From Desulfomicrobium baculatum DSM 4028 (lineage in GTDB: Bacteria > Desulfobacterota > Desulfovibrionia > Desulfovibrionales > Desulfomicrobiaceae), in assembly GCF_000023225.1 (NCBI RefSeq), contig NC_013173.1, forward strand, positions 3,102,501-3,166,500: DNA of 64,000 nucleotides, read 5' to 3'. Shown piece by piece: positions 1 to 64,000 of this stretch (its first letter is position 1; each line of letters begins with the position of its first letter). Below the pieces are notes generated by a model, which saw only the letters and a list, made by a program, of their open reading frames with translations, was not told the origin of the DNA and searched no databases. The position numbers were made by a program, and so were the translations under genes.

Positions 1-1
1 C

Positions 2-565
2 GGCCGGGACCCTGAAGAACTGTATGCGCGAACCATGGTCCAGGAAGCGGACCGCCTGAACCGCGTCATCACCGACCTGCTCTTCCTGGCCCGTCCCCGG
101 CAGCTGAGCTTCGCCCAGGTGCCCCTTGCAGAGATTTTCCGGGAAGTGCATACTCTCTTGTCCATGGACGCAGGCGCCAGGAACGGCCGTCTGGAACATT
201 GGACAGACACCGAAACCGTGCAGGCCGACCGGGACGCCCTGAAGCAGGCCGTCATCAACCTGCTCATGAACAGCGTGGAGGCCCTGCCCGGGGAAGAGGG
301 TTTGATAGAACTCTGGGCCGAAGGGAATGACGACGGGACCTGGATTCGCGTCCGGGACAACGGCGCGGGCATGAGCCCGGAAGAGCGCGAACACGCCCTG
401 GAGCCGTTCTTCACCACCCGCGACAAGGGCACCGGCCTTGGGCTGGCCATCGTCCACACCATCATGCAGGAGCATGGCGGCCTTATCCAGATAGAAACGC
501 CGACGGCCGGAGGCACGGTCGTCTCCCTTTTCTTTCCCGCAAACCCCACCGGGAGCGCTACATGA
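2..565 (+). CDS. Two-component sensor histidine kinase, C-terminal part (gene enters window at its 5' end)
   Basis: The reading frame is open from the first bases, so the start and the phosphoacceptor His lie outside the window; about 187 residues are visible. What remains is the second helix of the dimerisation domain (EADRLNRVITDLLFLARP) and a complete HATPase_c domain: N box near NLLMNSVEALPG, G1 box RDNGAGMS, F box EPFFTT and G2 box GTGLGLAIV. These define an autophosphorylating kinase catalytic core of the NtrB/ZraS type. Its stop overlaps the start of the following response regulator (ATGA), so the two are translationally coupled and are almost certainly a cognate pair. The input domain and signal cannot be seen. 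Confidence 0.93.
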   Translation, partial: GRDPEELYARTMVQEADRLNRVITDLLFLARPRQLSFAQVPLAEIFREVHTLLSMDAGARNGRLEHWTDTETVQADRDALKQAVINLLMNSVEALPGEEGLIELWAEGNDDGTWIRVRDNGAGMSPEEREHALEPFFTTRDKGTGLGLAIVHTIMQEHGGLIQIETPTAGGTVVSLFFPANPTGSAT

Positions 566-1926
566 CTCAGCAATCCACTGTCCTTGTCATCGATGACGAA
601 CCCGCGCACCGGCTCATGGTCCGCGTCGTCCTCGGCGACGCCGGCTTCAAGGTGCTGGAGGCGGACAACGGCTCGTCCGGCCTGACCACATTGCGCGCCA
701 AGCCTGTGGACGTCGTCCTGCTGGACATGCGCATGCCGGGCATGAGCGGTCTTGATGTGCTGCAAAAGATGCACGAGGAAGGGATCGCGACGCCGGTGAT
801 CATGCTGACCGCGTTCGGCAATGTGAGCAGCGCCGTGGAATCCATGAAAATTGGAGCCTGGGATTATCTGACCAAGCCGACGGACAACGACGAACTCCTG
901 GCGGTGGTCAAAAAAGCGGCGGAACATGTGCGCCTGACCCGCGAAAACCGCGATCTCAAAAAACAGATCGGCCAACTGCGCGAGACCAGGATCATCGGCA
1001 ACAGCCCGGAAATACGCAAGGTCGTGGAGCTCATCGAACAGGTGGGGCCCAGTGAAGCCAACGTGCTCGTCCTCGGCGAATCGGGCACGGGCAAGGAGCT
1101 TGTCGCCCAGCAACTGCACGAACAGAGCGCGCGCTGCAAAGGCCCGCTGGTCAAGGTCAACTGCGCGGCCCTGCCCGAAAACCTGCTCGAAAGCGAACTC
1201 TTCGGCTACGTGCGCGGCGCCTTCACCGGCGCGGCCCAGGACAAACCCGGCCGCTTCCAGCTGGCCGGGGGCGGGACCCTCTTTCTGGATGAAATCGGCG
1301 AACTGCCCCTGACCCTGCAGGCCAAGATCCTGCGCGCCCTGCAGGAACGCATCGTCGAACCCCTCGGCGGCGTGACCCCGGTCAGCATCGACGTGCGCTT
1401 CATCGCGGCCACAAACCGCGACCTCCCGGCCATGATCGCCGCAGGCACATTCCGCGAAGACCTTTATTACCGGCTCAATGTGCTCGAAATACGCATTCCG
1501 CCCCTGCGCGAACGCAGCGAAGACATCCCCCTTTTGGTCGACTACCTTCTTGACAAGCTCGGCCGCAAAAACAACCGCCCGATCCGCACCGTCACCCGCG
1601 AATTCCTGGACGCCCTCGGCCGGCACGAATGGCGGGGCAATGTGCGCGAACTTGAAAACGTCCTGGAGCGTGCCCTTATCCTCTGCCGCGCGGACACGCT
1701 GGACCTGCGGGACCTCCCGGATCATCTGCTGGCTTCCGGCCCGGCGTCCCGCCCTGCGCACCAGGCCCAGCCCGGCGAAAGCCCGCTGGAAGCGGCCGAG
1801 CGTCAGGCCCTGGAAGAAACCCTGCGCAAATACGCCGGACACCGCGAACGCACCGCCCAGGCCCTCGGGATCAGCCGCCGCACGCTGCAATACCGCCTCA
1901 AGAAATACGGATTGACCACCAGATAA
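562..1926 (+). CDS. Sigma-54-dependent response regulator, NtrC/ZraR family
   Basis: 454 residues in the classic three-domain order. The N-terminal receiver has the acidic pair D11/D12, the phosphoacceptor D55 and K105. The central AAA+ domain has Walker A GESGTGKE from residue 172, the sigma-54 contact loop GAFTGA at 219-224 and a Walker B FLDEIGE. The C-terminal Fis-type helix-turn-helix is ERTAQALGISRRTLQYRLKK. It should activate sigma-54 promoters after phosphorylation by the kinase encoded just upstream, with which it shares an ATGA overlap. The target genes cannot be identified here. Sequence alone places it near ZraR/AtoC/HydG but does not settle the signal, so no symbol is given. Confidence 0.95.
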   Translation: MTQQSTVLVIDDEPAHRLMVRVVLGDAGFKVLEADNGSSGLTTLRAKPVDVVLLDMRMPGMSGLDVLQKMHEEGIATPVIMLTAFGNVSSAVESMKIGAWDYLTKPTDNDELLAVVKKAAEHVRLTRENRDLKKQIGQLRETRIIGNSPEIRKVVELIEQVGPSEANVLVLGESGTGKELVAQQLHEQSARCKGPLVKVNCAALPENLLESELFGYVRGAFTGAAQDKPGRFQLAGGGTLFLDEIGELPLTLQAKILRALQERIVEPLGGVTPVSIDVRFIAATNRDLPAMIAAGTFREDLYYRLNVLEIRIPPLRERSEDIPLLVDYLLDKLGRKNNRPIRTVTREFLDALGRHEWRGNVRELENVLERALILCRADTLDLRDLPDHLLASGPASRPAHQAQPGESPLEAAERQALEETLRKYAGHRERTAQALGISRRTLQYRLKKYGLTTR

Positions 1927-1956
1927 AAAAGGCCGGCCCCTTTGCGGGAGCCGGCC
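1925..1956 (-). terminator. Intrinsic terminator of the first nhaD-uspA unit
   Basis: An inverted repeat with GGCCGGC/GCCGGCC outer arms (1931-1956) is followed on the minus strand by six T residues (1930-1925). It lies about 25 nt past the uspA stop at 1981. It may also slow transcription from the convergent response regulator, although the plus-strand U tract is poor. Confidence 0.75.
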
Positions 1957-1980
1957 TCTTCAATTTCATGCACGAGGAAA

Positions 1981-2445
1981 TCAGATGCCGCAGGCATCCT
2001 TCAGATACTTCACGCGCAGGTTGCGCGTGACCAGCACCGGGCACGACGCCCCTTCAAGCACGCGCGTGACCACGCTGCCCATGATCACATTCTCGAGTAC
2101 CGAAAGTCCGCGCGATCCGATGACAATGAGGTCACAGTCCAGTTCGTCCTGCACATTCAGGATCTCGTAGTCCGGACGACCGCTGCGCGAAATCAGTTCC
2201 ACTTCCATGCTGCAAGGTTCCAGCATCGTTTTATACTCTTCCAGAATCGCCATGGACTTGGCCTCGGCGCCGGCGCGCAACTTCTCGGCCATCTCGCCGC
2301 CGATGGTCATGGTGATGGGCTCCCAGACATTGAGCAGATAAATCTTGGGATTTCTGGAATTGACCAGCTGCGTGCCGTACTTGGCCGCATTTCTGGAAGA
2401 ATCCGAACCATCCACCGGTATCAAAACACGTTCAACCTTTATCAT
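1981..2445 (-). CDS. Universal stress protein, UspA family (copy 1)
   Basis: 154 residues, a single Usp domain of the ATP-binding subclass: the G-2x-G-9x-G-S nucleotide loop is seen as G110, G113, G123 and S124, with an N-terminal VLIPVDGSDSS strand/loop. Such cytoplasmic proteins bind ATP and often modulate a partner. It is the downstream gene of an nhaD-uspA pair on the minus strand, separated from nhaD by 42 nt that hold a compact hairpin just before the ribosome binding site GGAGATA. It differs from copy 2 (4424-4888) at about 26 of 154 positions by hand alignment. A regulatory role on the antiporter is an inference from the pairing being conserved in both copies. Confidence 0.93.
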   Translation of the reverse strand: MIKVERVLIPVDGSDSSRNAAKYGTQLVNSRNPKIYLLNVWEPITMTIGGEMAEKLRAGAEAKSMAILEEYKTMLEPCSMEVELISRSGRPDYEILNVQDELDCDLIVIGSRGLSVLENVIMGSVVTRVLEGASCPVLVTRNLRVKYLKDACGI

Positions 2446-2459
2446 GGCAGTATCTCCAC

Positions 2460-2474
2460 GGCGGCAGGGCCGCC
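2460..2474 (-). promoter_or_regulatory. Intercistronic hairpin before uspA copy 1
   Basis: A perfect six-pair stem (GGCGGC/GCCGCC) with a three-base loop sits between nhaD and uspA, directly upstream of the uspA ribosome binding site. The same element with a different loop occurs at 4904-4918 in the second copy. No U tract follows, so it is more likely an RNA-processing or translation-tuning element than a terminator. Confidence 0.45.
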
Positions 2475-2487
2475 TCTTTGCTTGCGA

Positions 2488-3930
2488 TTAACGGAAGAAA
2501 AGAAAGGTCATGAGCACGAAACAGGGAACCAGAATGCCCACGGACCAGGCCATGTAGCCGAAGAAGCTGGGCATCTTGATCCCGCTCGACTCCGCGATGG
2601 ACCGGACCATGAAGTTGGGGGCGTTGCCGATATAGGTGTTGGCGCCCATGAACACCGCACCCGCCGAGATGGCCATGAGGGTATGCACGTGTTCCATCAG
2701 GAAGTGCGCGTCGCCACCGGCGGTGTTGAAGAAGACCAGATAGGTCGGAGCATTGTCCAGGAAGCTCGACAGAGCGCCGGTCAGCCAGAAGTACATGGCG
2801 TTGTTGGCCACGCCGTCGACGGAGACCAGGGCAATGAGGCTCGACAAGGCGCCGTCCATGCCCGCGCGCAGGATGGAGATGGCCGGGATCATGGTCAGGA
2901 AGATGCCGGCGAATAGCTTGGCCACCTCGACAATGGGCTCCCAGTTGAACTCGTTGCGGCGGCGGATCTCGGCGGCCGTGGTCTTGAGACTCACACCGGC
3001 CAGGATCAGAAGCAGCACGTCGCGAGCGATGTTCTGCAGTTCCATGTGCACGTGATAAACAACCACGCCGCCCTCGGGCTTCCACATGCCGCTCATGAGC
3101 ACGCCGCCGACCACGCCGGCCAGCAGGAGCAGGTTGAAGGTGCCTTCCAGGCGCAGTTTGCCGTCCTGGCCCGCGTCAGGAGACTCGGGGCGGCCCTCCT
3201 TGTTGAAAAGCATTGTGTCGATGACGAAATACAGGCTCAGCAGAATGACCGACATGACCGCGAAGGGAACAAAAAGATGCTGCGTGGTCCAGAAAAAGGA
3301 CACGCCCTTCAAGAAGCCCAGAAACAGCGGCGGATCGCCCAAGGGGGTCAGACTGCCACCGATGTTGGCCACCAGAAAGATGAAGAACACGATGGTGTGC
3401 ACCTTGTATTTGCGATGCGAGATGGCCCGCATGAGCGGACGGATGAGCAGCATGGCCGCGCCGGTGGTGCCCATCCAGCTGGCCAGCAAGGTGCCGATCA
3501 GCAGAATGACCGTGTTGACCACGGGCTTCCCCACCAGGGAGCCGCGCAGACACACTCCGCCGGCGATGGTGAACAGCGAAAAAAGCAGGATCAGAAACGA
3601 AACGTACTCCAGGGCAATGGTGTGCACCACGGAATACAGCGCCAGTTCGTAACCATGGAACAGGGCGAAGGGCACGAGGAAAGCCACGCTCCAGAAAGCC
3701 GCCACCTTGCCGTAATGATGATGCCAGAAATGCGGTACGGCCAAAGGCATGACGGCGATGGAAAGAAGCATGCACGCAAAGGGAACCACCCAAAGCACGC
3801 TCAGATGTTTGCCGATCTCCTCGGCCTCATGGTGCAAATCCCCTGCGGAAGCCCAAACATCCGGCAAGACGCCAAGAACCCCCAGGCCTATGGCCGCCAG
3901 GCAAAAAAACCAGACAGAACTTTTTCGCAT
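2488..3930 (-). CDS. nhaD: NhaD-type Na+/H+ antiporter (copy 1)
   Basis: 480 residues, a polytopic inner-membrane protein of the ion transporter superfamily. An N-terminal hydrophobic segment (residues 6-22) resembles a cleaved signal or first membrane helix. The NhaD family signature NIGGSLTPLGDPPLFLG lies at 189-205 and a second conserved half-membrane motif, FLDNAPTY, near the C-terminal third. The family exchanges cytoplasmic Na+ (or Li+) for external H+, giving pH and salt homeostasis. It starts at an ATG preceded by AAGGAGA and is followed by uspA. Its upstream region is an unusually long gene-free leader (3931-4363) with an internal terminator-like hairpin. Copy 2 (4932-6374) is the same length. 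Substrate is from family knowledge, not shown here. Confidence 0.9.
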   Translation of the reverse strand: MRKSSVWFFCLAAIGLGVLGVLPDVWASAGDLHHEAEEIGKHLSVLWVVPFACMLLSIAVMPLAVPHFWHHHYGKVAAFWSVAFLVPFALFHGYELALYSVVHTIALEYVSFLILLFSLFTIAGGVCLRGSLVGKPVVNTVILLIGTLLASWMGTTGAAMLLIRPLMRAISHRKYKVHTIVFFIFLVANIGGSLTPLGDPPLFLGFLKGVSFFWTTQHLFVPFAVMSVILLSLYFVIDTMLFNKEGRPESPDAGQDGKLRLEGTFNLLLLAGVVGGVLMSGMWKPEGGVVVYHVHMELQNIARDVLLLILAGVSLKTTAAEIRRRNEFNWEPIVEVAKLFAGIFLTMIPAISILRAGMDGALSSLIALVSVDGVANNAMYFWLTGALSSFLDNAPTYLVFFNTAGGDAHFLMEHVHTLMAISAGAVFMGANTYIGNAPNFMVRSIAESSGIKMPSFFGYMAWSVGILVPCFVLMTFLFFR

Positions 3931-4036
3931 CCGATGTTCTCCTTATAGGCTGCCACCCGTAGTGACAGTCAGCTCACGTGCACGTTGGAGCGTCTTGCGG
4001 ACGCCCGGCCTTCCTCCCGATCACCTCGTGACCCCC

Positions 4037-4102
4037 AAAAAAAACAGGCCACTCATTGGGCATCCATGAACGCAACACGGCTTCATGCCCGCCAAACGGC
4101 CC
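4037..4102 (-). promoter_or_regulatory. Terminator-like attenuator candidate in the nhaD copy 1 leader
   Basis: On the minus strand a GGCC...GGCC outer stem with an inner GGGC/GCCC and ATGAA/TTCAT stem is followed at once by eight T residues (4044-4037), about 107 nt before the nhaD start. The 5' arm GGGCCGT (4102-4096) can instead pair with an upstream ACGGCCC (4251-4245), which would make an antiterminator. No known riboswitch class was recognised. The alternative is that this is the terminator of a separate small RNA. Confidence 0.45.
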
Positions 4103-4112
4103 AAAGTACGAA

Positions 4113-4140
4113 CCCGGACTTTCCATCGAAACAGTCCGGG
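4113..4140 (-). promoter_or_regulatory. Strong leader hairpin upstream of nhaD copy 1
   Basis: Seven perfect pairs (CCCGGAC with GTCCGGG) are extended inward by TTTC/GAAA around a GATG loop. It lies between the proposed antiterminator strand (4245-4251) and the terminator hairpin, where an aptamer stem would be expected. Function is unknown. Confidence 0.4.
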
Positions 4141-4356
4141 CGACATGTGCGCCGACGCGATGATCCCCCACCTCTTGTGCCGGATTTCACACACGGGTGG
4201 GTGCATATGCCATATCCTTTTCCAGAGCAATACCCCCTGAAAAAGGGCCGTGTGCCTTGCTTACCGGGCGCGATAGGCGAACGGGCCCGGATCGGAACGC
4301 GTCGTGCTGATTTTTCTTGTAATTTCGTACTGAAACGATTCGAAAACCTGTTCCCC

Positions 4357-4392
4357 AAAAAAAGCGGCCGCCTCCCTTCCGGAGACGGCCGC
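4357..4392 (-). terminator. Intrinsic terminator of the second nhaD-uspA unit
   Basis: GCGGCCG...CGGCCGC arms with an inner CTCC/GGAG stem (4364-4392) are followed on the minus strand by seven T residues (4363-4357). It lies 32 nt after the uspA copy 2 stop and isolates this unit from nhaD copy 1. Confidence 0.8.
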
Positions 4393-4423
4393 ATTATTCA
4401 GAGGCGAACCTCTGGTTGCCGGA

Positions 4424-4888
4424 TTACAACCCGCAGGCGTCCTGCAGGTACTTCACACGCAGGTTGCGCGTGACCAGCACGGGGCAGGTCGCGCCTTCAA
4501 GCACGCGCGTGACCACGCTGCCCATGATCACGTTCTCAAGCACCGACAGGCCGCGCGAGCCGATGACGATGAGATCGCAATCAAGCTCGTCCTGCACGTT
4601 CAGAATCACATAATCCGGGCGGCCGCTCCGCGCGATCAGTTCCACTTCCAGGCCGCAGGGCTCAAGCAGGCTCTTGTATTCCTCCAGCATCTCCATGGCC
4701 TTGGCATGGGCCCGCTCGCGCAGTTTCTCCGCCTTTTCGCCGCCGATGGTCATGTTGATGGGCTCCCAGACGTTGAGCAGATAAAGCTTGGCGCTGCGGG
4801 GGCTGACCAGATGCGCGGCATACTTGGCCGCGTTCCTGGAAGAGTCCGAACCGTCGACAGGTATGAGTACACGTTCGATTTTGATCAT
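4424..4888 (-). CDS. Universal stress protein, UspA family (copy 2)
   Basis: 154 residues, a single Usp domain with the same ATP-loop glycines as copy 1 (G110, G113, G123, S124). The C-terminal half, including the nucleotide loop, is almost unchanged between the copies. Most of the roughly 26 differences fall at residues 24-35 and 52-80, which in this fold are surface helices. It follows nhaD copy 2 after a 43-nt gap with a conserved hairpin and the ribosome binding site GGAGATAC. The likely role is as an ATP-sensing partner of the linked antiporter, by inference from gene pairing only. Confidence 0.93.
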   Translation of the reverse strand: MIKIERVLIPVDGSDSSRNAAKYAAHLVSPRSAKLYLLNVWEPINMTIGGEKAEKLRERAHAKAMEMLEEYKSLLEPCGLEVELIARSGRPDYVILNVQDELDCDLIVIGSRGLSVLENVIMGSVVTRVLEGATCPVLVTRNLRVKYLQDACGL

Positions 4889-4903
4889 AAAAGTATCTCC
4901 ACA

Positions 4904-4918
4904 GGCGGCGATGCCGCC
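4904..4918 (-). promoter_or_regulatory. Intercistronic hairpin before uspA copy 2
   Basis: GGCGGC/GCCGCC stem with a three-base loop, in the same place relative to the uspA ribosome binding site as the hairpin at 2460-2474. The arms are conserved while the loop differs, which suggests selection on structure after the duplication. Confidence 0.45.
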
Positions 4919-4931
4919 TTCTCGCTTTCGA

Positions 4932-6374
4932 TTAATGGAAAAAGAGGTAGTTCATCAATACGAAGCTGGGCACCAGGATGCCTGCGGACCAGGCCATGTA
5001 GCCGAAGAAGCTGGGCATCTTGATGCCGCCCGTTTCAGCGATGGACCGGACCATGAAGTTGGGAGCGTTGCCGATGTAGGTACATGCTCCGAAGAAGACC
5101 GCGCCTGCGGAAATGGCAAGCAGCGTGCCCACCTCCGTCATCAGGCGCTGCGCGTCGCCGCCGGCCGTGTTGAAGAACACGACATAGGTCGGGGCGTTGT
5201 CCAGGAAGGCGGACAGGGCTCCGGTCAGCCAGAAGTACATGGTGTGATTGTCGAGCCCCTCGGCAGTCTTGACCATGGAAATGATGCCGTTCAAGGCGCC
5301 GTCCATGCCTGCGCGCAGGATGGAGATGGCCGGAATCATGGAGATGAAGATGCCGGAGAAGAGCTTGGCGACCTCGCGGATGGGCTCCCAGTCGAACTCG
5401 TTGCGACGGCGGATTTCCGGAGCCGTGATCTTGAGGCTGACAAAAGCCAGGGCCACAAGCAGCACGTCGCGCAGGATGTTCTGCAACTCCACGTGGACTT
5501 CGTAGACGGTGATCTCGACACCGGGCTTCCACATGCCGCTCATGAGCACGCCGCCGACCACGCCGGCCAGCAGGAGCAGGTTGGCGGTGCCTTCCAGGCG
5601 CAGCTTGCCGTCCTGGCCCGCGTCAGGAGACTCGGGACGGCCTTCCTTATTGAAGAGCACCGTGTCGATGGCAAAATACAGCGCGAGCAGAATGGTCGAA
5701 ATGACCGCAAACGGCACGAACATGTGCACCGTGGTCCAGAAGAAGGACACGCCCTTCAAAAAGCCCAGAAACAGCGGTGGATCACCCAGAGGCGTGAGGC
5801 TGCCGCCGATGTTGGCCACCAGGAAAATGAAAAAGACGATGGTATGGACCTTGTACTTGCGGTGCGCGATGGCGCGCATGAGCGGCCGGATCAGCAGCAT
5901 GGCCGCGCCGGTGGTGCCCATCCAGCTGGCCAGCAGGGTGCCGATCAGCAGGATGACCACGTTGACCTGCGGCTTGCCCACCAGAGAGCCGCGCAGGCAC
6001 ACGCCGCCGGCGATGGTGAACAGGGAAAAGAGCAGGATGATGAAGGAGATGTACTCCAGAAACAGGACATGCAGCACATTGTAGACGGCCAGATCGAAAC
6101 CGTACACCAGGGCGTACGGCACGATAAAGGCCGCGCCCCAGAAGGCCGCGACCTTGCCGTAATTGTGATGCCAGAAATGAGGAATCGCCAGCGGCATGAT
6201 GGCAATGGACAAAAGCAGACCCGCAAAGGGCACGACCCAGAGCACGCCCATCTGCTTGCCTATTTCATCCGCAGCATGGTGCAGCCCCCCGGCGGCCCAG
6301 ACTTCAAGCGACATGCCAAGCACTCCCAGGCCCATGACTGCCAGGCAAAAAAACCACACAGAACTTTTCCGCAT
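4932..6374 (-). CDS. nhaD: NhaD-type Na+/H+ antiporter (copy 2)
   Basis: 480 residues from the chosen ATG, the same length as copy 1 and colinear without gaps. It has the NhaD signature NIGGSLTPLGDPPLFLG and the FLDNAPTY motif. An in-frame ATG at 6446 would add 24 residues but reaches into bioA and has no ribosome binding site, whereas the ATG at 6374 has AAGGAGA eight bases upstream, identical to copy 1. The family is an inner-membrane Na+/H+ exchanger. It lies 68 nt downstream of bioA on the same strand with no clear terminator between them, so read-through from bioA is possible. The copies share sequence up to the ribosome binding site and diverge abruptly beyond it. Confidence 0.9.
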   Translation of the reverse strand: MRKSSVWFFCLAVMGLGVLGMSLEVWAAGGLHHAADEIGKQMGVLWVVPFAGLLLSIAIMPLAIPHFWHHNYGKVAAFWGAAFIVPYALVYGFDLAVYNVLHVLFLEYISFIILLFSLFTIAGGVCLRGSLVGKPQVNVVILLIGTLLASWMGTTGAAMLLIRPLMRAIAHRKYKVHTIVFFIFLVANIGGSLTPLGDPPLFLGFLKGVSFFWTTVHMFVPFAVISTILLALYFAIDTVLFNKEGRPESPDAGQDGKLRLEGTANLLLLAGVVGGVLMSGMWKPGVEITVYEVHVELQNILRDVLLVALAFVSLKITAPEIRRRNEFDWEPIREVAKLFSGIFISMIPAISILRAGMDGALNGIISMVKTAEGLDNHTMYFWLTGALSAFLDNAPTYVVFFNTAGGDAQRLMTEVGTLLAISAGAVFFGACTYIGNAPNFMVRSIAETGGIKMPSFFGYMAWSAGILVPSFVLMNYLFFH

Positions 6375-6442
6375 CCGATGTTCTCCTTCTTGTGTTGCCG
6401 CCAACGCGGCAGCCGGTCGTTTGTGATCAAGGCCAAGGGGCA

Positions 6443-7726
6443 TCAACGAAAATGCTCCGCCACGACCTTGACCAAGGATTTGGTCAAAAAGGCCAGGTCC
6501 TGGTCATCCGTGATGTATGGCGGCATCACGTACACCAAACGGCCAAAGGGACGAACCCAGACGCCCTGTTCGACAAAAGCGTTCTGAATTTCGGCCATGC
6601 GCACCGGTTCCTCCAGCTCCACCACTCCGATGGCGCCAAGGATGCGCACGTCTGAAATGTAGGACAAATTTCGGCACGGGGCAAGGCCGATTGTCAGGGA
6701 ACGCCCGATTCGCGCCACTTGCGCGGCCCAGTCGGTTTCGACAAGCAGGCGCAGGGACGCGCGTGCCACAGCGCAGGCCAAAGGGTTGCCCATGAAGGTC
6801 GGTCCGTGCATGAACACCCCGGGATCTCCCGTGCAGACGCCCTCTGCCACGCGATCCGTGGCCAGGGTCGCGGCCAGGGTCATGTAGCCTCCGGTCAGGG
6901 CCTTGCCCAGGCACATGATGTCCGGACTGATGCCGGCGTGCTCGCAGGCGAAAAGCGTGCCCGTGCGGCCGAAGCCGGTGGCGATCTCGTCGGCGATGAG
7001 CAGCACGTCAAAGGCATCGCAGAGTTCTCGCACGCGTTTTACGTACATGGGATGATAAAAGTACATGCCCCCCGCGCCCTGCACCACGGGCTCAAGGATC
7101 ACGGCCGCGATTTCATGGTGATGGCGTTCAAGCGCCTCGCGCATGGGGGTGATGTCGTTGTCGTCCCACTCGTCACCGAAGCGGCAGCCGGGCCGTGGCA
7201 CGAAATGATGCCTGGACAGGACGCCTGAAAAGCTCTCGTGCATTCCGTTCACAGGGTCGCACACGCTCATGGCTGCAAACGTGTCGCCGTGGTAGCCGCC
7301 CCGGATGGTCAAAAGACGATTCTTTGTGCTCTGCCCCCGGCAAATCCAATACTGGAAGGCCATCTTGATGGCGACCTCCACGGCCACGGAACCGGAATCG
7401 GCCAGAAAAACCTTGGTCAGGGGCGCGGGCGTGAGGTCCACCAGCGCCCGGCACAACTCCACTGCCGGCTCATGGGTCAGGCCGCCGAACATGACGTGGG
7501 CCATGCGGGAGAGCTGATCGGTTACGGCGGCGTTCAGGATCGGATGATTGTAGCCGTGGATGGCCGCCCACCAGGAGGCCATGCCGTCGACGAGTTCCCG
7601 GCCACCTTTGAGCTTCAGGCGCACGCCGTGTGCGGAAACCACCTCGCGCACGGGCAGGGGGTTGGTCGTCGATGTGTAGGGGTGCCAGATGTGCTGGCGG
7701 TCAAAATCCAGGATGTCGCGTGTCAT
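6443..7726 (-). CDS. bioA: Adenosylmethionine-8-amino-7-oxononanoate aminotransferase
   Basis: 427 residues, a fold-type I PLP aminotransferase of class III. It has the N-terminal IWHPYTS substrate motif typical of BioA, the cofactor-binding [14 protein letters not shown] segment, the [13 protein letters not shown] region with the PLP-contacting Asp, and the Schiff-base lysine K275 in CLGKALTGG. The enzyme transfers the amino group of S-adenosylmethionine to KAPA, giving DAPA, the antepenultimate step of biotin synthesis. No other bio gene is adjacent and no BirA operator was recognised upstream. The distinction from other class III enzymes rests on the N-terminal motif and the overall match, and is fairly secure. 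Confidence 0.93.
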
Positions 7727-7808
7727 GGGTTCGCCGGTGAGGTTGCTGTTCGGAAGAATTGCGCTTCGCCGAGGCTTGGGCTAGCAGCACGTGGACATGA
7801 GGACAAAC

Positions 7809-8894
7809 ATGACTGCTATTGACCCGGAATTCAATCTTCAATCGTACGATTTCGACCTGCCCGAGGCCCAGATCGCCCAGGACCCGACCGCAAAGCGCGG
7901 CGCCTCGCGGCTGCTGGTGCTGGACCGGAAAAGCGGGACGGTGCGCGACGCCATGTTCGCAGACATCCCAGAGCTTCTCCCCACTGGCGCGCTGCTGGTC
8001 GTCAACAACACCAAGGTCCTGCCCGCCCGGCTCATCGGACGCAAGGAGTCCGGCGGCAAGGTCGAGTTCCTGCTGCTCACGCCCCTGACGCTGATCGAGG
8101 CGAAGACCGCAGCGGACGGCACGAAAACAGCCACGGCCGAAGGCTTGCTCAAGGCATCGAAAGGCCCCAGGCAAGGCGATCTGCTCCTTTTCCCGGGCAT
8201 TGAACTGCGCGTGCTCGAAAAGGGCGAGTTCGGAAGGGCGCGGGTTACGCTGCGCTGGACCGGCGACCTGGCCGAACATTTCCTGAGCCAGGGGCACATC
8301 CCCCTGCCCCCCTACATCCACCGCGAGGACAAGAGCGAGGACCGCACCCGCTACCAGACCGTCTATTCGCGGGAAGACAAGCTCGGTTCCGTGGCCGCGC
8401 CCACGGCCGGGCTGCACTTCACCCCGGAGATCATGGCTTCCCTGGCGCAGCAAGGCATCCAGCTCGCCGAGGTCACCCTCTATGTCGGCTACGGCACCTT
8501 CAGTCCGGTTCGCTGCGATGATATCCGCGAACATGTCATGCACGCCGAATATGCCGAAGTACCCGAAGAGACTGCCCGCGCCATCGCCAAGGCCAAAAGC
8601 GAGGGACGGCCTGTAATCGCCGTGGGCACGACCACCTCCCGGACACTGGAGAGCATGGCCTCGGCCCTGGGAGAGATCGGCCCGTTCAAGGGCTGGACCG
8701 ACATATTCATCCACCCCGGGTACGAGTTCAAGGTCGTGGACCAGCTCATCACCAACTTCCACTTGCCCCGCTCTTCCCTAATCATTATGGTCTGCACACT
8801 CGCGGGCAGGCAACAGATTATCGATGCCTACAACCATGCGATTAAGCAGGGTTTTCGCTTTTTTTCCTACGGCGACGCCATGCTCATCCGTTGA
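7809..8894 (+). CDS. queA: S-adenosylmethionine:tRNA ribosyltransferase-isomerase
   Basis: About 361 residues. It carries QueA family blocks: FDLPEAQIAQDP at the N-terminus, LLVVNNTKVLPARL, the VAAPTAGLHF block and the C-terminal TTTSRTLES and LITNFHLPRSSLIIMV blocks. It moves the ribosyl part of SAM onto 7-aminomethyl-7-deazaguanine in tRNA to form epoxyqueuosine. A GTG at 7791 and an ATG at 7797 are alternative starts. The ATG at 7809 is preferred because GAGGA lies five bases upstream and because family proteins begin just before the conserved FxLPE block. It is divergent from bioA and stands alone before the ferredoxin oxidoreductase operon. Confidence 0.94.
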   Translation: MTAIDPEFNLQSYDFDLPEAQIAQDPTAKRGASRLLVLDRKSGTVRDAMFADIPELLPTGALLVVNNTKVLPARLIGRKESGGKVEFLLLTPLTLIEAKTAADGTKTATAEGLLKASKGPRQGDLLLFPGIELRVLEKGEFGRARVTLRWTGDLAEHFLSQGHIPLPPYIHREDKSEDRTRYQTVYSREDKLGSVAAPTAGLHFTPEIMASLAQQGIQLAEVTLYVGYGTFSPVRCDDIREHVMHAEYAEVPEETARAIAKAKSEGRPVIAVGTTTSRTLESMASALGEIGPFKGWTDIFIHPGYEFKVVDQLITNFHLPRSSLIIMVCTLAGRQQIIDAYNHAIKQGFRFFSYGDAMLIR

Positions 8895-8950
8895 TCCGCC
8901 TGACAAGAAATTCTTTATTATCAACACTATCCCCCCCGTGGAGGTATTCC

Positions 8951-9190
8951 ATGCCAAGCAGAGTCGAGTTCCGGGAAGACCGCTGCAAGGGCTGCCTGCT
9001 CTGCACCGAAGTCTGCCCGACCGGCATCATCCAGCAATCGAGTCGATTCAATCAGAAGGGATACAAGGTGACCGAAATCACCCCCGACATGATGAGCGAG
9101 TGCAAGGGCTGCGCCTTTTGCGCCATGATGTGTCCGGATTATGCCATCAACGTCTACACGACGAAGTCGGCCAAAGGAGGAGGAAAATGA
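8951..9190 (+). CDS. 2-oxoacid:ferredoxin oxidoreductase, delta (ferredoxin) subunit
   Basis: 79 residues with two classic 4Fe-4S motifs, CKGCLLCTEVCP and CKGCAFCAMMCP, so it carries two clusters that pass electrons from the catalytic subunits to soluble ferredoxin. The start is the ATG at 8951 with GGAGG eight bases upstream; the longer frame beginning at 8891 has no site. It is the first gene of a delta-alpha-beta-gamma operon and its stop overlaps the start of the alpha gene (ATGA). A possible weak promoter, TTGATC then TATTAT with a long 19-base spacer (8891-8921), lies in the short gap after queA. Confidence 0.93.
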   Translation: MPSRVEFREDRCKGCLLCTEVCPTGIIQQSSRFNQKGYKVTEITPDMMSECKGCAFCAMMCPDYAINVYTTKSAKGGGK

Positions 9191-10248
9191 GCACTCCCAA
9201 ACGCATCTTCGTCAAGGGCAATGAAGCCATCTCCCGCGGCGCCCTGGCCGCGGGCATGAAATGTTTTTTCGGCTACCCCATCACGCCCCAGAACGACATC
9301 CCCGAGTTCCTGTCCCAGGCCCTGCCCGACGCGGGCGGCCAGTTCGTGCAGGCCGAGAGCGAAGTGGCCGCGGCCAACATGCTGCTCGGCGCGGCGGGTT
9401 GCGGCATCCGCGCCATGACCTCCTCGTCGAGTCCGGGCATGTCGCTGAAGCAGGAAGCCATCTCGTACATGGCCGGCAGCGAGCTCCCCGGCGTGCTGGT
9501 CAACGTCAGTCGCGGAGGCCCGGGCCTTGGCGATATCGGCCCTTCCCAGGGCGACTATTTCCAGTCCGTCAAGGGCGGCGGCCACGGCGACTACAAACTG
9601 CTGGTGCTGGCGCCGGGCACGGTGCAGGAAGCCTACGATCTGACCATCAAGGCCTTTGACCTGGCCTTCAAGTACCGCAACCCGGTTTTGGTCCTGGCCG
9701 ACGCCATCATCGGCCAGATGAAGGAACCCGTGGTGCCGTGGGTCCCCGAAAATCTGGACCCGGACGAGGGACAGGACTGGGGGCTGCAGGGCGCCACGAA
9801 TCGCGGTCCGCGCCTTTTGAAATCCCTCTTCCTCGATGACGGCGCGCTGGCGGGACAGAACCTGAAACTGCAGGCCAAATACCAGGCCATGCAGGCCGAA
9901 GTGGATCAGGAACTCTTCCTGACCGAGGACGCCGAGCTCATCGTGGTGGCCTTCGGCTCCATCGGCCGCATCGTCAAGAGCACGATCCGCAAGCTGCGCG
10001 CCCAGGGCCATAAAGTCGGCCTAGTACGGCCCATCACGCTCTTCCCCTTCCCCTCGGAAGTGCTCCTGAACCTGGCCAAAGAGGGCAAGCGTTTCCTGAC
10101 CATCGAGCACAACATGGGCCAGATGGTGGAAGATGTGCGCCTTTCTATCCGGACCGTGGCGGACTCGGCGTTCCATGGCCAGCTGCCCGGCAACCTGCCC
10201 ACGCCGGATGATTTCGAAGAACCCATTCTGAAGGCGCTGGAGGGATAA
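9187..10248 (+). CDS. 2-oxoacid:ferredoxin oxidoreductase, alpha subunit (VorB/KorA type)
   Basis: 353 residues. It begins with the pyrimidine-binding domain motif GYPITPQNDIPEF and contains SEVAAANMLLGAAGCG, the SSSPGMSLKQEA loop and the SRGGPGLGDIGPSQGD segment typical of separate alpha subunits. The C-terminal part (from about residue 250) is the transketolase C-terminal-like domain. With the beta subunit it forms the thiamine-diphosphate site that decarboxylates a 2-oxoacid and makes an acyl-CoA with reduction of ferredoxin. The start at 9187 has AGGAGGA just upstream. The substrate (branched 2-oxoacid versus 2-oxoglutarate) cannot be fixed by eye, so no symbol is given. Confidence 0.92.
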   Translation: MSTPKRIFVKGNEAISRGALAAGMKCFFGYPITPQNDIPEFLSQALPDAGGQFVQAESEVAAANMLLGAAGCGIRAMTSSSSPGMSLKQEAISYMAGSELPGVLVNVSRGGPGLGDIGPSQGDYFQSVKGGGHGDYKLLVLAPGTVQEAYDLTIKAFDLAFKYRNPVLVLADAIIGQMKEPVVPWVPENLDPDEGQDWGLQGATNRGPRLLKSLFLDDGALAGQNLKLQAKYQAMQAEVDQELFLTEDAELIVVAFGSIGRIVKSTIRKLRAQGHKVGLVRPITLFPFPSEVLLNLAKEGKRFLTIEHNMGQMVEDVRLSIRTVADSAFHGQLPGNLPTPDDFEEPILKALEG

Positions 10249-10250
10249 GC

Positions 10251-11008
<758 letters not shown>

Positions 11009-11012
<4 letters not shown>

Positions 11013-11572
11013 GCATTTACCAGGATGCAATCATCGCCGGATTCGGCGGCCAGGGCGTCATGCTCATCGGCAATCTCCTGGCCTACGCGGGCATGAACGC
11101 AGGGCTCAACGTGACCTACATCCCCGTCTACGGGCCTGAAATGCGCGGCGGCACGGCCAACTGCACCGTGGTGGTCTCGGATGACGTCATCGGCTCGCCC
11201 ATCATCCGCTCGCCCGTGAGCCTCATCATCATGAACGGCCCGTCCCTGGACAAGTTCCAGCCGCAACTGCAGGACGGCGGAATCCTGATCCTGAACTCCT
11301 CGCTCATTGATCCGGCCCAGACCGACAAGGACCGGGTCAAGGTCTACGCCGTGCCGGTCAACGAGATCGCCGACGGCCTCGGCAACACGCGCATGGCCAA
11401 CATGGTCGCCATCGGCGCGTACGTGCAGGCCACGGGCGTCATGCCGGTCAAGCAGGTGCAGGACAGCCTTGATTCGGTCATCTCCGCGCACTACAGCCAC
11501 ATGATCCCCAAGAACGCGGCGGCCATCCAGGCCGGCGCCGATTACGTCATCGCCAACGGCCAATACGCCTGA
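11009..11572 (+). CDS. 2-oxoacid:ferredoxin oxidoreductase, gamma subunit
   Basis: 187 residues with the gamma-domain signature GFGGQGVMLIGNLLAYAG at the N-terminus and YGPEMRGGTANCTVVVS in the middle. In this family the gamma subunit completes the heterotetramer and helps bind coenzyme A. It is the last gene of the operon; a strong terminator follows nine bases after the stop. The order delta-alpha-beta-gamma differs from pyruvate enzymes, which in sulfate reducers are usually a single fused protein. Confidence 0.93.
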
Positions 11573-11580
11573 CGATCCCC

Positions 11581-11605
11581 GGGGCCCGCGAGGGCCCCGT
11601 TTTTT
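11581..11605 (+). terminator. Intrinsic terminator of the oxidoreductase operon
   Basis: Perfect GGGGCCC/GGGCCCC stem with a GCGA tetraloop, followed by G and six T residues. Confidence 0.9.
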
Positions 11606-11644
11606 CCGCACCCATCCTTCACCTGAACCGTCCGAGGTGCGACC

Positions 11645-12457
11645 ATGCTTCTCCTAGGCATCATCGGCCACCCGCTCTCGCACACCTTGAGCCCCATCCT
11701 GCACAACTGGGGGTTCCGGGAAATGGGCATCAAGGCCTCCTACCACGTCTGGGACACCCCGCCCGAAAAGCTCCTCTCCTTCATGGCCGCCCTGCGCACT
11801 CTGCCCATCCACGGGACCAGCGTGACCATCCCGCACAAGGAGACGGTCATGCCCCTGGTCGACAAGCTGACGCAAAGCGCCCGCGACATCGGTGCCGTAA
11901 ACACCCTCTACTGGCACGACAAGGTGCTGTGGGGCGACAACACGGATGTGACCGGGTTCATGGCCCCGCTCCTGGAGCGCGGGACGCAGCCGGGCACGGT
12001 GCTGGTCCTGGGCGCAGGCGGGGCCGCCCGCGCGGCGGTCTGCGGCCTGCACAGCGCAGGATGGAAGGTGCTTCTTTCCGCGCGCACGGGAGGCCGGGCC
12101 GACCGCCTGGCCCAATCATTCCAGGCCGAGCATGTGCCCTGGGCCGACCGGCACGAAGTGCGGCCGCACCTGCTGGTCAACACCACCCCGCTTGGCATGT
12201 CCGGGCCCTTCCAGGCCCTCTCGCCCTGGAAATCGTCCCTGGCGGGCATATCCCTGGTCTACGACCTGGTCTACAACCCCAAGGAAACCCAGCTGCTGGC
12301 CCAGGCCCGGCGTGAAGGCGTGGAGATCATTCCCGGCTTGCCCATGTTCGTGCATCAGGGGCTGGCCCAATTCGAACGCTGGACCGGACAGCGCTTCCCC
12401 CTGGCCCGCGCCATCTCCCTGCTTGAAGAAACACTGGCCGGCCGGAGCAAGGCATGA
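11645..12457 (+). CDS. aroE: Shikimate dehydrogenase (NADP+)
   Basis: 270 residues. The shikimate-binding N-terminal domain has SHTLSPILHN and GTSVTIPHK, whose lysine is the catalytic residue, and GDNTDVTGF with the conserved Asp. The Rossmann domain has GAGGAARA, a cofactor loop SARTGGRADRL and NTTPLGM. It reduces 3-dehydroshikimate to shikimate in the aromatic amino acid pathway. It is coupled to the following glycosylase gene by an ATGA overlap, although the two functions are unrelated. It could be a YdiB-type paralogue, but length and motifs fit AroE. Confidence 0.94.
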   Translation: MLLLGIIGHPLSHTLSPILHNWGFREMGIKASYHVWDTPPEKLLSFMAALRTLPIHGTSVTIPHKETVMPLVDKLTQSARDIGAVNTLYWHDKVLWGDNTDVTGFMAPLLERGTQPGTVLVLGAGGAARAAVCGLHSAGWKVLLSARTGGRADRLAQSFQAEHVPWADRHEVRPHLLVNTTPLGMSGPFQALSPWKSSLAGISLVYDLVYNPKETQLLAQARREGVEIIPGLPMFVHQGLAQFERWTGQRFPLARAISLLEETLAGRSKA

Positions 12458-13017
12458 TCCGCTGTCCCTGGCTGGATATCTCCAAGCCGGACTATGTCCG
12501 CTACCACGACGAGGAATGGGGAGTCCCGGTCCACGACGACCGCGTTCTTTTCGAGTTCCTGCTTCTCGAATCGGCACAGGCAGGACTGTCCTGGTACACG
12601 GTGCTGCGCAAACGGGCGGGGTATCGGGCCGCCTTTGCCGGGTTCGATCATGTGGCGGTGGCGCGGTTCACTCCGCTTGACGTGGACCGCTTGCTGCTTG
12701 ATCCCGGCATCATCCGCCACCGCCGCAAAATCGAAGCCGCCATCGTCAACGCCCGGGCATTCCTTGCCGTGCAGGCCAGCCATGGCTCTTTTGATGCCTA
12801 TCTGTGGAATTTTGTCGACGGTCGTCCGATCATGCATGATATCAAAAGCCTGAGCGAATATCCCATCACCATCCCCCAGTCCGAGGCCCTGGCCAAAGAT
12901 CTCAAGCAACGCGGATTCGCATTCCTCGGGGCCACCACCTGCTATGCATTGATGCAGGCCGTTGGCATGGTCAACGACCACAGCCTGGACTGTTTCCGAA
13001 GACATGAAATCCCATAG
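12454..13017 (+). CDS. tag: DNA-3-methyladenine glycosylase I
   Basis: 187 residues, the usual length. It starts with RCPW, giving the first zinc ligand C4, followed by YHDEEWGVPVHDD, the family hallmark with the second zinc ligand His. GLSWYTVLRKR is the helix-hairpin-helix neighbourhood and the C-terminal VNDHSLDCF supplies the last His and Cys ligands. It excises 3-methyladenine from alkylated DNA. The start overlaps the aroE stop. No adaptive-response gene is nearby. Confidence 0.94.
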   Translation: MIRCPWLDISKPDYVRYHDEEWGVPVHDDRVLFEFLLLESAQAGLSWYTVLRKRAGYRAAFAGFDHVAVARFTPLDVDRLLLDPGIIRHRRKIEAAIVNARAFLAVQASHGSFDAYLWNFVDGRPIMHDIKSLSEYPITIPQSEALAKDLKQRGFAFLGATTCYALMQAVGMVNDHSLDCFRRHEIP

Positions 13018-13148
13018 CGCCGACACGTTTCCGCACTGCAAATTTCCACGCTGCGGGGAGTATTGAACAAGTAATCCTGGCACTTCAATGCACAACGTGC
13101 TAAATTTCAAATTATGTCTTTTTCTCAATACGGCCCAGGAGAATCTGC

Positions 13149-14306
13149 ATGAACTTCACCGATCTGCGTAAATTCGTCGCTCCTGAAACCATTTTCGGAG
13201 TCGGCGCGGTGGACCTGGCCGGACAGTACGCAGGCAAATTCGGCATCAGCAAACCCCTTGTCGTCACCGACCCCGGCGTGCTCGCCGCCGGTTGGGCCAC
13301 ACGGGTCATGGAGAGCCTGGCCGCTTTTGACATCGAGGGCGTAATTTTTTCAGAGATCACCCCCAACCCAAAGGCAGCGGAAGTCATGGCCGGCGTCGCG
13401 GCCTACGAAGCGGGCGAATGCGACGGCCTCGTCGCCGTGGGCGGGGGCAGCCCCATGGACTGCGCCAAGGGCATCGGCATCGTCGTCTCCAACGGCGGGC
13501 ATATCCTGGACTACGAAGGCGTGGACAAGATCATCATTCCCATGCCGCCGCTCATCTGCATTCCCACCACGGCGGGCACTTCGGCCGACGTGTCCCAGTT
13601 TGCCATCATCAACGACACGGATCGCAAGACCAAGATCGCCATCATCAGCAAGACCATCATCCCCGATGTGGCCCTGATCGACCCGCAAACCCTGATGACC
13701 AAAAGCCCGTACCTCATCGCCTGCACGGGCATGGACGCCCTGGCCCACGCCATCGAGGCCTTTGTCTCCAGCGCCCATTCGCCCATGACCGATTTGCACG
13801 CTCTGGAAGCCATCCGTCTGGTTCACGGCAATCTGTTGGAGTCGTTCCTGCACCCCGAGGACATGGAACTCAAGGCCAAAACCATGCTGGGCAGCATGCA
13901 GGCCGGGCTGGCCTTTTCCAACGCAAGCCTTGGCGCAGTGCATGCGCTGGCCCACAGCCTGGGCGGGTACAAGGACCTGCCCCACGGCGAATGCAACGCC
14001 CTCTTGCTGCCGCATGTGGTGGACTATAATTTTTCGGCCGCGCCCGACAGATTCCGGACCATCGCCGAAACCATGGGGCTTGATTCACGCGGCATGAGCA
14101 CCTCGGAAATACGCGCATGGCTCATCGAATCCATGACAAGCCTGCGCAGTTCCCTGGGCATAAAGGATCGACTGGCCTCCAAGGGCATTCGCGCCAGCGA
14201 CATCCCCGTCCTTTCGGACAAGGCCGTCCTTGACCCCTGCCTGGTCACCAACCCCAAATCCGCGAACAGGCGCGACATTCAAGTCATCTATGAAGAAGCA
14301 ACCTGA
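13149..14306 (+). CDS. Iron-containing alcohol dehydrogenase
   Basis: 385 residues, the normal length for group III dehydrogenases. It has a nucleotide-binding region with VGGGSPMDCAKG and a metal site formed by the Asp of DVALIDPQ, the His of DALAHAIEAF, the His of AVHALAHSLGG and the His of LPHGECNALLL. It should oxidise a primary alcohol or reduce an aldehyde with NAD(P); sulfate reducers use such enzymes in ethanol and aldehyde metabolism. AGGAGA precedes the ATG. Its 3' end overlaps the next gene, a sensor kinase, by 17 bases, hinting at co-expression. The substrate cannot be told from sequence. Confidence 0.92.
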   Translation: MNFTDLRKFVAPETIFGVGAVDLAGQYAGKFGISKPLVVTDPGVLAAGWATRVMESLAAFDIEGVIFSEITPNPKAAEVMAGVAAYEAGECDGLVAVGGGSPMDCAKGIGIVVSNGGHILDYEGVDKIIIPMPPLICIPTTAGTSADVSQFAIINDTDRKTKIAIISKTIIPDVALIDPQTLMTKSPYLIACTGMDALAHAIEAFVSSAHSPMTDLHALEAIRLVHGNLLESFLHPEDMELKAKTMLGSMQAGLAFSNASLGAVHALAHSLGGYKDLPHGECNALLLPHVVDYNFSAAPDRFRTIAETMGLDSRGMSTSEIRAWLIESMTSLRSSLGIKDRLASKGIRASDIPVLSDKAVLDPCLVTNPKSANRRDIQVIYEEAT

Positions 14307-16551
14307 GGAGAGCGCGCCAAGCGCCACATCGCTGCGCGACAAGATCGTGGGGCTGAGCGAATCTTCAGGAAGAAAAAGCTACTACCCCATGCTGCAGCAA
14401 AAGATCCGGGAGCTGCAAAGCGAGATCGCCGAGCGGCACCGGGCCGAAGACGCCCTGCGCAAAACCCTCCAACGCATCGAACGGCAGCAGGCCGTCATCG
14501 CCGAAATTTCCACGCATCCGAGCGTCTTTCATGGCCGCCTGCAAGAAGCCGCGCCCATGATAACGACCAGAATGACCCACGCCATGGACGTGACCCGGGC
14601 CAGCTTGTGGATAATGCGCGCGGGCAGCCTCTGCTGCATGGACAAGTTCGACGCGCAGGGAGCGGTTCACACCTCCGGAACCTGCCTGGAGTGCGACAGA
14701 TTCGACGCCTACTTCAAGGCGATCAGCAAAGGTCCGGTCATCGTGACCGACGCCCGCCAGGACCCGCGCACCCGCGATTTTGTCCCGAACTACCTCGAAC
14801 CAAGCGGAATCGCGTCCATGCTCGACGTACCGGTGCTCATCGACGCGGAACTGACCGCCGTCATCTGCTTCGAGCATGTCGGGGAACAGCGCGTCTGGCA
14901 GCCCGATGAAATCACCTTCGCCAGCCGCATCGCCGATCAGGTGGCCCTGATCCTGGCCAGCAAACGCCGACGCATCACGGAGGAGCAGTTGCAGAGCGCC
15001 CACGCCGAACTGACGCGCAACCTGCGCTTCACGGAAGTGTTGCTTGACGCCATCCCCATCCCGATCTTCTACAAGGACTCGGAACTGCGCTATCTGGGCT
15101 GCAACCAGACGTTCACCGACATCATGGGCATTACTTCCGAAGAAATCCGAGGCAGGACAGCCCACGAGTTGTGGCCGGACCTGGCCAAACCCTATGACGA
15201 AAATGACCGCAGCCTGCGCCAGGACACCCGCAAAAGCACCTACGAATCGAAAATACGAAACAAAAATGGCGAATTACGCGAAGTCATCTTTGCCAAGCAG
15301 ATTTTTTTTGACGAATTCAAGCACGCAGAAGGCATCATCGGCTCCTTCGTGGATATCACGGAGCGCAACCGCGCCGCCAAGGAAACGTCGCGCTTGCGCA
15401 CCCTGCTCGCCAACATAATCAACTCCATGCCGTCCATGCTGATCGGGGTCGATGCCGACGGGCGCATCGCGCAATGGAACCAGCAGGCAGCCCTGGTGAC
15501 CGGCGTGAACGAGGCGCAGGCGCAAGGCAGGCCCCTTGCGCAGGTCGTGCCCTGGCTTGGCTCCGAGATGAAGAAGATCCGCCAGTCCATCGCCAGCAAA
15601 AAACCCTTTTTCGAGGGCAAGCTGAGCAGAGTGGAAAATGGCGAAACCATGTTCGAAGACGTGACCATCTATCCCTTGATCACCAACGGAGTGGAAGGGG
15701 CGGTCATCCGCATTGACGACGTGACCGACAAGGTCCGCATCGAAGAAATCCTGATCCAGTCCGAAAAAATGCTCTCCGTCGGCGGTCTGGCCGCGGGCAT
15801 GGCCCACGAAATCAACAATCCTTTGGCCTCCATCATGGGCAATACCCAGGTCCTGGAAACCAGGCTCCTCTTGCCGCTGCCGCAGAACGAGCAGGCGGCT
15901 CGGGAAGCAGGCATCACCCTTGAAGCCCTGCATGCGTATCTGGAGAGGCGGGGGATTCCGAAGATGCTGAGCTCCGTTCGCAGCTCGGGAGCGCAAGCCG
16001 CGCAGATTGTCAGCAACATGCTGAGTTTCAGCCGCAAGAGCGAGCCGGTTCTGACTCCGGAAAGCATCACGGAACTGCTCGAAAAAACGCTGGACCTTGC
16101 CAGTACGGACTATGACCTGAAAAAAAACTACGACTTCAAGAAAATCCAGATCGTGCGCGAATATGAAGACAATCTCCCCAAGATCCACGGATCGGCAAGC
16201 AAGCTGCAACAGGTTTTCCTGAATCTGCTGCGCAATGGCGCCGAGGCCATGGGCGAAAAAATCTACCCTGAAGGCCGAGGTCCGCAATTCACACTGCGCG
16301 TGAGAGGGAATGCGCCGTGGGTGCGCGTCGAACTCGAAGACAACGGACCGGGGCTTGAAGAGTCTGTGCGCAAACGCGTGTTCGAGCCGTTTTTCACCAC
16401 GAAGTCCGTGGGCAAGGGCACGGGGCTCGGGCTGTCCGTCTCCTATTTCATCGTCACCGAGGAACACGCAGGCATGATGGCCGTGCAGACGGCCAGGGGA
16501 GAATGGACCAGATTCGTCATCGACCTGCCGGTCGCGGCGTCATCAGAATGA
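14290..16551 (+). CDS. GAF- and PAS-domain sensor histidine kinase
   Basis: About 753 residues from the ATG at 14290; a start at 14230 lies deep inside the dehydrogenase gene. No transmembrane segment is visible, so it is probably cytoplasmic. The order is a short coiled coil (about 30-70), a GAF domain (about 75-230) with cysteines in SLCCMDKF and GTCLECDRF that might bind a metal or sense redox, two PAS domains (about 245-365 and 375-490), HisKA with the phosphoacceptor H506 in GMAHEINNPLAS, and HATPase_c with EDNGPGLEE, FEPFFTTK and GTGLGLSVSYF. No response regulator is adjacent. The overlap with the alcohol dehydrogenase suggests a link to that metabolism, but this is only inference. Confidence 0.9.
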   Translation: MKKQPEESAPSATSLRDKIVGLSESSGRKSYYPMLQQKIRELQSEIAERHRAEDALRKTLQRIERQQAVIAEISTHPSVFHGRLQEAAPMITTRMTHAMDVTRASLWIMRAGSLCCMDKFDAQGAVHTSGTCLECDRFDAYFKAISKGPVIVTDARQDPRTRDFVPNYLEPSGIASMLDVPVLIDAELTAVICFEHVGEQRVWQPDEITFASRIADQVALILASKRRRITEEQLQSAHAELTRNLRFTEVLLDAIPIPIFYKDSELRYLGCNQTFTDIMGITSEEIRGRTAHELWPDLAKPYDENDRSLRQDTRKSTYESKIRNKNGELREVIFAKQIFFDEFKHAEGIIGSFVDITERNRAAKETSRLRTLLANIINSMPSMLIGVDADGRIAQWNQQAALVTGVNEAQAQGRPLAQVVPWLGSEMKKIRQSIASKKPFFEGKLSRVENGETMFEDVTIYPLITNGVEGAVIRIDDVTDKVRIEEILIQSEKMLSVGGLAAGMAHEINNPLASIMGNTQVLETRLLLPLPQNEQAAREAGITLEALHAYLERRGIPKMLSSVRSSGAQAAQIVSNMLSFSRKSEPVLTPESITELLEKTLDLASTDYDLKKNYDFKKIQIVREYEDNLPKIHGSASKLQQVFLNLLRNGAEAMGEKIYPEGRGPQFTLRVRGNAPWVRVELEDNGPGLEESVRKRVFEPFFTTKSVGKGTGLGLSVSYFIVTEEHAGMMAVQTARGEWTRFVIDLPVAASSE

Positions 16552-16553
16552 AA

Positions 16554-16577
16554 ATGGCAGGCCCGGGGGCCTGCCAT
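16554..16577. terminator. Bidirectional hairpin terminator between convergent genes
   Basis: A perfect ten-pair stem (ATGGCAGGCC/GGCCTGCCAT) with a four-base loop, lying between the kinase stop (16551) and the convergent MltD-like gene stop (16593). U tracts on both sides are short and interrupted, better on the minus strand. Confidence 0.6.
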
Positions 16578-16592
16578 TTGTGTGTGAAGGGA

Positions 16593-18236
16593 TCAGCGGT
16601 AGACCTTGAGCTGGTCTCCCGGGCGGATATGGCCGTTCTTGGCCAGATTGTTCCAGGACAGCAACTCGGAGGGGGTCACTCCAAAGCGCTTGGCAATGCC
16701 CCACAGGCTATCCCCCGGGCGAACCTTGTAGTTGACCAGCTCCCTGCGCACGGCATCGGCATGGGCCTTGGCGACCTTAACATCGGCGCTGCCCGCATCG
16801 GGCACATAGAGCTTCTGGCCGATCTTCAGCACCGAGGAACTCTTAAGGCCATTGGCTTTAAGCAATGAAGACGGGTCGGTCTTGAACTGCTTGGCAATGG
16901 ACCAGAGCGTGTCGCCCTGACGGACCAGATAATTGGCTCTCTTGGAGGCCCATTTCCTGGCATCCGCCACTGAGCCCGACTCGGACGCCAAACCCCGACC
17001 GGGTATGCGCAGCGATTGCCCAACCCTTAAGGTCTTGGTTCTGCTGCCGTTGTTGGCTTTCTGCAAGTCCGCCACCGAAACTTTATACTCTTTGGAAATC
17101 CCCCACCAGGTGTCTCCGGGCTTGACCCTGTGGGATGCGTACTGGGTCTGTCTTTGAACTACGGGACGCTTCAGGAAATCTTCGGCCTTGGCCACCAGCT
17201 GACCGGGGACGGCGACCTTGACGGAGCGCGCGGGAGGAGCTTCCTGCTTGCGAAAAGAAGGGTTCAGCTCCCGGAAGGACTTCCAGTCCATGCCCAGGCT
17301 CTGGGCCAAAGCCAGCAGGTCCGTTCCAGGCTTGGCTTTCAGCTGGACGGGTGCGATGGGGCGCTTCTCCAGATCAAGAGGTTCAAAACCGAGCTTCTCC
17401 AGGTTCCGGGCCACCTTGACCAGGGCCAGGAACTTGGGGACGTACAGTTTGGTTTCCTTTTTCAAATCCTCGGAAGCCTCGCAAAGACTGAAAAAATCCT
17501 CCGTGCCCGTCTTTTTCAAGGCGCGTCCAATGGTGCCCTCGCCTGCATTGTAGGCGGCCAGAGCCAAGGACCAATCACCAAAATCCGCATACAATTTTTT
17601 CAGATAGGCAATGGCGGCCTCGGTGGACTTGTGGGGATCGCGACGCTCGTCCACCCATTTGTCCACGGTCAATCCGTAATTGAGAGCGGTCCGGGGCATG
17701 AATTGCCACACACCGCAGGCACCGGAACGGGATTGGGCAAAGGGGTTGAAACCGCTCTCGGCGAAGGGCAGATAGATCAGGTCCTCGGGCAGCCCCTCGG
17801 CCAGAAATCGCTCCCGGATATGCGGCAGATAGCGCTGGGCCCGCTTGAGCCAGCCCTCCATGGTGCCACGGTGGCCATGGGTGTAGTACTGAAAATAGCG
17901 CTGGACATCCGCGTTTTCCTCGGTATCCAGACCGACATGGAAGGATATCTGCGTATCGAGGATTTTTTGTTCCTCGGGAGACAAGGACTCCGCATCGGGG
18001 AGGTCATCTCCATCCTGCAGGACATCAAGCGGGTCGACATCCTCGTCCGGGCCGTAGGCCTCCGGGGCGTCGTACCCGGACGCGACCGACGCATCCTGCG
18101 TCAGTTCAGTTCCGGCGTTCCGACTCGCCGCGCTAGGGGCTCCAAGGTCCGACGGGCCCTGAGCCTTCTTGGCGGGCATACACCCAGCCAAGACCAGCAT
18201 GATAAGGAGCAGAACTCCACGTATATCAAATGTCAA
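16593..18236 (-). CDS. Membrane-bound lytic murein transglycosylase, MltD-like lipoprotein with LysM repeats
   Basis: 547 residues from a TTG at 18236 that has AGGAG six bases upstream. This start gives a clean lipoprotein signal peptide (MTFDIRGVLLLIMLVLAGC, lipid Cys at 19), while the longer frame from 18335 would bury it. The SLT domain (about residues 120-290) contains the catalytic Glu in FAESGFNPFAQS, GVWQFMPRTA and LALAAYNAGEG. Three LysM repeats follow near the C-terminus (HRVKPGDTWWGIS, YLVRQGDTLWSIA, YKVRPGDSLWGIA). It should cleave peptidoglycan glycan strands in the periplasm, anchored in the outer membrane. It is convergent with the kinase gene and divergent from the methyltransferase gene. 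Confidence 0.9.
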   Translation of the reverse strand: MTFDIRGVLLLIMLVLAGCMPAKKAQGPSDLGAPSAASRNAGTELTQDASVASGYDAPEAYGPDEDVDPLDVLQDGDDLPDAESLSPEEQKILDTQISFHVGLDTEENADVQRYFQYYTHGHRGTMEGWLKRAQRYLPHIRERFLAEGLPEDLIYLPFAESGFNPFAQSRSGACGVWQFMPRTALNYGLTVDKWVDERRDPHKSTEAAIAYLKKLYADFGDWSLALAAYNAGEGTIGRALKKTGTEDFFSLCEASEDLKKETKLYVPKFLALVKVARNLEKLGFEPLDLEKRPIAPVQLKAKPGTDLLALAQSLGMDWKSFRELNPSFRKQEAPPARSVKVAVPGQLVAKAEDFLKRPVVQRQTQYASHRVKPGDTWWGISKEYKVSVADLQKANNGSRTKTLRVGQSLRIPGRGLASESGSVADARKWASKRANYLVRQGDTLWSIAKQFKTDPSSLLKANGLKSSSVLKIGQKLYVPDAGSADVKVAKAHADAVRRELVNYKVRPGDSLWGIAKRFGVTPSELLSWNNLAKNGHIRPGDQLKVYR

Positions 18237-18355
18237 AACAATCTCCTGGTCACACGTTGGCCACTGGCCCGAAAAAAATCGGGCGAGCGAGATCGAGCAT
18301 TTTGACCTGCTACAGAAAAAAAAATCAAATTGCAAACCCGAACCAGGGACTCATC

Positions 18356-19111
18356 ATGGATCAACAACACAACGAAAAGTCCGACAACTCCCATCTCACC
18401 CCCGGCCGCAAGCCGGTTCTCGAACTTCTCGCCTCCAGGCCGCACGCACTGGACACGGTTTTTCTCTCCGAAGACGCGACCGGCCTCGGCGAAGTGATCG
18501 GCAAATGCCGTGAACTGGGGGTGCGCTTTCGCAAGGTGCGGCGCCCGGATCTGGACCGCATGTTTCCCGGAAATCATCAGGGCGTGGTGGCTCGCCTGCG
18601 CGGCCGGCAGCTGATCGAACTGGACCGGCTCATCACGCAGGTCTGTCAGAGCCCCTTCCCCCTCATCCTGGCCCTGGACCAGGTACAGGACCCGGGAAAC
18701 GTAGGAACCCTGGCCCGCACCCTGCTGGCCCTCGGCGGGGCAGGCCTGCTCTTTCCCAAGGACCGCACGGCCTTCATCGGCCCTGCGGCCGCCAAGGCCG
18801 CAGCCGGGGCCCTGGACAGCCTGCCCCTGTGTCAGGTGGTCAACCTGGCCCGGGCGCTCGATACATGCGCCGAGGCCGGTCTTGCGATCTACGGTTCAGG
18901 CACCGGGCCTGACAGTCGGAACCTTTTTCAGGCCCGCCTGAATTTCCCTGCGGTGCTGGTGCTCGGCAATGAGGACAAGGGAATGCGCCCCAATGTGGGC
19001 AAACGCTGCACGGAAATGCTGTCCATCCCCATGCAGGGTGGTTTTGATTCACTGAACGTGGCTCAGGCCGGAGCCATGATCATGACGGAGATGTTGCGGC
19101 AAAGACTTTAG
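18356..19111 (+). CDS. TrmH/SpoU-family RNA 2'-O-methyltransferase (RlmB-like)
   Basis: 251 residues from the ATG at 18356; the longer frame starting at 18230 overlaps the divergent gene. The N-terminal substrate-binding domain includes GRKPVLELLASRP. The C-terminal SPOUT knot has motif 1 ALDQVQDPGNVGTLARTLLA, motif 2 LVLGNEDKGMRPNV and motif 3 SIPMQGGFDSLNVAQAGA. This architecture matches RlmB, which methylates G2251 of 23S rRNA using SAM, but several paralogues share it and the exact target is not certain. Confidence 0.9.
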   Translation: MDQQHNEKSDNSHLTPGRKPVLELLASRPHALDTVFLSEDATGLGEVIGKCRELGVRFRKVRRPDLDRMFPGNHQGVVARLRGRQLIELDRLITQVCQSPFPLILALDQVQDPGNVGTLARTLLALGGAGLLFPKDRTAFIGPAAAKAAAGALDSLPLCQVVNLARALDTCAEAGLAIYGSGTGPDSRNLFQARLNFPAVLVLGNEDKGMRPNVGKRCTEMLSIPMQGGFDSLNVAQAGAMIMTEMLRQRL

Positions 19112-19120
19112 CGGGACGGG

Positions 19121-19390
19121 CTATTTGATGTATTGCGGAAAATTCAGGAAAATCTCCTGCGTGTACGTGATCATCTTGTCCATGATCCAGGGAAAGGAGA
19201 TGAGCAGCGCCAAAAAAACGGCGATGATCTTGGGCACAAACGTCAGGGTCATTTCCTGGATCTGCGTCGCGGCCTGCAAGATGCTGACAAAAACGCCCAC
19301 GCCCAGGCCCACGCCGAGCATGGGCAAGGCGATGATCAGGGTCAGCTCGATGGACTGCCGTGCGAAACCGATCACGAATTCAGGGGTCAT
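19121..19390 (-). CDS. fliQ: Flagellar export gate protein FliQ
   Basis: 89 residues, the normal size, with two hydrophobic hairpin helices (about 15-37 and 50-72) and the signature GLGVGVFVSILQAATQIQEMTLTFVPK. With FliP and FliR it forms the core of the type III export gate in the flagellar basal body. It lies directly after fliP in the order fliL-M-N-O-P-Q. fliR is not in the window downstream; the next gene is convergent. Confidence 0.96.
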   Translation of the reverse strand: MTPEFVIGFARQSIELTLIIALPMLGVGLGVGVFVSILQAATQIQEMTLTFVPKIIAVFLALLISFPWIMDKMITYTQEIFLNFPQYIK

Positions 19391-19410
19391 GTTCCACTCC
19401 TGGTCGAAGA

Positions 19411-20202
19411 CTAGACAAAACTGTTGACAAGAGAGCCTATTATCAGATTCCAGCCATCCACCATGACAAAGAGAAGAATCTTGAACGGCAGGGACACCAT
19501 GACTGGCGGCAGCATCATCATACCCATGGAAAGAAGGATACTCGCTACGACCATGTCCAAAATAAGAAATGGGATGTAAATCAAGAATCCGATCTGAAAT
19601 CCTGTCTTGAGCTCGCTGATCAAATAGGCAGGCACAAGAATCATGGTCGGCACTTCATCCTTGTTCTGCGGTCGCTCAAGTCCGGTGATCGAAAAAAACA
19701 CGGAAAGGTCCTTTTCCCTGGTATGCTTGAAAAGGAACGTCCTGAGCGGCGTCTCGGCCCGCTCCAGAGCTTCCCCATAGCCGATTTCTTCGTTCAGATA
19801 CGGCTGCAGAGCCGTGTCGTTGATGGTGCGGCCCGTCGGCATCATGATGACCACAGTCATAAAAATGGCCAGCGAGGCCAGCACCTGGTTGGGCGGCATC
19901 TGCTGGGTCCCCATGGCCTGACGCAGAAAGTGAAAGACGATGATTATCCGGGTGAAGGAGGTGACCGTCAGCACAAAGGCCGGAGCCATGGACAGCATTG
20001 TGAGCAGCGCCATGATCTCAAGGGCCACGGCCACTTTTTGCGGTTCCGCCGGCCCACTGGAAAGCTGCATGGAAAGAGAAGGAAGATTGGGCCCGTCGGC
20101 GGCCATGAGCAAAAACGGGAAAAAACAGAAAAACAGGCTAGGAAGGAGGATTCTCCCTAGCTTCCTGGTCCAAAGTCGTCTGAAAATCGGGGGTCGGTTC
20201 AT
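19411..20202 (-). CDS. fliP: Flagellar export gate protein FliP
   Basis: 263 residues with a cleavable signal peptide (about 1-37) and four membrane segments. Signature blocks are PAFVLTVTSFTRIIIVFHFLRQAMG and the C-terminal GFLIYIPFLILDMVVASILLSMGMMMLPP. It is the pore-forming subunit of the export gate. The start at 20202 overlaps fliO by 65 bp; no later start would preserve the signal peptide, so the overlap seems real and implies coupled translation. Confidence 0.95.
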   Translation of the reverse strand: MNRPPIFRRLWTRKLGRILLPSLFFCFFPFLLMAADGPNLPSLSMQLSSGPAEPQKVAVALEIMALLTMLSMAPAFVLTVTSFTRIIIVFHFLRQAMGTQQMPPNQVLASLAIFMTVVIMMPTGRTINDTALQPYLNEEIGYGEALERAETPLRTFLFKHTREKDLSVFFSITGLERPQNKDEVPTMILVPAYLISELKTGFQIGFLIYIPFLILDMVVASILLSMGMMMLPPVMVSLPFKILLFVMVDGWNLIIGSLVNSFV

Positions 20203-20494
20203 TGTCTGCCTGGTGCTCCGCTATCAAGTTGATTCCGCTGTCGGTAACGCCCAACACCAGAAGCTTATTCAAGAAGCGGACCACCACCAGCTGTTTGCGC
20301 GGGCCCAAGGCGACTCGCTCCTCGACCCGCAGGGCGCCTGAAGTTCTGCCTTGCAGCCGGGCCGCCAGCCCGTAGCGTTTCATGAGCGCAAGCGCCAGGA
20401 AGATGAGCCCCAAAATAAGCAGCAAAGCCGCCGCCATTTTGACCGAAGCAAGACCAAGCCCCGCACCGGCACCTGTCAAAGTCGCGTTATCCAA
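20138..20494 (-). CDS. fliO: Flagellar biosynthetic protein FliO
   Basis: 118 residues with one transmembrane helix (about 15-38) followed by a basic cytoplasmic domain containing RVALGPRKQLVVVRFLNKLLVLGVT, the FliO motif. FliO chaperones assembly of the FliP ring. The likely start is a TTG that overlaps the end of fliN by eight bases, preceded by AGAGGG. The 3' end overlaps fliP. FliO is poorly conserved, so identity also rests on its place between fliN and fliP. Confidence 0.9.
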   Translation of the reverse strand: MDNATLTGAGAGLGLASVKMAAALLLILGLIFLALALMKRYGLAARLQGRTSGALRVEERVALGPRKQLVVVRFLNKLLVLGVTDSGINLIAEHQADNEPTPDFQTTLDQEARENPPS

Positions 20495-21053
20495 GCTGCT
20501 TCACCCTCTCGATGGGGCTGATGATATCGGTCAGCCGCACCCCGAACTTTTCATTGATGACCACGGCCTCTCCTCGCGCCACGAGCTTGCCGTTGACCAG
20601 TATCTCCAGGGGCTCACCGGCCAGCTTGTTCAGTTCTATGACCGACCCCTGCCCGAGCTGCAGCAGCTCATTGATGAGCAGCTTGGTGCTTCCGAGCTGG
20701 GCCGAGACCTCAAGCGGGATGTCGAGGATGAAATCAAGATCCTTGCGCAGAGCTTCGGGCCTGGGCGCCTTGGCTTCCGCCGTCAAATCTTTGTACTCGA
20801 AATCCTTGCTCTGGGCGGCGAGCTGCTTCTGCTTTTTTTCATGCTGAATCTTGGTCTCTTCCTCATCAGCCAACGCCTTGGCCCATTCATCGGCCAGGGC
20901 CTGATCGGAGCCGCCGGAATCCTGTTCCTGCAGCGCCGAGCTCCAGGCATCGGCCAAATCCTTCTCGCCCCCGCCGCCTTCGGCCTCTGCCTCACCTTGC
21001 TGCTCTAGGGCCGCGGCCCATTCCGCCGCCAACTTGTCCTGATCTTCGACCAT
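20487..21053 (-). CDS. fliN: Flagellar motor switch protein FliN with repeated N-terminal tail
   Basis: 188 residues. The C-terminal SpoA domain (about 105-185) is typical: DIPLEVSAQLGSTKLLINELLQLGQGS and VNGKLVARGEAVVINEKFGVRLTDI. The N-terminal 64 residues are unusual: a hydrophobic Trp motif occurs three times (W12, W37 and W57, each as LAxxWxxAL) in an acidic, Gly-rich tail. E. coli FliN has one such motif, in the region that binds phosphorylated CheY. FliN with FliM and FliG forms the switch that sets rotation direction. It follows fliM after nine bases. Confidence 0.94.
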   Translation of the reverse strand: MVEDQDKLAAEWAAALEQQGEAEAEGGGGEKDLADAWSSALQEQDSGGSDQALADEWAKALADEEETKIQHEKKQKQLAAQSKDFEYKDLTAEAKAPRPEALRKDLDFILDIPLEVSAQLGSTKLLINELLQLGQGSVIELNKLAGEPLEILVNGKLVARGEAVVINEKFGVRLTDIISPIERVKQLG

Positions 21054-21062
21054 ACCGTTCCC

Positions 21063-22040
21063 CTAGTAATTGAGTTCCTGTTCTTTAATGATCTTGAACG
21101 CCTTGTTTCCCTTGACAAAACCCGGAAGTCCAAAAAATTTGAGAATCCCGTGAATGCGGCCCGAAAGCATGTCGTCCTCGTCCTGATCCAGCATGAGTAT
21201 GTCGCCGACCTTCATGTCGAGGAGCTGGCGTCCGGTGATCTGCGTCGTGCCGAACGTGACGTTCATGTCAACGGGCGTCTCCATGAGCCGATCCCGAAAA
21301 CGGGAAATCCAGGCATGGTCAATTTCCAGTCGCTCGGTCTGGAAGGCGGCATAAAGCTTCGACCTGATGGGTTCTATGGTTGCGTATGGCAGCGCCAGAA
21401 CCATGGACCCCAGGGCGTTTTCCAGTTCCACCTCGAAAGAGATGACCACCACCACGTCGCTGGGAGGGACAATGGTGGCAAACTGGGGATTGATCTCGGA
21501 GCGCAGCAGCTCGATGCTGACCTCGTGCACCGGACGCCAGGCGTCTTCCAGATTGGCCAGGATGATCTTGACCACCTTGACGATGATGGACTGTTCGATG
21601 GGCGTGAAATCACGGCCCTCGATTTTAGGCTGGCTGCCCGCACCGCCAAAAAAATTCTCCACCAGGGAAAACACCAGCCGGGTATCGACCACCAGCAGGG
21701 CATTGCCGCGCAGGGGATCGATCTTGAAAATATTGATGCTCGTCGGCACGGGCAGGGAACGCATGAAATCACCGAACTTGGACATATCGATGGAGATCGG
21801 ATTCACGTCCACCCGTTTACGCATGGTATTGGCCAATGCACTGGTGCAAAGTCGTGAAAAGCGATCATTTATGATCTCAAGCACCGGCATGCGGCCGCGA
21901 ATGATCCGGTCCTGGTTGGCCAGATCAAAAGCCACGAAGCCTTTCGTATCAGCGGCCACCTCTTCTTCGGTCTCGATCTCCCCGCCCGAAATTCCCCGGA
22001 GCAGGGCATCGACCTCATCCTGATTCAGGATCTTACTCAT
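21063..22040 (-). CDS. fliM: Flagellar motor switch protein FliM
   Basis: 325 residues, the usual length. The N-terminal MSKILNQDEVDALL is the CheY-P-binding peptide. The middle CheC-like domain has the GGAG-containing segment and the C-terminal SpoA domain starts around residue 240 (VDMNVTFGTTQITGRQLLDMKVGDI). It is part of the C-ring switch. It sits between fliL and fliN, with short spacing on both sides. Confidence 0.96.
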   Translation of the reverse strand: MSKILNQDEVDALLRGISGGEIETEEEVAADTKGFVAFDLANQDRIIRGRMPVLEIINDRFSRLCTSALANTMRKRVDVNPISIDMSKFGDFMRSLPVPTSINIFKIDPLRGNALLVVDTRLVFSLVENFFGGAGSQPKIEGRDFTPIEQSIIVKVVKIILANLEDAWRPVHEVSIELLRSEINPQFATIVPPSDVVVVISFEVELENALGSMVLALPYATIEPIRSKLYAAFQTERLEIDHAWISRFRDRLMETPVDMNVTFGTTQITGRQLLDMKVGDILMLDQDEDDMLSGRIHGILKFFGLPGFVKGNKAFKIIKEQELNY

Positions 22041-22058
22041 ATGCTGCCCACCAGTCGC

Positions 22059-22574
22059 TTATTGGACCACGAATTCCGTAAAATAGACATTGCGCACCTT
22101 GTTCTTGCCGATAATCTGGTTCAGACGGCTGACGATGTCGTTTTTCAGCTCGATCTTCTTGTCCATGCTGCTGATATCGGCGAAAGATTTGCTGGAAAGC
22201 AGGAGCAGCAGCGTATCCTTGACCTTGGGCATGGCCGCGGTCAATTCCGCCGCTGCGGCAGCGCTCGCCACTTCCACGTCCAGCGTGGTTTTCAGATATC
22301 TGCGTCCCATGGGGTCGGAGAGATTGACCACGAAAGAATCCAGAGTCACCAATTGTCCCCCGGGCTCGACCTCGGCCTTCTGCTCACCGGCGCCCTCGGC
22401 AGTGGCGTTTGCGGCCGCATCGCCTGCCGTCTTCGGCTGCAGAAAGAACTTCCACGCCGCAAAACCGCCCCCACCCAGAACGCCAAGCACAACGAGCGCT
22501 ATGATAATGAGCTTGAGCTTGCCGCCCTTTTTCTTTTCCGCCTTTTCCGGTGCAGGCGCTTTTTTTTCGGCCAT
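22059..22574 (-). CDS. fliL: Flagellar basal body-associated protein FliL
   Basis: 171 residues: a Lys/Glu-rich cytoplasmic tail, one transmembrane helix (about 23-43), an Ala/Glu linker and a periplasmic FliL domain starting near VTLDSFVVNLSDP and ending VRNVYFTEFVVQ. FliL rings surround and stabilise the stators. AAGGAGG lies six bases before the ATG. It links the mot genes to the switch and export genes. Confidence 0.95.
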   Translation of the reverse strand: MAEKKAPAPEKAEKKKGGKLKLIIIALVVLGVLGGGGFAAWKFFLQPKTAGDAAANATAEGAGEQKAEVEPGGQLVTLDSFVVNLSDPMGRRYLKTTLDVEVASAAAAAELTAAMPKVKDTLLLLLSSKSFADISSMDKKIELKNDIVSRLNQIIGKNKVRNVYFTEFVVQ

Positions 22575-22609
22575 ATATTCCTCCTTTTTGATCCTTGCGA
22601 AAAACGGGC

Positions 22610-23338
22610 CTAAAGATACGTTCTGCCCGTGGTTTTCAATAAAATCTCCACTCTTCTGTTCTTGGCCCGACCCTCAGGCGTGGCATTGTCGCCCAAGGGA
22701 AATGCCTCGCCGTAAGCGGAGACGGAAAAACGCCTGGGATCAAAACCCTGCTGCAAAAAGAAGGTCAGCACTGACATGGCCCGCTCCGAGGACAGCATAT
22801 AGTTGTCCTTTTGACCCGCAGGGATATTGTCCGTGTACCCCGCCACATTGACCGGCATGGTCACGGAGGCCAGAAACTGGGCGAACTCCGACAGGAGCTT
22901 GCGGCTATCCTCCGTCAGAGCGCTTTCGCCGACGCCAAAGAGCATCCCGTCGGAGAGGACAAGGGCTATGCCCTCGGGACGCACCAGGATCTGCAGGTTC
23001 TCGTTGAGGGTGCTCCTGGCCATACCCTCGGGCAAGACCTCATCCGGAAAAAGCAAATCCTTGATGCGTTGCGGATCGTGCAGCGCCTCCGCCGGATTCT
23101 CGATGATCCTGTTCATGAACTCGAACTTGGTCGTCAGCCTGCCCGCCCCTTTTTTCGGAGCCAGCCCCATGTCGCCCACGAAATGGGAAACCACATCGCG
23201 CAGGATGGACTTGTCCATGGACGACATGGACAAAAGCAGCACAAAAAAACTCAGCAGCAGGGTCATGAGGTCCGCGAAGGTGACCATCCAGGACGCACCC
23301 GGCGACTCCAACTCGGCGCGTTTTTTCCTGCGGGCCAT
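22610..23338 (-). CDS. motB: Flagellar stator protein MotB (first OmpA-type copy, adjacent to fliL)
   Basis: 242 residues with a short cytoplasmic tail, one transmembrane helix (about 18-40) holding the ion-channel aspartate D23 in TFADLMTLL, and a C-terminal OmpA-like peptidoglycan-binding domain with VAGYTDNIP, SSERAMSVL and KNRRVEILL. MotB anchors the stator to the cell wall. Its start overlaps the stop of the second motB-like gene (TGATG). Whether it conducts H+ or Na+ cannot be decided by eye. Confidence 0.93.
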   Translation of the reverse strand: MARRKKRAELESPGASWMVTFADLMTLLLSFFVLLLSMSSMDKSILRDVVSHFVGDMGLAPKKGAGRLTTKFEFMNRIIENPAEALHDPQRIKDLLFPDEVLPEGMARSTLNENLQILVRPEGIALVLSDGMLFGVGESALTEDSRKLLSEFAQFLASVTMPVNVAGYTDNIPAGQKDNYMLSSERAMSVLTFFLQQGFDPRRFSVSAYGEAFPLGDNATPEGRAKNRRVEILLKTTGRTYL

Positions 23339-24174
23339 CAGGGTTCTCCCGGCAGGTCGAAACGGAACAGAAAATCCTTCACCCGGTAGCTGTCCCCGGG
23401 CTTTTGGGTAGATTCTTCGCGAACGGCCTGGGCCGCCATTTCGTGGCTCCAGCTGCCGACACGCCGGTCGAGGGTGATTTCAACCCGCCGGTTGGTCTGC
23501 CTCTCACCGGGGGCCTCGGTGGTCAAGCGCGGCCGGAATCGTCCAAATGCCTCCAAGCGTAATTTTTCAGGCTCGACGCCGGTCTCAATGAAATATTTGT
23601 ACACGGCCATGACCCGCGCCAGAGACAGCTCCCAGGAAAAATCGACCTTTATCCACGGCTTGGCCAAATAATCCGGGCCAAACTCGTCCATGCCCTCAGA
23701 GGTGTGCCCCGACAACCCTAAAGGATGCGAGCTTTCCATGACCACGGGACGCAAGCGGTCCAGAAGCGACCGCCCGCCCGCCGTGAGGTCTGCGGAACCG
23801 GGGGCGAAAAGGGCATCGGCCCCAATGGACAGCCGCTGCATGAAGCGGTTGGATTCAAAGCGCAGGTCCTTGTCCGGGTCTTCCCAGAGATGGTCCCTGA
23901 CCGGGGAGAGGTCCTTGAAAACGTTGATGGGCCCGGGATCGACCTGAGTCCTGGTGTCCACCGTGGTCAGGTCGTTCATGCTGGGCGCGCCGGTGCCGAA
24001 GGTGCCGGAAACGGAGCCGATGGCGACTTTGCGCTTGTAGATGTCCGTAAGCGAGGCCATGGACACGAGCACAATGAAAAAGGTCATCATCAGGGTGACC
24101 AGGTCCGAAAAGGTGATCATCCAGGACGGAAGCCCTGGTTTCGATTGCTCGATTCGTGCCCTTTTTCTGATCAC
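23338..24174 (-). CDS. Second MotB-like OmpA-domain stator protein
   Basis: 278 residues from a GTG preceded by AAGGGGA. It has a transmembrane helix with channel aspartate D24 in TFSDLVTLM and a divergent OmpA-like domain ending RQTNRRVEITLDRR. The linker differs strongly from the neighbouring MotB and contains a Gly-rich SVSGTFGTG segment. Two MotB-type proteins with one MotA suggests a mixed or specialised stator. Both keep the essential aspartate, so neither looks degenerate. It lies directly after motA. Confidence 0.9.
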   Translation of the reverse strand: MIRKRARIEQSKPGLPSWMITFSDLVTLMMTFFIVLVSMASLTDIYKRKVAIGSVSGTFGTGAPSMNDLTTVDTRTQVDPGPINVFKDLSPVRDHLWEDPDKDLRFESNRFMQRLSIGADALFAPGSADLTAGGRSLLDRLRPVVMESSHPLGLSGHTSEGMDEFGPDYLAKPWIKVDFSWELSLARVMAVYKYFIETGVEPEKLRLEAFGRFRPRLTTEAPGERQTNRRVEITLDRRVGSWSHEMAAQAVREESTQKPGDSYRVKDFLFRFDLPGEP

Positions 24175-24193
24175 GCGTATCCCCTTTCCAGGC

Positions 24194-24949
24194 TCAGGAC
24201 CTGACCTTGCGCTCCTTGGGAGGCAGATAGCTGTTCAGCTTTTCTTCGAGAATGCGCGGGTTCTCGCCCCGGGAAATGGACATGATCCCTTCCACGATCA
24301 TGGAACGGACCAGAACTTCCTCCCGGCTGCGCGCGCGCAGCTTGCCGGCCATGGGAATGAAAATCAGATTGGCCATGACGGCTCCGTAAAAGGTGGTCAA
24401 GAGGGCCACGGCCATGGCCGGGCCGATGGTGGAGGGGTCGTTCATGCGCTTGAGCATGAGCACAAGCCCGATGACCGTCCCGATCATGCCCATTGCCGGA
24501 GCCAGATTTCCAAAGGTCTGCAGAATTTCGGCCCCCTTCAGGTGCCGCTCCTCAAGACATGAAATCTCGGTCTCCATGATTTCCTGGATCAGCTGCGGAT
24601 CAAGACCGTCCACGGTCAGTTGCAGGCCTTTGCGCAGAAAATCATCCGGGATGTTCTTCAGATGCGCTTCCAGGGACAGGATTCCCTCGCGCCGAACCCG
24701 GGTGGCGTAGTCGGAAAACTGGGCGATCAGGGCCGTCGGATCGTCGGCCTTGGACATGAACGTCTTCTTGATGATGCGGGCCACGCCGAGAACGCTCTCC
24801 AAAGGATAGGTCACCAGCACCGCGCCTATGGTTCCGCCAATGACGATGAGCAGCGAGGAAAAATCCAGAAACAAAAAGCCGTCCCCGCCAAGGGCGGCGA
24901 TGACCAGCCCGAAGGCGACCAAGATTCCGATGATTGTGGCCAGATCCAT
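24194..24949 (-). CDS. motA: Flagellar stator protein MotA
   Basis: 251 residues with four membrane helices (two near the N-terminus at about 5-20 and 30-50, two at about 145-165 and 180-200) and a long cytoplasmic loop. The family motif near APAMGMIGTVIGLVLML and PSTIGPAMAVALLTTFYGAVMANL is present. With MotB it forms the ion channel that drives rotation. It starts the mot-fli run and follows yggS after 24 bases. Confidence 0.95.
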   Translation of the reverse strand: MDLATIIGILVAFGLVIAALGGDGFLFLDFSSLLIVIGGTIGAVLVTYPLESVLGVARIIKKTFMSKADDPTALIAQFSDYATRVRREGILSLEAHLKNIPDDFLRKGLQLTVDGLDPQLIQEIMETEISCLEERHLKGAEILQTFGNLAPAMGMIGTVIGLVLMLKRMNDPSTIGPAMAVALLTTFYGAVMANLIFIPMAGKLRARSREEVLVRSMIVEGIMSISRGENPRILEEKLNSYLPPKERKVRS

Positions 24950-24973
24950 AAAAACATCCGTCCCCAGTGGCCG

Positions 24974-25669
24974 TTAGTTTGAGCCGCGTTCTCCAAATAT
25001 TCTGGTGCCGATGCGCACCAAGGTGGCCCCTTCCTCGATTGCCGCCTCGAAATCCCCGGTCATGCCCATGGACAATTCCGGCAAGGCAAGGCCGAAGCCT
25101 GTGCGCAAGGTATCGGCAAGCTCCCGCAAGCGGGCGAAATAGGGGCGCGCCCGATCAGGATCATCAAAAAAAGGAGGCATGAGCATGAGTCCCCGCCAGC
25201 GCAAGAACGAACTTCCGGCCAGAAACTCAGCCAAAGGAGGCAGGTCCGCCTCGAATATACCGCTCTTTTGTTTTTCTGCGGCCAAGTTGACCTGCACCAG
25301 CACGTCCTGCGTCAGATCCATGGCTTCGGCCTGACAATGCAACGAGCGGGCCAGTTTCAGAGAATCCACCCCGTGAATCAGGGCAAAGCGCCCGACCACG
25401 CTCTTGACCTTGTTGGTCTGCAGATGTCCGATAAGATGCCAGGATATCTCGCGCGGCAGGACCGCCATCTTGCCGAGGGCCTCCTGCACGTAATTCTCAC
25501 CGAACATCGGCTGACCGGCCTCGAAAAGCGCCCGGATGTCGTGCGCCGGATGCAGCTTTGAAACGGCCAGCAGACGCGCGCTGTCCGGCGCCCGCCCGGC
25601 CCTGCGGGCAGCTGCGGCCATCTGCTCCAGGACTTTTAGCCAACGGTCGGTGATGCTTGATTGATCCAT
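24974..25669 (-). CDS. YggS/PROSC-family pyridoxal phosphate homeostasis protein
   Basis: 231 residues, an alanine-racemase-like TIM barrel. The PLP lysine is in LLAVSKLHPAHDIR, followed by FGENYVQEAL, WHLIGHLQTNKVK, and the phosphate-binding SMGMTGDFEAAIEEGATLVRIG near the C-terminus. These proteins bind PLP and buffer its supply without known catalysis. It lies between era and motA on the same strand. Confidence 0.94.
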   Translation of the reverse strand: MDQSSITDRWLKVLEQMAAAARRAGRAPDSARLLAVSKLHPAHDIRALFEAGQPMFGENYVQEALGKMAVLPREISWHLIGHLQTNKVKSVVGRFALIHGVDSLKLARSLHCQAEAMDLTQDVLVQVNLAAEKQKSGIFEADLPPLAEFLAGSSFLRWRGLMLMPPFFDDPDRARPYFARLRELADTLRTGFGLALPELSMGMTGDFEAAIEEGATLVRIGTRIFGERGSN

Positions 25670-25687
25670 GGACGCTCCCTTCTTTTC

Positions 25688-26614
25688 CTAGGACCCAAGG
25701 CCCAGGGAAGTCATGAACTGACCGTCCTCGGTCCATCCTTCGCGCACCTTGACCCAAAGTTCCAGATGCACCTTTGTGCCGAGCAGCGCTTTGAGTTCCT
25801 GGCGGGCCTGTTGGCCGATAACCTTCAAATTCTGCCCCTGCTTGCCCACGATCATTCCTTTGTGACTGTTTTTTGACGTATAGATCATGGCCCCGATCAT
25901 GGTCATGTTCTGCTCCGGCAATTCTTCCCAAGTCTCGATTTCAACGGCCACGTTGTAGGGCAGTTCCTGGTCCAGAGCCAGGAAAAGCTTTTCGCGGACG
26001 ATCTCCGAGGCCATGAAACGCACGGAAGCCGTGCTCAACTGATCTTCGGGAAAAAGCGCCGGGCTCAGGGGCAAGAATTCGCGGACCACGGCCAGAAGAC
26101 CGTCAACGCCTACGCCGGTGCGGGCCGAGATGGGCACCAGCTCCACTCCGGGCCAACGCTCGGCGCAATCGGCCAGCAGTCCGAGCAAGCGTTCTTTGGG
26201 CTTGATCTGATCGACCTTGTTCAAGGCCACGGCCATGGGCACGCCAAGAGAACCGATGCGACTGGCCAGAGGACGCAGGTCGCGCTCCAGGGCCTTTTCG
26301 TTGCCCGCATACCGAGAGCCGTCAAGAAACAGGATGACGCCGTTGGCCTCCTGCAAGGCACCCCAGGCGGCATCGACCAGAAAACGGTTCAGCTTGCCGC
26401 GCGCGGTGTGCACGCCGGGCGTATCCAGAAAAATGATCTGCTCTTCGGCGGTGGTGTGAATCCCGGTGATGCTGGTACGGGTGGTCTGGGGCTTGGGAGA
26501 GACAATGGCGATCTTTTCGCCAAGGACCTTGTTCAGAAAAGTGGACTTTCCTGCATTGGGGGGCCCGACTAGGGCGATGAATCCTGCTCGATAGGTAGGG
26601 GACATGGGTTCCAT
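25688..26614 (-). CDS. era: GTPase Era
   Basis: 308 residues. The GTPase domain has G1 GPPNAGKST, G3 DTPG, G4 NKVD and G5 ISARTG. The C-terminal KH domain contains MIVGKQGQNLKVIGQQAR and binds the 3' end of 16S rRNA. Era is an essential factor in small-subunit assembly. A second ATG nine bases downstream is possible. It is divergent from topA and probably heads the minus-strand run towards the flagellar genes. Confidence 0.95.
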   Translation of the reverse strand: MEPMSPTYRAGFIALVGPPNAGKSTFLNKVLGEKIAIVSPKPQTTRTSITGIHTTAEEQIIFLDTPGVHTARGKLNRFLVDAAWGALQEANGVILFLDGSRYAGNEKALERDLRPLASRIGSLGVPMAVALNKVDQIKPKERLLGLLADCAERWPGVELVPISARTGVGVDGLLAVVREFLPLSPALFPEDQLSTASVRFMASEIVREKLFLALDQELPYNVAVEIETWEELPEQNMTMIGAMIYTSKNSHKGMIVGKQGQNLKVIGQQARQELKALLGTKVHLELWVKVREGWTEDGQFMTSLGLGS

Positions 26615-26732
26615 TATGATCTTTGTAAAAGGATACCGACGGGTTGAAAATCAACCGCGGGAAAGCTTTCGGGATTTACGGGAATTACCCCTTGCCCTGC
26701 GCTTCGGAATCTGGATATAGCCCCCAAACATT

Positions 26733-28973
26733 ATGGGCAAGGACTTAATCATCGTCGAATCACCCGCCAAAATCAAAACCATCAAAAAGTTTCTGGGCGG
26801 CGGGTATGAAGTGGAAGCATCCGTGGGACACGTGCGTGACCTGCCGACCAAAACCCTGGGCGTGGACGAGGGCAATGACTTTGCCCCGGACTATCAGATC
26901 ATCCCCGGCAAGGCCAAGGTCGTCAGCAAACTCAAATCCGCGGCCAAGGCTGCGGACACGGTCTATCTGGCACCCGACCCGGACCGTGAAGGGGAGGCCA
27001 TCGCTTGGCACGTGGCCGAAGTCATCCGGACTTCCAATCCGAATGTGAAACGCATTCAGTTCAACGAGATCACGGCCAAGGCGGTCAAAGAAGCCTTGGC
27101 CAACCCCACGGAACTGCGCAAGCCCCTCTTCGATTCCCAGCAGGCCAGACGCATTCTGGATCGCCTGGTGGGCTACAAAATTTCTCCGCTGCTCTGGAAA
27201 AAGGTCAAACGCGGCCTGTCCGCCGGCCGGGTCCAATCCGTGGCCCTGCGTCTCATCGTGGACCGCGAACGTGAACGCCAGGCCTTTGTTTCCGAAGAAT
27301 ACTGGGTTTTCAAGATCACGGTCCAGGGCGAGACCCCTCCGCCCTTTGACGCCGACCTGTGGAAAGTGGACGGGGAAAAACCCGTCATCGGCGACGAAAA
27401 GACGGCCCTGGCCCTGGAAAGCCGCGTCGACGGACAGTCTTATGTGGTACGGGACATCGTCGAGAAGGAACGCCAGCGCCACCCTCGTCCGCCGTTCATC
27501 ACCTCCACCCTGCAGCAGGATGCCAGCAACAAGCTCGGCTTCAACGCCAAACGGACCATGTCCGTGGCTCAGCGCCTCTACGAGGGCGTAGAGCTTGGCG
27601 AACGCGGAACCACGGCACTCATCACCTACATGCGTACCGACTCGGTGCGCATTTCTGATGAGGCCAAGGACGGCGCCCGCGAGTGGATCACCCGCACCCT
27701 GGGGCCGGAATTCTATCCCAAGGAGCCCCGGGTCTACAAAAGCAAGGGCAGCGCCCAGGACGCGCACGAAGCCATTCGCCCCGTCGATCCGAGCCTGACT
27801 CCCGATTCCATCAAAAACAACCTGCCGCCCGAACAGTACAAGCTCTACCGGCTCATCTGGGAGCGCTTCATGGCCTCGCAGATGGCTTCCGCCCGCTTCT
27901 GGGATACCGTGGCCACCATTGAAAGCGGCCCGGCCCAATGGCGCGCCAAAGGCGAGAGACTCGTCTTCCCCGGTTTTCTGCAGATCTGGCCGCAATCCTC
28001 GGACAACCAGAGCGCCTTGCTGCCGAAACTTGTGACCGGACAGGAACTGCGTCTGGAGAAGCTGCACAAGGAACAGAAATTCACCCAGCCCCCGGCTCGC
28101 TTCTCGGAAGCGTCCCTGGTGCACAAGCTCGAAGAGCTGGGCATCGGCCGACCCTCGACCTATGCGGCCATCATCTCCACCCTGACAGAGCGCGACTACG
28201 TCCACATCGAGGAAAAACATTTCCAGCCCACGGACCTGGGCGTCATTGTCTGCGACCTTCTGGTGGAACATTTCGCCCACCTCATGGACGCCGGCTTCAC
28301 GGCGCGCATGGAAGAAAGCCTCGACCATGTCGCCGAGGGCGAAACCGACTGGGTCGCCCTGCTCCGGGATTTCACCCTGGACTTCAACCCGACCCTGGAC
28401 AAGGCGCGGGAAAACATGACCCAGGTCAAGGCCGGCATGGACACGGGACTGTCCTGTCCCCAATGCGAGGATGGCAGGCTTGTGGTCAAATTCGGCAAGA
28501 ACGGAACTTTTCTGGGCTGCGCCAACTATCCGGCCTGTTCCTTTACCAGCAACTACATCCGCAACAACGCCGGGGAAATCGAGCTGGTCAAGGAAGAAGC
28601 GCCCGAAGAGCTCGGGCCCTGCCCCAAATGCGAAGACGGTCGGTTGGTGGTCAAAAAGACCAAGACCGGCGGCAGATTTGTAGCCTGCTCCAATTATCCC
28701 GCCTGCCGCCACACCAAATCCGTGAGTACCGGCGTGGCCTGCCCCAAGGACGGCTGCGACGGCGAACTGGTCGAAAAAACCAGCCGCCGCGGGAAGCCCT
28801 TCTATTCCTGCAGCAAATATCCCAAATGCGATTACGCGGTCTGGGATTTCCCCGTGGCCAAGCCCTGTCCGCTGTGCGAATCAAAAATCCTGGTGCGCAA
28901 AGAGACCAAGGCCAGGGGAGCGCACCTGGCCTGTCCGGTCAAGGATTGCGGATACTGGGAAAAATTGGACTAG
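26733..28973 (+). CDS. topA: DNA topoisomerase I with four C-terminal zinc ribbons
   Basis: 746 residues. The N-terminal Toprim domain begins with IIVESPAKIKTIKKFLGGGY, and PDPDREGEAIAWH carries the acidic triad. The active-site tyrosine is Y299 in ITYMRTDS. The C-terminus holds four Cys4 zinc-ribbon units (starting CPQCEDG, CPKCEDG, CPKDGCDG, CPLCES), the third with a widened first knuckle. It relaxes negative supercoils. Its TAG stop overlaps the stop of the convergent DUF2156 gene, sharing the palindrome CTAG. Confidence 0.96.
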   Translation: MGKDLIIVESPAKIKTIKKFLGGGYEVEASVGHVRDLPTKTLGVDEGNDFAPDYQIIPGKAKVVSKLKSAAKAADTVYLAPDPDREGEAIAWHVAEVIRTSNPNVKRIQFNEITAKAVKEALANPTELRKPLFDSQQARRILDRLVGYKISPLLWKKVKRGLSAGRVQSVALRLIVDRERERQAFVSEEYWVFKITVQGETPPPFDADLWKVDGEKPVIGDEKTALALESRVDGQSYVVRDIVEKERQRHPRPPFITSTLQQDASNKLGFNAKRTMSVAQRLYEGVELGERGTTALITYMRTDSVRISDEAKDGAREWITRTLGPEFYPKEPRVYKSKGSAQDAHEAIRPVDPSLTPDSIKNNLPPEQYKLYRLIWERFMASQMASARFWDTVATIESGPAQWRAKGERLVFPGFLQIWPQSSDNQSALLPKLVTGQELRLEKLHKEQKFTQPPARFSEASLVHKLEELGIGRPSTYAAIISTLTERDYVHIEEKHFQPTDLGVIVCDLLVEHFAHLMDAGFTARMEESLDHVAEGETDWVALLRDFTLDFNPTLDKARENMTQVKAGMDTGLSCPQCEDGRLVVKFGKNGTFLGCANYPACSFTSNYIRNNAGEIELVKEEAPEELGPCPKCEDGRLVVKKTKTGGRFVACSNYPACRHTKSVSTGVACPKDGCDGELVEKTSRRGKPFYSCSKYPKCDYAVWDFPVAKPCPLCESKILVRKETKARGAHLACPVKDCGYWEKLD

Positions 28974-29857
28974 ACCAACCCGCCCCGCATACAGACCCTG
29001 TATTTCTTCAGAAACGCCACCGGGTTGTAGCTGAGCTTGGCTTTGCGCAACCCTTCGTCGCCAAGGTCCTGCTCACGGTTGACGATTTGGAAGCCCTGGC
29101 AGCACTGCTCCAGAAAAATCTGGTTGATGGCCTGGTACACGCCCTTGAAATTGGGACACCCTTTTTCAAAATGGATCACGACGGTCGTATCGTCCAAGGC
29201 TTCCGCAATGGTGTAGGCGATCATCTTTTCATCGACCACCAGCCCCCCTCCGATAAGCCCCCCCAGCCTGGACCAGTCATGCATGACCTTGACGATGGCC
29301 AGGTTTTCCGCGTCCAGAGTCTGGTCGTTCTCGCTGTTGCGCCACAAAAACCAATCCGTCTGCAAGGCTAAGGCGCATTCCACCGTTTTTTCATCCAGTG
29401 TCACGAATTTTGCGTCATGGTCGCGCATGAACTGATTGAGCAGATTTTTCTTGTTGTGAAATTTCCGCCCTTTCAGCTCGGTCAACTCACCAACATCATA
29501 GAGATAATCCCAGTGTTCCCTGCACTCCTCGACTTCGACCCCGCTCAATCGTTGTTCCCAGATGAGCTTCAATTCCTCGGGGATGCGGATAAAGCAGGTG
29601 CTCTCAGGCAGGGAGTCCTGCAAGGCCCCCCAGTCGGCCTTTTCCCAATCCCCGACAGGAGCCCAGTACAAGGTCTGCGGAAAGGTTTGCCGAATCAGTA
29701 CATAATCGTCCCTGAAGGACCATTCCAGGCCGTATTCCCGGCCCCAGCCCCAGAGGTTGATAAAGCTGTAATCCGACGGTTTTTGGCTGCACTGTGCCAG
29801 GCGCCGGTTATATTCTTCCTGCCCGTCAAGGGTGATGGGGCGAAACGTTGTTTCCAT
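28970..29857 (-). CDS. DUF2156 (phosphatidylglycerol lysyltransferase C-terminal-like) protein
   Basis: 295 residues, soluble, with no membrane segment, resembling the GNAT-like domain of MprF but standing alone. Visible blocks are SDYSFINLWGWG, the GRKFHNKKNLLNQF basic block and a late VYQAINQIFLEQC segment. Such orphan DUF2156 proteins have no established reaction; an aminoacyl- or acyl-transfer role is only a family-level guess. It is convergent with topA, with overlapping stops, and divergent from recJ. Confidence 0.82.
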   Translation of the reverse strand: METTFRPITLDGQEEYNRRLAQCSQKPSDYSFINLWGWGREYGLEWSFRDDYVLIRQTFPQTLYWAPVGDWEKADWGALQDSLPESTCFIRIPEELKLIWEQRLSGVEVEECREHWDYLYDVGELTELKGRKFHNKKNLLNQFMRDHDAKFVTLDEKTVECALALQTDWFLWRNSENDQTLDAENLAIVKVMHDWSRLGGLIGGGLVVDEKMIAYTIAEALDDTTVVIHFEKGCPNFKGVYQAINQIFLEQCCQGFQIVNREQDLGDEGLRKAKLSYNPVAFLKKYRVCMRGGLV

Positions 29858-29932
29858 AGGCCCTTCCGATATAAGTTACGCAACAATTACGGTCATTTTG
29901 ATCAGATTTAAAAACTCAAGAAATCAAAGCTC

Positions 29933-29960
29933 TTGCAGTTGAGGCAAAAACAATTATACT
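29933..29960 (+). promoter_or_regulatory. Putative sigma-70-type promoter of recJ
   Basis: TTGCAG and TATACT are separated by 16 bases, placing a transcription start about 40 nt before the recJ ATG. The surrounding region is AT-rich compared with the flanking genes. Confidence 0.5.
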
Positions 29961-30007
29961 TTGTAACCCGTGGATGTCAAAGCACGTAACCCCATTTTTC
30001 CGGAAGC

Positions 30008-31741
30008 ATGAACCTTATGTCAGATACCCAGGCCGACTGGAAACTAAAAACTCCTGCCCCCGAAGCAGAACTCAGCGTTGCTCAGCAAAGAGGCATCGCC
30101 GAACGGCTTGAAGTGAGCCCCCTGCTGGTTCACTTGATGTCCCTGCGCGGTCTGGCCTGTGAATCCGACATGGACAAATTCCTGAGCCCCGGGCTTCGCT
30201 ACCTGCATCCGCTGGACAAATGGCCCGGCATCGAAGCAGGTGCGGCCCTGATCTGCGCCGCGGTGAAGGAAAACCGCAGGATCGCGGTCTGGGGCGACTA
30301 CGATGTGGACGGAATTACCGCCACGACGCTGGTCATAGACTTCATGGCCCGCCGGGGCGTCGAGGTGAGCCATTACATCCCCGACAGGCTTGACTTCGGT
30401 TACGGGCTGCATGTCGACGGCATCCGCGAACTGGCGGCCCAGGGTGTCGGTCTCCTGCTGACCGTCGATTGCGGCATCGCCAACATCGAAGAGATTCGAG
30501 AAGCCAAGGCGCTGGGGATGCACGTCATCATCACCGACCATCACCTGCCCGGCCAGGACCTGCCCGAGGCCGAGGTCATCATCAACCCCAAGCTCGAGGG
30601 CTGGCCCACTCCCAACCTCGCCGGGGTCGGAGTGGCTTTTCTGCTCATGGGCGCGGTAAACCGTCTCCTCCCCGGGGCCGCGGTGGACATCCGCGATTTC
30701 CTGGACCTGGTCGCCCTGGGCACAGTCGCCGACGTTGTCCCCCTGGATGAACAGAACAGAATCCTGGTCAAAAACGGGCTTCTGCTGATCAAGGAAGGCC
30801 GCCGTCCCGGCATCCAGGCCCTCAAGGAAATCAGCGGACTTGGACCTGACGACAACGTGGGTACAGGCTCCATCGGCTTCGCCCTGGCGCCCCGCATCAA
30901 TGCCGCCGGCCGCATCGGCGACCCGGACCTCGCCGTACGCATGCTCTTGGCGACAGACCCGGAGGAAGCACGGCAGCTGGCCACGAAACTCGACAAACTC
31001 AACGCCAAACGCAAACTCGAAGAGCAGCGCATCCTGGAAGAAGCCATCACCCAGGCCGAGTCACAGCTTCACCTGCCCGGCCTCGTGCTGCATTCCGAAC
31101 ACTGGCACTCAGGCATCATCGGCATCGTGGCCTCGCGCATCGTGGAGCGCTTTCATCGCCCGTGTCTGATCCTGACCAAAGAAAACGGAATCTTCAAAGG
31201 CTCGGGCCGCTCCACCCCCACCTTCGACTTGTATCAGGCCCTCCTGTCCTGCAAACAGTGCCTCTACAAATTCGGTGGCCACCGGCAGGCCGCAGGGCTG
31301 AAACTCGAACCATTCCAACTGGCCAATTTGAAAAATCTTTTTGCCTGGGCCGTGGAAGAGCAACTGGGCGCAAACCCGGCCCCGCCAGTCCTGGAACTGG
31401 ACGCGGAACTGCCCTTTGCCTTGATCACGGCCACGTTGCTCAAAGAACTTGAACTCCTGCAGCCCTACGGCCAAGGAAACCCGAGGCCCATTTTCCTTTC
31501 CCCGCCGCTAAGCATCCTCAAACATCGTTTTTTCAGTCAAAAGAAACACTTGGAGCTGCATTTGTCCGACTCCAGCGACGGAACGAACATGCGCGCCGTG
31601 GCCTGGAGACAGGGAGAACGCTGGCAGGATGCATCTTTTACGGGCAAACAGATCAAGATCGCCTACACTCCGCGGCTGTCGAAATTCAATGGACTGCAAC
31701 AGATCGAGCTGGCCGTGCAGGACATCCTGTCTTTGGAATAA
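30008..31741 (+). CDS. recJ: Single-stranded-DNA-specific exonuclease RecJ
   Basis: 577 residues. The DHH phosphoesterase motifs are GDYDVDGITATT, LLTVDCGI and ITDHHLPG; the DHHA1 domain has RINAAGRIGD upstream and FKGSGRSTP with GGHRQAAGLKLE; an OB-like C-terminal domain includes LLQPYGQGNPRPIF. It degrades single-stranded DNA 5' to 3' in recombination and mismatch repair and needs Mn2+ or Mg2+. A second ATG lies nine bases inside. It is followed by a small lipoprotein gene. Confidence 0.95.
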   Translation: MNLMSDTQADWKLKTPAPEAELSVAQQRGIAERLEVSPLLVHLMSLRGLACESDMDKFLSPGLRYLHPLDKWPGIEAGAALICAAVKENRRIAVWGDYDVDGITATTLVIDFMARRGVEVSHYIPDRLDFGYGLHVDGIRELAAQGVGLLLTVDCGIANIEEIREAKALGMHVIITDHHLPGQDLPEAEVIINPKLEGWPTPNLAGVGVAFLLMGAVNRLLPGAAVDIRDFLDLVALGTVADVVPLDEQNRILVKNGLLLIKEGRRPGIQALKEISGLGPDDNVGTGSIGFALAPRINAAGRIGDPDLAVRMLLATDPEEARQLATKLDKLNAKRKLEEQRILEEAITQAESQLHLPGLVLHSEHWHSGIIGIVASRIVERFHRPCLILTKENGIFKGSGRSTPTFDLYQALLSCKQCLYKFGGHRQAAGLKLEPFQLANLKNLFAWAVEEQLGANPAPPVLELDAELPFALITATLLKELELLQPYGQGNPRPIFLSPPLSILKHRFFSQKKHLELHLSDSSDGTNMRAVAWRQGERWQDASFTGKQIKIAYTPRLSKFNGLQQIELAVQDILSLE

Positions 31742-31800
31742 CCGCACTTTTCTTTATCGCTGAAATCACGTAGATAGCACCGAAAATATTGGAGGAATAT

Positions 31801-32175
31801 ATGAAAAGCCTCAAGAATTTGATGATTCTTCTCGTGCTGCTCAGCACCGGATGCGCGGCGCTGGTGGTCGGAGGCGCGGCAGCGGTGGGAACGTACACTT
31901 ATGTTGCCGGGCAGCTGCAGCGAACCTACAACGCCAATCTCGACGCCACGTACCAGGCCACGTTAGCCGGATGCGAAGCGCTTGGGCTGCCCGTGCAGGA
32001 CAAGCAAAAGCAGCTCAGCAAGGCATCGGTCAAGGTGCTGGACGGGGACCGGGAAGCCTGGATATCGCTGACGGCCCAAAGCTCAACGACCACCGAAGTC
32101 TCCATCCGGGTGGGGTATCTTGGCGACGAACTGGCATCGCGGCGCATCCACGAAGCAATCCAGGCCCGGTTGTAA
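31801..32175 (+). CDS. Small lipoprotein, DUF3568-like
   Basis: 124 residues. A lipoprotein signal peptide is clear (MKSLKNLMILLVLLSTGC, lipid Cys at 18), then a Gly/Ala/Val-rich stretch and a small alpha/beta domain with ITLTAQ-like and VSIRVGYLGD strands and a final IHEAI helix. This matches the DUF3568 type of uncharacterised periplasmic proteins. The ATG at 31801 has GGAGGA four bases upstream; a TTG at 31789 is rejected because that site lies inside it. Function unknown. Confidence 0.8.
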   Translation: MKSLKNLMILLVLLSTGCAALVVGGAAAVGTYTYVAGQLQRTYNANLDATYQATLAGCEALGLPVQDKQKQLSKASVKVLDGDREAWISLTAQSSTTTEVSIRVGYLGDELASRRIHEAIQARL

Positions 32176-32183
32176 CGGCCAAG

Positions 32184-32208
32184 GCCCCCGCGCACCGGGG
32201 GCTTTTTT
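32184..32208 (+). terminator. Intrinsic terminator after the DUF3568-like gene
   Basis: GCCCCC/GGGGGC stem with a seven-base loop and six T residues, nine bases after the stop. Confidence 0.88.
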
Positions 32209-32221
32209 GCTGCTGCGCCTT

Positions 32222-33721
32222 TCAAACCCAGACAAAGCGCATGGCCTGCATGAACGCGGCGCCGAAATTCTCCTTTTCCACCAGGCTTTCCACGACCACC
32301 CGGCGAGGCAGGTCGGCCAGCCAATCGCGGATCTCTTCCCGCTCCAGAGCCAGTAACGTTCCGGCCAGGGCTGTGTTTCCGACCACGTGTATTTTTTCCC
32401 GCCACGCCTCGGGCAAGAAACCCAGCGTGATCAAGTCTGAAGGGTCTGCATGCTCTCCCAGCGCCCCGGCCAGATAAATCCGCAGCACGTCTCCTTCCAG
32501 CAGTCCCGCACGCCGGACCAGGCTTCGCAAGGCCACGTTGACCCCGGCCTTTGCTTTGAGGAATTCTTCGACATCACGTTCCGCCACAAAAACCCCCGGT
32601 TCAAGGTCGAATATATGACCGAGCCGGTGATCGCGTATCTGCTGCGCTATCTTGCGGGCCAATGGCATCGTCACAACCTGAAAATGCCCCGCCTCATCGA
32701 GAACGTCGAGACGGCGTAGCAACGCCAACAGGGATGCATACCCGGTCCCGGATATGCCGCTCAAAGGCGCCCCGCTCCATTGCAGGCCTTTTGGACCCAG
32801 ATTGACACGGCTGAGCACCCCCACTCCCGCCATGGCTCCGCAGCACAGGCCCACGCCTTCGATGGCCGGTCCCATGGGCACGCTGCAGGCAAAAAAATGT
32901 TCCGCATCCAGTGCCAGCACAAACTCCCCGTTAGTGCCCAGGTCGGCGAGAAGAAAGGGGTACTGCGGCTCAAGAGTTGAAATATAGGCCAAACCCGCGC
33001 TGATATCGGCACCGATAAAAGGGCCGAGCAGCGGCGGAATATAGGCTTCAGGCAACGCGACATCAATGCAGACCGTCTCGCCGCCGCGCCAGGGCAGGCT
33101 ATACGGGGCGTAGGCCAAACCGCCCAGCGGGGCATCCAGGAGGGTTGCGATCATGGTGCTGTTCCCGCAGACGGCCAGGGAAACGGCGCCGCTTTGGCGC
33201 ACCAAATCCTTGAGCACCGTGATGACAGATTGGCGCAGGTGATCGCGCGCCGCATCCGAAGAAAGCGCATATCGCAGCCTGGACATGACCTCGCTGCCAA
33301 CGCCCATCTGCGGATTGACCATGGCGAATTCCGGGCTATGCCCAACACGGGAACACAGTGACCACTTGATGCGGGTTGTACCGATATCCACGGCCAAGCC
33401 CTCGCCACGAGCACCGGCCAACGTGCGTGGGTCAAAAGCGGGTACTTCAATGTCGCACGACTGAAGCACCAGGTGCTTGCAGCCAAGCCGCCAACCGGCC
33501 GCCAATTCTTCGGCACTCAGCCTGACCTGATCATCAGCGCACGGCGCGGGGGCGTCATCCAGAAACCGGATTCTGCATTTGCCGCACAGTCCCGTGCCCG
33601 CGCACAAGTCACGTCCACGGCCGATGCCGGCCTCAAAAAGCAGGTACAGAAACGGCTTTCCTGGCTTCGCCATGACAGTTTGCCGGGCGGCCCCGGCCTG
33701 ATGGATGTCGATTCTCAGCAC
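32222..33721 (-). CDS. 2Fe-2S ferredoxin / ASKHA-domain protein (DUF4445, RACE/RamA-like)
   Basis: 499 residues from a GTG that overlaps the selD stop. The N-terminal domain binds a plant-type 2Fe-2S cluster: C40, C46 and C49 (CAGTGLCGKC) and C81. The rest is an actin-like ATPase (ASKHA) domain with LAVDIGTTRIKW as phosphate loop 1, LLADLGTNGEF as phosphate loop 2 and an adenosine-side IYLAGALGEHADP block. Relatives reductively activate corrinoid proteins using ATP. No corrinoid methyltransferase is adjacent. Its place as third gene behind a LysR regulator and selD suggests a selenium- or redox-linked role, which is inference. Confidence 0.85.
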   Translation of the reverse strand: MLRIDIHQAGAARQTVMAKPGKPFLYLLFEAGIGRGRDLCAGTGLCGKCRIRFLDDAPAPCADDQVRLSAEELAAGWRLGCKHLVLQSCDIEVPAFDPRTLAGARGEGLAVDIGTTRIKWSLCSRVGHSPEFAMVNPQMGVGSEVMSRLRYALSSDAARDHLRQSVITVLKDLVRQSGAVSLAVCGNSTMIATLLDAPLGGLAYAPYSLPWRGGETVCIDVALPEAYIPPLLGPFIGADISAGLAYISTLEPQYPFLLADLGTNGEFVLALDAEHFFACSVPMGPAIEGVGLCCGAMAGVGVLSRVNLGPKGLQWSGAPLSGISGTGYASLLALLRRLDVLDEAGHFQVVTMPLARKIAQQIRDHRLGHIFDLEPGVFVAERDVEEFLKAKAGVNVALRSLVRRAGLLEGDVLRIYLAGALGEHADPSDLITLGFLPEAWREKIHVVGNTALAGTLLALEREEIRDWLADLPRRVVVESLVEKENFGAAFMQAMRFVWV

Positions 33722-34761
33722 AGCAGCAGCCGCTTCCCATCAGCGCGAGGAGGCTCGACAACGCCTATCTCTGCGACCATCTCACCTCCTTCTCGCAGCC
33801 ACGCCCGAACATCGTCCAGCAGATCAGGCGTCACGCCAAGGAGCATACCCCCGGAAGTCTGCGCATCATACATGAGGTCCAAAAGAACGGGATCAAGCCC
33901 GGCGGATGCCTCAACGGTTTTGTTGCAAAAATGTTTGTTGGCGTGACTGCCGAGGGGTAAAAGACCGATGCGGGCCAGCTCAAGGGCGTGATCCATGATG
34001 GGCACGGAAGAAACATCAAGAGATATGCAGCAATCCGAGGCTGTCGCCATTTCAAGCGCATGTCCCCCCAGGCCGAAACCCGTGATGTCCGTGGCGGCCT
34101 TGAGTCCGAATCTGGCAACAGCTTCGCCCGGAACGCGGTTCAGTCGCGCGGCCCAGCGATACACGTCCTCTTCAAAGGCGTCGCTCCCCTCCCACTGCCC
34201 CTTGATGGCCGTAGCCAGGACGCCTGTGCCTACAGGTTTGGTCAAAAGAAGAACATCCCCGGGGCGCAGCCCCGCATTCGTGGCATATCTGTCCGGGTCG
34301 ATAATGCCCGATACGGACAATCCGTACTTGATCTCTTTGTCCTGAACGCTGTGCCCACCGACCAGCAGGGCTCCCGCCTCCTGAATTTTGAGCAAGCCTC
34401 CGCGAAGGATTTCCCGCAACACGCTGATATCCATGGTCGCTATGGGAAAACACACAATGTTCATGGCCACATACGGCACCCCGCCCATGGCATAGACATC
34501 GGACAATGAATTGGCGGCGGCGATCTGACCGAATTTAAAGGGATCGTTGACGATGGGTGTAAAGAAATCCAGAGTCTGGACCAAAGCTTTTCCTGCGGGG
34601 AAACGCACGATTGCCGCGTCCTCGCTGTTTCCCATCCCCGTCAGGATGCGATCATCATCCTCAAAATGCAGCCCGAGCAATGCCTGCTCCAAGTCCCCTG
34701 GAGCCAATTTGGCAGCTCAACCGGCGGCGCTTACCGTTTGAACCAATGGCGTATTTTTCAC
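33715..34761 (-). CDS. selD: Selenide, water dikinase, predicted selenoprotein with in-frame UGA (Sec15)
   Basis: 348 residues when read from GTG at 34761 through a TGA at 34717-34719. Upstream of the apparent start the frame stays open and encodes the family N-terminus, reading ...SAAG-U-AAKLAPGDLEQ: the TGA is exactly at the catalytic Cys/Sec position and the essential Lys follows three residues later. The rest matches SelD (GNSEDAAIVRF, LDFFTPIVNDP, ITGFGLGGHALEMA). The enzyme makes selenophosphate from selenide and ATP for Sec-tRNA synthesis. The GTG overlaps the LysR stop (GTGA) and has GAGG eight bases upstream. A SECIS-like hairpin follows the TGA. Without Sec insertion only 14 residues would be made. 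Confidence 0.93.
34686..34704 (-). promoter_or_regulatory. Bacterial SECIS-like hairpin in selD
   Basis: A perfect six-pair stem (GCTCCA/TGGAGC) closes a seven-base loop GGGGACT. The loop begins 18 bases after the UGA and its first base is G, which fits the known rules for bacterial SECIS elements bound by SelB. It lies inside the coding sequence, as expected in bacteria. Confidence 0.7.
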
Positions 34762-35675
34762 GATCCAGACCTCGCAGCGATATTTTGAGCGTTGTTTTTG
34801 AAAAATTCTATCAGCTTGAGAGCCGCCGGAAAAAGGGATCTCTTCTTGTTGAAGACGATATGAAAGGATCGTTCCAGGTGCAGGCCGGGAAGATCGACAG
34901 CCACTAATGCTCCCTTCTCAAGCTCGTGGTGGACACTGATGGCGGAAGTGATGGACGCACCCATGCCGGCCGAAAGACACCGTGCCATGGCCCCGGCATT
35001 GCGCACCATGATGACGGTCCGCAGAGAATGGATGTCAATGTCGAACCGAGACAGACTCTCGGCCATGGCCACGCGTGTTCCCGAGCCATCCTCGCGCAAA
35101 ACCCATGGCAGGGCTTGCAAAAGGTCTCCCACAGCCAGGTGCCGATATTTTTCAAACAGCTGAGGAGTCATGACAAGGACGAGTGAATCGCTTGCGATTT
35201 TTTCGTAATGCAAATCAGGCGATTCAAAGACAGCTCCGACCACACCAAGCATAAGCTCGTTGTTTCGAACCTGCGTTACAATATCCTCGGAGTCCCCTAT
35301 GTGCAAATCCATCATCACTTCCGGGTACTTCTTCCAAAATTGCGCCAGGATTTCCGGCATGATATAGTTTGCGGGAATCGTGCTGCCGCCGAGATCGAGT
35401 TTGCCCGTAATCCGGTCCTGCAGCTTTCTGAGTTCGGAAATCGCAAGTTCCGAAGCCTCAAAGATTTTCTTGGCATGCCCGTAAAGGACCTCGCCGGCCT
35501 TGGTCGGCACAACCGTCCTTCCAATGCGGTCAAAGAGCTGGACTTCGAGTTCCTGCTCCAAGGAAGCCACATGAGCGCTGATCGTCGGCTGCGAGAGATA
35601 CAGCGCCTTTCCCGCTTTCGAAAAACTACAGTGCTCATACACTTTGGAAAAAGCTTCGATCTTCCGAATATCCAT
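34758..35675 (-). CDS. LysR-family transcriptional regulator, probably selenium-metabolism associated
   Basis: 305 residues. The N-terminal winged helix-turn-helix is clear (MDIRKIEAFSKVYEHCSFSKAGKAL then LSQPTISAHVASLEQEL), and the effector domain spans about 90-300 with DLGGSTIPANYIMPEIL and the GAMARCLSAGMGASI region. The start is the ATG at 35675; the longer frame runs through the terminator of rplQ. Its TGA overlaps the selD GTG, so it is the first gene of a LysR-selD-ASKHA operon. A LysR type is known next to selenium genes in anaerobes; the assignment rests on this context. The ligand is unknown. Confidence 0.88.
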   Translation of the reverse strand: MDIRKIEAFSKVYEHCSFSKAGKALYLSQPTISAHVASLEQELEVQLFDRIGRTVVPTKAGEVLYGHAKKIFEASELAISELRKLQDRITGKLDLGGSTIPANYIMPEILAQFWKKYPEVMMDLHIGDSEDIVTQVRNNELMLGVVGAVFESPDLHYEKIASDSLVLVMTPQLFEKYRHLAVGDLLQALPWVLREDGSGTRVAMAESLSRFDIDIHSLRTVIMVRNAGAMARCLSAGMGASITSAISVHHELEKGALVAVDLPGLHLERSFHIVFNKKRSLFPAALKLIEFFKNNAQNIAARSGS

Positions 35676-35717
35676 ATATATCCATTCCTGGTATAGACGA
35701 AAACGATACATTGGGAC

Positions 35718-35747
35718 AAAAAAAATGAGGCAGCCAGGCTGCCTCAT
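35718..35747 (-). terminator. Intrinsic terminator of the ribosomal protein/RNA polymerase cluster
   Basis: A ten-pair stem (ATGAGGCAGC/GCTGCCTCAT) with a three-base loop is followed on the minus strand by seven T residues. It lies 12 nt after rplQ and separates it from the LysR-selD operon. Confidence 0.9.
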
Positions 35748-35759
35748 TTTGCGTGCTAT

Positions 35760-36176
35760 CTATGCTTCTTCTGTAGCTTCAGGAGCTGCAGCATCAGTTG
35801 TTTCGGCAAACTTGTCGCTCAAACGGGTGAACTCGATAAGTGCCATGGAGGCACTGTCACCAACGCGAGGAATACCAAACTTGACGACTCTGGTGTACCC
35901 GCCGGGAACTTCCTTGAAGCGGGGACCAATTTCATCAAACAATTTTTTAACACTGTGATGGCTTCCCAGAACCGTGAAGGCCTGCCTGCGAGCATGCAGG
36001 GTATCCTGAAGCGCCATCGTGATGAGCTTGTCAGCAAAGATGCTCAGTTCCTTGGCCTTGGCTTCAGTCGTGCGGATACGCTCATGTTCGACCAGGGAGC
36101 GAGCCATATTCTTCATCAGGGCCTTGCGGTGTTCCCACGTACGCCCCAGTTTTCGACCAGCTTTTCTATGCCTCAT
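35760..36176 (-). CDS. rplQ: 50S ribosomal protein L17
   Basis: 138 residues with the standard start [24 protein letters not shown]. The C-terminus carries an extra acidic, Ala-rich tail (about 120-138) beyond the short bacterial core. It is a large-subunit protein near the exit tunnel. As last gene of the alpha operon it follows rpoA, overlapping it by 11 bases. Confidence 0.97.
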
Positions 36177-37212
36177 CTTCTTCGTTCCTCTTTAACCAAT
36201 CCTGGTACAATTCGTCAAAATTATCGACTCTGATTCCGAAATCAAGTCCCATGCTCTCAAGAACCCGGCGAATGTCTTCCAAAGACTTCCGACCAAAATT
36301 CTTGGTCTTCAGCAAATCAGCCTCGGTCTTTTGGACCAGTTCGCCAACGATATGAATGCCGGCGCTTTTAAGGCAGTTGCTTGCTCTCACGGGAAGTTCA
36401 AGATCTTCGATGTTCTTGAAGAGATTTTCGTTGATCTTGTCCTGGGGCTTGGATTTGGCCTTCTCGATATCCGCCGAGCCTTCATCGAAGTTGATGAAGA
36501 CAGTGAGCTGCTCTTTCAGAATTTTGGCGCTGAAAGCCAAGGCATCGTCCGGAGTGATGGATCCGTCGGTCCAAACCTCGATGATCAATTTGTCATAATT
36601 GGTCATCTGGCCAACTCGAGCCTGCTCGACCGCATAAGCAACCTTGCGGATGGGAGAAAAACTTGAGTCCAGGGTGATAACGCCGATCTCGTTGTCCAAA
36701 TCTTCGTGCATCTCGGCAGGGACATAGCCCTTGCCCATGCGAAACTCGAGATTCATGACCAAATCGATATCTTCAGAGAGAGTCGCGATATGCAACTCAG
36801 GATTGAGAATCTTAATATGCTGATTTTCAACAATTGCAGATGCCGTTACTTCGCCTTTGGCATTGGCGATCAACTGCACCCGCTGTGGCTCAGGAGTATT
36901 CATGGCCACGCGCAATTGCTTCAAGTTCAGAACAATGTCCGTGATATCTTCAGTGACTCCGGGGATGGTCGTAAATTCATGCTGAATGCCCTGAATATTG
37001 ACCGAGACCGGTGCCGCGCCCTGAAGAGATGAAAGAAGAACCCGGCGCAACGCATTTCCGATCGTGGTGCCAAAACCTCTTTCCAGAGGTTCGCACACAA
37101 ACCGCCCGTACATGTCATTGCACTTCGGATCTTTCTCAAGTTGTTCCGGCCTGACAAGCTCTGCCCAATTTCGGACGTAAACTTTTTTGTCTCCGCTATA
37201 CGTAGAACTCAT
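36166..37212 (-). CDS. rpoA: DNA-directed RNA polymerase alpha subunit
   Basis: 348 residues. The N-terminal dimerisation domain has [22 protein letters not shown]; the C-terminal domain, which contacts UP elements and activators, begins near [23 protein letters not shown] and contains [19 protein letters not shown]. It nucleates polymerase assembly. It sits between rpsD and rplQ as in most bacteria. Confidence 0.97.
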
Positions 37213-37224
37213 GTTTACCGCCCT

Positions 37225-37851
37225 TTATTTGGAGTAGAGTTCAACAATCAACTGCTCAGTCATGGGGAACGTGATATCTTCCCTGGTGGGAAGAGCCTTT
37301 ACAGATCCCTTGAAGGCAGGAGCATCGATCTCGAGCCATGCAGGTACGCCGCGACGAGCGACAACTTCCAAAGCCTCGGTGATAACAAGGTTCTTCTTGG
37401 TGCGATCCCGCACCTCAAGAACGTCACCCGATTTCATCTGAATCGAAGGCACATTGACGCGACGGCCATTGAGGCTGAACAAACCGTGGCGAACCATCTG
37501 GCGAGCCTGGCTGCGCGAATTGGCAAAACCAAGTTTATACGCCACGTTGTCGATGCGGGTTTCAAGCAGCATCAGAAGATTTGTGCCGGTAATTCCCTTG
37601 CGACGTTCAGCTTCTTCGAAATATCTGCGGAACTGACCTTCAAGGATACCATACATCTTTCTTACTTTCTGCTTCTCGCGAAGCTGCAAGGCGTAATCGC
37701 TGGGCTTTTTGCGAGCCTTCCCGTGATCGCCAGGCGCATAGGCACGACGCTCGAAAGCACACTTATCAGTATAACATCTATCGCCTTTGAGAAAAAGCTT
37801 TCCGCCTTCTCTACGGCATATTCTGCACTTAGGGCCTGTATATCTAGCCAA
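37225..37851 (-). CDS. rpsD: 30S ribosomal protein S4
   Basis: 208 residues starting at a TTG with GGGGGA upstream ([16 protein letters not shown]). It has two close Cys residues (C9, C12) of the zinc-binding form and the S4 RNA-binding domain ([27 protein letters not shown]). It is a primary 16S rRNA binder and in many bacteria also represses its own operon. Confidence 0.96.
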
Positions 37852-37863
37852 GGTAAATTCCCC

Positions 37864-38253
37864 CTATACTCTACGACGTTTGGGCGGACGGCAGCCGTTA
37901 TGCGGAATGGGTGTCACGTCGCGGATAAAAGCGACGCGCAAACCGACAGCATTGATTGCACGCATTGCGGACTCGCGTCCAGAGCCAGGTCCCTTCACAA
38001 GAATACCTACAGAGCGCATTCCGCACTCCATCGCCTTACGGGCAGCGGTTTCCGCGGCCTTCTGAGCAGCAAAGGGGGTGTTCTTACGGGAACCCTTGAA
38101 ACCGGAAGCGCCTGAGCTCGCCCAGCTGATTACGTTACCCGTCGGATCTGTGAAGGTAATAATCGTATTATTGAAGGTGCTGTTCACATGAGCAATACCC
38201 GTGGGGATATTTCTCTTTTCCTTTTTCTTGATTACTCTCTGCGGTCTTGCCAT
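37864..38253 (-). CDS. rpsK: 30S ribosomal protein S11
   Basis: 129 residues, with an N-terminal basic tail, the conserved [18 protein letters not shown] block and the C-terminal [16 protein letters not shown], which places the universal Arg-rich end in the platform of the small subunit. Confidence 0.97.
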
Positions 38254-38271
38254 TTGTCTGTCTCCACCCAG

Positions 38272-38643
38272 TTACTTTTTCTTCTTACCAACAATGGCTC
38301 TGCGTGGGCCTTTGCGCGTGCGCGCATTGGTATGCGTACGCTGACCACGACATGGCAAGCCGCGCCTATGTCTCAAACCTCTGTAGCAACCGATATCCAT
38401 AAGACGCTTGATATTGGCCACGATCTCACGGCGTAAATCGCCTTCGACCTTATGACTGGCTTCCAATTCTTTACGAAGCGTGTTGATATCGTCACTAGTG
38501 AGATCGTCACTGTTTTTGGTCCAATCAATACCTGTAGCATCAAGGATTTTAAGAGCTGTAGCTCGGCCGATGCCATAAATATATGTCAATGCAATATCTA
38601 GCCTTTTGTTTCTCGGCAAATCTACACCAACTAATCTTGCCAC
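38272..38643 (-). CDS. rpsM: 30S ribosomal protein S13
   Basis: 123 residues from a GTG with GGGGG upstream. It has [25 protein letters not shown]-type helix-hairpin-helix sequence (residues 2-26) and the C-terminal [24 protein letters not shown] tail that contacts P-site tRNA. Confidence 0.97.
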
Positions 38644-38658
38644 AATATCCCCCTATCC

Positions 38659-38772
38659 TTAACCCTGTCTTTGTTTATGCCGCGTATTGTCACAAATCAC
38701 TCTAAGCACGCCTTTGCGCTTGATAACTTTGCATTTGGGACAAATTTTGCGAACTGAAGGTCTAACTTTCAT
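38659..38772 (-). CDS. rpmJ: 50S ribosomal protein L36
   Basis: 37 residues, found by direct reading: [19 protein letters not shown] then [18 protein letters not shown]. The zinc ligands C11, C14, C27 and H32 are all present, so this is the zinc-binding form. It lies in the usual place between map and rpsM; infA, often found here, is absent. Confidence 0.95.
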
Positions 38773-38804
38773 TGAATCCCCCGAAGATTTTCAATTGAAA
38801 CTCA

Positions 38805-38823
38805 AGCCAAATTACATTTGGCT
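38805..38823 (-). promoter_or_regulatory. Hairpin over the map stop codon
   Basis: A perfect eight-pair stem (AGCCAAAT/ATTTGGCT) with a three-base loop covers the stop of map, about 33 nt before rpmJ. No U tract follows, so it may shape mRNA processing or rpmJ translation rather than end transcription. Confidence 0.35.
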
Positions 38824-39576
38824 GAGAATAAATGGTCCGTCCTTGGTAATAGCCACCGAATGTTCAAAATGAGCAGATAGGCTTCGATCTTTGGTCACTG
38901 CGGTCCAACCGTCGGAGAGGATTTCGACCTGGTCGGTACCCATTGCAACCATTGGCTCAATGGCAATCACCATTCCCGGCTTCAAAGGCAATCTTGAGCT
39001 ATTCTTGGGCACGAAATTGGGGACTTCCGGCTTCTCATGAAGCATCCTGCCTATCCCATGACCAACAAATCGCTTGATAACGGAAAACCCTTGAGCCTCA
39101 ACCCGTTCCTGTACAGCCCGTGAAACATCGTAAAGGTCATTTCCTGGAACGGCCTGCTCGATTCCCAGCTTAAGAGAATCCAAGGTGACGTCCAGTAAAT
39201 GGGCCGCGCCCTCACTGATGCTTCCTACAGGAAAGGTCCTTGCGGTATCTCCGTAAAAACCCTGAAACTTAACTCCAAAATCAATGGAGACTATGTCACC
39301 ATCAACCAGTTCACGCTTAGATGGAAATCCATGCACGATCTCTTCGTTGACGGAACAGCATAGAGCATATGGAAAACCCAGGTAGCCCTTGAATGCTGGA
39401 ATAACATCACATGAAGCACAAAGCTCTATAGCTTTTTCTTCCAACTCCCAGGTAGTTACTCCGGGGGCAACCAAGCAGCCAACTTCATTGAGAATATTGG
39501 CCGCTATAAGATTGGCTTCTCGCATAACGGCAATTTCCTGCGTATTTTTCAGGAAAATGCCTCTGTGTTTTTTCAA
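38812..39576 (-). CDS. map: Methionine aminopeptidase, type I
   Basis: 254 residues. Metal ligands are seen in DFGVKFQGFYGDTAR (two Asp), FVGHGIGRMLHE (His), AIEPM (Glu) and the final Glu near the C-terminus. It removes the initiator methionine from nascent proteins. The start is a TTG overlapping the secY stop (TTGA), with AGGGCAGG just upstream; this start is plausible but less certain than the enzyme's identity. Confidence 0.95.
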   Translation of the reverse strand: MKKHRGIFLKNTQEIAVMREANLIAANILNEVGCLVAPGVTTWELEEKAIELCASCDVIPAFKGYLGFPYALCCSVNEEIVHGFPSKRELVDGDIVSIDFGVKFQGFYGDTARTFPVGSISEGAAHLLDVTLDSLKLGIEQAVPGNDLYDVSRAVQERVEAQGFSVIKRFVGHGIGRMLHEKPEVPNFVPKNSSRLPLKPGMVIAIEPMVAMGTDQVEILSDGWTAVTKDRSLSAHFEHSVAITKDGPFILSQM

Positions 39577-40886
39577 CCTTGCCTGCCCTTGATTTTCGCC
39601 TTGGCAAGCAGGCCGTCATATCTGCCGGAAATAAGATGCGACTGCACCTGGGACATGGTGTCCATGGCTACGCCGACAACGATCAGCAGGGAAGTGCCTC
39701 CGTAATAAAACGGGACATTGAACTGCTTCATCAGGAGCATGGGCAAAACACAGACGAGCGAGATATACAAAGCGCCCCACAAAGTCAAACGGGTCAGAAC
39801 CTTGTCAATGTACTCGTTTGTTTTGAAGCCAGGGCGGATGCCGGGGACAAAAGCCCCTTGTTTCTTTAGGTTTTCCGAAATTTCCTTGGGGTCAAAAACG
39901 ATGGCCGTATAGAAAAAACAGAAAAATACGATGAATGCCACAAAACAAATATTGTAAATAATGGAATCTGGCCTGAAATAATCAGACATCTTGTTCAATA
40001 TTTCAACATTTGAAAAATTGGCTATCGTCGCAGGAAACATCAGGATCGACGATGCGAAAATGGGCGGGATGACACCGGCCGTATTTATGCGCAACGGCAG
40101 ATGACTTGTCTGCCCACCATACATTTTCCGTCCGACCATACGCTTGGCGTAATGGATGGGAATCCTTCGCTGAGCACGCTCCATGAAGGTGATGCCGACC
40201 AGAACCCCAGCCATGACGACCACTACCAGCAGCACAGTGAAAAGGGAAACGTCACCGGCAGTGAAAAGCCGGTACGATTTTCCGATACCGCTGGGCAGAC
40301 CGGAAATGATACCCGCGCAGATAATCAGGCTGATACCGTTACCAATCCCTTTTTCCGTGATTTTCTCACCAAGCCACATGATAAACACGGTGCCGGCAGT
40401 GAGAGTCAGAACGGTGATGAACCGGAAGCCCCAGCCTGGCATATAGACAATGGAAGCCCCAGTGGGGCTTGTCATAGTCTCAACACCAATGGCTATTCCA
40501 AGGCCCTGGATCACGGATATCAGCACCGTTCCATAACGCGTATACTGGGTGATCTTCTTCTTCCCTGCAGCGCCTTCTTCCTTGCTCAGCCTTTTGAGTT
40601 CAGGACTGACCACAGTCAAAAGCTGCAGGATGATCGAAGCGGAAATGTAAGGCATAATCCCAAGTGCAAAAATGGACAGATTCATCAAGCCGCCGCCCGA
40701 AAACATATCGAACAGCCCAAAAAGGGTGTTTTGTGCGTTGGCAAAAAAATCTGCTAGAGCATTCCCGTCAACACCTGGTATCGGCAGATGTACACCTACG
40801 CGGAAAACAGCCAACAGGAGAAAAGTCCAAATAAACTTGCTTTTCAGCTCTGACATACCCGTGTTTGCGCCTTTGGATATACTCAC
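39573..40886 (-). CDS. secY: Preprotein translocase subunit SecY
   Basis: 437 residues from a GTG at 40886 with AAGGA upstream, five bases after the rplO stop; a start at 40919 would overlap rplO and lacks a site. It has ten membrane helices and conserved blocks GVHLPIPGVD, ALGIMPYISASIILQLL (plug and channel) and GIRPGFKT with the essential cytoplasmic Arg. SecY is the membrane pore for secretion and insertion. It sits at its usual spc operon place after rplO. Confidence 0.95.
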   Translation of the reverse strand: MSISKGANTGMSELKSKFIWTFLLLAVFRVGVHLPIPGVDGNALADFFANAQNTLFGLFDMFSGGGLMNLSIFALGIMPYISASIILQLLTVVSPELKRLSKEEGAAGKKKITQYTRYGTVLISVIQGLGIAIGVETMTSPTGASIVYMPGWGFRFITVLTLTAGTVFIMWLGEKITEKGIGNGISLIICAGIISGLPSGIGKSYRLFTAGDVSLFTVLLVVVVMAGVLVGITFMERAQRRIPIHYAKRMVGRKMYGGQTSHLPLRINTAGVIPPIFASSILMFPATIANFSNVEILNKMSDYFRPDSIIYNICFVAFIVFFCFFYTAIVFDPKEISENLKKQGAFVPGIRPGFKTNEYIDKVLTRLTLWGALYISLVCVLPMLLMKQFNVPFYYGGTSLLIVVGVAMDTMSQVQSHLISGRYDGLLAKAKIKGRQG

Positions 40887-40890
40887 AATG

Positions 40891-41337
40891 CTATCCTTCG
40901 ATCGAAATGGCTTCGCCACCCGCTGCAGTGATTTTTTCTACAGCCTGTTTGCTGAACTTGTGTGCAGTAATCTTAAGCGCCTTGACGGCGTCGCCGTCGC
41001 CAAGAATCTTGATCGGCTGATCGCGATCAACCAAACCGGACAGATACAAATCCTCGATCAGTACTTCAGCCTTGTCAGCAAAGACGGAATAGACTGTCGA
41101 AAGATTAAGAGTCTGGTAGGTAACGCGAAAAGGGTTCTTGAAGCCACGTTTCGGCAGTCGGCGATAAAGGGGCATCTGGCCGCCTTCAAACCCTGCACGT
41201 ACACCGCCGCCAGCGCGGGCATTTTGACCCTTGTGACCTTTGCCTGAAGTTCCGCCCTGGCCCGATGCAGTACCGCGGCCCAGTCTTTTCACCTTGGCGC
41301 GTTCCTCGGGATATGGATACAATTCATGCAGGTTCAT
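40891..41337 (-). CDS. rplO: 50S ribosomal protein L15
   Basis: 148 residues with the Gly-rich KRLGRGTASGQGGTSGKGHKGQ-type N-terminus (residues 18-39) that threads into 23S rRNA and the PLYRRLPKRGF block. Its ATG overlaps the rpmD stop (TAATG). Confidence 0.97.
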   Translation of the reverse strand: MNLHELYPYPEERAKVKRLGRGTASGQGGTSGKGHKGQNARAGGGVRAGFEGGQMPLYRRLPKRGFKNPFRVTYQTLNLSTVYSVFADKAEVLIEDLYLSGLVDRDQPIKILGDGDAVKALKITAHKFSKQAVEKITAAGGEAISIEG

Positions 41338-41507
41338 TATTGAATAACCTCTACAAGATGCTTGACTTTATTGATCATCCCTCGAACACAATCATTGTCG
41401 GGAAGAGTGCGGACCTGGTTGAGCTTGGTAAAACCAAGAGCCTTTACAGTTCTTTTCTGCACAGGACTCTGGGTAATCAGGCTCTTAGTCAGTTTGATCT
41501 TAATCAT
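41337..41507 (-). CDS. rpmD: 50S ribosomal protein L30
   Basis: 56 residues, found by direct reading between rpsE and rplO: MIKIKLTKSLITQSPVQKR, then VKALGFTKLNQVRTLPDNDC and VRGMINKVKHLVEVIQ. The ALGFxKLNQ core and RGMINKV block are typical of bacterial L30. It overlaps the rplO start by one base and lies eight bases after rpsE. Confidence 0.95.
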   Translation of the reverse strand: MIKIKLTKSLITQSPVQKRTVKALGFTKLNQVRTLPDNDCVRGMINKVKHLVEVIQ

Positions 41508-41515
41508 AACTTCAC

Positions 41516-42007
41516 CTATTTTCTCTTGATGGTGAGAGTTTTGCCTCTCATCCGTCCGACGAGCTCGGCGCTGCGAAGGGAACGAAGTCCTGCAAATGTA
41601 GCACGAAGCACATTGTGAGGATTGTTCGTGCCGATGGCCTTGGTCAGGATGTCATGAACGCCGGCGGCTTCCATGACGGCACGGACGGGACCGCCGGCAA
41701 TGATTCCGGTACCCGCGGAAGCAGGCTTGAGCATGACATGACCGGCACCAAAATTCCCCAAAACTTCGTAAGGGATGGTCCCATCGAGAAGTTCAACCTT
41801 CTGCATGTCCTTGCGAGCCCTGTCAGTAGCCTTCTTGATGGCATCGGGAACCTGATTCGCCTTACCCAGGCCAAACCCTACGGTTCCCTTTCCATCACCA
41901 ACCACAACTAATGCGCTGAAGCTGAATCGACGGCCACCCTTGACAACTTTGGCGACGCGATTGAGATAGACAATTTTCTCAATGAGTTCAAATTCGTTTT
42001 GTTGCAT
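41516..42007 (-). CDS. rpsE: 30S ribosomal protein S5
   Basis: 163 residues with the double-stranded RNA-binding domain at the N-terminus ([21 protein letters not shown]) and the C-terminal [22 protein letters not shown] block. It helps set decoding accuracy. Confidence 0.97.
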
Positions 42008-42019
42008 GGATGTCCTCGA

Positions 42020-42373
42020 TTAAAAATTTAAGCCGCCTTCTCTGGCTCCATCGGCAACGGCTTTGATCCGGCCATGGTATACGAAGCCGTTGCGATCAAA
42101 GACCACGGAAGTGATGCTCTTCTTGATCGCTTCTTCGGCAACCTTCTTTCCTACCAACTTTGCATTCTCGACAGTCAGGCGAATATTGTCACCTTCAAGG
42201 CTCAGCGTTGATGCGGAAGCCAATGTTGCGCCAGCCAAATCGTCGATTATCTGCGCGTAAATATGCTTGCTGGAACGAAAAACAACCAGTCTTGGCCTTT
42301 CAGGCGTACCGTTGATCTTTTTACGAATCCGCATCTTGCGTTTTTTACGGGCTTCATCTCTTGATAATTTCAT
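42020..42373 (-). CDS. rplR: 50S ribosomal protein L18
   Basis: 117 residues, with [20 protein letters not shown] and the C-terminal [24 protein letters not shown] that binds 5S rRNA. The place between rplF and rpsE is standard. Confidence 0.97.
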
Positions 42374-42381
42374 AGCTTATC

Positions 42382-42921
42382 CTATTTCTTGCCGCCGGAT
42401 TTGCCGGCCTTGCGACGGATAGTCTCATCGGTGTATTTGATTCCCTTGCCCTTGTACGGCTCAGGCGGACGTACCCGACGAATCTGAGACGCAACTTCAC
42501 CCACAGCCTGCTTGTCGCATCCGGAGATGGTGACCTTGTTGCCTTCGGCCTTGGCCAGGATTCCGGCGGGCAGCGCGAAGTTGACCGGATGAGAAAAGCC
42601 GACGTTCAGCACAACGGTATTGCCCTGAACATTGACCTTGTAACCAACGCCGATGACTTCGAGAGTTTTTTCGAAACCCTTGGTGACGCCGGTAACGGCA
42701 TTAGCAAGCAGAGTCCTGCGCAAGCCGTGCTGCTGGCGTGCGATCCTGCTGTCATCAACAGGATTTACGGAAACCGTATTGTTATCGACACTGACTGCGA
42801 TGGCAGGATGAGTGGCAAGAGTAAGAACCCCCTTGGGTCCTTTCACTTCTATCCCGCTTTCTGCGATTTTAAGATCAACACCACTCGGGATGCTGATCGG
42901 CATTTTTCCTACTCGAGACAT
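42382..42921 (-). CDS. rplF: 50S ribosomal protein L6
   Basis: 179 residues with two related domains; MSRVGKMPISIPSGV at the start and the C-terminal PEPYKGKGIKYTDE motif that binds 23S rRNA near the factor site. Confidence 0.97.
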   Translation of the reverse strand: MSRVGKMPISIPSGVDLKIAESGIEVKGPKGVLTLATHPAIAVSVDNNTVSVNPVDDSRIARQQHGLRRTLLANAVTGVTKGFEKTLEVIGVGYKVNVQGNTVVLNVGFSHPVNFALPAGILAKAEGNKVTISGCDKQAVGEVASQIRRVRPPEPYKGKGIKYTDETIRRKAGKSGGKK

Positions 42922-42930
42922 AGCGATCTC

Positions 42931-43314
42931 CTACCAAATCTCACAAAGAAGTTCGCCGCCAACGCCGATTTCGGCAGCCTGTTTTCCCTCGAGCACACCC
43001 TTGGATGTGGACAAAATGCAAATTCCAAGACCATTTTGCACAGAAGGAATGCTCTTCGCACCCACATAAATACGACGACCTGGCTTGCTGATTCTCTTCA
43101 AGCCGGCAACGACAGCCTTATTTTCATGGTATTTCAAATTAACCAGTAAGGCATCATTCTCAAGGGCATATCCATTGATATAGCCCTCTTCGTTCAATAT
43201 TTTGAGCAGCGCCTCGCGGGTGCGGCTGGGAGTAATGGAAACAGTTGAATGCATCGCTTTGTATGCATTACGAATTCGAGTCAATAAATCTGCAATAGGA
43301 TCTATGACAGACAT
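42931..43314 (-). CDS. rpsH: 30S ribosomal protein S8
   Basis: 127 residues: DPIADLLTRIRNA at the start and GLGICILSTSKGVLEGKQA at the end are family marks. It is a central-domain 16S rRNA binder, and in E. coli the repressor of the spc operon. Confidence 0.97.
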   Translation of the reverse strand: MSVIDPIADLLTRIRNAYKAMHSTVSITPSRTREALLKILNEEGYINGYALENDALLVNLKYHENKAVVAGLKRISKPGRRIYVGAKSIPSVQNGLGICILSTSKGVLEGKQAAEIGVGGELLCEIW

Positions 43315-43327
43315 GAGCGTACCTCAT

Positions 43328-43513
43328 TTACCAGCTAGATTTTCTTACGCCAGGCAGTTCACCGGCAAGGGCCATATTCCTGAAGCAGATTCTGCAAATG
43401 CCGAACTTACGCATGAAGGCTCTGGGCCGACCGCAAATAGGGCATCTGTTGTACTGGCGTGTGGAAAATTTGGGCTTCCGCTGAGCCTTGACCATCAAAG
43501 ATGTACGAGTCAA
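43328..43513 (-). CDS. rpsN: 30S ribosomal protein S14, zinc-binding (type Z)
   Basis: 61 residues from a TTG at 43513 with AAGGAGGAG upstream; the longer frame would overlap rplE. The four-Cys zinc site is intact ([10 protein letters not shown] and FGICRICFR). The N-terminus [16 protein letters not shown] matches the short zinc form, not the 100-residue zinc-free form used in low zinc. Confidence 0.95.
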
Positions 43514-43526
43514 GTTACACTCCTCC

Positions 43527-44066
43527 TTACTTCTTGAAGGGCATTCCAAGAAGCTTCAACAGCATCTTGCCTTCTTTGTCAGTCTGGGCAGTAGTTATAA
43601 CAGAAATATTCATACCCACTGCTTTTTCAATCCTATCGATCTCGATTTCGGGAAAGATAGTATGTTCCTTTATGCCAAGGGTATAATTTCCGCGGCCATC
43701 AAAACCTCTGTCCGGTACGCCCCGGAAGTCGCGGACTCTGGGAAGCGCAATCGTAAGCAACTTCTCCAGAAAAGCCCACATCCTGTCTCCTCGAAGCGAT
43801 ACCCGGCAGCCTACAGGCATTCCCTCACGCAGCTTAAATGCGGCGATGGATTTCTTTGCCCGAGTTACAACGGCCCGCTGACCAGCAATCAGAGACAAAT
43901 CGCGTACAGAATCCTGTATGATTTTGTTATTCTGGCTACCTTCACCCAGTCCCATATTCAATGAGACACATTTGATCGACGGAATCTGCATCACAGAAGT
44001 GTAGCTGAATTCCTTCGAGAGTTCAGGAGCGACTTTATCTTTGTAGATCTTTTCGAGACTACTCAT
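43527..44066 (-). CDS. rplE: 50S ribosomal protein L5
   Basis: 179 residues, with the [16 protein letters not shown] block, [22 protein letters not shown] and the C-terminal [18 protein letters not shown]. It binds 5S rRNA and the P-site tRNA region. Confidence 0.97.
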
Positions 44067-44075
44067 TGCTGCACC

Positions 44076-44405
44076 TTAACTGATCGTTTCATTGCATTTT
44101 TTGCAATAACGAACTTTCTTGTTATCGTCAGTAAACTTATAACCCACTCTTGTCGGCTTTGAGCAAGCGTTGCACACCAGCTGAACGTTAGATACGTTCA
44201 CGGGCATTTCCTTCTCAACTATTCCGCCAGGCTGGTTGTTATAAGGATTAGGCTTGGTGTGTTTTTTCACCATATTAGCCTTCTCGACAATAACCTGCTT
44301 TTTGCTGCGAAGAATTTTGACAACCTTGCCGATCTTACCTTTGTCTTTTCCGACAAGAATCATCACATTGTCGTCTTTGTGAATTTTCCAGACATGAGTA
44401 GACAT
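44076..44405 (-). CDS. rplX: 50S ribosomal protein L24
   Basis: 109 residues with a KOW motif ([19 protein letters not shown]) and the [15 protein letters not shown] block. Two CxxC pairs near the C-terminus (VCNACSKP and RYCKKCNE) look like a zinc knuckle, as in some L24 proteins. It starts assembly of the large subunit. Confidence 0.96.
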
Positions 44406-44408
44406 AGA

Positions 44409-44777
44409 TTACAACACCTCTGGGGCTAAAGATACAATCTTCATAAAGTTCTTTGCCCGCAATTCACGTGCAACAGGCCCAAAAATACGAGTGCCCATCG
44501 GCTCAAGGTTCTTATTCAGCATAACTGCCGAATTATTGTCGAAACGGATAAAAGTACCATCGGGTCGGCCGATCTCTTTTGTTGTTCTTACAACTACTGC
44601 CTGGAGAACATCGCCCTTTTTTACTTTACCATGAGGGATCGCTTCTTTGACGGACACCATGATGATGTCGCCAACACGAGCATATCGTCTCTTGCTTCCG
44701 CCTAGCACCTTGATGCAGGCAACCTTCTTGGCTCCGGAATTGTCTGCGACATCCAAAGTCGTCTGCATTTGAATCAT
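44409..44777 (-). CDS. rplN: 50S ribosomal protein L14
   Basis: 122 residues beginning [18 protein letters not shown], followed by the [13 protein letters not shown] motif and a typical C-terminus. It forms part of the subunit bridge with 16S rRNA. Confidence 0.97.
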
Positions 44778-44788
44778 TTTACAATCCC

Positions 44789-45055
44789 CTACAAAGCTCT
44801 TTCAATGATTTTCATCAGATGCCAATTTTTCCGCGCACTCAAAGGGCGGGACTCGACGATCTGAACTTTATCCCCAATGTGACATTCGTTGTTGGGGTCA
44901 TGAGCCATGAATTTCTTTCTGCGGCGGATATATTTTTTAAGAACAGGATGTTTGACCAGTGTTTCGACACGCACGACAATGGTCTTGTCGTTCTTATCGC
45001 TCACTACGAAGCCAACAAGAGTTCTCTTGTTTGATGTCTTTCCGCTGTTACTCAT
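44789..45055 (-). CDS. rpsQ: 30S ribosomal protein S17
   Basis: 88 residues from the ATG at 45055. A GTG just before it is also possible, but GGAG has better spacing to the ATG. It has the OB-fold blocks [19 protein letters not shown] and [15 protein letters not shown]. It overlaps the end of rpmC by eight bases. Confidence 0.95.
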
Positions 45056-45251
45056 CACCTGTCTCCATGTCCTTCGCTTTCAAAATCGTCAAAATCCGAG
45101 CTATGGATTTCTTAACAAGCGGTATTCTCTGACTATTTTCAAGCTGCGCGGTTGCATGCTGAAAACGAAGATTCATCAATTCCTTACGAAATTCACCAAG
45201 TTTCACCTGGAGCTTCTCAGGACCCAATTCCCGTAATTGTTGAGCATTCAT
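45048..45251 (-). CDS. rpmC: 50S ribosomal protein L29
   Basis: 67 residues forming two helices, with LRELGPEKLQVKLGEFRKELMNLRFQ and the RIPLVKKSIARILTIL end. It lies at the exit tunnel beside L23. Confidence 0.96.
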   Translation of the reverse strand: MNAQQLRELGPEKLQVKLGEFRKELMNLRFQHATAQLENSQRIPLVKKSIARILTILKAKDMETGDE

Positions 45252-45257
45252 CCTGTC

Positions 45258-45665
45258 TTACTCCTTTTCGACTATGGTAGTCTTTATAGGCAGCTTGTAG
45301 GCAGCTCTCTGCAATGCTTCTTTAGCCAGCTCAAAGTCAACACCCTTTATTTCGTAAAGGATACGACCTCTTTGAACCGGAGCGCACCAACCGACCGGCG
45401 AGCCCTTGCCTTTACCCTGACGAACTTCCAAGGGTTTGGCCGTGATCGTCTTATCGGGAAAAATACGAATGAAAACCTTGCCGCCTCTTTTAATGTGCCG
45501 CATCATCGCGATACGGGCGGCTTCAATTTGCTGACTCGTGAGTTTTCCGCATTCCATAGCCTTCAAACCGATTTCACCAAAAGCAACCGTGGTCGCGCGT
45601 CCTGCAAGACCGCGAATACGACCTTTCTGCTGCTTCCGAAATTTGACCTTTTTAGGACTCAGCAT
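45258..45665 (-). CDS. rplP: 50S ribosomal protein L16
   Basis: 135 residues, starting [19 protein letters not shown] and containing [14 protein letters not shown], close to the peptidyl-transferase region. Its start touches the rpsC stop. Confidence 0.97.
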
Positions 45666-46303
45666 CAGCTATCTACCTCGCTCAGGATCTCTCCCTTGAA
45701 CACCCAAACCTTTACGCCAATGATGCCGTAAGTGGTCTTTGCAAGCGCAACACCGTAATCAATGTCGGCACGCAGGGTATGCAGGGGCACACGACCCTCT
45801 CTCGCCCATTCTGTACGAGCGATTTCCGCTCCACCAAGACGTCCGCCGCACTGGACTTTGATACCAAGTGCGCCAAACTTCTGAGCCATGCCCAGAGTCT
45901 TCTTGATGGCTCGACGAAAAGCTACCCGACGCTCGAGCTGCTGCGCAATGGATTCCGCAACGAGCTGTGCATCTGTTTCCGGGCGGCGAATTTCGTTTAC
46001 CTCAATCACAAACTCACGAGCAAACTTGCCTTTGAGTTCGGCCCGCAGCTTTTCAATTTCAACGCCCTTTCGTCCGATAACAATACCGGGGCGTGCAGTG
46101 AAAAGAATCAAACGAACCTTATCGGCAGCTCTCTCGATTTCAATCTTGGAAATACCGGCGTGGAACAGCTTTTCCTTTACATACTTCCGAAGTCTACTGT
46201 CTTCGAAAACATACTCAGCATATTTCTTGTCGCTGAACCAACGGGACTTCCAGTTTTTATTGTATCCCAGACGGAATCCGTAAGGATGAACTTTATGACC
46301 CAA
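45665..46303 (-). CDS. rpsC: 30S ribosomal protein S3
   Basis: 212 residues: [20 protein letters not shown] start, KH domain with [17 protein letters not shown], and a C-terminal domain ending [27 protein letters not shown]. It lines the mRNA entry channel. Confidence 0.97.
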
Positions 46304-46315
46304 AGCACTGCCCTC

Positions 46316-46648
46316 CTAGAGTTCATCGACAACCACAGTAATGTGGCTGCTGCGCTTGATAATTCTGTAAGCCCGGCCCATTGCCCTGGACTGAATCCGC
46401 TTCCAGCTCGGGCCGCCATCGATGCGAACTTCTTTCACATAGAGGTTATCGACGTTGAGCTTGGAGTTGTGTTCAGCGTTAGCAATTGCAGTCGTCAGAA
46501 CCTTCTCAATCAGACGGGCAGCTTTCTTGGGGGTGAATTTCAGGACATTCAACGCATCTTCCACGTGTTTACCGGTCACGTTACGTGCGACCAACCTGGC
46601 TTTCTGCGGGGAAACGCGTATAAACTTGGCAACTGATCTTGTTTCCAT
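46316..46648 (-). CDS. rplV: 50S ribosomal protein L22
   Basis: 110 residues, including AKFIRVSPQKARLVARNVTGK and the exit-tunnel beta hairpin region with RGRAYRI-like RAMGRAYRIIKRSSH. Confidence 0.96.
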   Translation of the reverse strand: METRSVAKFIRVSPQKARLVARNVTGKHVEDALNVLKFTPKKAARLIEKVLTTAIANAEHNSKLNVDNLYVKEVRIDGGPSWKRIQSRAMGRAYRIIKRSSHITVVVDEL

Positions 46649-46662
46649 TTGAAACTTCCTGT

Positions 46663-46935
46663 CTATTTCTTCTTCTTATCAGCAGCGTGGCCAAAAAAAG
46701 TCCTGGTGGGTGCAAATTCACCAAGTTTGTGTCCGACCATATTCTCAGAGACAAACACCGGGATAAATTTCTTTCCATTATGCACTGCAAAGGTAAGTCC
46801 GACCATCTCGGGTAAAATCGTAGACCGGCGAGACCAAGTCTTGATCACCTGACGGCTTCTATCAGCGTGGGATTTTTCCACCTTGTTAAGCAGATGGCCA
46901 TCCACGAAAGGGCCTTTTTTCAGAGACCTAGGCAT
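46663..46935 (-). CDS. rpsS: 30S ribosomal protein S19
   Basis: 90 residues: [15 protein letters not shown] start, [22 protein letters not shown] core and [12 protein letters not shown] end. It lies in the head of the small subunit. Confidence 0.97.
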
Positions 46936-46943
46936 AGAAACTC

Positions 46944-47774
46944 CTACTTACTTCCACGGCGTTTTACGATTAACTTGGACGAAGGCTTCTTCGGCGAACG
47001 AGTCTTGTATCCCTTGGTCGGCTTACCCCAGGGGGTAACGGGATGACGTCCACCAGAGCTTCTGCCTTCGCCACCACCCAACGGGTGATCGACGGGGTTC
47101 ATCGCTACGCCACGAACCTTGGGACGATTGCCCAGCCAACGGTTACGTCCGGCTTTACCGATAGAGACATTCTCATGCTCGATATTGCCGACCTGACCGA
47201 CGGTCGCGATGTTCACGGCCAAAACCTTGCGAACTTCGCCCGAAGGCAATCTGAGCAGTGCGTACTTGTCTTCCTTGGCGATCACCTGGGCGTATGCACC
47301 GGCAGAGCGGGCCAACTGGCCTCCGCGTCCGGGGTACAGCTCAATGTTGTGCACCAGGGTTCCAAGGGGAATGCGGGCCAACGCCAGAGCATTGCCCGGC
47401 TTGATGTCGGCCTTGTCGCCGGCCAGGATCTGATCGCCGACATTGAGGCCAAGCGGACAAATTATGTAGCGCTTCTCGCCGTCAGCATAATGCAGCAAGG
47501 CGATACGGGCGCTTCTGTTCGGATCGTACTCGATAGTGGCGACCTTTGCCGGGACGTCAATTTTGTTCCGCTTAAAATCAATCAGGCGATACAAAGACTT
47601 GTTTCCACCGCCACGGCGGCGCATGGTGACACGACCGTTATTGTTGCGGCCGCTTTTTTTATTCAAACCCTTGGTCAGGGACTTTTCAGGAGTTGTGCAA
47701 GTGATCTCATCAAACGTGAGAACAGTCTGCGACCTGCGTCCGGCAGATGTGGGTTTAAGCTTTCGAATTGCCAT
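46944..47774 (-). CDS. rplB: 50S ribosomal protein L2
   Basis: 276 residues, with [14 protein letters not shown] start, [15 protein letters not shown] and the C-terminal [21 protein letters not shown] that carries the conserved His near the peptidyl-transferase centre. Confidence 0.97.
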
Positions 47775-47776
47775 GA

Positions 47777-48067
47777 TTACACCCCTTCAAAGAAATCAAT
47801 CTTTTCGCCGGCGGCAAGAGATACGTACGCCTTCTTGTATCCGCTGATCTTGCCAACCACGCGACCGAACTTCTTTCTTGTACGCGGACGATAATTGACA
47901 ATGTTCACGGCGGTGACTTTCACGTTGAATACGTTCTCCACTGCACGCTGCACATCGATTTTGTTCGCGGCAGAATGAACAAAAAAAGCAACTTGATTCC
48001 CAAGTTCCTTGAGGCCCGTAGATTTTTCAGAAATCAACGGCCTGAGTAATACTTGCGTGCTTTCCAT
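47777..48067 (-). CDS. rplW: 50S ribosomal protein L23
   Basis: 96 residues with [34 protein letters not shown] and a basic [17 protein letters not shown] loop. It is the exit-tunnel docking site for trigger factor and SRP. Its start overlaps the rplD stop by one base. Confidence 0.97.
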
Positions 48068-48687
48068 TATTTCAACCTCTCCTGCAGGGCCAAAACAGCA
48101 CCCTGATCCAGGACCATCTGGGGATACTTGAGGATTTCGTAAACATTGATCGACTGCGGATCCAACACGAGAATACCAGGAACGTTCCTGGCCGAAAGAG
48201 CAAGGTTGGTATCTTTTTCAGCAACAACAATCAAGGCTTTTTTCAACCCGAGGGTATCCTTGCAGGCCACAAAGTTCTTGGTTTTGATCTCATCGAACTG
48301 CAGCTTGTTGACGACAAGCATATTCTCAGAGGTAAACCGCGAGGAGATGGCCATCTTCAGAGCAAGCTTGCGGATCTGCTTGTTAATCTTGAAACTGTAG
48401 TCACGAGCCTGAGGACCGTGAATCACCGCGCCGCTTCTCCAAAGAGGGGACCGGCTAGATCCTGCACGGGCCCGTCCAGTGCCCTTCTGGCGCCATGGCT
48501 TTTTGCCACCGCCCCGTACGAGACCGCGGGTCTTGACGCCGACGGTTCCGGAGCGAAGCTTCGCCAAGTGAGACTTGACAGCCAGATGAAGCACTTCGGG
48601 TCTTACTTCGACCTGGAAGATGTCATCGGCCAGGGAAATCTCGCCGACTTCCTTCCTGTTTTGATCGTATACTTTCGCGTTTGCCAT
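48067..48687 (-). CDS. rplD: 50S ribosomal protein L4
   Basis: 206 residues with the long basic loop RGGGKKPWRQKGTGRARAGS that reaches the exit tunnel. In enterobacteria L4 also represses the S10 operon; no matching leader was recognised here. Confidence 0.97.
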   Translation of the reverse strand: MANAKVYDQNRKEVGEISLADDIFQVEVRPEVLHLAVKSHLAKLRSGTVGVKTRGLVRGGGKKPWRQKGTGRARAGSSRSPLWRSGAVIHGPQARDYSFKINKQIRKLALKMAISSRFTSENMLVVNKLQFDEIKTKNFVACKDTLGLKKALIVVAEKDTNLALSARNVPGILVLDPQSINVYEILKYPQMVLDQGAVLALQERLK

Positions 48688-48700
48688 TATCTATACCCCT

Positions 48701-49333
48701 TTACTTCATCTTGCTGAGGACGACGATCCCCTGCTTGGGTCCTGGAACTTGGCCGCGTACAAGCACGACATTATCTTCCGGGCGGACGTCGACAATCTCA
48801 AGATTGAGCATTGTGGCGGTCTTGTTTCCAAGCTGACCCGGCATTTTCTTTCCCTTGAAAACCTTGCTCGGCCAGGCGCACTGACCGATCGAGCCGGGCT
48901 TTCTGTGGACCTTTTCGTGTCCGTGTGAAGCAGGAGCTCCGCTGAAATTCCAGCGGCGGATGACGCCTGCGAACCCGCGACCCTTGGATGTGCCGGTAAC
49001 GCGAATCTTTTCGCCGGGAGTGAACATTTCGACGGTCAGCTTCTGACCGATTTCATATTCATCAACGCTTCCAAGACGGATTTCCTTCAGCATTTTGTAA
49101 AAGCCACAATTTGCCTTTTGCTGATGGCCCTGCTCGGGTTTGGTCAGTCGATGTGCAGCCACTTCTTCAAAACCAACCTGTATCGCAGTGTACCCGTCTT
49201 TTTCGCTGACCTTTTTTTCAATAACTGGGCAGGGACCGGCCTGAATAACCGTTACGGGGATGACGTTTCCGTCAGCTCCGTAAATTCTGGTCATGCCGAT
49301 CTTGCGCCCAACGATTCCCAAAGTCTTTTTCAT
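48701..49333 (-). CDS. rplC: 50S ribosomal protein L3
   Basis: 210 residues beginning with [14 protein letters not shown] and containing [25 protein letters not shown], whose Gln-free loop approaches the peptidyl-transferase centre. Confidence 0.97.
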
Positions 49334-49351
49334 GATAGCCTCTCGTTATCC

Positions 49352-49660
49352 CTACAGCTTGATTTCTACATCAACGCCAGCGGGAAGATTCAGCTTACCC
49401 AGAGCATCAACCGTCTGTTGGGTGGGTTCAAGAATGTCCAAAAGGCGTTTGTGTACACGCATTTCAAACTGTTCCCGAGATTTTTTGTCCACGTGCACAG
49501 ACTTCTGAACTGTCTGCTTGTGGATACGGGTCGGCAACGGAATAGGGCCGGCAATGGATGCACCGGTATTACGTGCTGAATCGACAATCTCGGCTACAGC
49601 TTTATCCAGAATGCGGTAGTCGTACGCTCTCAATTTTATGCGAATTTTGTCACTGTTCAT
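49352..49660 (-). CDS. rpsJ: 30S ribosomal protein S10
   Basis: 102 residues: [17 protein letters not shown] and GPIPLPTRI with the C-terminal [19 protein letters not shown]. It heads the S10 block directly behind tuf, 15 bases away, and is also the NusE transcription factor. Confidence 0.97.
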
Positions 49661-49675
49661 GATGACCTTGCCTCA

Positions 49676-50869
<1,194 letters not shown>

Positions 50870-50884
50870 TCTTCATCTCCATTC

Positions 50885-52954
50885 TCATTTCTTGGTCAAT
50901 TCTTCAGCAAGACTTGCAGGGACGCGATCATAATGATCAAACAACATGGTGTACGTTGCACGACCTTGAGTTTTAGAGCGCAGATCCGTTGCATAACCAA
51001 ACATGCTACTTAGCGGCACGTTTGCGCGGATGATCTGCATCCCGTGTCGCATTTCAAGACTGACGATTCGACCACGACGTCCATTCAGGTCGCCCATGAC
51101 ATCGCCCATATAGTCATCCGGGGTCAGTACTTCCACAAACATAATCGGTTCAAGAAGCACTGCGGCCGCTTTCTGACACGCCTCTTTCACTGCCATGGAA
51201 CCGGCAATGTAGAAAGCCTGTTCGGAAGAATCCACTTCATGATACGAGCCATGAACCAATTCGACCTTGATATCGACCATGGGAAAACCGGCCAGAATAC
51301 CATTGAGCAGAGCATCGCGGATACCCTTGTCAACTGCGGGAATGTATTCCTTGGGAATGACGCCGCCGACAATGCCGTTTACGAATTCGTATCCGCCACC
51401 CGGTTCCTGAGGCGTGACCTTGATGACGATATGAGCATACTGACCGCGACCACCAGACTGCTTGGCGTACTTGAGATCCTTTTCTGCCGGCTTGGAAATG
51501 GTCTCGCGGTATGCAACCTGAGGCTTGCCAACGTTAGCGTCGACCTTGAACTCACGAGTGAGGCGGTCAACAATGATCTCAAGATGCAGTTCGCCCATTC
51601 CGGCGATAAGCGTCTGTCCTGTTTCTTCGTTTGTCTTAACCCGGAAAGAAGGATCTTCCTTGACCAATTTCTGCAAGGCCTGCCCCAGGGCGTCCCTGTC
51701 GGTCTTGGTCTTGGGCTCGATGGCGACTTCGATTACCGGCTCCGGAAAATCCATGGATTCAAGGAGAATTGCCCGCTTGAGATCGCACAAAGTCTCGCCC
51801 GTGCTGGTCTGCTTCAGCCCAACAGCGGCGACAATGTCGCCGGCATGGGCTTCCTTGATGTCTTCACGTTTGTTCGCATGCATCTTCAGCAAGCGGCCAA
51901 CACGTTCCTTCTTGCCGGAAGCGGCGTTCAGAACCGTGGAACCGGTGACGAGCACGCCCGAATATACCCTGATGAAGGTCAGATGCCCGAAGAAAGGATC
52001 GGCCATGAGCTTGAACGCCAGAGCGCTCAGCGGCAGATCGTCGGAACATTCGCATGTGACCTCTTCCTTGGTGTCGGGGTCGATTCCGACCATGGCCGGA
52101 ACTTCCACCGGGGAAGGCAGATAATCCACCACGCAATCCAGCAGTGCCTGCACACCCTTGTTCTTGAACGCAGAACCGCAAATCACCGGGCAAATTTTCA
52201 TGCCGATGGTCGCGGAACGAATTCCTGCCATGATCTCTTCAGGCTGAAGTTCTTCCCCGCCCAAATACTTTTCAAGCAGGGTCTCGTCTTCCTCGGCGAT
52301 AGCTTCAACGAGATTCATGCGCCATTCGTCAACCTGATCCACCATTTCAGCGGGGATCTCGCGCTCGATAATCGTTTCGCCCTTGGAATCTGCGTCGTAG
52401 TAGAGAGCGACCTTGCGTACAAGGTCGATCTGTCCCAAAAAGTTCTCCTCTGCGCCGATGGGCAGGTGCAGCGGAACAGGCTTCGCCTTGAGACGATCCT
52501 TGATCATGTCGACAACCCGGTAGAAATCTGCTCCCGAGCGGTCCATCTTGTTAACAAAGGCGATCCGGGGAACCCGGTATCTGTCCGCCTGCCGCCATAC
52601 AGTCTCAGACTGCGGCTCGACTCCACCAACAGCGCAAAAAACAGCAACAGCGCCATCAAGCACGCGCAGCGAACGCTCGACTTCTACGGTGAAATCAACA
52701 TGGCCGGGAGTGTCGATGATGTTAATGCGGCAATCGCGCCAGTAACAGGTTGTCGCAGCAGAGGTGATCGTGATGCCACGCTCCTGCTCCTGCTCCATCC
52801 AGTCCATGGTCGCCTGACCGTCATGAACCTCTCCAAGCCTGTGGGATACACCCGTATAAAATAAAATACGTTCGGTAGTCGTGGTCTTGCCCGCATCGAT
52901 GTGGGCCATGATACCGATATTGCGCTGATCTTTTATGGGAACACGTTTAGACAC
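50885..52954 (-). CDS. fusA: Elongation factor G
   Basis: 689 residues from a GTG with AGAGG upstream. GTPase motifs are [23 protein letters not shown] and NKMDRSGAD; domains II to V follow to the usual length, with [20 protein letters not shown] near the end. It drives translocation. Its place between rpsG and tuf is the classic str order. Confidence 0.97.
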
Positions 52955-52968
52955 GGAAAGAACCTCTT

Positions 52969-53439
52969 TTACCAGCGGTAATGAGCAAAAGCTTTATTGG
53001 CCTCTGCCATTCGATGGGTGTCTTCACGCTTCTTGATGGCACCACCGCGATCGTTATAAGCATCCAGAAATTCAGCCGCCAAACGCAGAACCATGCCTTT
53101 CTCTCCGCGAGAACGGGCATAGTTGACCAGCCAACGGATAGCCAAGGCTTCCTGTCTTGCCGGGCGGACTTCCATGGGAACCTGGTAGGTAGCGCCACCG
53201 ACTCGACGGGATTTCACTTCCATCTGCGGCTTTACCTTTTCAATGAGCTGCTCGAACGCTCTGAGCGGCTCGCTGTCGGTGCGTTTTCCAAGTTCTTCGA
53301 TGGCGTCATAGAATATCGTTTCGGCAACGCTTTTCTTGCCGTCATACATCATCTGGTTCACAAACTTTGTGACCACCCGGCTTCCGTACTTCGGATCCGG
53401 CAGCACTTCACGCTTTGGCGTGGCTCCCTTGCGAGGCAT
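52969..53439 (-). CDS. rpsG: 30S ribosomal protein S7
   Basis: 156 residues: [20 protein letters not shown] start, [13 protein letters not shown] and [19 protein letters not shown] blocks. It nucleates the 30S head and in E. coli represses the str operon. Confidence 0.97.
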
Positions 53440-53457
53440 ACGTCAATCTCCTTGTAC

Positions 53458-53829
53458 CTATTTAGGACGTTTGGCTCCGTACTTGGAGCGGCTCTTCCGG
53501 CGATCCTGAACACCGGCCGCATCCAACGTACCTCTGATAATCGTGTAACGGACACCGGGCAAATCCTTGACACGACCACCACGGATCATGACCACGGAGT
53601 GTTCCTGCAGATTATGCCCTTCACCGGGTATGTAGGATGTCACTTCAATTCCGTTGGTCAGTCGCACTCTGGCCACTTTTCGAAGAGCGGAGTTAGGCTT
53701 CTTGGGCGTCGTGGTATATACGCGCACGCAAACTCCCCGGCGCTGCGGGCATTCCTGCAACGCGGCTCTTTTTTTGCCTTTCACCTGGATGACCCGCGCT
53801 TTACGGACCAACTGATTAATAGTGGGCAT
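53458..53829 (-). CDS. rpsL: 30S ribosomal protein S12
   Basis: 123 residues from the ATG at 53829 with GGAG upstream ([12 protein letters not shown]). Streptomycin-determining positions are wild type: the Lys pair in TTTPKKPNS and the Lys of VKDLPGV. It lies at the decoding site. It heads the str block, 88 nt after rpoC. Confidence 0.97.
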
Positions 53830-53859
53830 TTCAAACTCCATTAATAAACATTTTGAGAA

Positions 53860-53883
53860 GGGGGTTCATAATTGAACTCCCCT
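53860..53883 (-). promoter_or_regulatory. Hairpin between rpoC and rpsL
   Basis: On the minus strand GGGG-A-GTTCA pairs with TGAAC-C-CCCC around an ATTA loop, one mismatch. It is followed by an AT-rich stretch without a proper U tract. It may attenuate or process the transcript between the rpoBC and str genes. Confidence 0.35.
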
Positions 53884-53917
53884 CCCCTGTCAACTCAACT
53901 GCCAGGACAATAAAAAA

Positions 53918-56900
53918 TTATTGTCCCATGAAAAACGGATCTTTCTCCAGATCTTCCAGGAACTTATCAGGGCTTTCCGGCTGATCCGGGACCACAATGT
54001 CATTTTCAATATACGATCTGAAACCCGTTCCGGCATTAACCAATCTGCCGACAATAACATTTTCCTTGAGTCCGTAGAGATAATCTTTTTTACCGATCAG
54101 CGCGGCTTCGGTCAGCACCTTCGTCGTCTCCTGGAAGGACGCCGCGGAGATGAACGATTCCGTGGACAAGGAAGCCTGCGTAATTCCGAGCACCAGCGGT
54201 TCTGCAACAGCAGGCTGCATGCCCGTGCCTACGCACTTGGCATTGATCTTGGCGAACTTGGCCTTGTCGACCTGTTCGCCCATAAGCAGTCCGGTCTCAC
54301 CCGGATCGATGACCAGCAACTTCTTGAGCATCTGGCGGACGATGATCTCGATGTGCTTGTCATTGATGTAAACACCCTGGAAACGGTACACGTCCTGCAC
54401 ACCCTCGACCAGGTAGAAGGCCAGGAATTTTTCACCCTTGACCTTGAGCAGGTCATGAAGATCCGGCGTGCCCTCGGTCAGGAGCTCGCCGCTCTCCACG
54501 AAGTCACCCTCGCCGACGCTGATATGCTTTCCTTTGGGAATCAGGTAGACGCGGGCATCTCCGACTTCAGGCTCCACAATCAGTTTGCGCTTGCCTTTTG
54601 AATCGGGACCAAAGCTCACGATGCCGTCGATTTCGGACAGAATCGCCTGGTCCTTGGGCTTGCGCACTTCGAAGAGTTCGGCAACACGCGGCAAACCGCC
54701 GACGATGTCCTTGGTCTTCATGGTTTCGCGAGGCTTACGTGCGATAATGTCGCCCGGCTGGACCACGTCACCGTCGTTGACCATGACGATGGCGCCGACC
54801 GGCAGGGCATAGGACGTCTGGGTCCCTGTGTCCGGCTTCGTCTTGCAGACGCCGTTCTCGTCACAAATGGAGATTCCGGGACGGAAGCTCGAAGATCTGA
54901 ATTCAATAACCGTCAGAGTCGACTTGCCCGTGGCCTCGTCTATGCGCTCCTGGGCGGTGCGGCCTTCAATGATGTCCGTGAAATGGACCACGCCCTCGAC
55001 ATCCGTGACGAAGGGCTCGTTGAAGGGATCCCATTCCGCAAGACGATCACCTTTTTTGACCTCGGCGCCGTTTTCAAAATACAGCTTGGCTCCGGAAGGC
55101 AACGCGTATTTCTCGCGTTCCACGCCTTGGTCATCGACGATGCGCAGCTGGCCGCTCTTGCCGAGAACCATACGCTCTCCACGGTTATTGGTAACCGTGC
55201 GCACGCGGGAAAGCACGATCCGGCCCTTGTTTAGAGCCTCATACCTGCTCTGCTCGATTTCCTTGGAAGCGGTGCCACCGATGTGGAACGTTCTCATGGT
55301 CAGCTGCGTTCCAGGCTCGCCGATGGACTGGGCGGCGATAATGCCCACAGCCTCACCGACGTTGACCAGATGGCCTCGCGCCAGGTCGCGACCATAACAC
55401 AGGGCGCATACGCCGTGCTTGGCCTTGCAGGTCAGCGCGGAGCGAATGGTGATGGTCGAGATGTTGCGTCGCTCGATCTGGGCGACAAGTTCCTCGTTGA
55501 TCATGGCATTGGCGGGGATGAAAACCTCGCCGGTTTCCGGATCAAGGATATCGTACATGGCTGTTCGGCCAAGAACGCGCTCACTCAGACGCACGGTGAT
55601 TTCACCGCTCTTGGTGACGTGGGTCAGCTCGATGCCGTCTACCGTCTTGCAATCATGCTCGCTGACAATGACGTCCTGCACAACGTCGACCAGGCGGCGT
55701 GTCAGGTAGCCCGAGTTCGCGGTTTTAAGCGCGGTATCGGCCAGACCTTTACGAGCACCGTGTGTGGACGTGAAGTACTGCAGAATGGTCAACCCTTCAC
55801 GGAATGAAGAGGTGATGGGCGTCTCGATGATTTCACCGGAAGGCTTGGCCATCAGACCACGCATGCCTGCCAACTGGCGCATCTGATCCTGGTTGCCTCG
55901 CGCACCGGAGTTGGCCATCATGAAGACCGAGTTAAAGCTGTTGCAGCGCTCTTCCTTGAGCTTGGAAACTTCCCAGCGAAGCGCATGCTTCACGTGCGGG
56001 GAATCATCCTGCTTTGGGTTGGGCACGGTGTCGTACTTCAGCTCCAGCATCATGGCGTCGGCCACGTCATTGGTTGCCTTGGTCCAGACGTCAACGACCT
56101 TGTTATATTTTTCCGTACGGGTGATGATACCTTCGCGGTACTGCTGCTCGATATCCGAAACCTCGGTGTGGGAGCGATCCAGAATGCCGGACTTGGCCGG
56201 CGGGATGGTCAGATCCTTCACGCCGACGGTGATCCCGGCCTGCGTCGAGTACTCGAATCCCAAATCCTTCAGCTTGTCGCACAGAATGACCGTGGCCTTG
56301 GTACCGGCCAAGCGGTAGGCTTCGCCCACCAGACGTCCGATAACCTTCTTGCTCATCTCGCGGTTATAGACCTCGAAAGGAACTTCCGTCGGCACGATCT
56401 CGCGGATGATGATCCTGCCGGGAGTGGTGGCGACTAGTTCCCCGTCGATGCGGACCTTGATCCGCGCGTGGAGTTCCACGTGACCCGAGTCAAAGGCGCA
56501 AATGACCTCATCGGGGTCGGAAAAGATCATGCCTTCGCCGCGCTCGAAAGGACGCTCCACGGTCAGGAAGTACAGGCCAAGAACAATATCCTGCGAAGGC
56601 ACGATGATCGGAGAGCCGTTAGCCGGGGACAGAATGTTGTTCGTGGACATCATGAGCACGCGGCATTCAATCTGAGCCTCCACCGAAAGAGGCACGTGCA
56701 CGGCCATCTGGTCACCGTCAAAGTCGGCGTTGAAAGCAGTACATACCAGGGGATGCAGCCGTATCGCCTTTCCTTCGACCAAAATGGGTTCAAAAGCCTG
56801 GATGCCCAGACGATGCAGCGTCGGCGCGCGGTTCAGCAGGATGGGGTACTCGCGCACAACTTCTTCGAGAATATCCCAAACAGCGATTTCTTCACGCTCG

Positions 56901-58120
56901 ACCATCTTCTTCGCGCTCTTGATGGTGCTGGCATAACCCCGCTCCTCAAGCTTGGAATAGATGAAGGGCTTGAACAGTTCGAGCGCCATCTTCTTGGGCA
57001 GGCCGCACTGATGCAATTTCAGATACGGACCGACCACGATTACGGAACGGCCGGAATAGTCGACACGCTTGCCGAGAAGGTTCTGACGGAAGCGGCCCTG
57101 CTTGCCCTTGATCATGTCGTACAAGGATTTGAGCGGACGGCCGTTGGTGCCGGTTATGGCACGACCACGCCGGCCGTTGTCGAAGAGGGCGTCCACGGAC
57201 TCCTGCAACATGCGCTTTTCATTGCGGATGATGATGTCCGGAGCGCCAAGCTCCAAGAGCCGCTTCAAACGATTGTTGCGATTGATGACCCGGCGATAGA
57301 GGTCGTTCAGGTCGGACGTGGCGAACCGGCCGCCGTCGAGAGGAACCAGGGGACGCAGCTCGGGCGGGATGATCGGGATCACGTCCATGACCATCCACTC
57401 GGGCTTGTTCCCGGATTCCAGGAAAGCCTCGACGATTTTCAGGCGCTTGGCCAACTTCTTTTTCTTGGTCTGGGAACGGGTGGATTGGGACTCTTCGCGC
57501 AGTTCCACCCGCAGACTCGCCAAATCAATCTCCTGCAACAGGATCTTGATAGATTCGGCGCCCATGCCCACCGTTATGGCGTTGTCGTCATAGTGATCAA
57601 GAATTTGAAAATACTGTTCCTCTGAAATGACCTGCTTCTTGAGCAAGGTCGTCTCGCCTGGATCCAGTATGATATATGAATCAAAGTAAAGCACCTTTTC
57701 CAGATCGGCCATGGTCATATCGAGCAAGGTACCGATCTTGGAGGGCAAGGATTTCAGGAACCAGATATGAGCAACGGGGGCGGCAAGTTCAATATGCCCC
57801 ATTCTCTCGCGTCTGACCTTGGATGCGATTACTTCAACACCGCACTTTTCGCAGACAATGCCGCGATGCTTCATGCGCTTGTATTTTCCGCAGTTGCACT
57901 CGTAATCCTTGACCGGGCCAAAAATCTTGGCGCAGAAAAGGCCGTCCCGTTCCGGCTTGAATGTGCGATAGTTAATCGTTTCGGGTTTTTTTACTTCACC
58001 GAAAGACCATTCGCGAATCTTCTCCGGAGAAGCGACGTTGATTCCGATCGCTTTGAGATTCTGGCTATTGAAAGAGCTGGATGCACTGCCCCGTTGTGTA
58101 AAAAGATCATCAAGACTCAT
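53918..58120 (-). CDS. rpoC: DNA-directed RNA polymerase beta' subunit
   Basis: 1400 residues. The zinc-binding N-terminal region has [23 protein letters not shown]; the catalytic Mg site is [12 protein letters not shown]; the second zinc site ([19 protein letters not shown]) and trigger loop ([21 protein letters not shown]) are present. It pairs with rpoB, 57 bases upstream. Confidence 0.97.
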
Positions 58121-58177
58121 CGTGTATTCCTCTTGCTTTGGTCGAATTGCAATGCTGTGGCCGGTTTTGCCGAGGGA

Positions 58178-62269
<4,092 letters not shown>

Positions 62270-62390
62270 CGTTTCCCCTCAGGAAATGGGATGTTGCTGG
62301 GCAGGCAAAGCGTTCTGGGACCAAAGGGAGAGTAGCTATGGTGAAGTATCACTCAGTCGCATATGCTGACGCTTAAGGCGTGGTGTTACA

Positions 62391-62440
62391 CAAAAAGGCG
62401 TAAAGAGTGTAAGAGGTTTTTTTCCCCTTACACTCTTTAC
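62391..62440 (-). terminator. Attenuator or partial terminator between rplL and rpoB
   Basis: A perfect 14-pair stem (GTAAAGAGTGTAAG/CTTACACTCTTTAC, 62400-62440) around a 13-base loop is followed on the minus strand by GCC and five T residues. In E. coli a leaky terminator at this very place sets the ratio of ribosomal protein to polymerase transcripts; the same role is inferred here. Confidence 0.7.
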
Positions 62441-62465
62441 AAAAAGTCAAACAGAAAGCAAAAAA

Positions 62466-62849
62466 CTACTTAATTTCAACCTTTGCACCAGCTTCTTCAA
62501 GCTGCTTCTTGGCGTCGTTGGCGGCATCCTTGGCAGCGGCTTCCAGGATCACGGAAGGAGTCTCGTCGACCTTGGCCTTGGCTTCTTTCAGGCCCAGGCT
62601 GGTCAGAGCGCGCACAACCTTGATGACGCCGATCTTGTTGGCGCCGGCTTCAGTCAGGACGACGTCGAATTCGGTCTTCTCTTCTTCAGCTTCCGCTGCG
62701 GCGACAGGAGCGGCGGCGGCAAAAGCGGCTACGGGAGCAGCGGCGGATACGCCGAACTTCTCTTCCAACTCCTTGATGAAGACGGAGAGTTCCAACACAG
62801 TCATGTTAGCGATGAATTCGACAACCTGTTCTTTGGTGATATCAGACAT
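62466..62849 (-). CDS. rplL: 50S ribosomal protein L7/L12
   Basis: 127 residues: N-terminal dimerisation domain, an Ala-rich flexible hinge (about 36-52) and the C-terminal domain [31 protein letters not shown] that recruits translation factors. It follows rplJ after 27 bases. Confidence 0.97.
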
Positions 62850-62876
62850 TTTATCCTCCTAAATATTAGCTTTGGC

Positions 62877-63395
62877 TCAAACTTCTTTTTTGTCTTTGAG
62901 CGCGGTCAGTACGTTGACCATGCCTCTAACAACATTGGCAAAGAGAGAAACGAAATTCTGCGGTACCGCGTTCATGGTGCCCAGAAGAGATCCGAGCAAC
63001 TGTTCGCGGCCGGGAAGTTCGGAGAGCGCCTTGATGGACGCCTCTTCAAGAAACTTGCCTTCCAGACTTGCGTAACGCACGGAAAACTTATCGTTCTTCT
63101 TTGCAAACTCAACCAGGACCTTTGCAGCGACGACAGGGTCGTCATAACCGAAAGCCACGGCACAGTTGTACTTCAAATGTTCATTGAGTACTACGTGTGG
63201 TCCTTCCATGAAAGCTTTCCGTGCCAGAGTATTCTTCACGACCTGATAGTCGCACCCCGCTTCATGCAATTTTGCACGCAAGGGAGTAAGCTCTGCCACT
63301 TTGAGCCCATGGAAATCCGTGACAATGGCGATGCTCGCCTTGTCAGCCCTCTCCTTCAGGCCATCGATGATTTTTGCTTTTTCTGCCCTATTCAC
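62877..63395 (-). CDS. rplJ: 50S ribosomal protein L10
   Basis: 172 residues beginning MNRAEKAKIIDGLKERA. Two GTG codons stand in tandem (63398 and 63395); the second is six bases from AGAGG and fits the family N-terminus. L10 anchors L7/L12 dimers in the stalk. An L10 leader structure precedes it, so autoregulation by L10-L12 is likely. Confidence 0.95.
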   Translation of the reverse strand: MNRAEKAKIIDGLKERADKASIAIVTDFHGLKVAELTPLRAKLHEAGCDYQVVKNTLARKAFMEGPHVVLNEHLKYNCAVAFGYDDPVVAAKVLVEFAKKNDKFSVRYASLEGKFLEEASIKALSELPGREQLLGSLLGTMNAVPQNFVSLFANVVRGMVNVLTALKDKKEV

Positions 63396-63411
63396 CACAT
63401 ACCTCTCTATA

Positions 63412-63480
63412 GCTAGGCAGACTGAGCCAAAGCAGTCTCAGCAGGATATTAAGGAAGATCCACCTGCATTCTCTGACTCA
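63412..63480 (-). promoter_or_regulatory. L10 leader (autoregulatory mRNA element)
   Basis: In the gap before rplJ, the minus strand reads GAATGCAGGTGG, then CTTAATATCCTGCTGAGAC, with GCAGG (63467-63463) pairing with CCTGC (63445-63441). This matches the kink-turn element bound by L10-(L12) in many bacteria. A second hairpin, AGACTG/CAGTCT, follows nearer the start codon. Confidence 0.75.
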
Positions 63481-63497
63481 TCTACTTGTTTTGAAAC

Positions 63498-64000
63498 TTA
63501 TTCGCCCGCTTTGCGCAGGGAAGCAGCGTCAACCTTGACGCCCGGTCCCATGGTGGAGGACAGGGACACTGCCTTCACATACGTACCCTTGGCGGTGGAG
63601 GGTTTGAGCTTGATCAGTGCATCGACTACCGTGCGCAGGTTGCCGAGCAGCTTCTCGGAGCCGAAGGATACCTTGCCGATGGGGGCATGGATAACGCCGG
63701 CCTTGTCCACACGGAACTCCACCTTGCCCGCGAGCAGTTCCTGAATGGCTTTCTCCAGCTCGACGGTGACCGTACCGGTCTTGGCATTGGGCATGAGTCC
63801 ACGGGGGCCGAGGATCTTGCCGATTTTGCCGACGTGTCCCATCATATCGGGAGTGGCTACGGCATTGTCGAAATCGAGCCAGCCGCCCTTGATCTTCTCG
63901 ACCAGCTCATCGCCGCCAGCCGCAATGGCACCGGCGCTCAGAGCCTTTTCCTCGTTTTCACCCTTGCAGAAGGCGACCACGCGGACAGTCTTGCCCAAGC
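63498..64000 (-). CDS. rplA: 50S ribosomal protein L1, C-terminal part (gene leaves window)
   Basis: About 166 residues are visible; the 5' part lies beyond the window, as L1 is about 235 residues and the frame stays open to the edge ([13 protein letters not shown]). A TTG at the edge is internal, not a start. The L1 core [14 protein letters not shown] and the final domain are intact. L1 forms the mobile stalk and in E. coli represses its own operon. Confidence 0.96.

Follow-up and report, generated by a model that had tools for sequence, protein, structure and literature searches.

Results

Two tandem transporter units, one preceded by a long leader

The window analysed here is a 64,000-nt stretch of the Desulfomicrobium baculatum DSM 4028 genome, which consists of one contig of 3,942,657 bases. 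On the minus strand, bioA is followed by transporter copy 2, usp, a strong terminator, the leader under study, transporter copy 1 and usp (Table 1). The duplicated unit thus includes downstream genes, giving two tandem transporter-usp units. The transporter proteins matched Pfam CitMHS_2 ('Putative citrate transport') and CitMHS, and had no NCBIfam or PDB match. The designation nhaD, used in a preliminary description made from the sequence, is kept as a working name; antiporter function and a role for Na+ are putative and unproven for this CitMHS_2 gene. The usp gene upstream of the leader has a terminator of its own, which probably makes copy 1 dependent on the leader.

The transporter was present in 20 of the 22 genomes of the family, and in 11 of the 22 an intergenic region of 425–500 nt separated usp from a second transporter copy. 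The set of eleven leaders comprises G000, G001, G002, G003, G006, G010, G011, G012, G013, G015 and G018; G005 stands outside the counts, contig ends having cut its copy 1 and leader region. Comparison with plasmid records gave no match.

In the tree the two transporter copies of G011 (L026, L038) pair with each other, as happens in no other two-copy genome of its genus, and gene conversion between the tandem copies is likely. The copy 1 genes of G000 and G012 are 97% identical in protein, whereas their leaders (window 3931–4340 and L014) gave no blastn match; conversely, G000 and G011 have the leader in common (78% over 416 nt) and less similar copy 1 genes (81% in protein). These mismatches between leader and gene are signs of recombination at the leader. 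In G018 (L040), which belongs to another genus and has two copies, no bioA was recognised within 1500 nt upstream of the other copy; by eye, a scrap resembling the bioA end lies in front of it.

Table 1. Features of the bioA–transporter region, in window coordinates
Feature	Position	Strand	Basis
Transporter copy 1 ('nhaD' of the preliminary description)	2488–3930	-	Pfam PF16980 CitMHS_2, E 1e-198
RNA element B before the copy 1 start codon: outer GGC/GCC helix, P1, P2, AAGGAG (3939–3944)	3931–4011	-	Covariation
Terminator hairpin Pt with U8 (4037–4044)	4037–4102	-	Folding; T6–T8 in 8/11 leaders
Hairpin Pb, CCCGGAC / GTCCGGG	4113–4140	-	Folding
Leader 5' stem, opposite the V-R-x-L and V-R-M-A codons of bioA in the alignment	4142–4195	-	Alignment, folding
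Conserved promoter-like DNA block: TTGCTC (4225–4230), 17 nt, TATGCA (4202–4207)	4202–4233	-	6/12 matches to sigma-70 consensus
Terminator hairpin 3' of upstream usp, T7 at 4357–4363	4364–4392	-	Consensus scan
usp upstream of the leader	4424–4888	-	
Transporter copy 2 (start 6374)	4932–6374	-	CitMHS_2
Counterpart of element B at copy 2, weaker and spanning the bioA stop codon	6375–6462	-	Model R2, 29.1 bits, E 4.4e-7
bioA	6443–7726	-	
bioA tail, within which synonymous variation is strongly reduced over about 30 codons in nine two-copy genomes	6443–6600 (bounds approximate)	-	
Leader counterpart in the bioA 3' coding end	6487–6666	-	Model R1, 58 bits, E 1.9e-15; alignment

The leader contains a predicted intrinsic terminator

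The preliminary description had placed a hairpin ending in eight U residues ahead of copy 1, with a second, strong hairpin upstream of it. Both are there in the letters, the U run lying 106 nt from the ATG. The strong hairpin, Pb, was not equalled in stability by any of 200 shuffled sequences (z -4.47), whereas the Pt hairpin proper (4046–4102, -25.1 kcal/mol) was moderately stable (z -1.75, 10 of 200 shuffles as stable) and the 5' stem ordinary (z -1.03). Taken as a whole, positions 4038–4345 were somewhat more stable than shuffled sequences (z -2.46, 2 of 100), and the effect was weaker over 3931–4345 (z -1.67, 7 of 100). The window contains six runs of T8 or longer, both strands counted, so that a T8 alone is not rare there. 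A consensus terminator scan did not flag Pt, probably because internal loops break its stem.

Across the relatives the T run measures T6–T8 in eight of the eleven leaders and T5 in the other three (G012, G003 and G001), always 99–106 nt before the gene. A GGCC-based hairpin directly precedes it in six of the seven leaders that were folded, G010 having a different hairpin; in G018 a T6 sits in another hairpin and is followed by T5, and G012, G003 and G001 have no matching terminator stem. The arrangement of terminator hairpin and U run upstream of the gene is that of an intrinsic-terminator attenuator, and we would expect it to terminate transcription in vivo.

The leader shares descent with the 3' end of bioA

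A covariance model (R1) was built from the leaders of G000, G011, G013, G006, G002, G015 and G010, with no bioA sequence included, and searched with strict filters in 247 genomes of the order. Beyond its own seven leaders, it matched with 49–61 bits in 11 genomes, at sites 107–113 nt upstream of the bioA-linked transporter copy; all other matches reached at most 24.4 bits, and one of these weak matches, in G245 (22.8 bits), overlaps a site that the bioA tail also matched in a DNA search. R1 missed the leaders of G012, G003, G001 and G018, which are further diverged from the seven than bioA is. Among one-copy genomes, G004 and G014 gave weak matches (24 and 18 bits) and G007, G008 and G009 none.

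The correspondence extends to codons. In a MAFFT alignment read by eye, the promoter-like block of the leader aligns to G-L-A of bioA, the 5' stem to V-R-x-L and V-R-M-A-E, the leader pieces CCGGGTTCG..CTTTGGCCGTTTGG to 24 protein letters (not reproduced) and D-Q-D-L-A-F, and GGCTGGGC to V-A-G-H. The in-frame alignment has been lost; the homology stays in register with bioA and the downstream gene in 11 genomes. Together, the R1 match and the codon alignment show the leader to be a decayed end of bioA. The earlier statement that the other nhaD copy lacks this leader has to be revised: copy 2 has the coding original. By sequence comparison the leader and the bioA tail share descent, presumably via a tandem duplication of the bioA tail, transporter and usp. 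In a search for a mobile donor, one 24-base piece of the tail had no exact match in viral contigs, and a DNA search with the tail (E <= 0.001) gave only one match in its own genome.

A promoter-like block is conserved in all eleven leaders

Upstream of the hairpins, a block of a TTGC and a TAT hexamer 17 nt apart occurs once in each of the 11 leaders. It agrees with the sigma-70 consensus at 6–7 of 12 positions, and no promoter came out of a consensus scan. When up to two mismatches were allowed, the pattern had 12 matches in 11 of the 22 genomes, ten of them at leaders; the remaining two (a second place in G000 and one in G009) are at chance level, the reversed control also giving two. Two other readings of the block were discarded. 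Its spacing does not fit a sigma-54 promoter, as judged by eye against the consensus, and no RNA hairpin folds consistently at this position across the 11 leaders. The block may be a promoter for the leader.

Covariation is clearest in element B

Covariation in relatives, which had been named in the preliminary description as a check on the leader, gave a divided result. RNAalifold recovered the 5' stem, Pb and the terminator hairpin from seven leaders, with five pairs changed on both sides. When the structure was drawn by hand on the same, unfitted leader alignment, two-sided changes were at shuffle level (2 pairs as compared with 2.0). When leaders and bioA tails were aligned by fitting to the model (24 matches, 16 distinct), there were 36 two-sided cells as compared with 13.5 in shuffles, 0 of 500 of which reached 36, although such an alignment leans to its model.

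The firmest signal came from element B, directly before the copy 1 start codon. Across 12 sequences 96.9% of cells were paired, and 14 two-sided cells were found as compared with 4.0 after shuffling (0 of 500 shuffles reached this number). In the window the element is of ordinary stability (z 0.98). A model of the element, R2, also recognised the weaker counterpart at copy 2; at E up to 0.1 it had matches, mostly weak, in 106 of the 247 genomes. Six loci outside the family (L166, L167, L169–L172) were considered as occurrences of element B in other genera and rejected, since none encodes the transporter in the stretch examined.

Descent from bioA with loss of the reading frame would also be expected of a decaying pseudogene scrap, whose conserved pieces are slow remnants devoid of function, and both the shuffle-level covariation of the unfitted alignment and the four of 11 leaders missed by R1 fit that account. 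However, several lineages have retained these same pieces where the sequence next to them can hardly be aligned, and the position of the T run is constant. We consider it improbable that the leader is such a scrap.

No shared switch or known riboswitch was found

The preliminary description recognised no known riboswitch class, and this agrees with an Rfam search of the window, in which nothing reached the gathering score. At E 10 the leader gave no riboswitch and only unrelated weak matches. Unrelated weak matches were also all that the loci of nine relatives gave. A search including Na+ and DUF1646 motifs had been suggested at the outset; in that search neither Na+-I (RF03071) nor nhaA-I (RF03057) passed its cut-off in any of the 22 family genomes. 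Below the cut-off, at E up to 1, Na+-I had matches in 8 of 22 genomes and nhaA-I in 15 of 22, and among the matches listed none lay at these leaders. The idea was reasonable: as two reports describe, Na+ riboswitches are linked to terminators and can precede Na+/H+ antiporter genes, and rare Na+-II variants with terminators occur in Deltaproteobacteria, with nhaD among the associated genes (PMC9337991, PMC9646797). The models do not support it here. Our literature search found no paper joining Desulfomicrobium and NhaD.

An antiterminator had also been proposed, in which GGGCCGT (4096–4102), in the 5' arm of the terminator, would pair with ACGGCCC (4245–4251). Both heptamers are present and complementary as letters. 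The upstream partner, however, is kept in only four of seven leaders (G000, G011, G013 and G006; it is missing in G002, G015 and G010) and lies upstream of the promoter-like block. The latter argument weakens if transcription starts further upstream than we suppose, and the agreement of the block with the sigma-70 consensus is only partial. In folds of the nascent transcripts, upstream pairing of the terminator 5' arm stayed below 0.07 in G011, G013 and G006, was partial in G000 (up to 0.33) and G015 (up to 0.42), and was strong in G002 (up to 0.98) and G010 (up to 0.75), where the partners differ. The seven leaders thus have no shared upstream partner for the arm, and the mutually exclusive antiterminator of an attenuator of this type was not found. 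A leader peptide was also discarded, by eye only, the open frame of one species being stopped in another.

The first proposal of an attenuator holds as to a structured leader with an intrinsic-type terminator and is not supported as to control by a ligand or ion. Hairpins laid out before a terminator, a 5' stem common to several leaders and the covariation of element B are what a riboswitch of some undescribed class, sensing a metabolite or an ion and acting on the terminator, might present. It would have to do so with no Rfam riboswitch match, with Na+-I and nhaA-I below cut-off throughout the family, with no shared antiterminator and, in G012, G003 and G001, with no matching terminator stem. 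Moreover, no aptamer-like conserved core was seen in the leader: the segment between the hairpins diverges strongly across species, which is unlike a conserved aptamer. We regard such a riboswitch as very improbable.

The succession of hairpins with no shared switch in the seven folded leaders is compatible with an independent small RNA, about 155 nt long and having its own promoter and terminator, copy 1 being expressed by a little read-through or from elsewhere. Measured from the TAT hexamer through the final T run, the 11 leaders span 158–171 nt, which would suit such a transcript. Most trans-acting RNAs are not so poorly conserved between their hairpins as this leader is, however, and every site that R1 scored above 25 bits is in front of this gene, being either the leader or its counterpart in bioA. 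These points make a separate small RNA unlikely.

Synonymous sites are almost frozen at the end of bioA in two-copy genomes

In nine two-copy genomes the synonymous pair difference was 0.082 at alignment codons 418–447, as compared with 0.351 in the bioA body (36 pairs); none of 20,000 permutations reached this value, and the lowest equal-sized window elsewhere was 0.233. G015 and G005 were left out of these statistics and of the tree, and so was G018, with no bioA recognised in front of its other copy, from the counts. The same codons showed no lowering in five one-copy genomes (0.60 versus 0.50 in the rest, 10 pairs). Between the groups (20 of 45 pairs) the tail differed more than the body in 16 pairs and less in the four with G008, with means of 0.67 for the tail and 0.51 for the body. 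In a tree of the bioA body the nine two-copy genomes form one clade (support 0.97), so the frozen tail counts as one event and not nine. From these comparisons we infer a single change in the tail, which has been maintained since.

The transporter copies of eight genomes had no such frozen window, the lowest value in full 40-codon windows being 0.215. Hairpin stability was rejected as an explanation for the frozen codons, since z against synonymous shuffles ranged from -0.45 to +1.4 in the nine two-copy genomes; against dinucleotide shuffles, the bioA-tail hairpin of the window was more stable (z -2.96). The pattern suggests that the end of bioA is under a nucleotide-level constraint beyond that of the protein, just before the downstream gene, be it through an RNA, an operator or something else.

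Discussion

The account that we favour, and hold to be probable, is that the leader was inherited from coding sequence and that its terminator attenuates copy 1, with no ligand indicated. A tandem duplication would have copied the end of bioA, the transporter and usp, after which the extra bioA end would have lost its reading frame and become the leader of copy 1. This leader would have kept or sharpened the promoter-like block, several hairpins and the U-run hairpin, which would serve as an intrinsic terminator. Transcripts from the block would mostly end at 4037, and read-through would make copy 1, so that the terminator attenuates it. Element B, just before the start codon, probably shapes translation.

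Of these findings, the frozen end of bioA in the two-copy genomes is the one of greatest interest. More tentatively, a regulatory element for the transporter may lie inside the last bioA codons; the duplication would then have freed the second copy from the protein code, and this copy may have become, in the course of evolution, a leader whose terminator is stronger. We think this possible, with the balance somewhat against it.

If this is correct, a regulatory leader can arise straight out of the sequence that codes for the end of a neighbouring protein, and the locus points to a hidden nucleotide-level signal in the biotin gene bioA, one that could be tested by synonymous changes. The locus is also a warning that a terminator leader before a transporter should not be called a riboswitch before relatives have been compared.

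The leader resembles 5'-leader attenuators with an intrinsic terminator in that a U-run hairpin lies between a promoter-like block and the gene; it differs from them in having neither a shared antiterminator nor a known aptamer and in descending from a protein-coding 3' end. A likeness also exists to Na+-I (DUF1646 motif, RF03071) and to nhaA-I / Li+-I and Na+-II (RF03057), which can precede Na+/H+ antiporter genes with a terminator as possible output (PMC9337991, PMC9646797). Unlike those riboswitches, the present leaders belong to a family of 22 genomes in which neither model passes its cut-off.

Elements that regulate a gene from within the coding end of the gene upstream of it are a known kind. 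The bioA end resembles them in its apparent nucleotide-level constraint beyond the protein, before a downstream gene. It differs from them in that a coding-free duplicate exists alongside it, and if an embedded element is indeed present, the locus would amount to a natural experiment, with one cis-regulatory element present side by side in a coding and a coding-free form.
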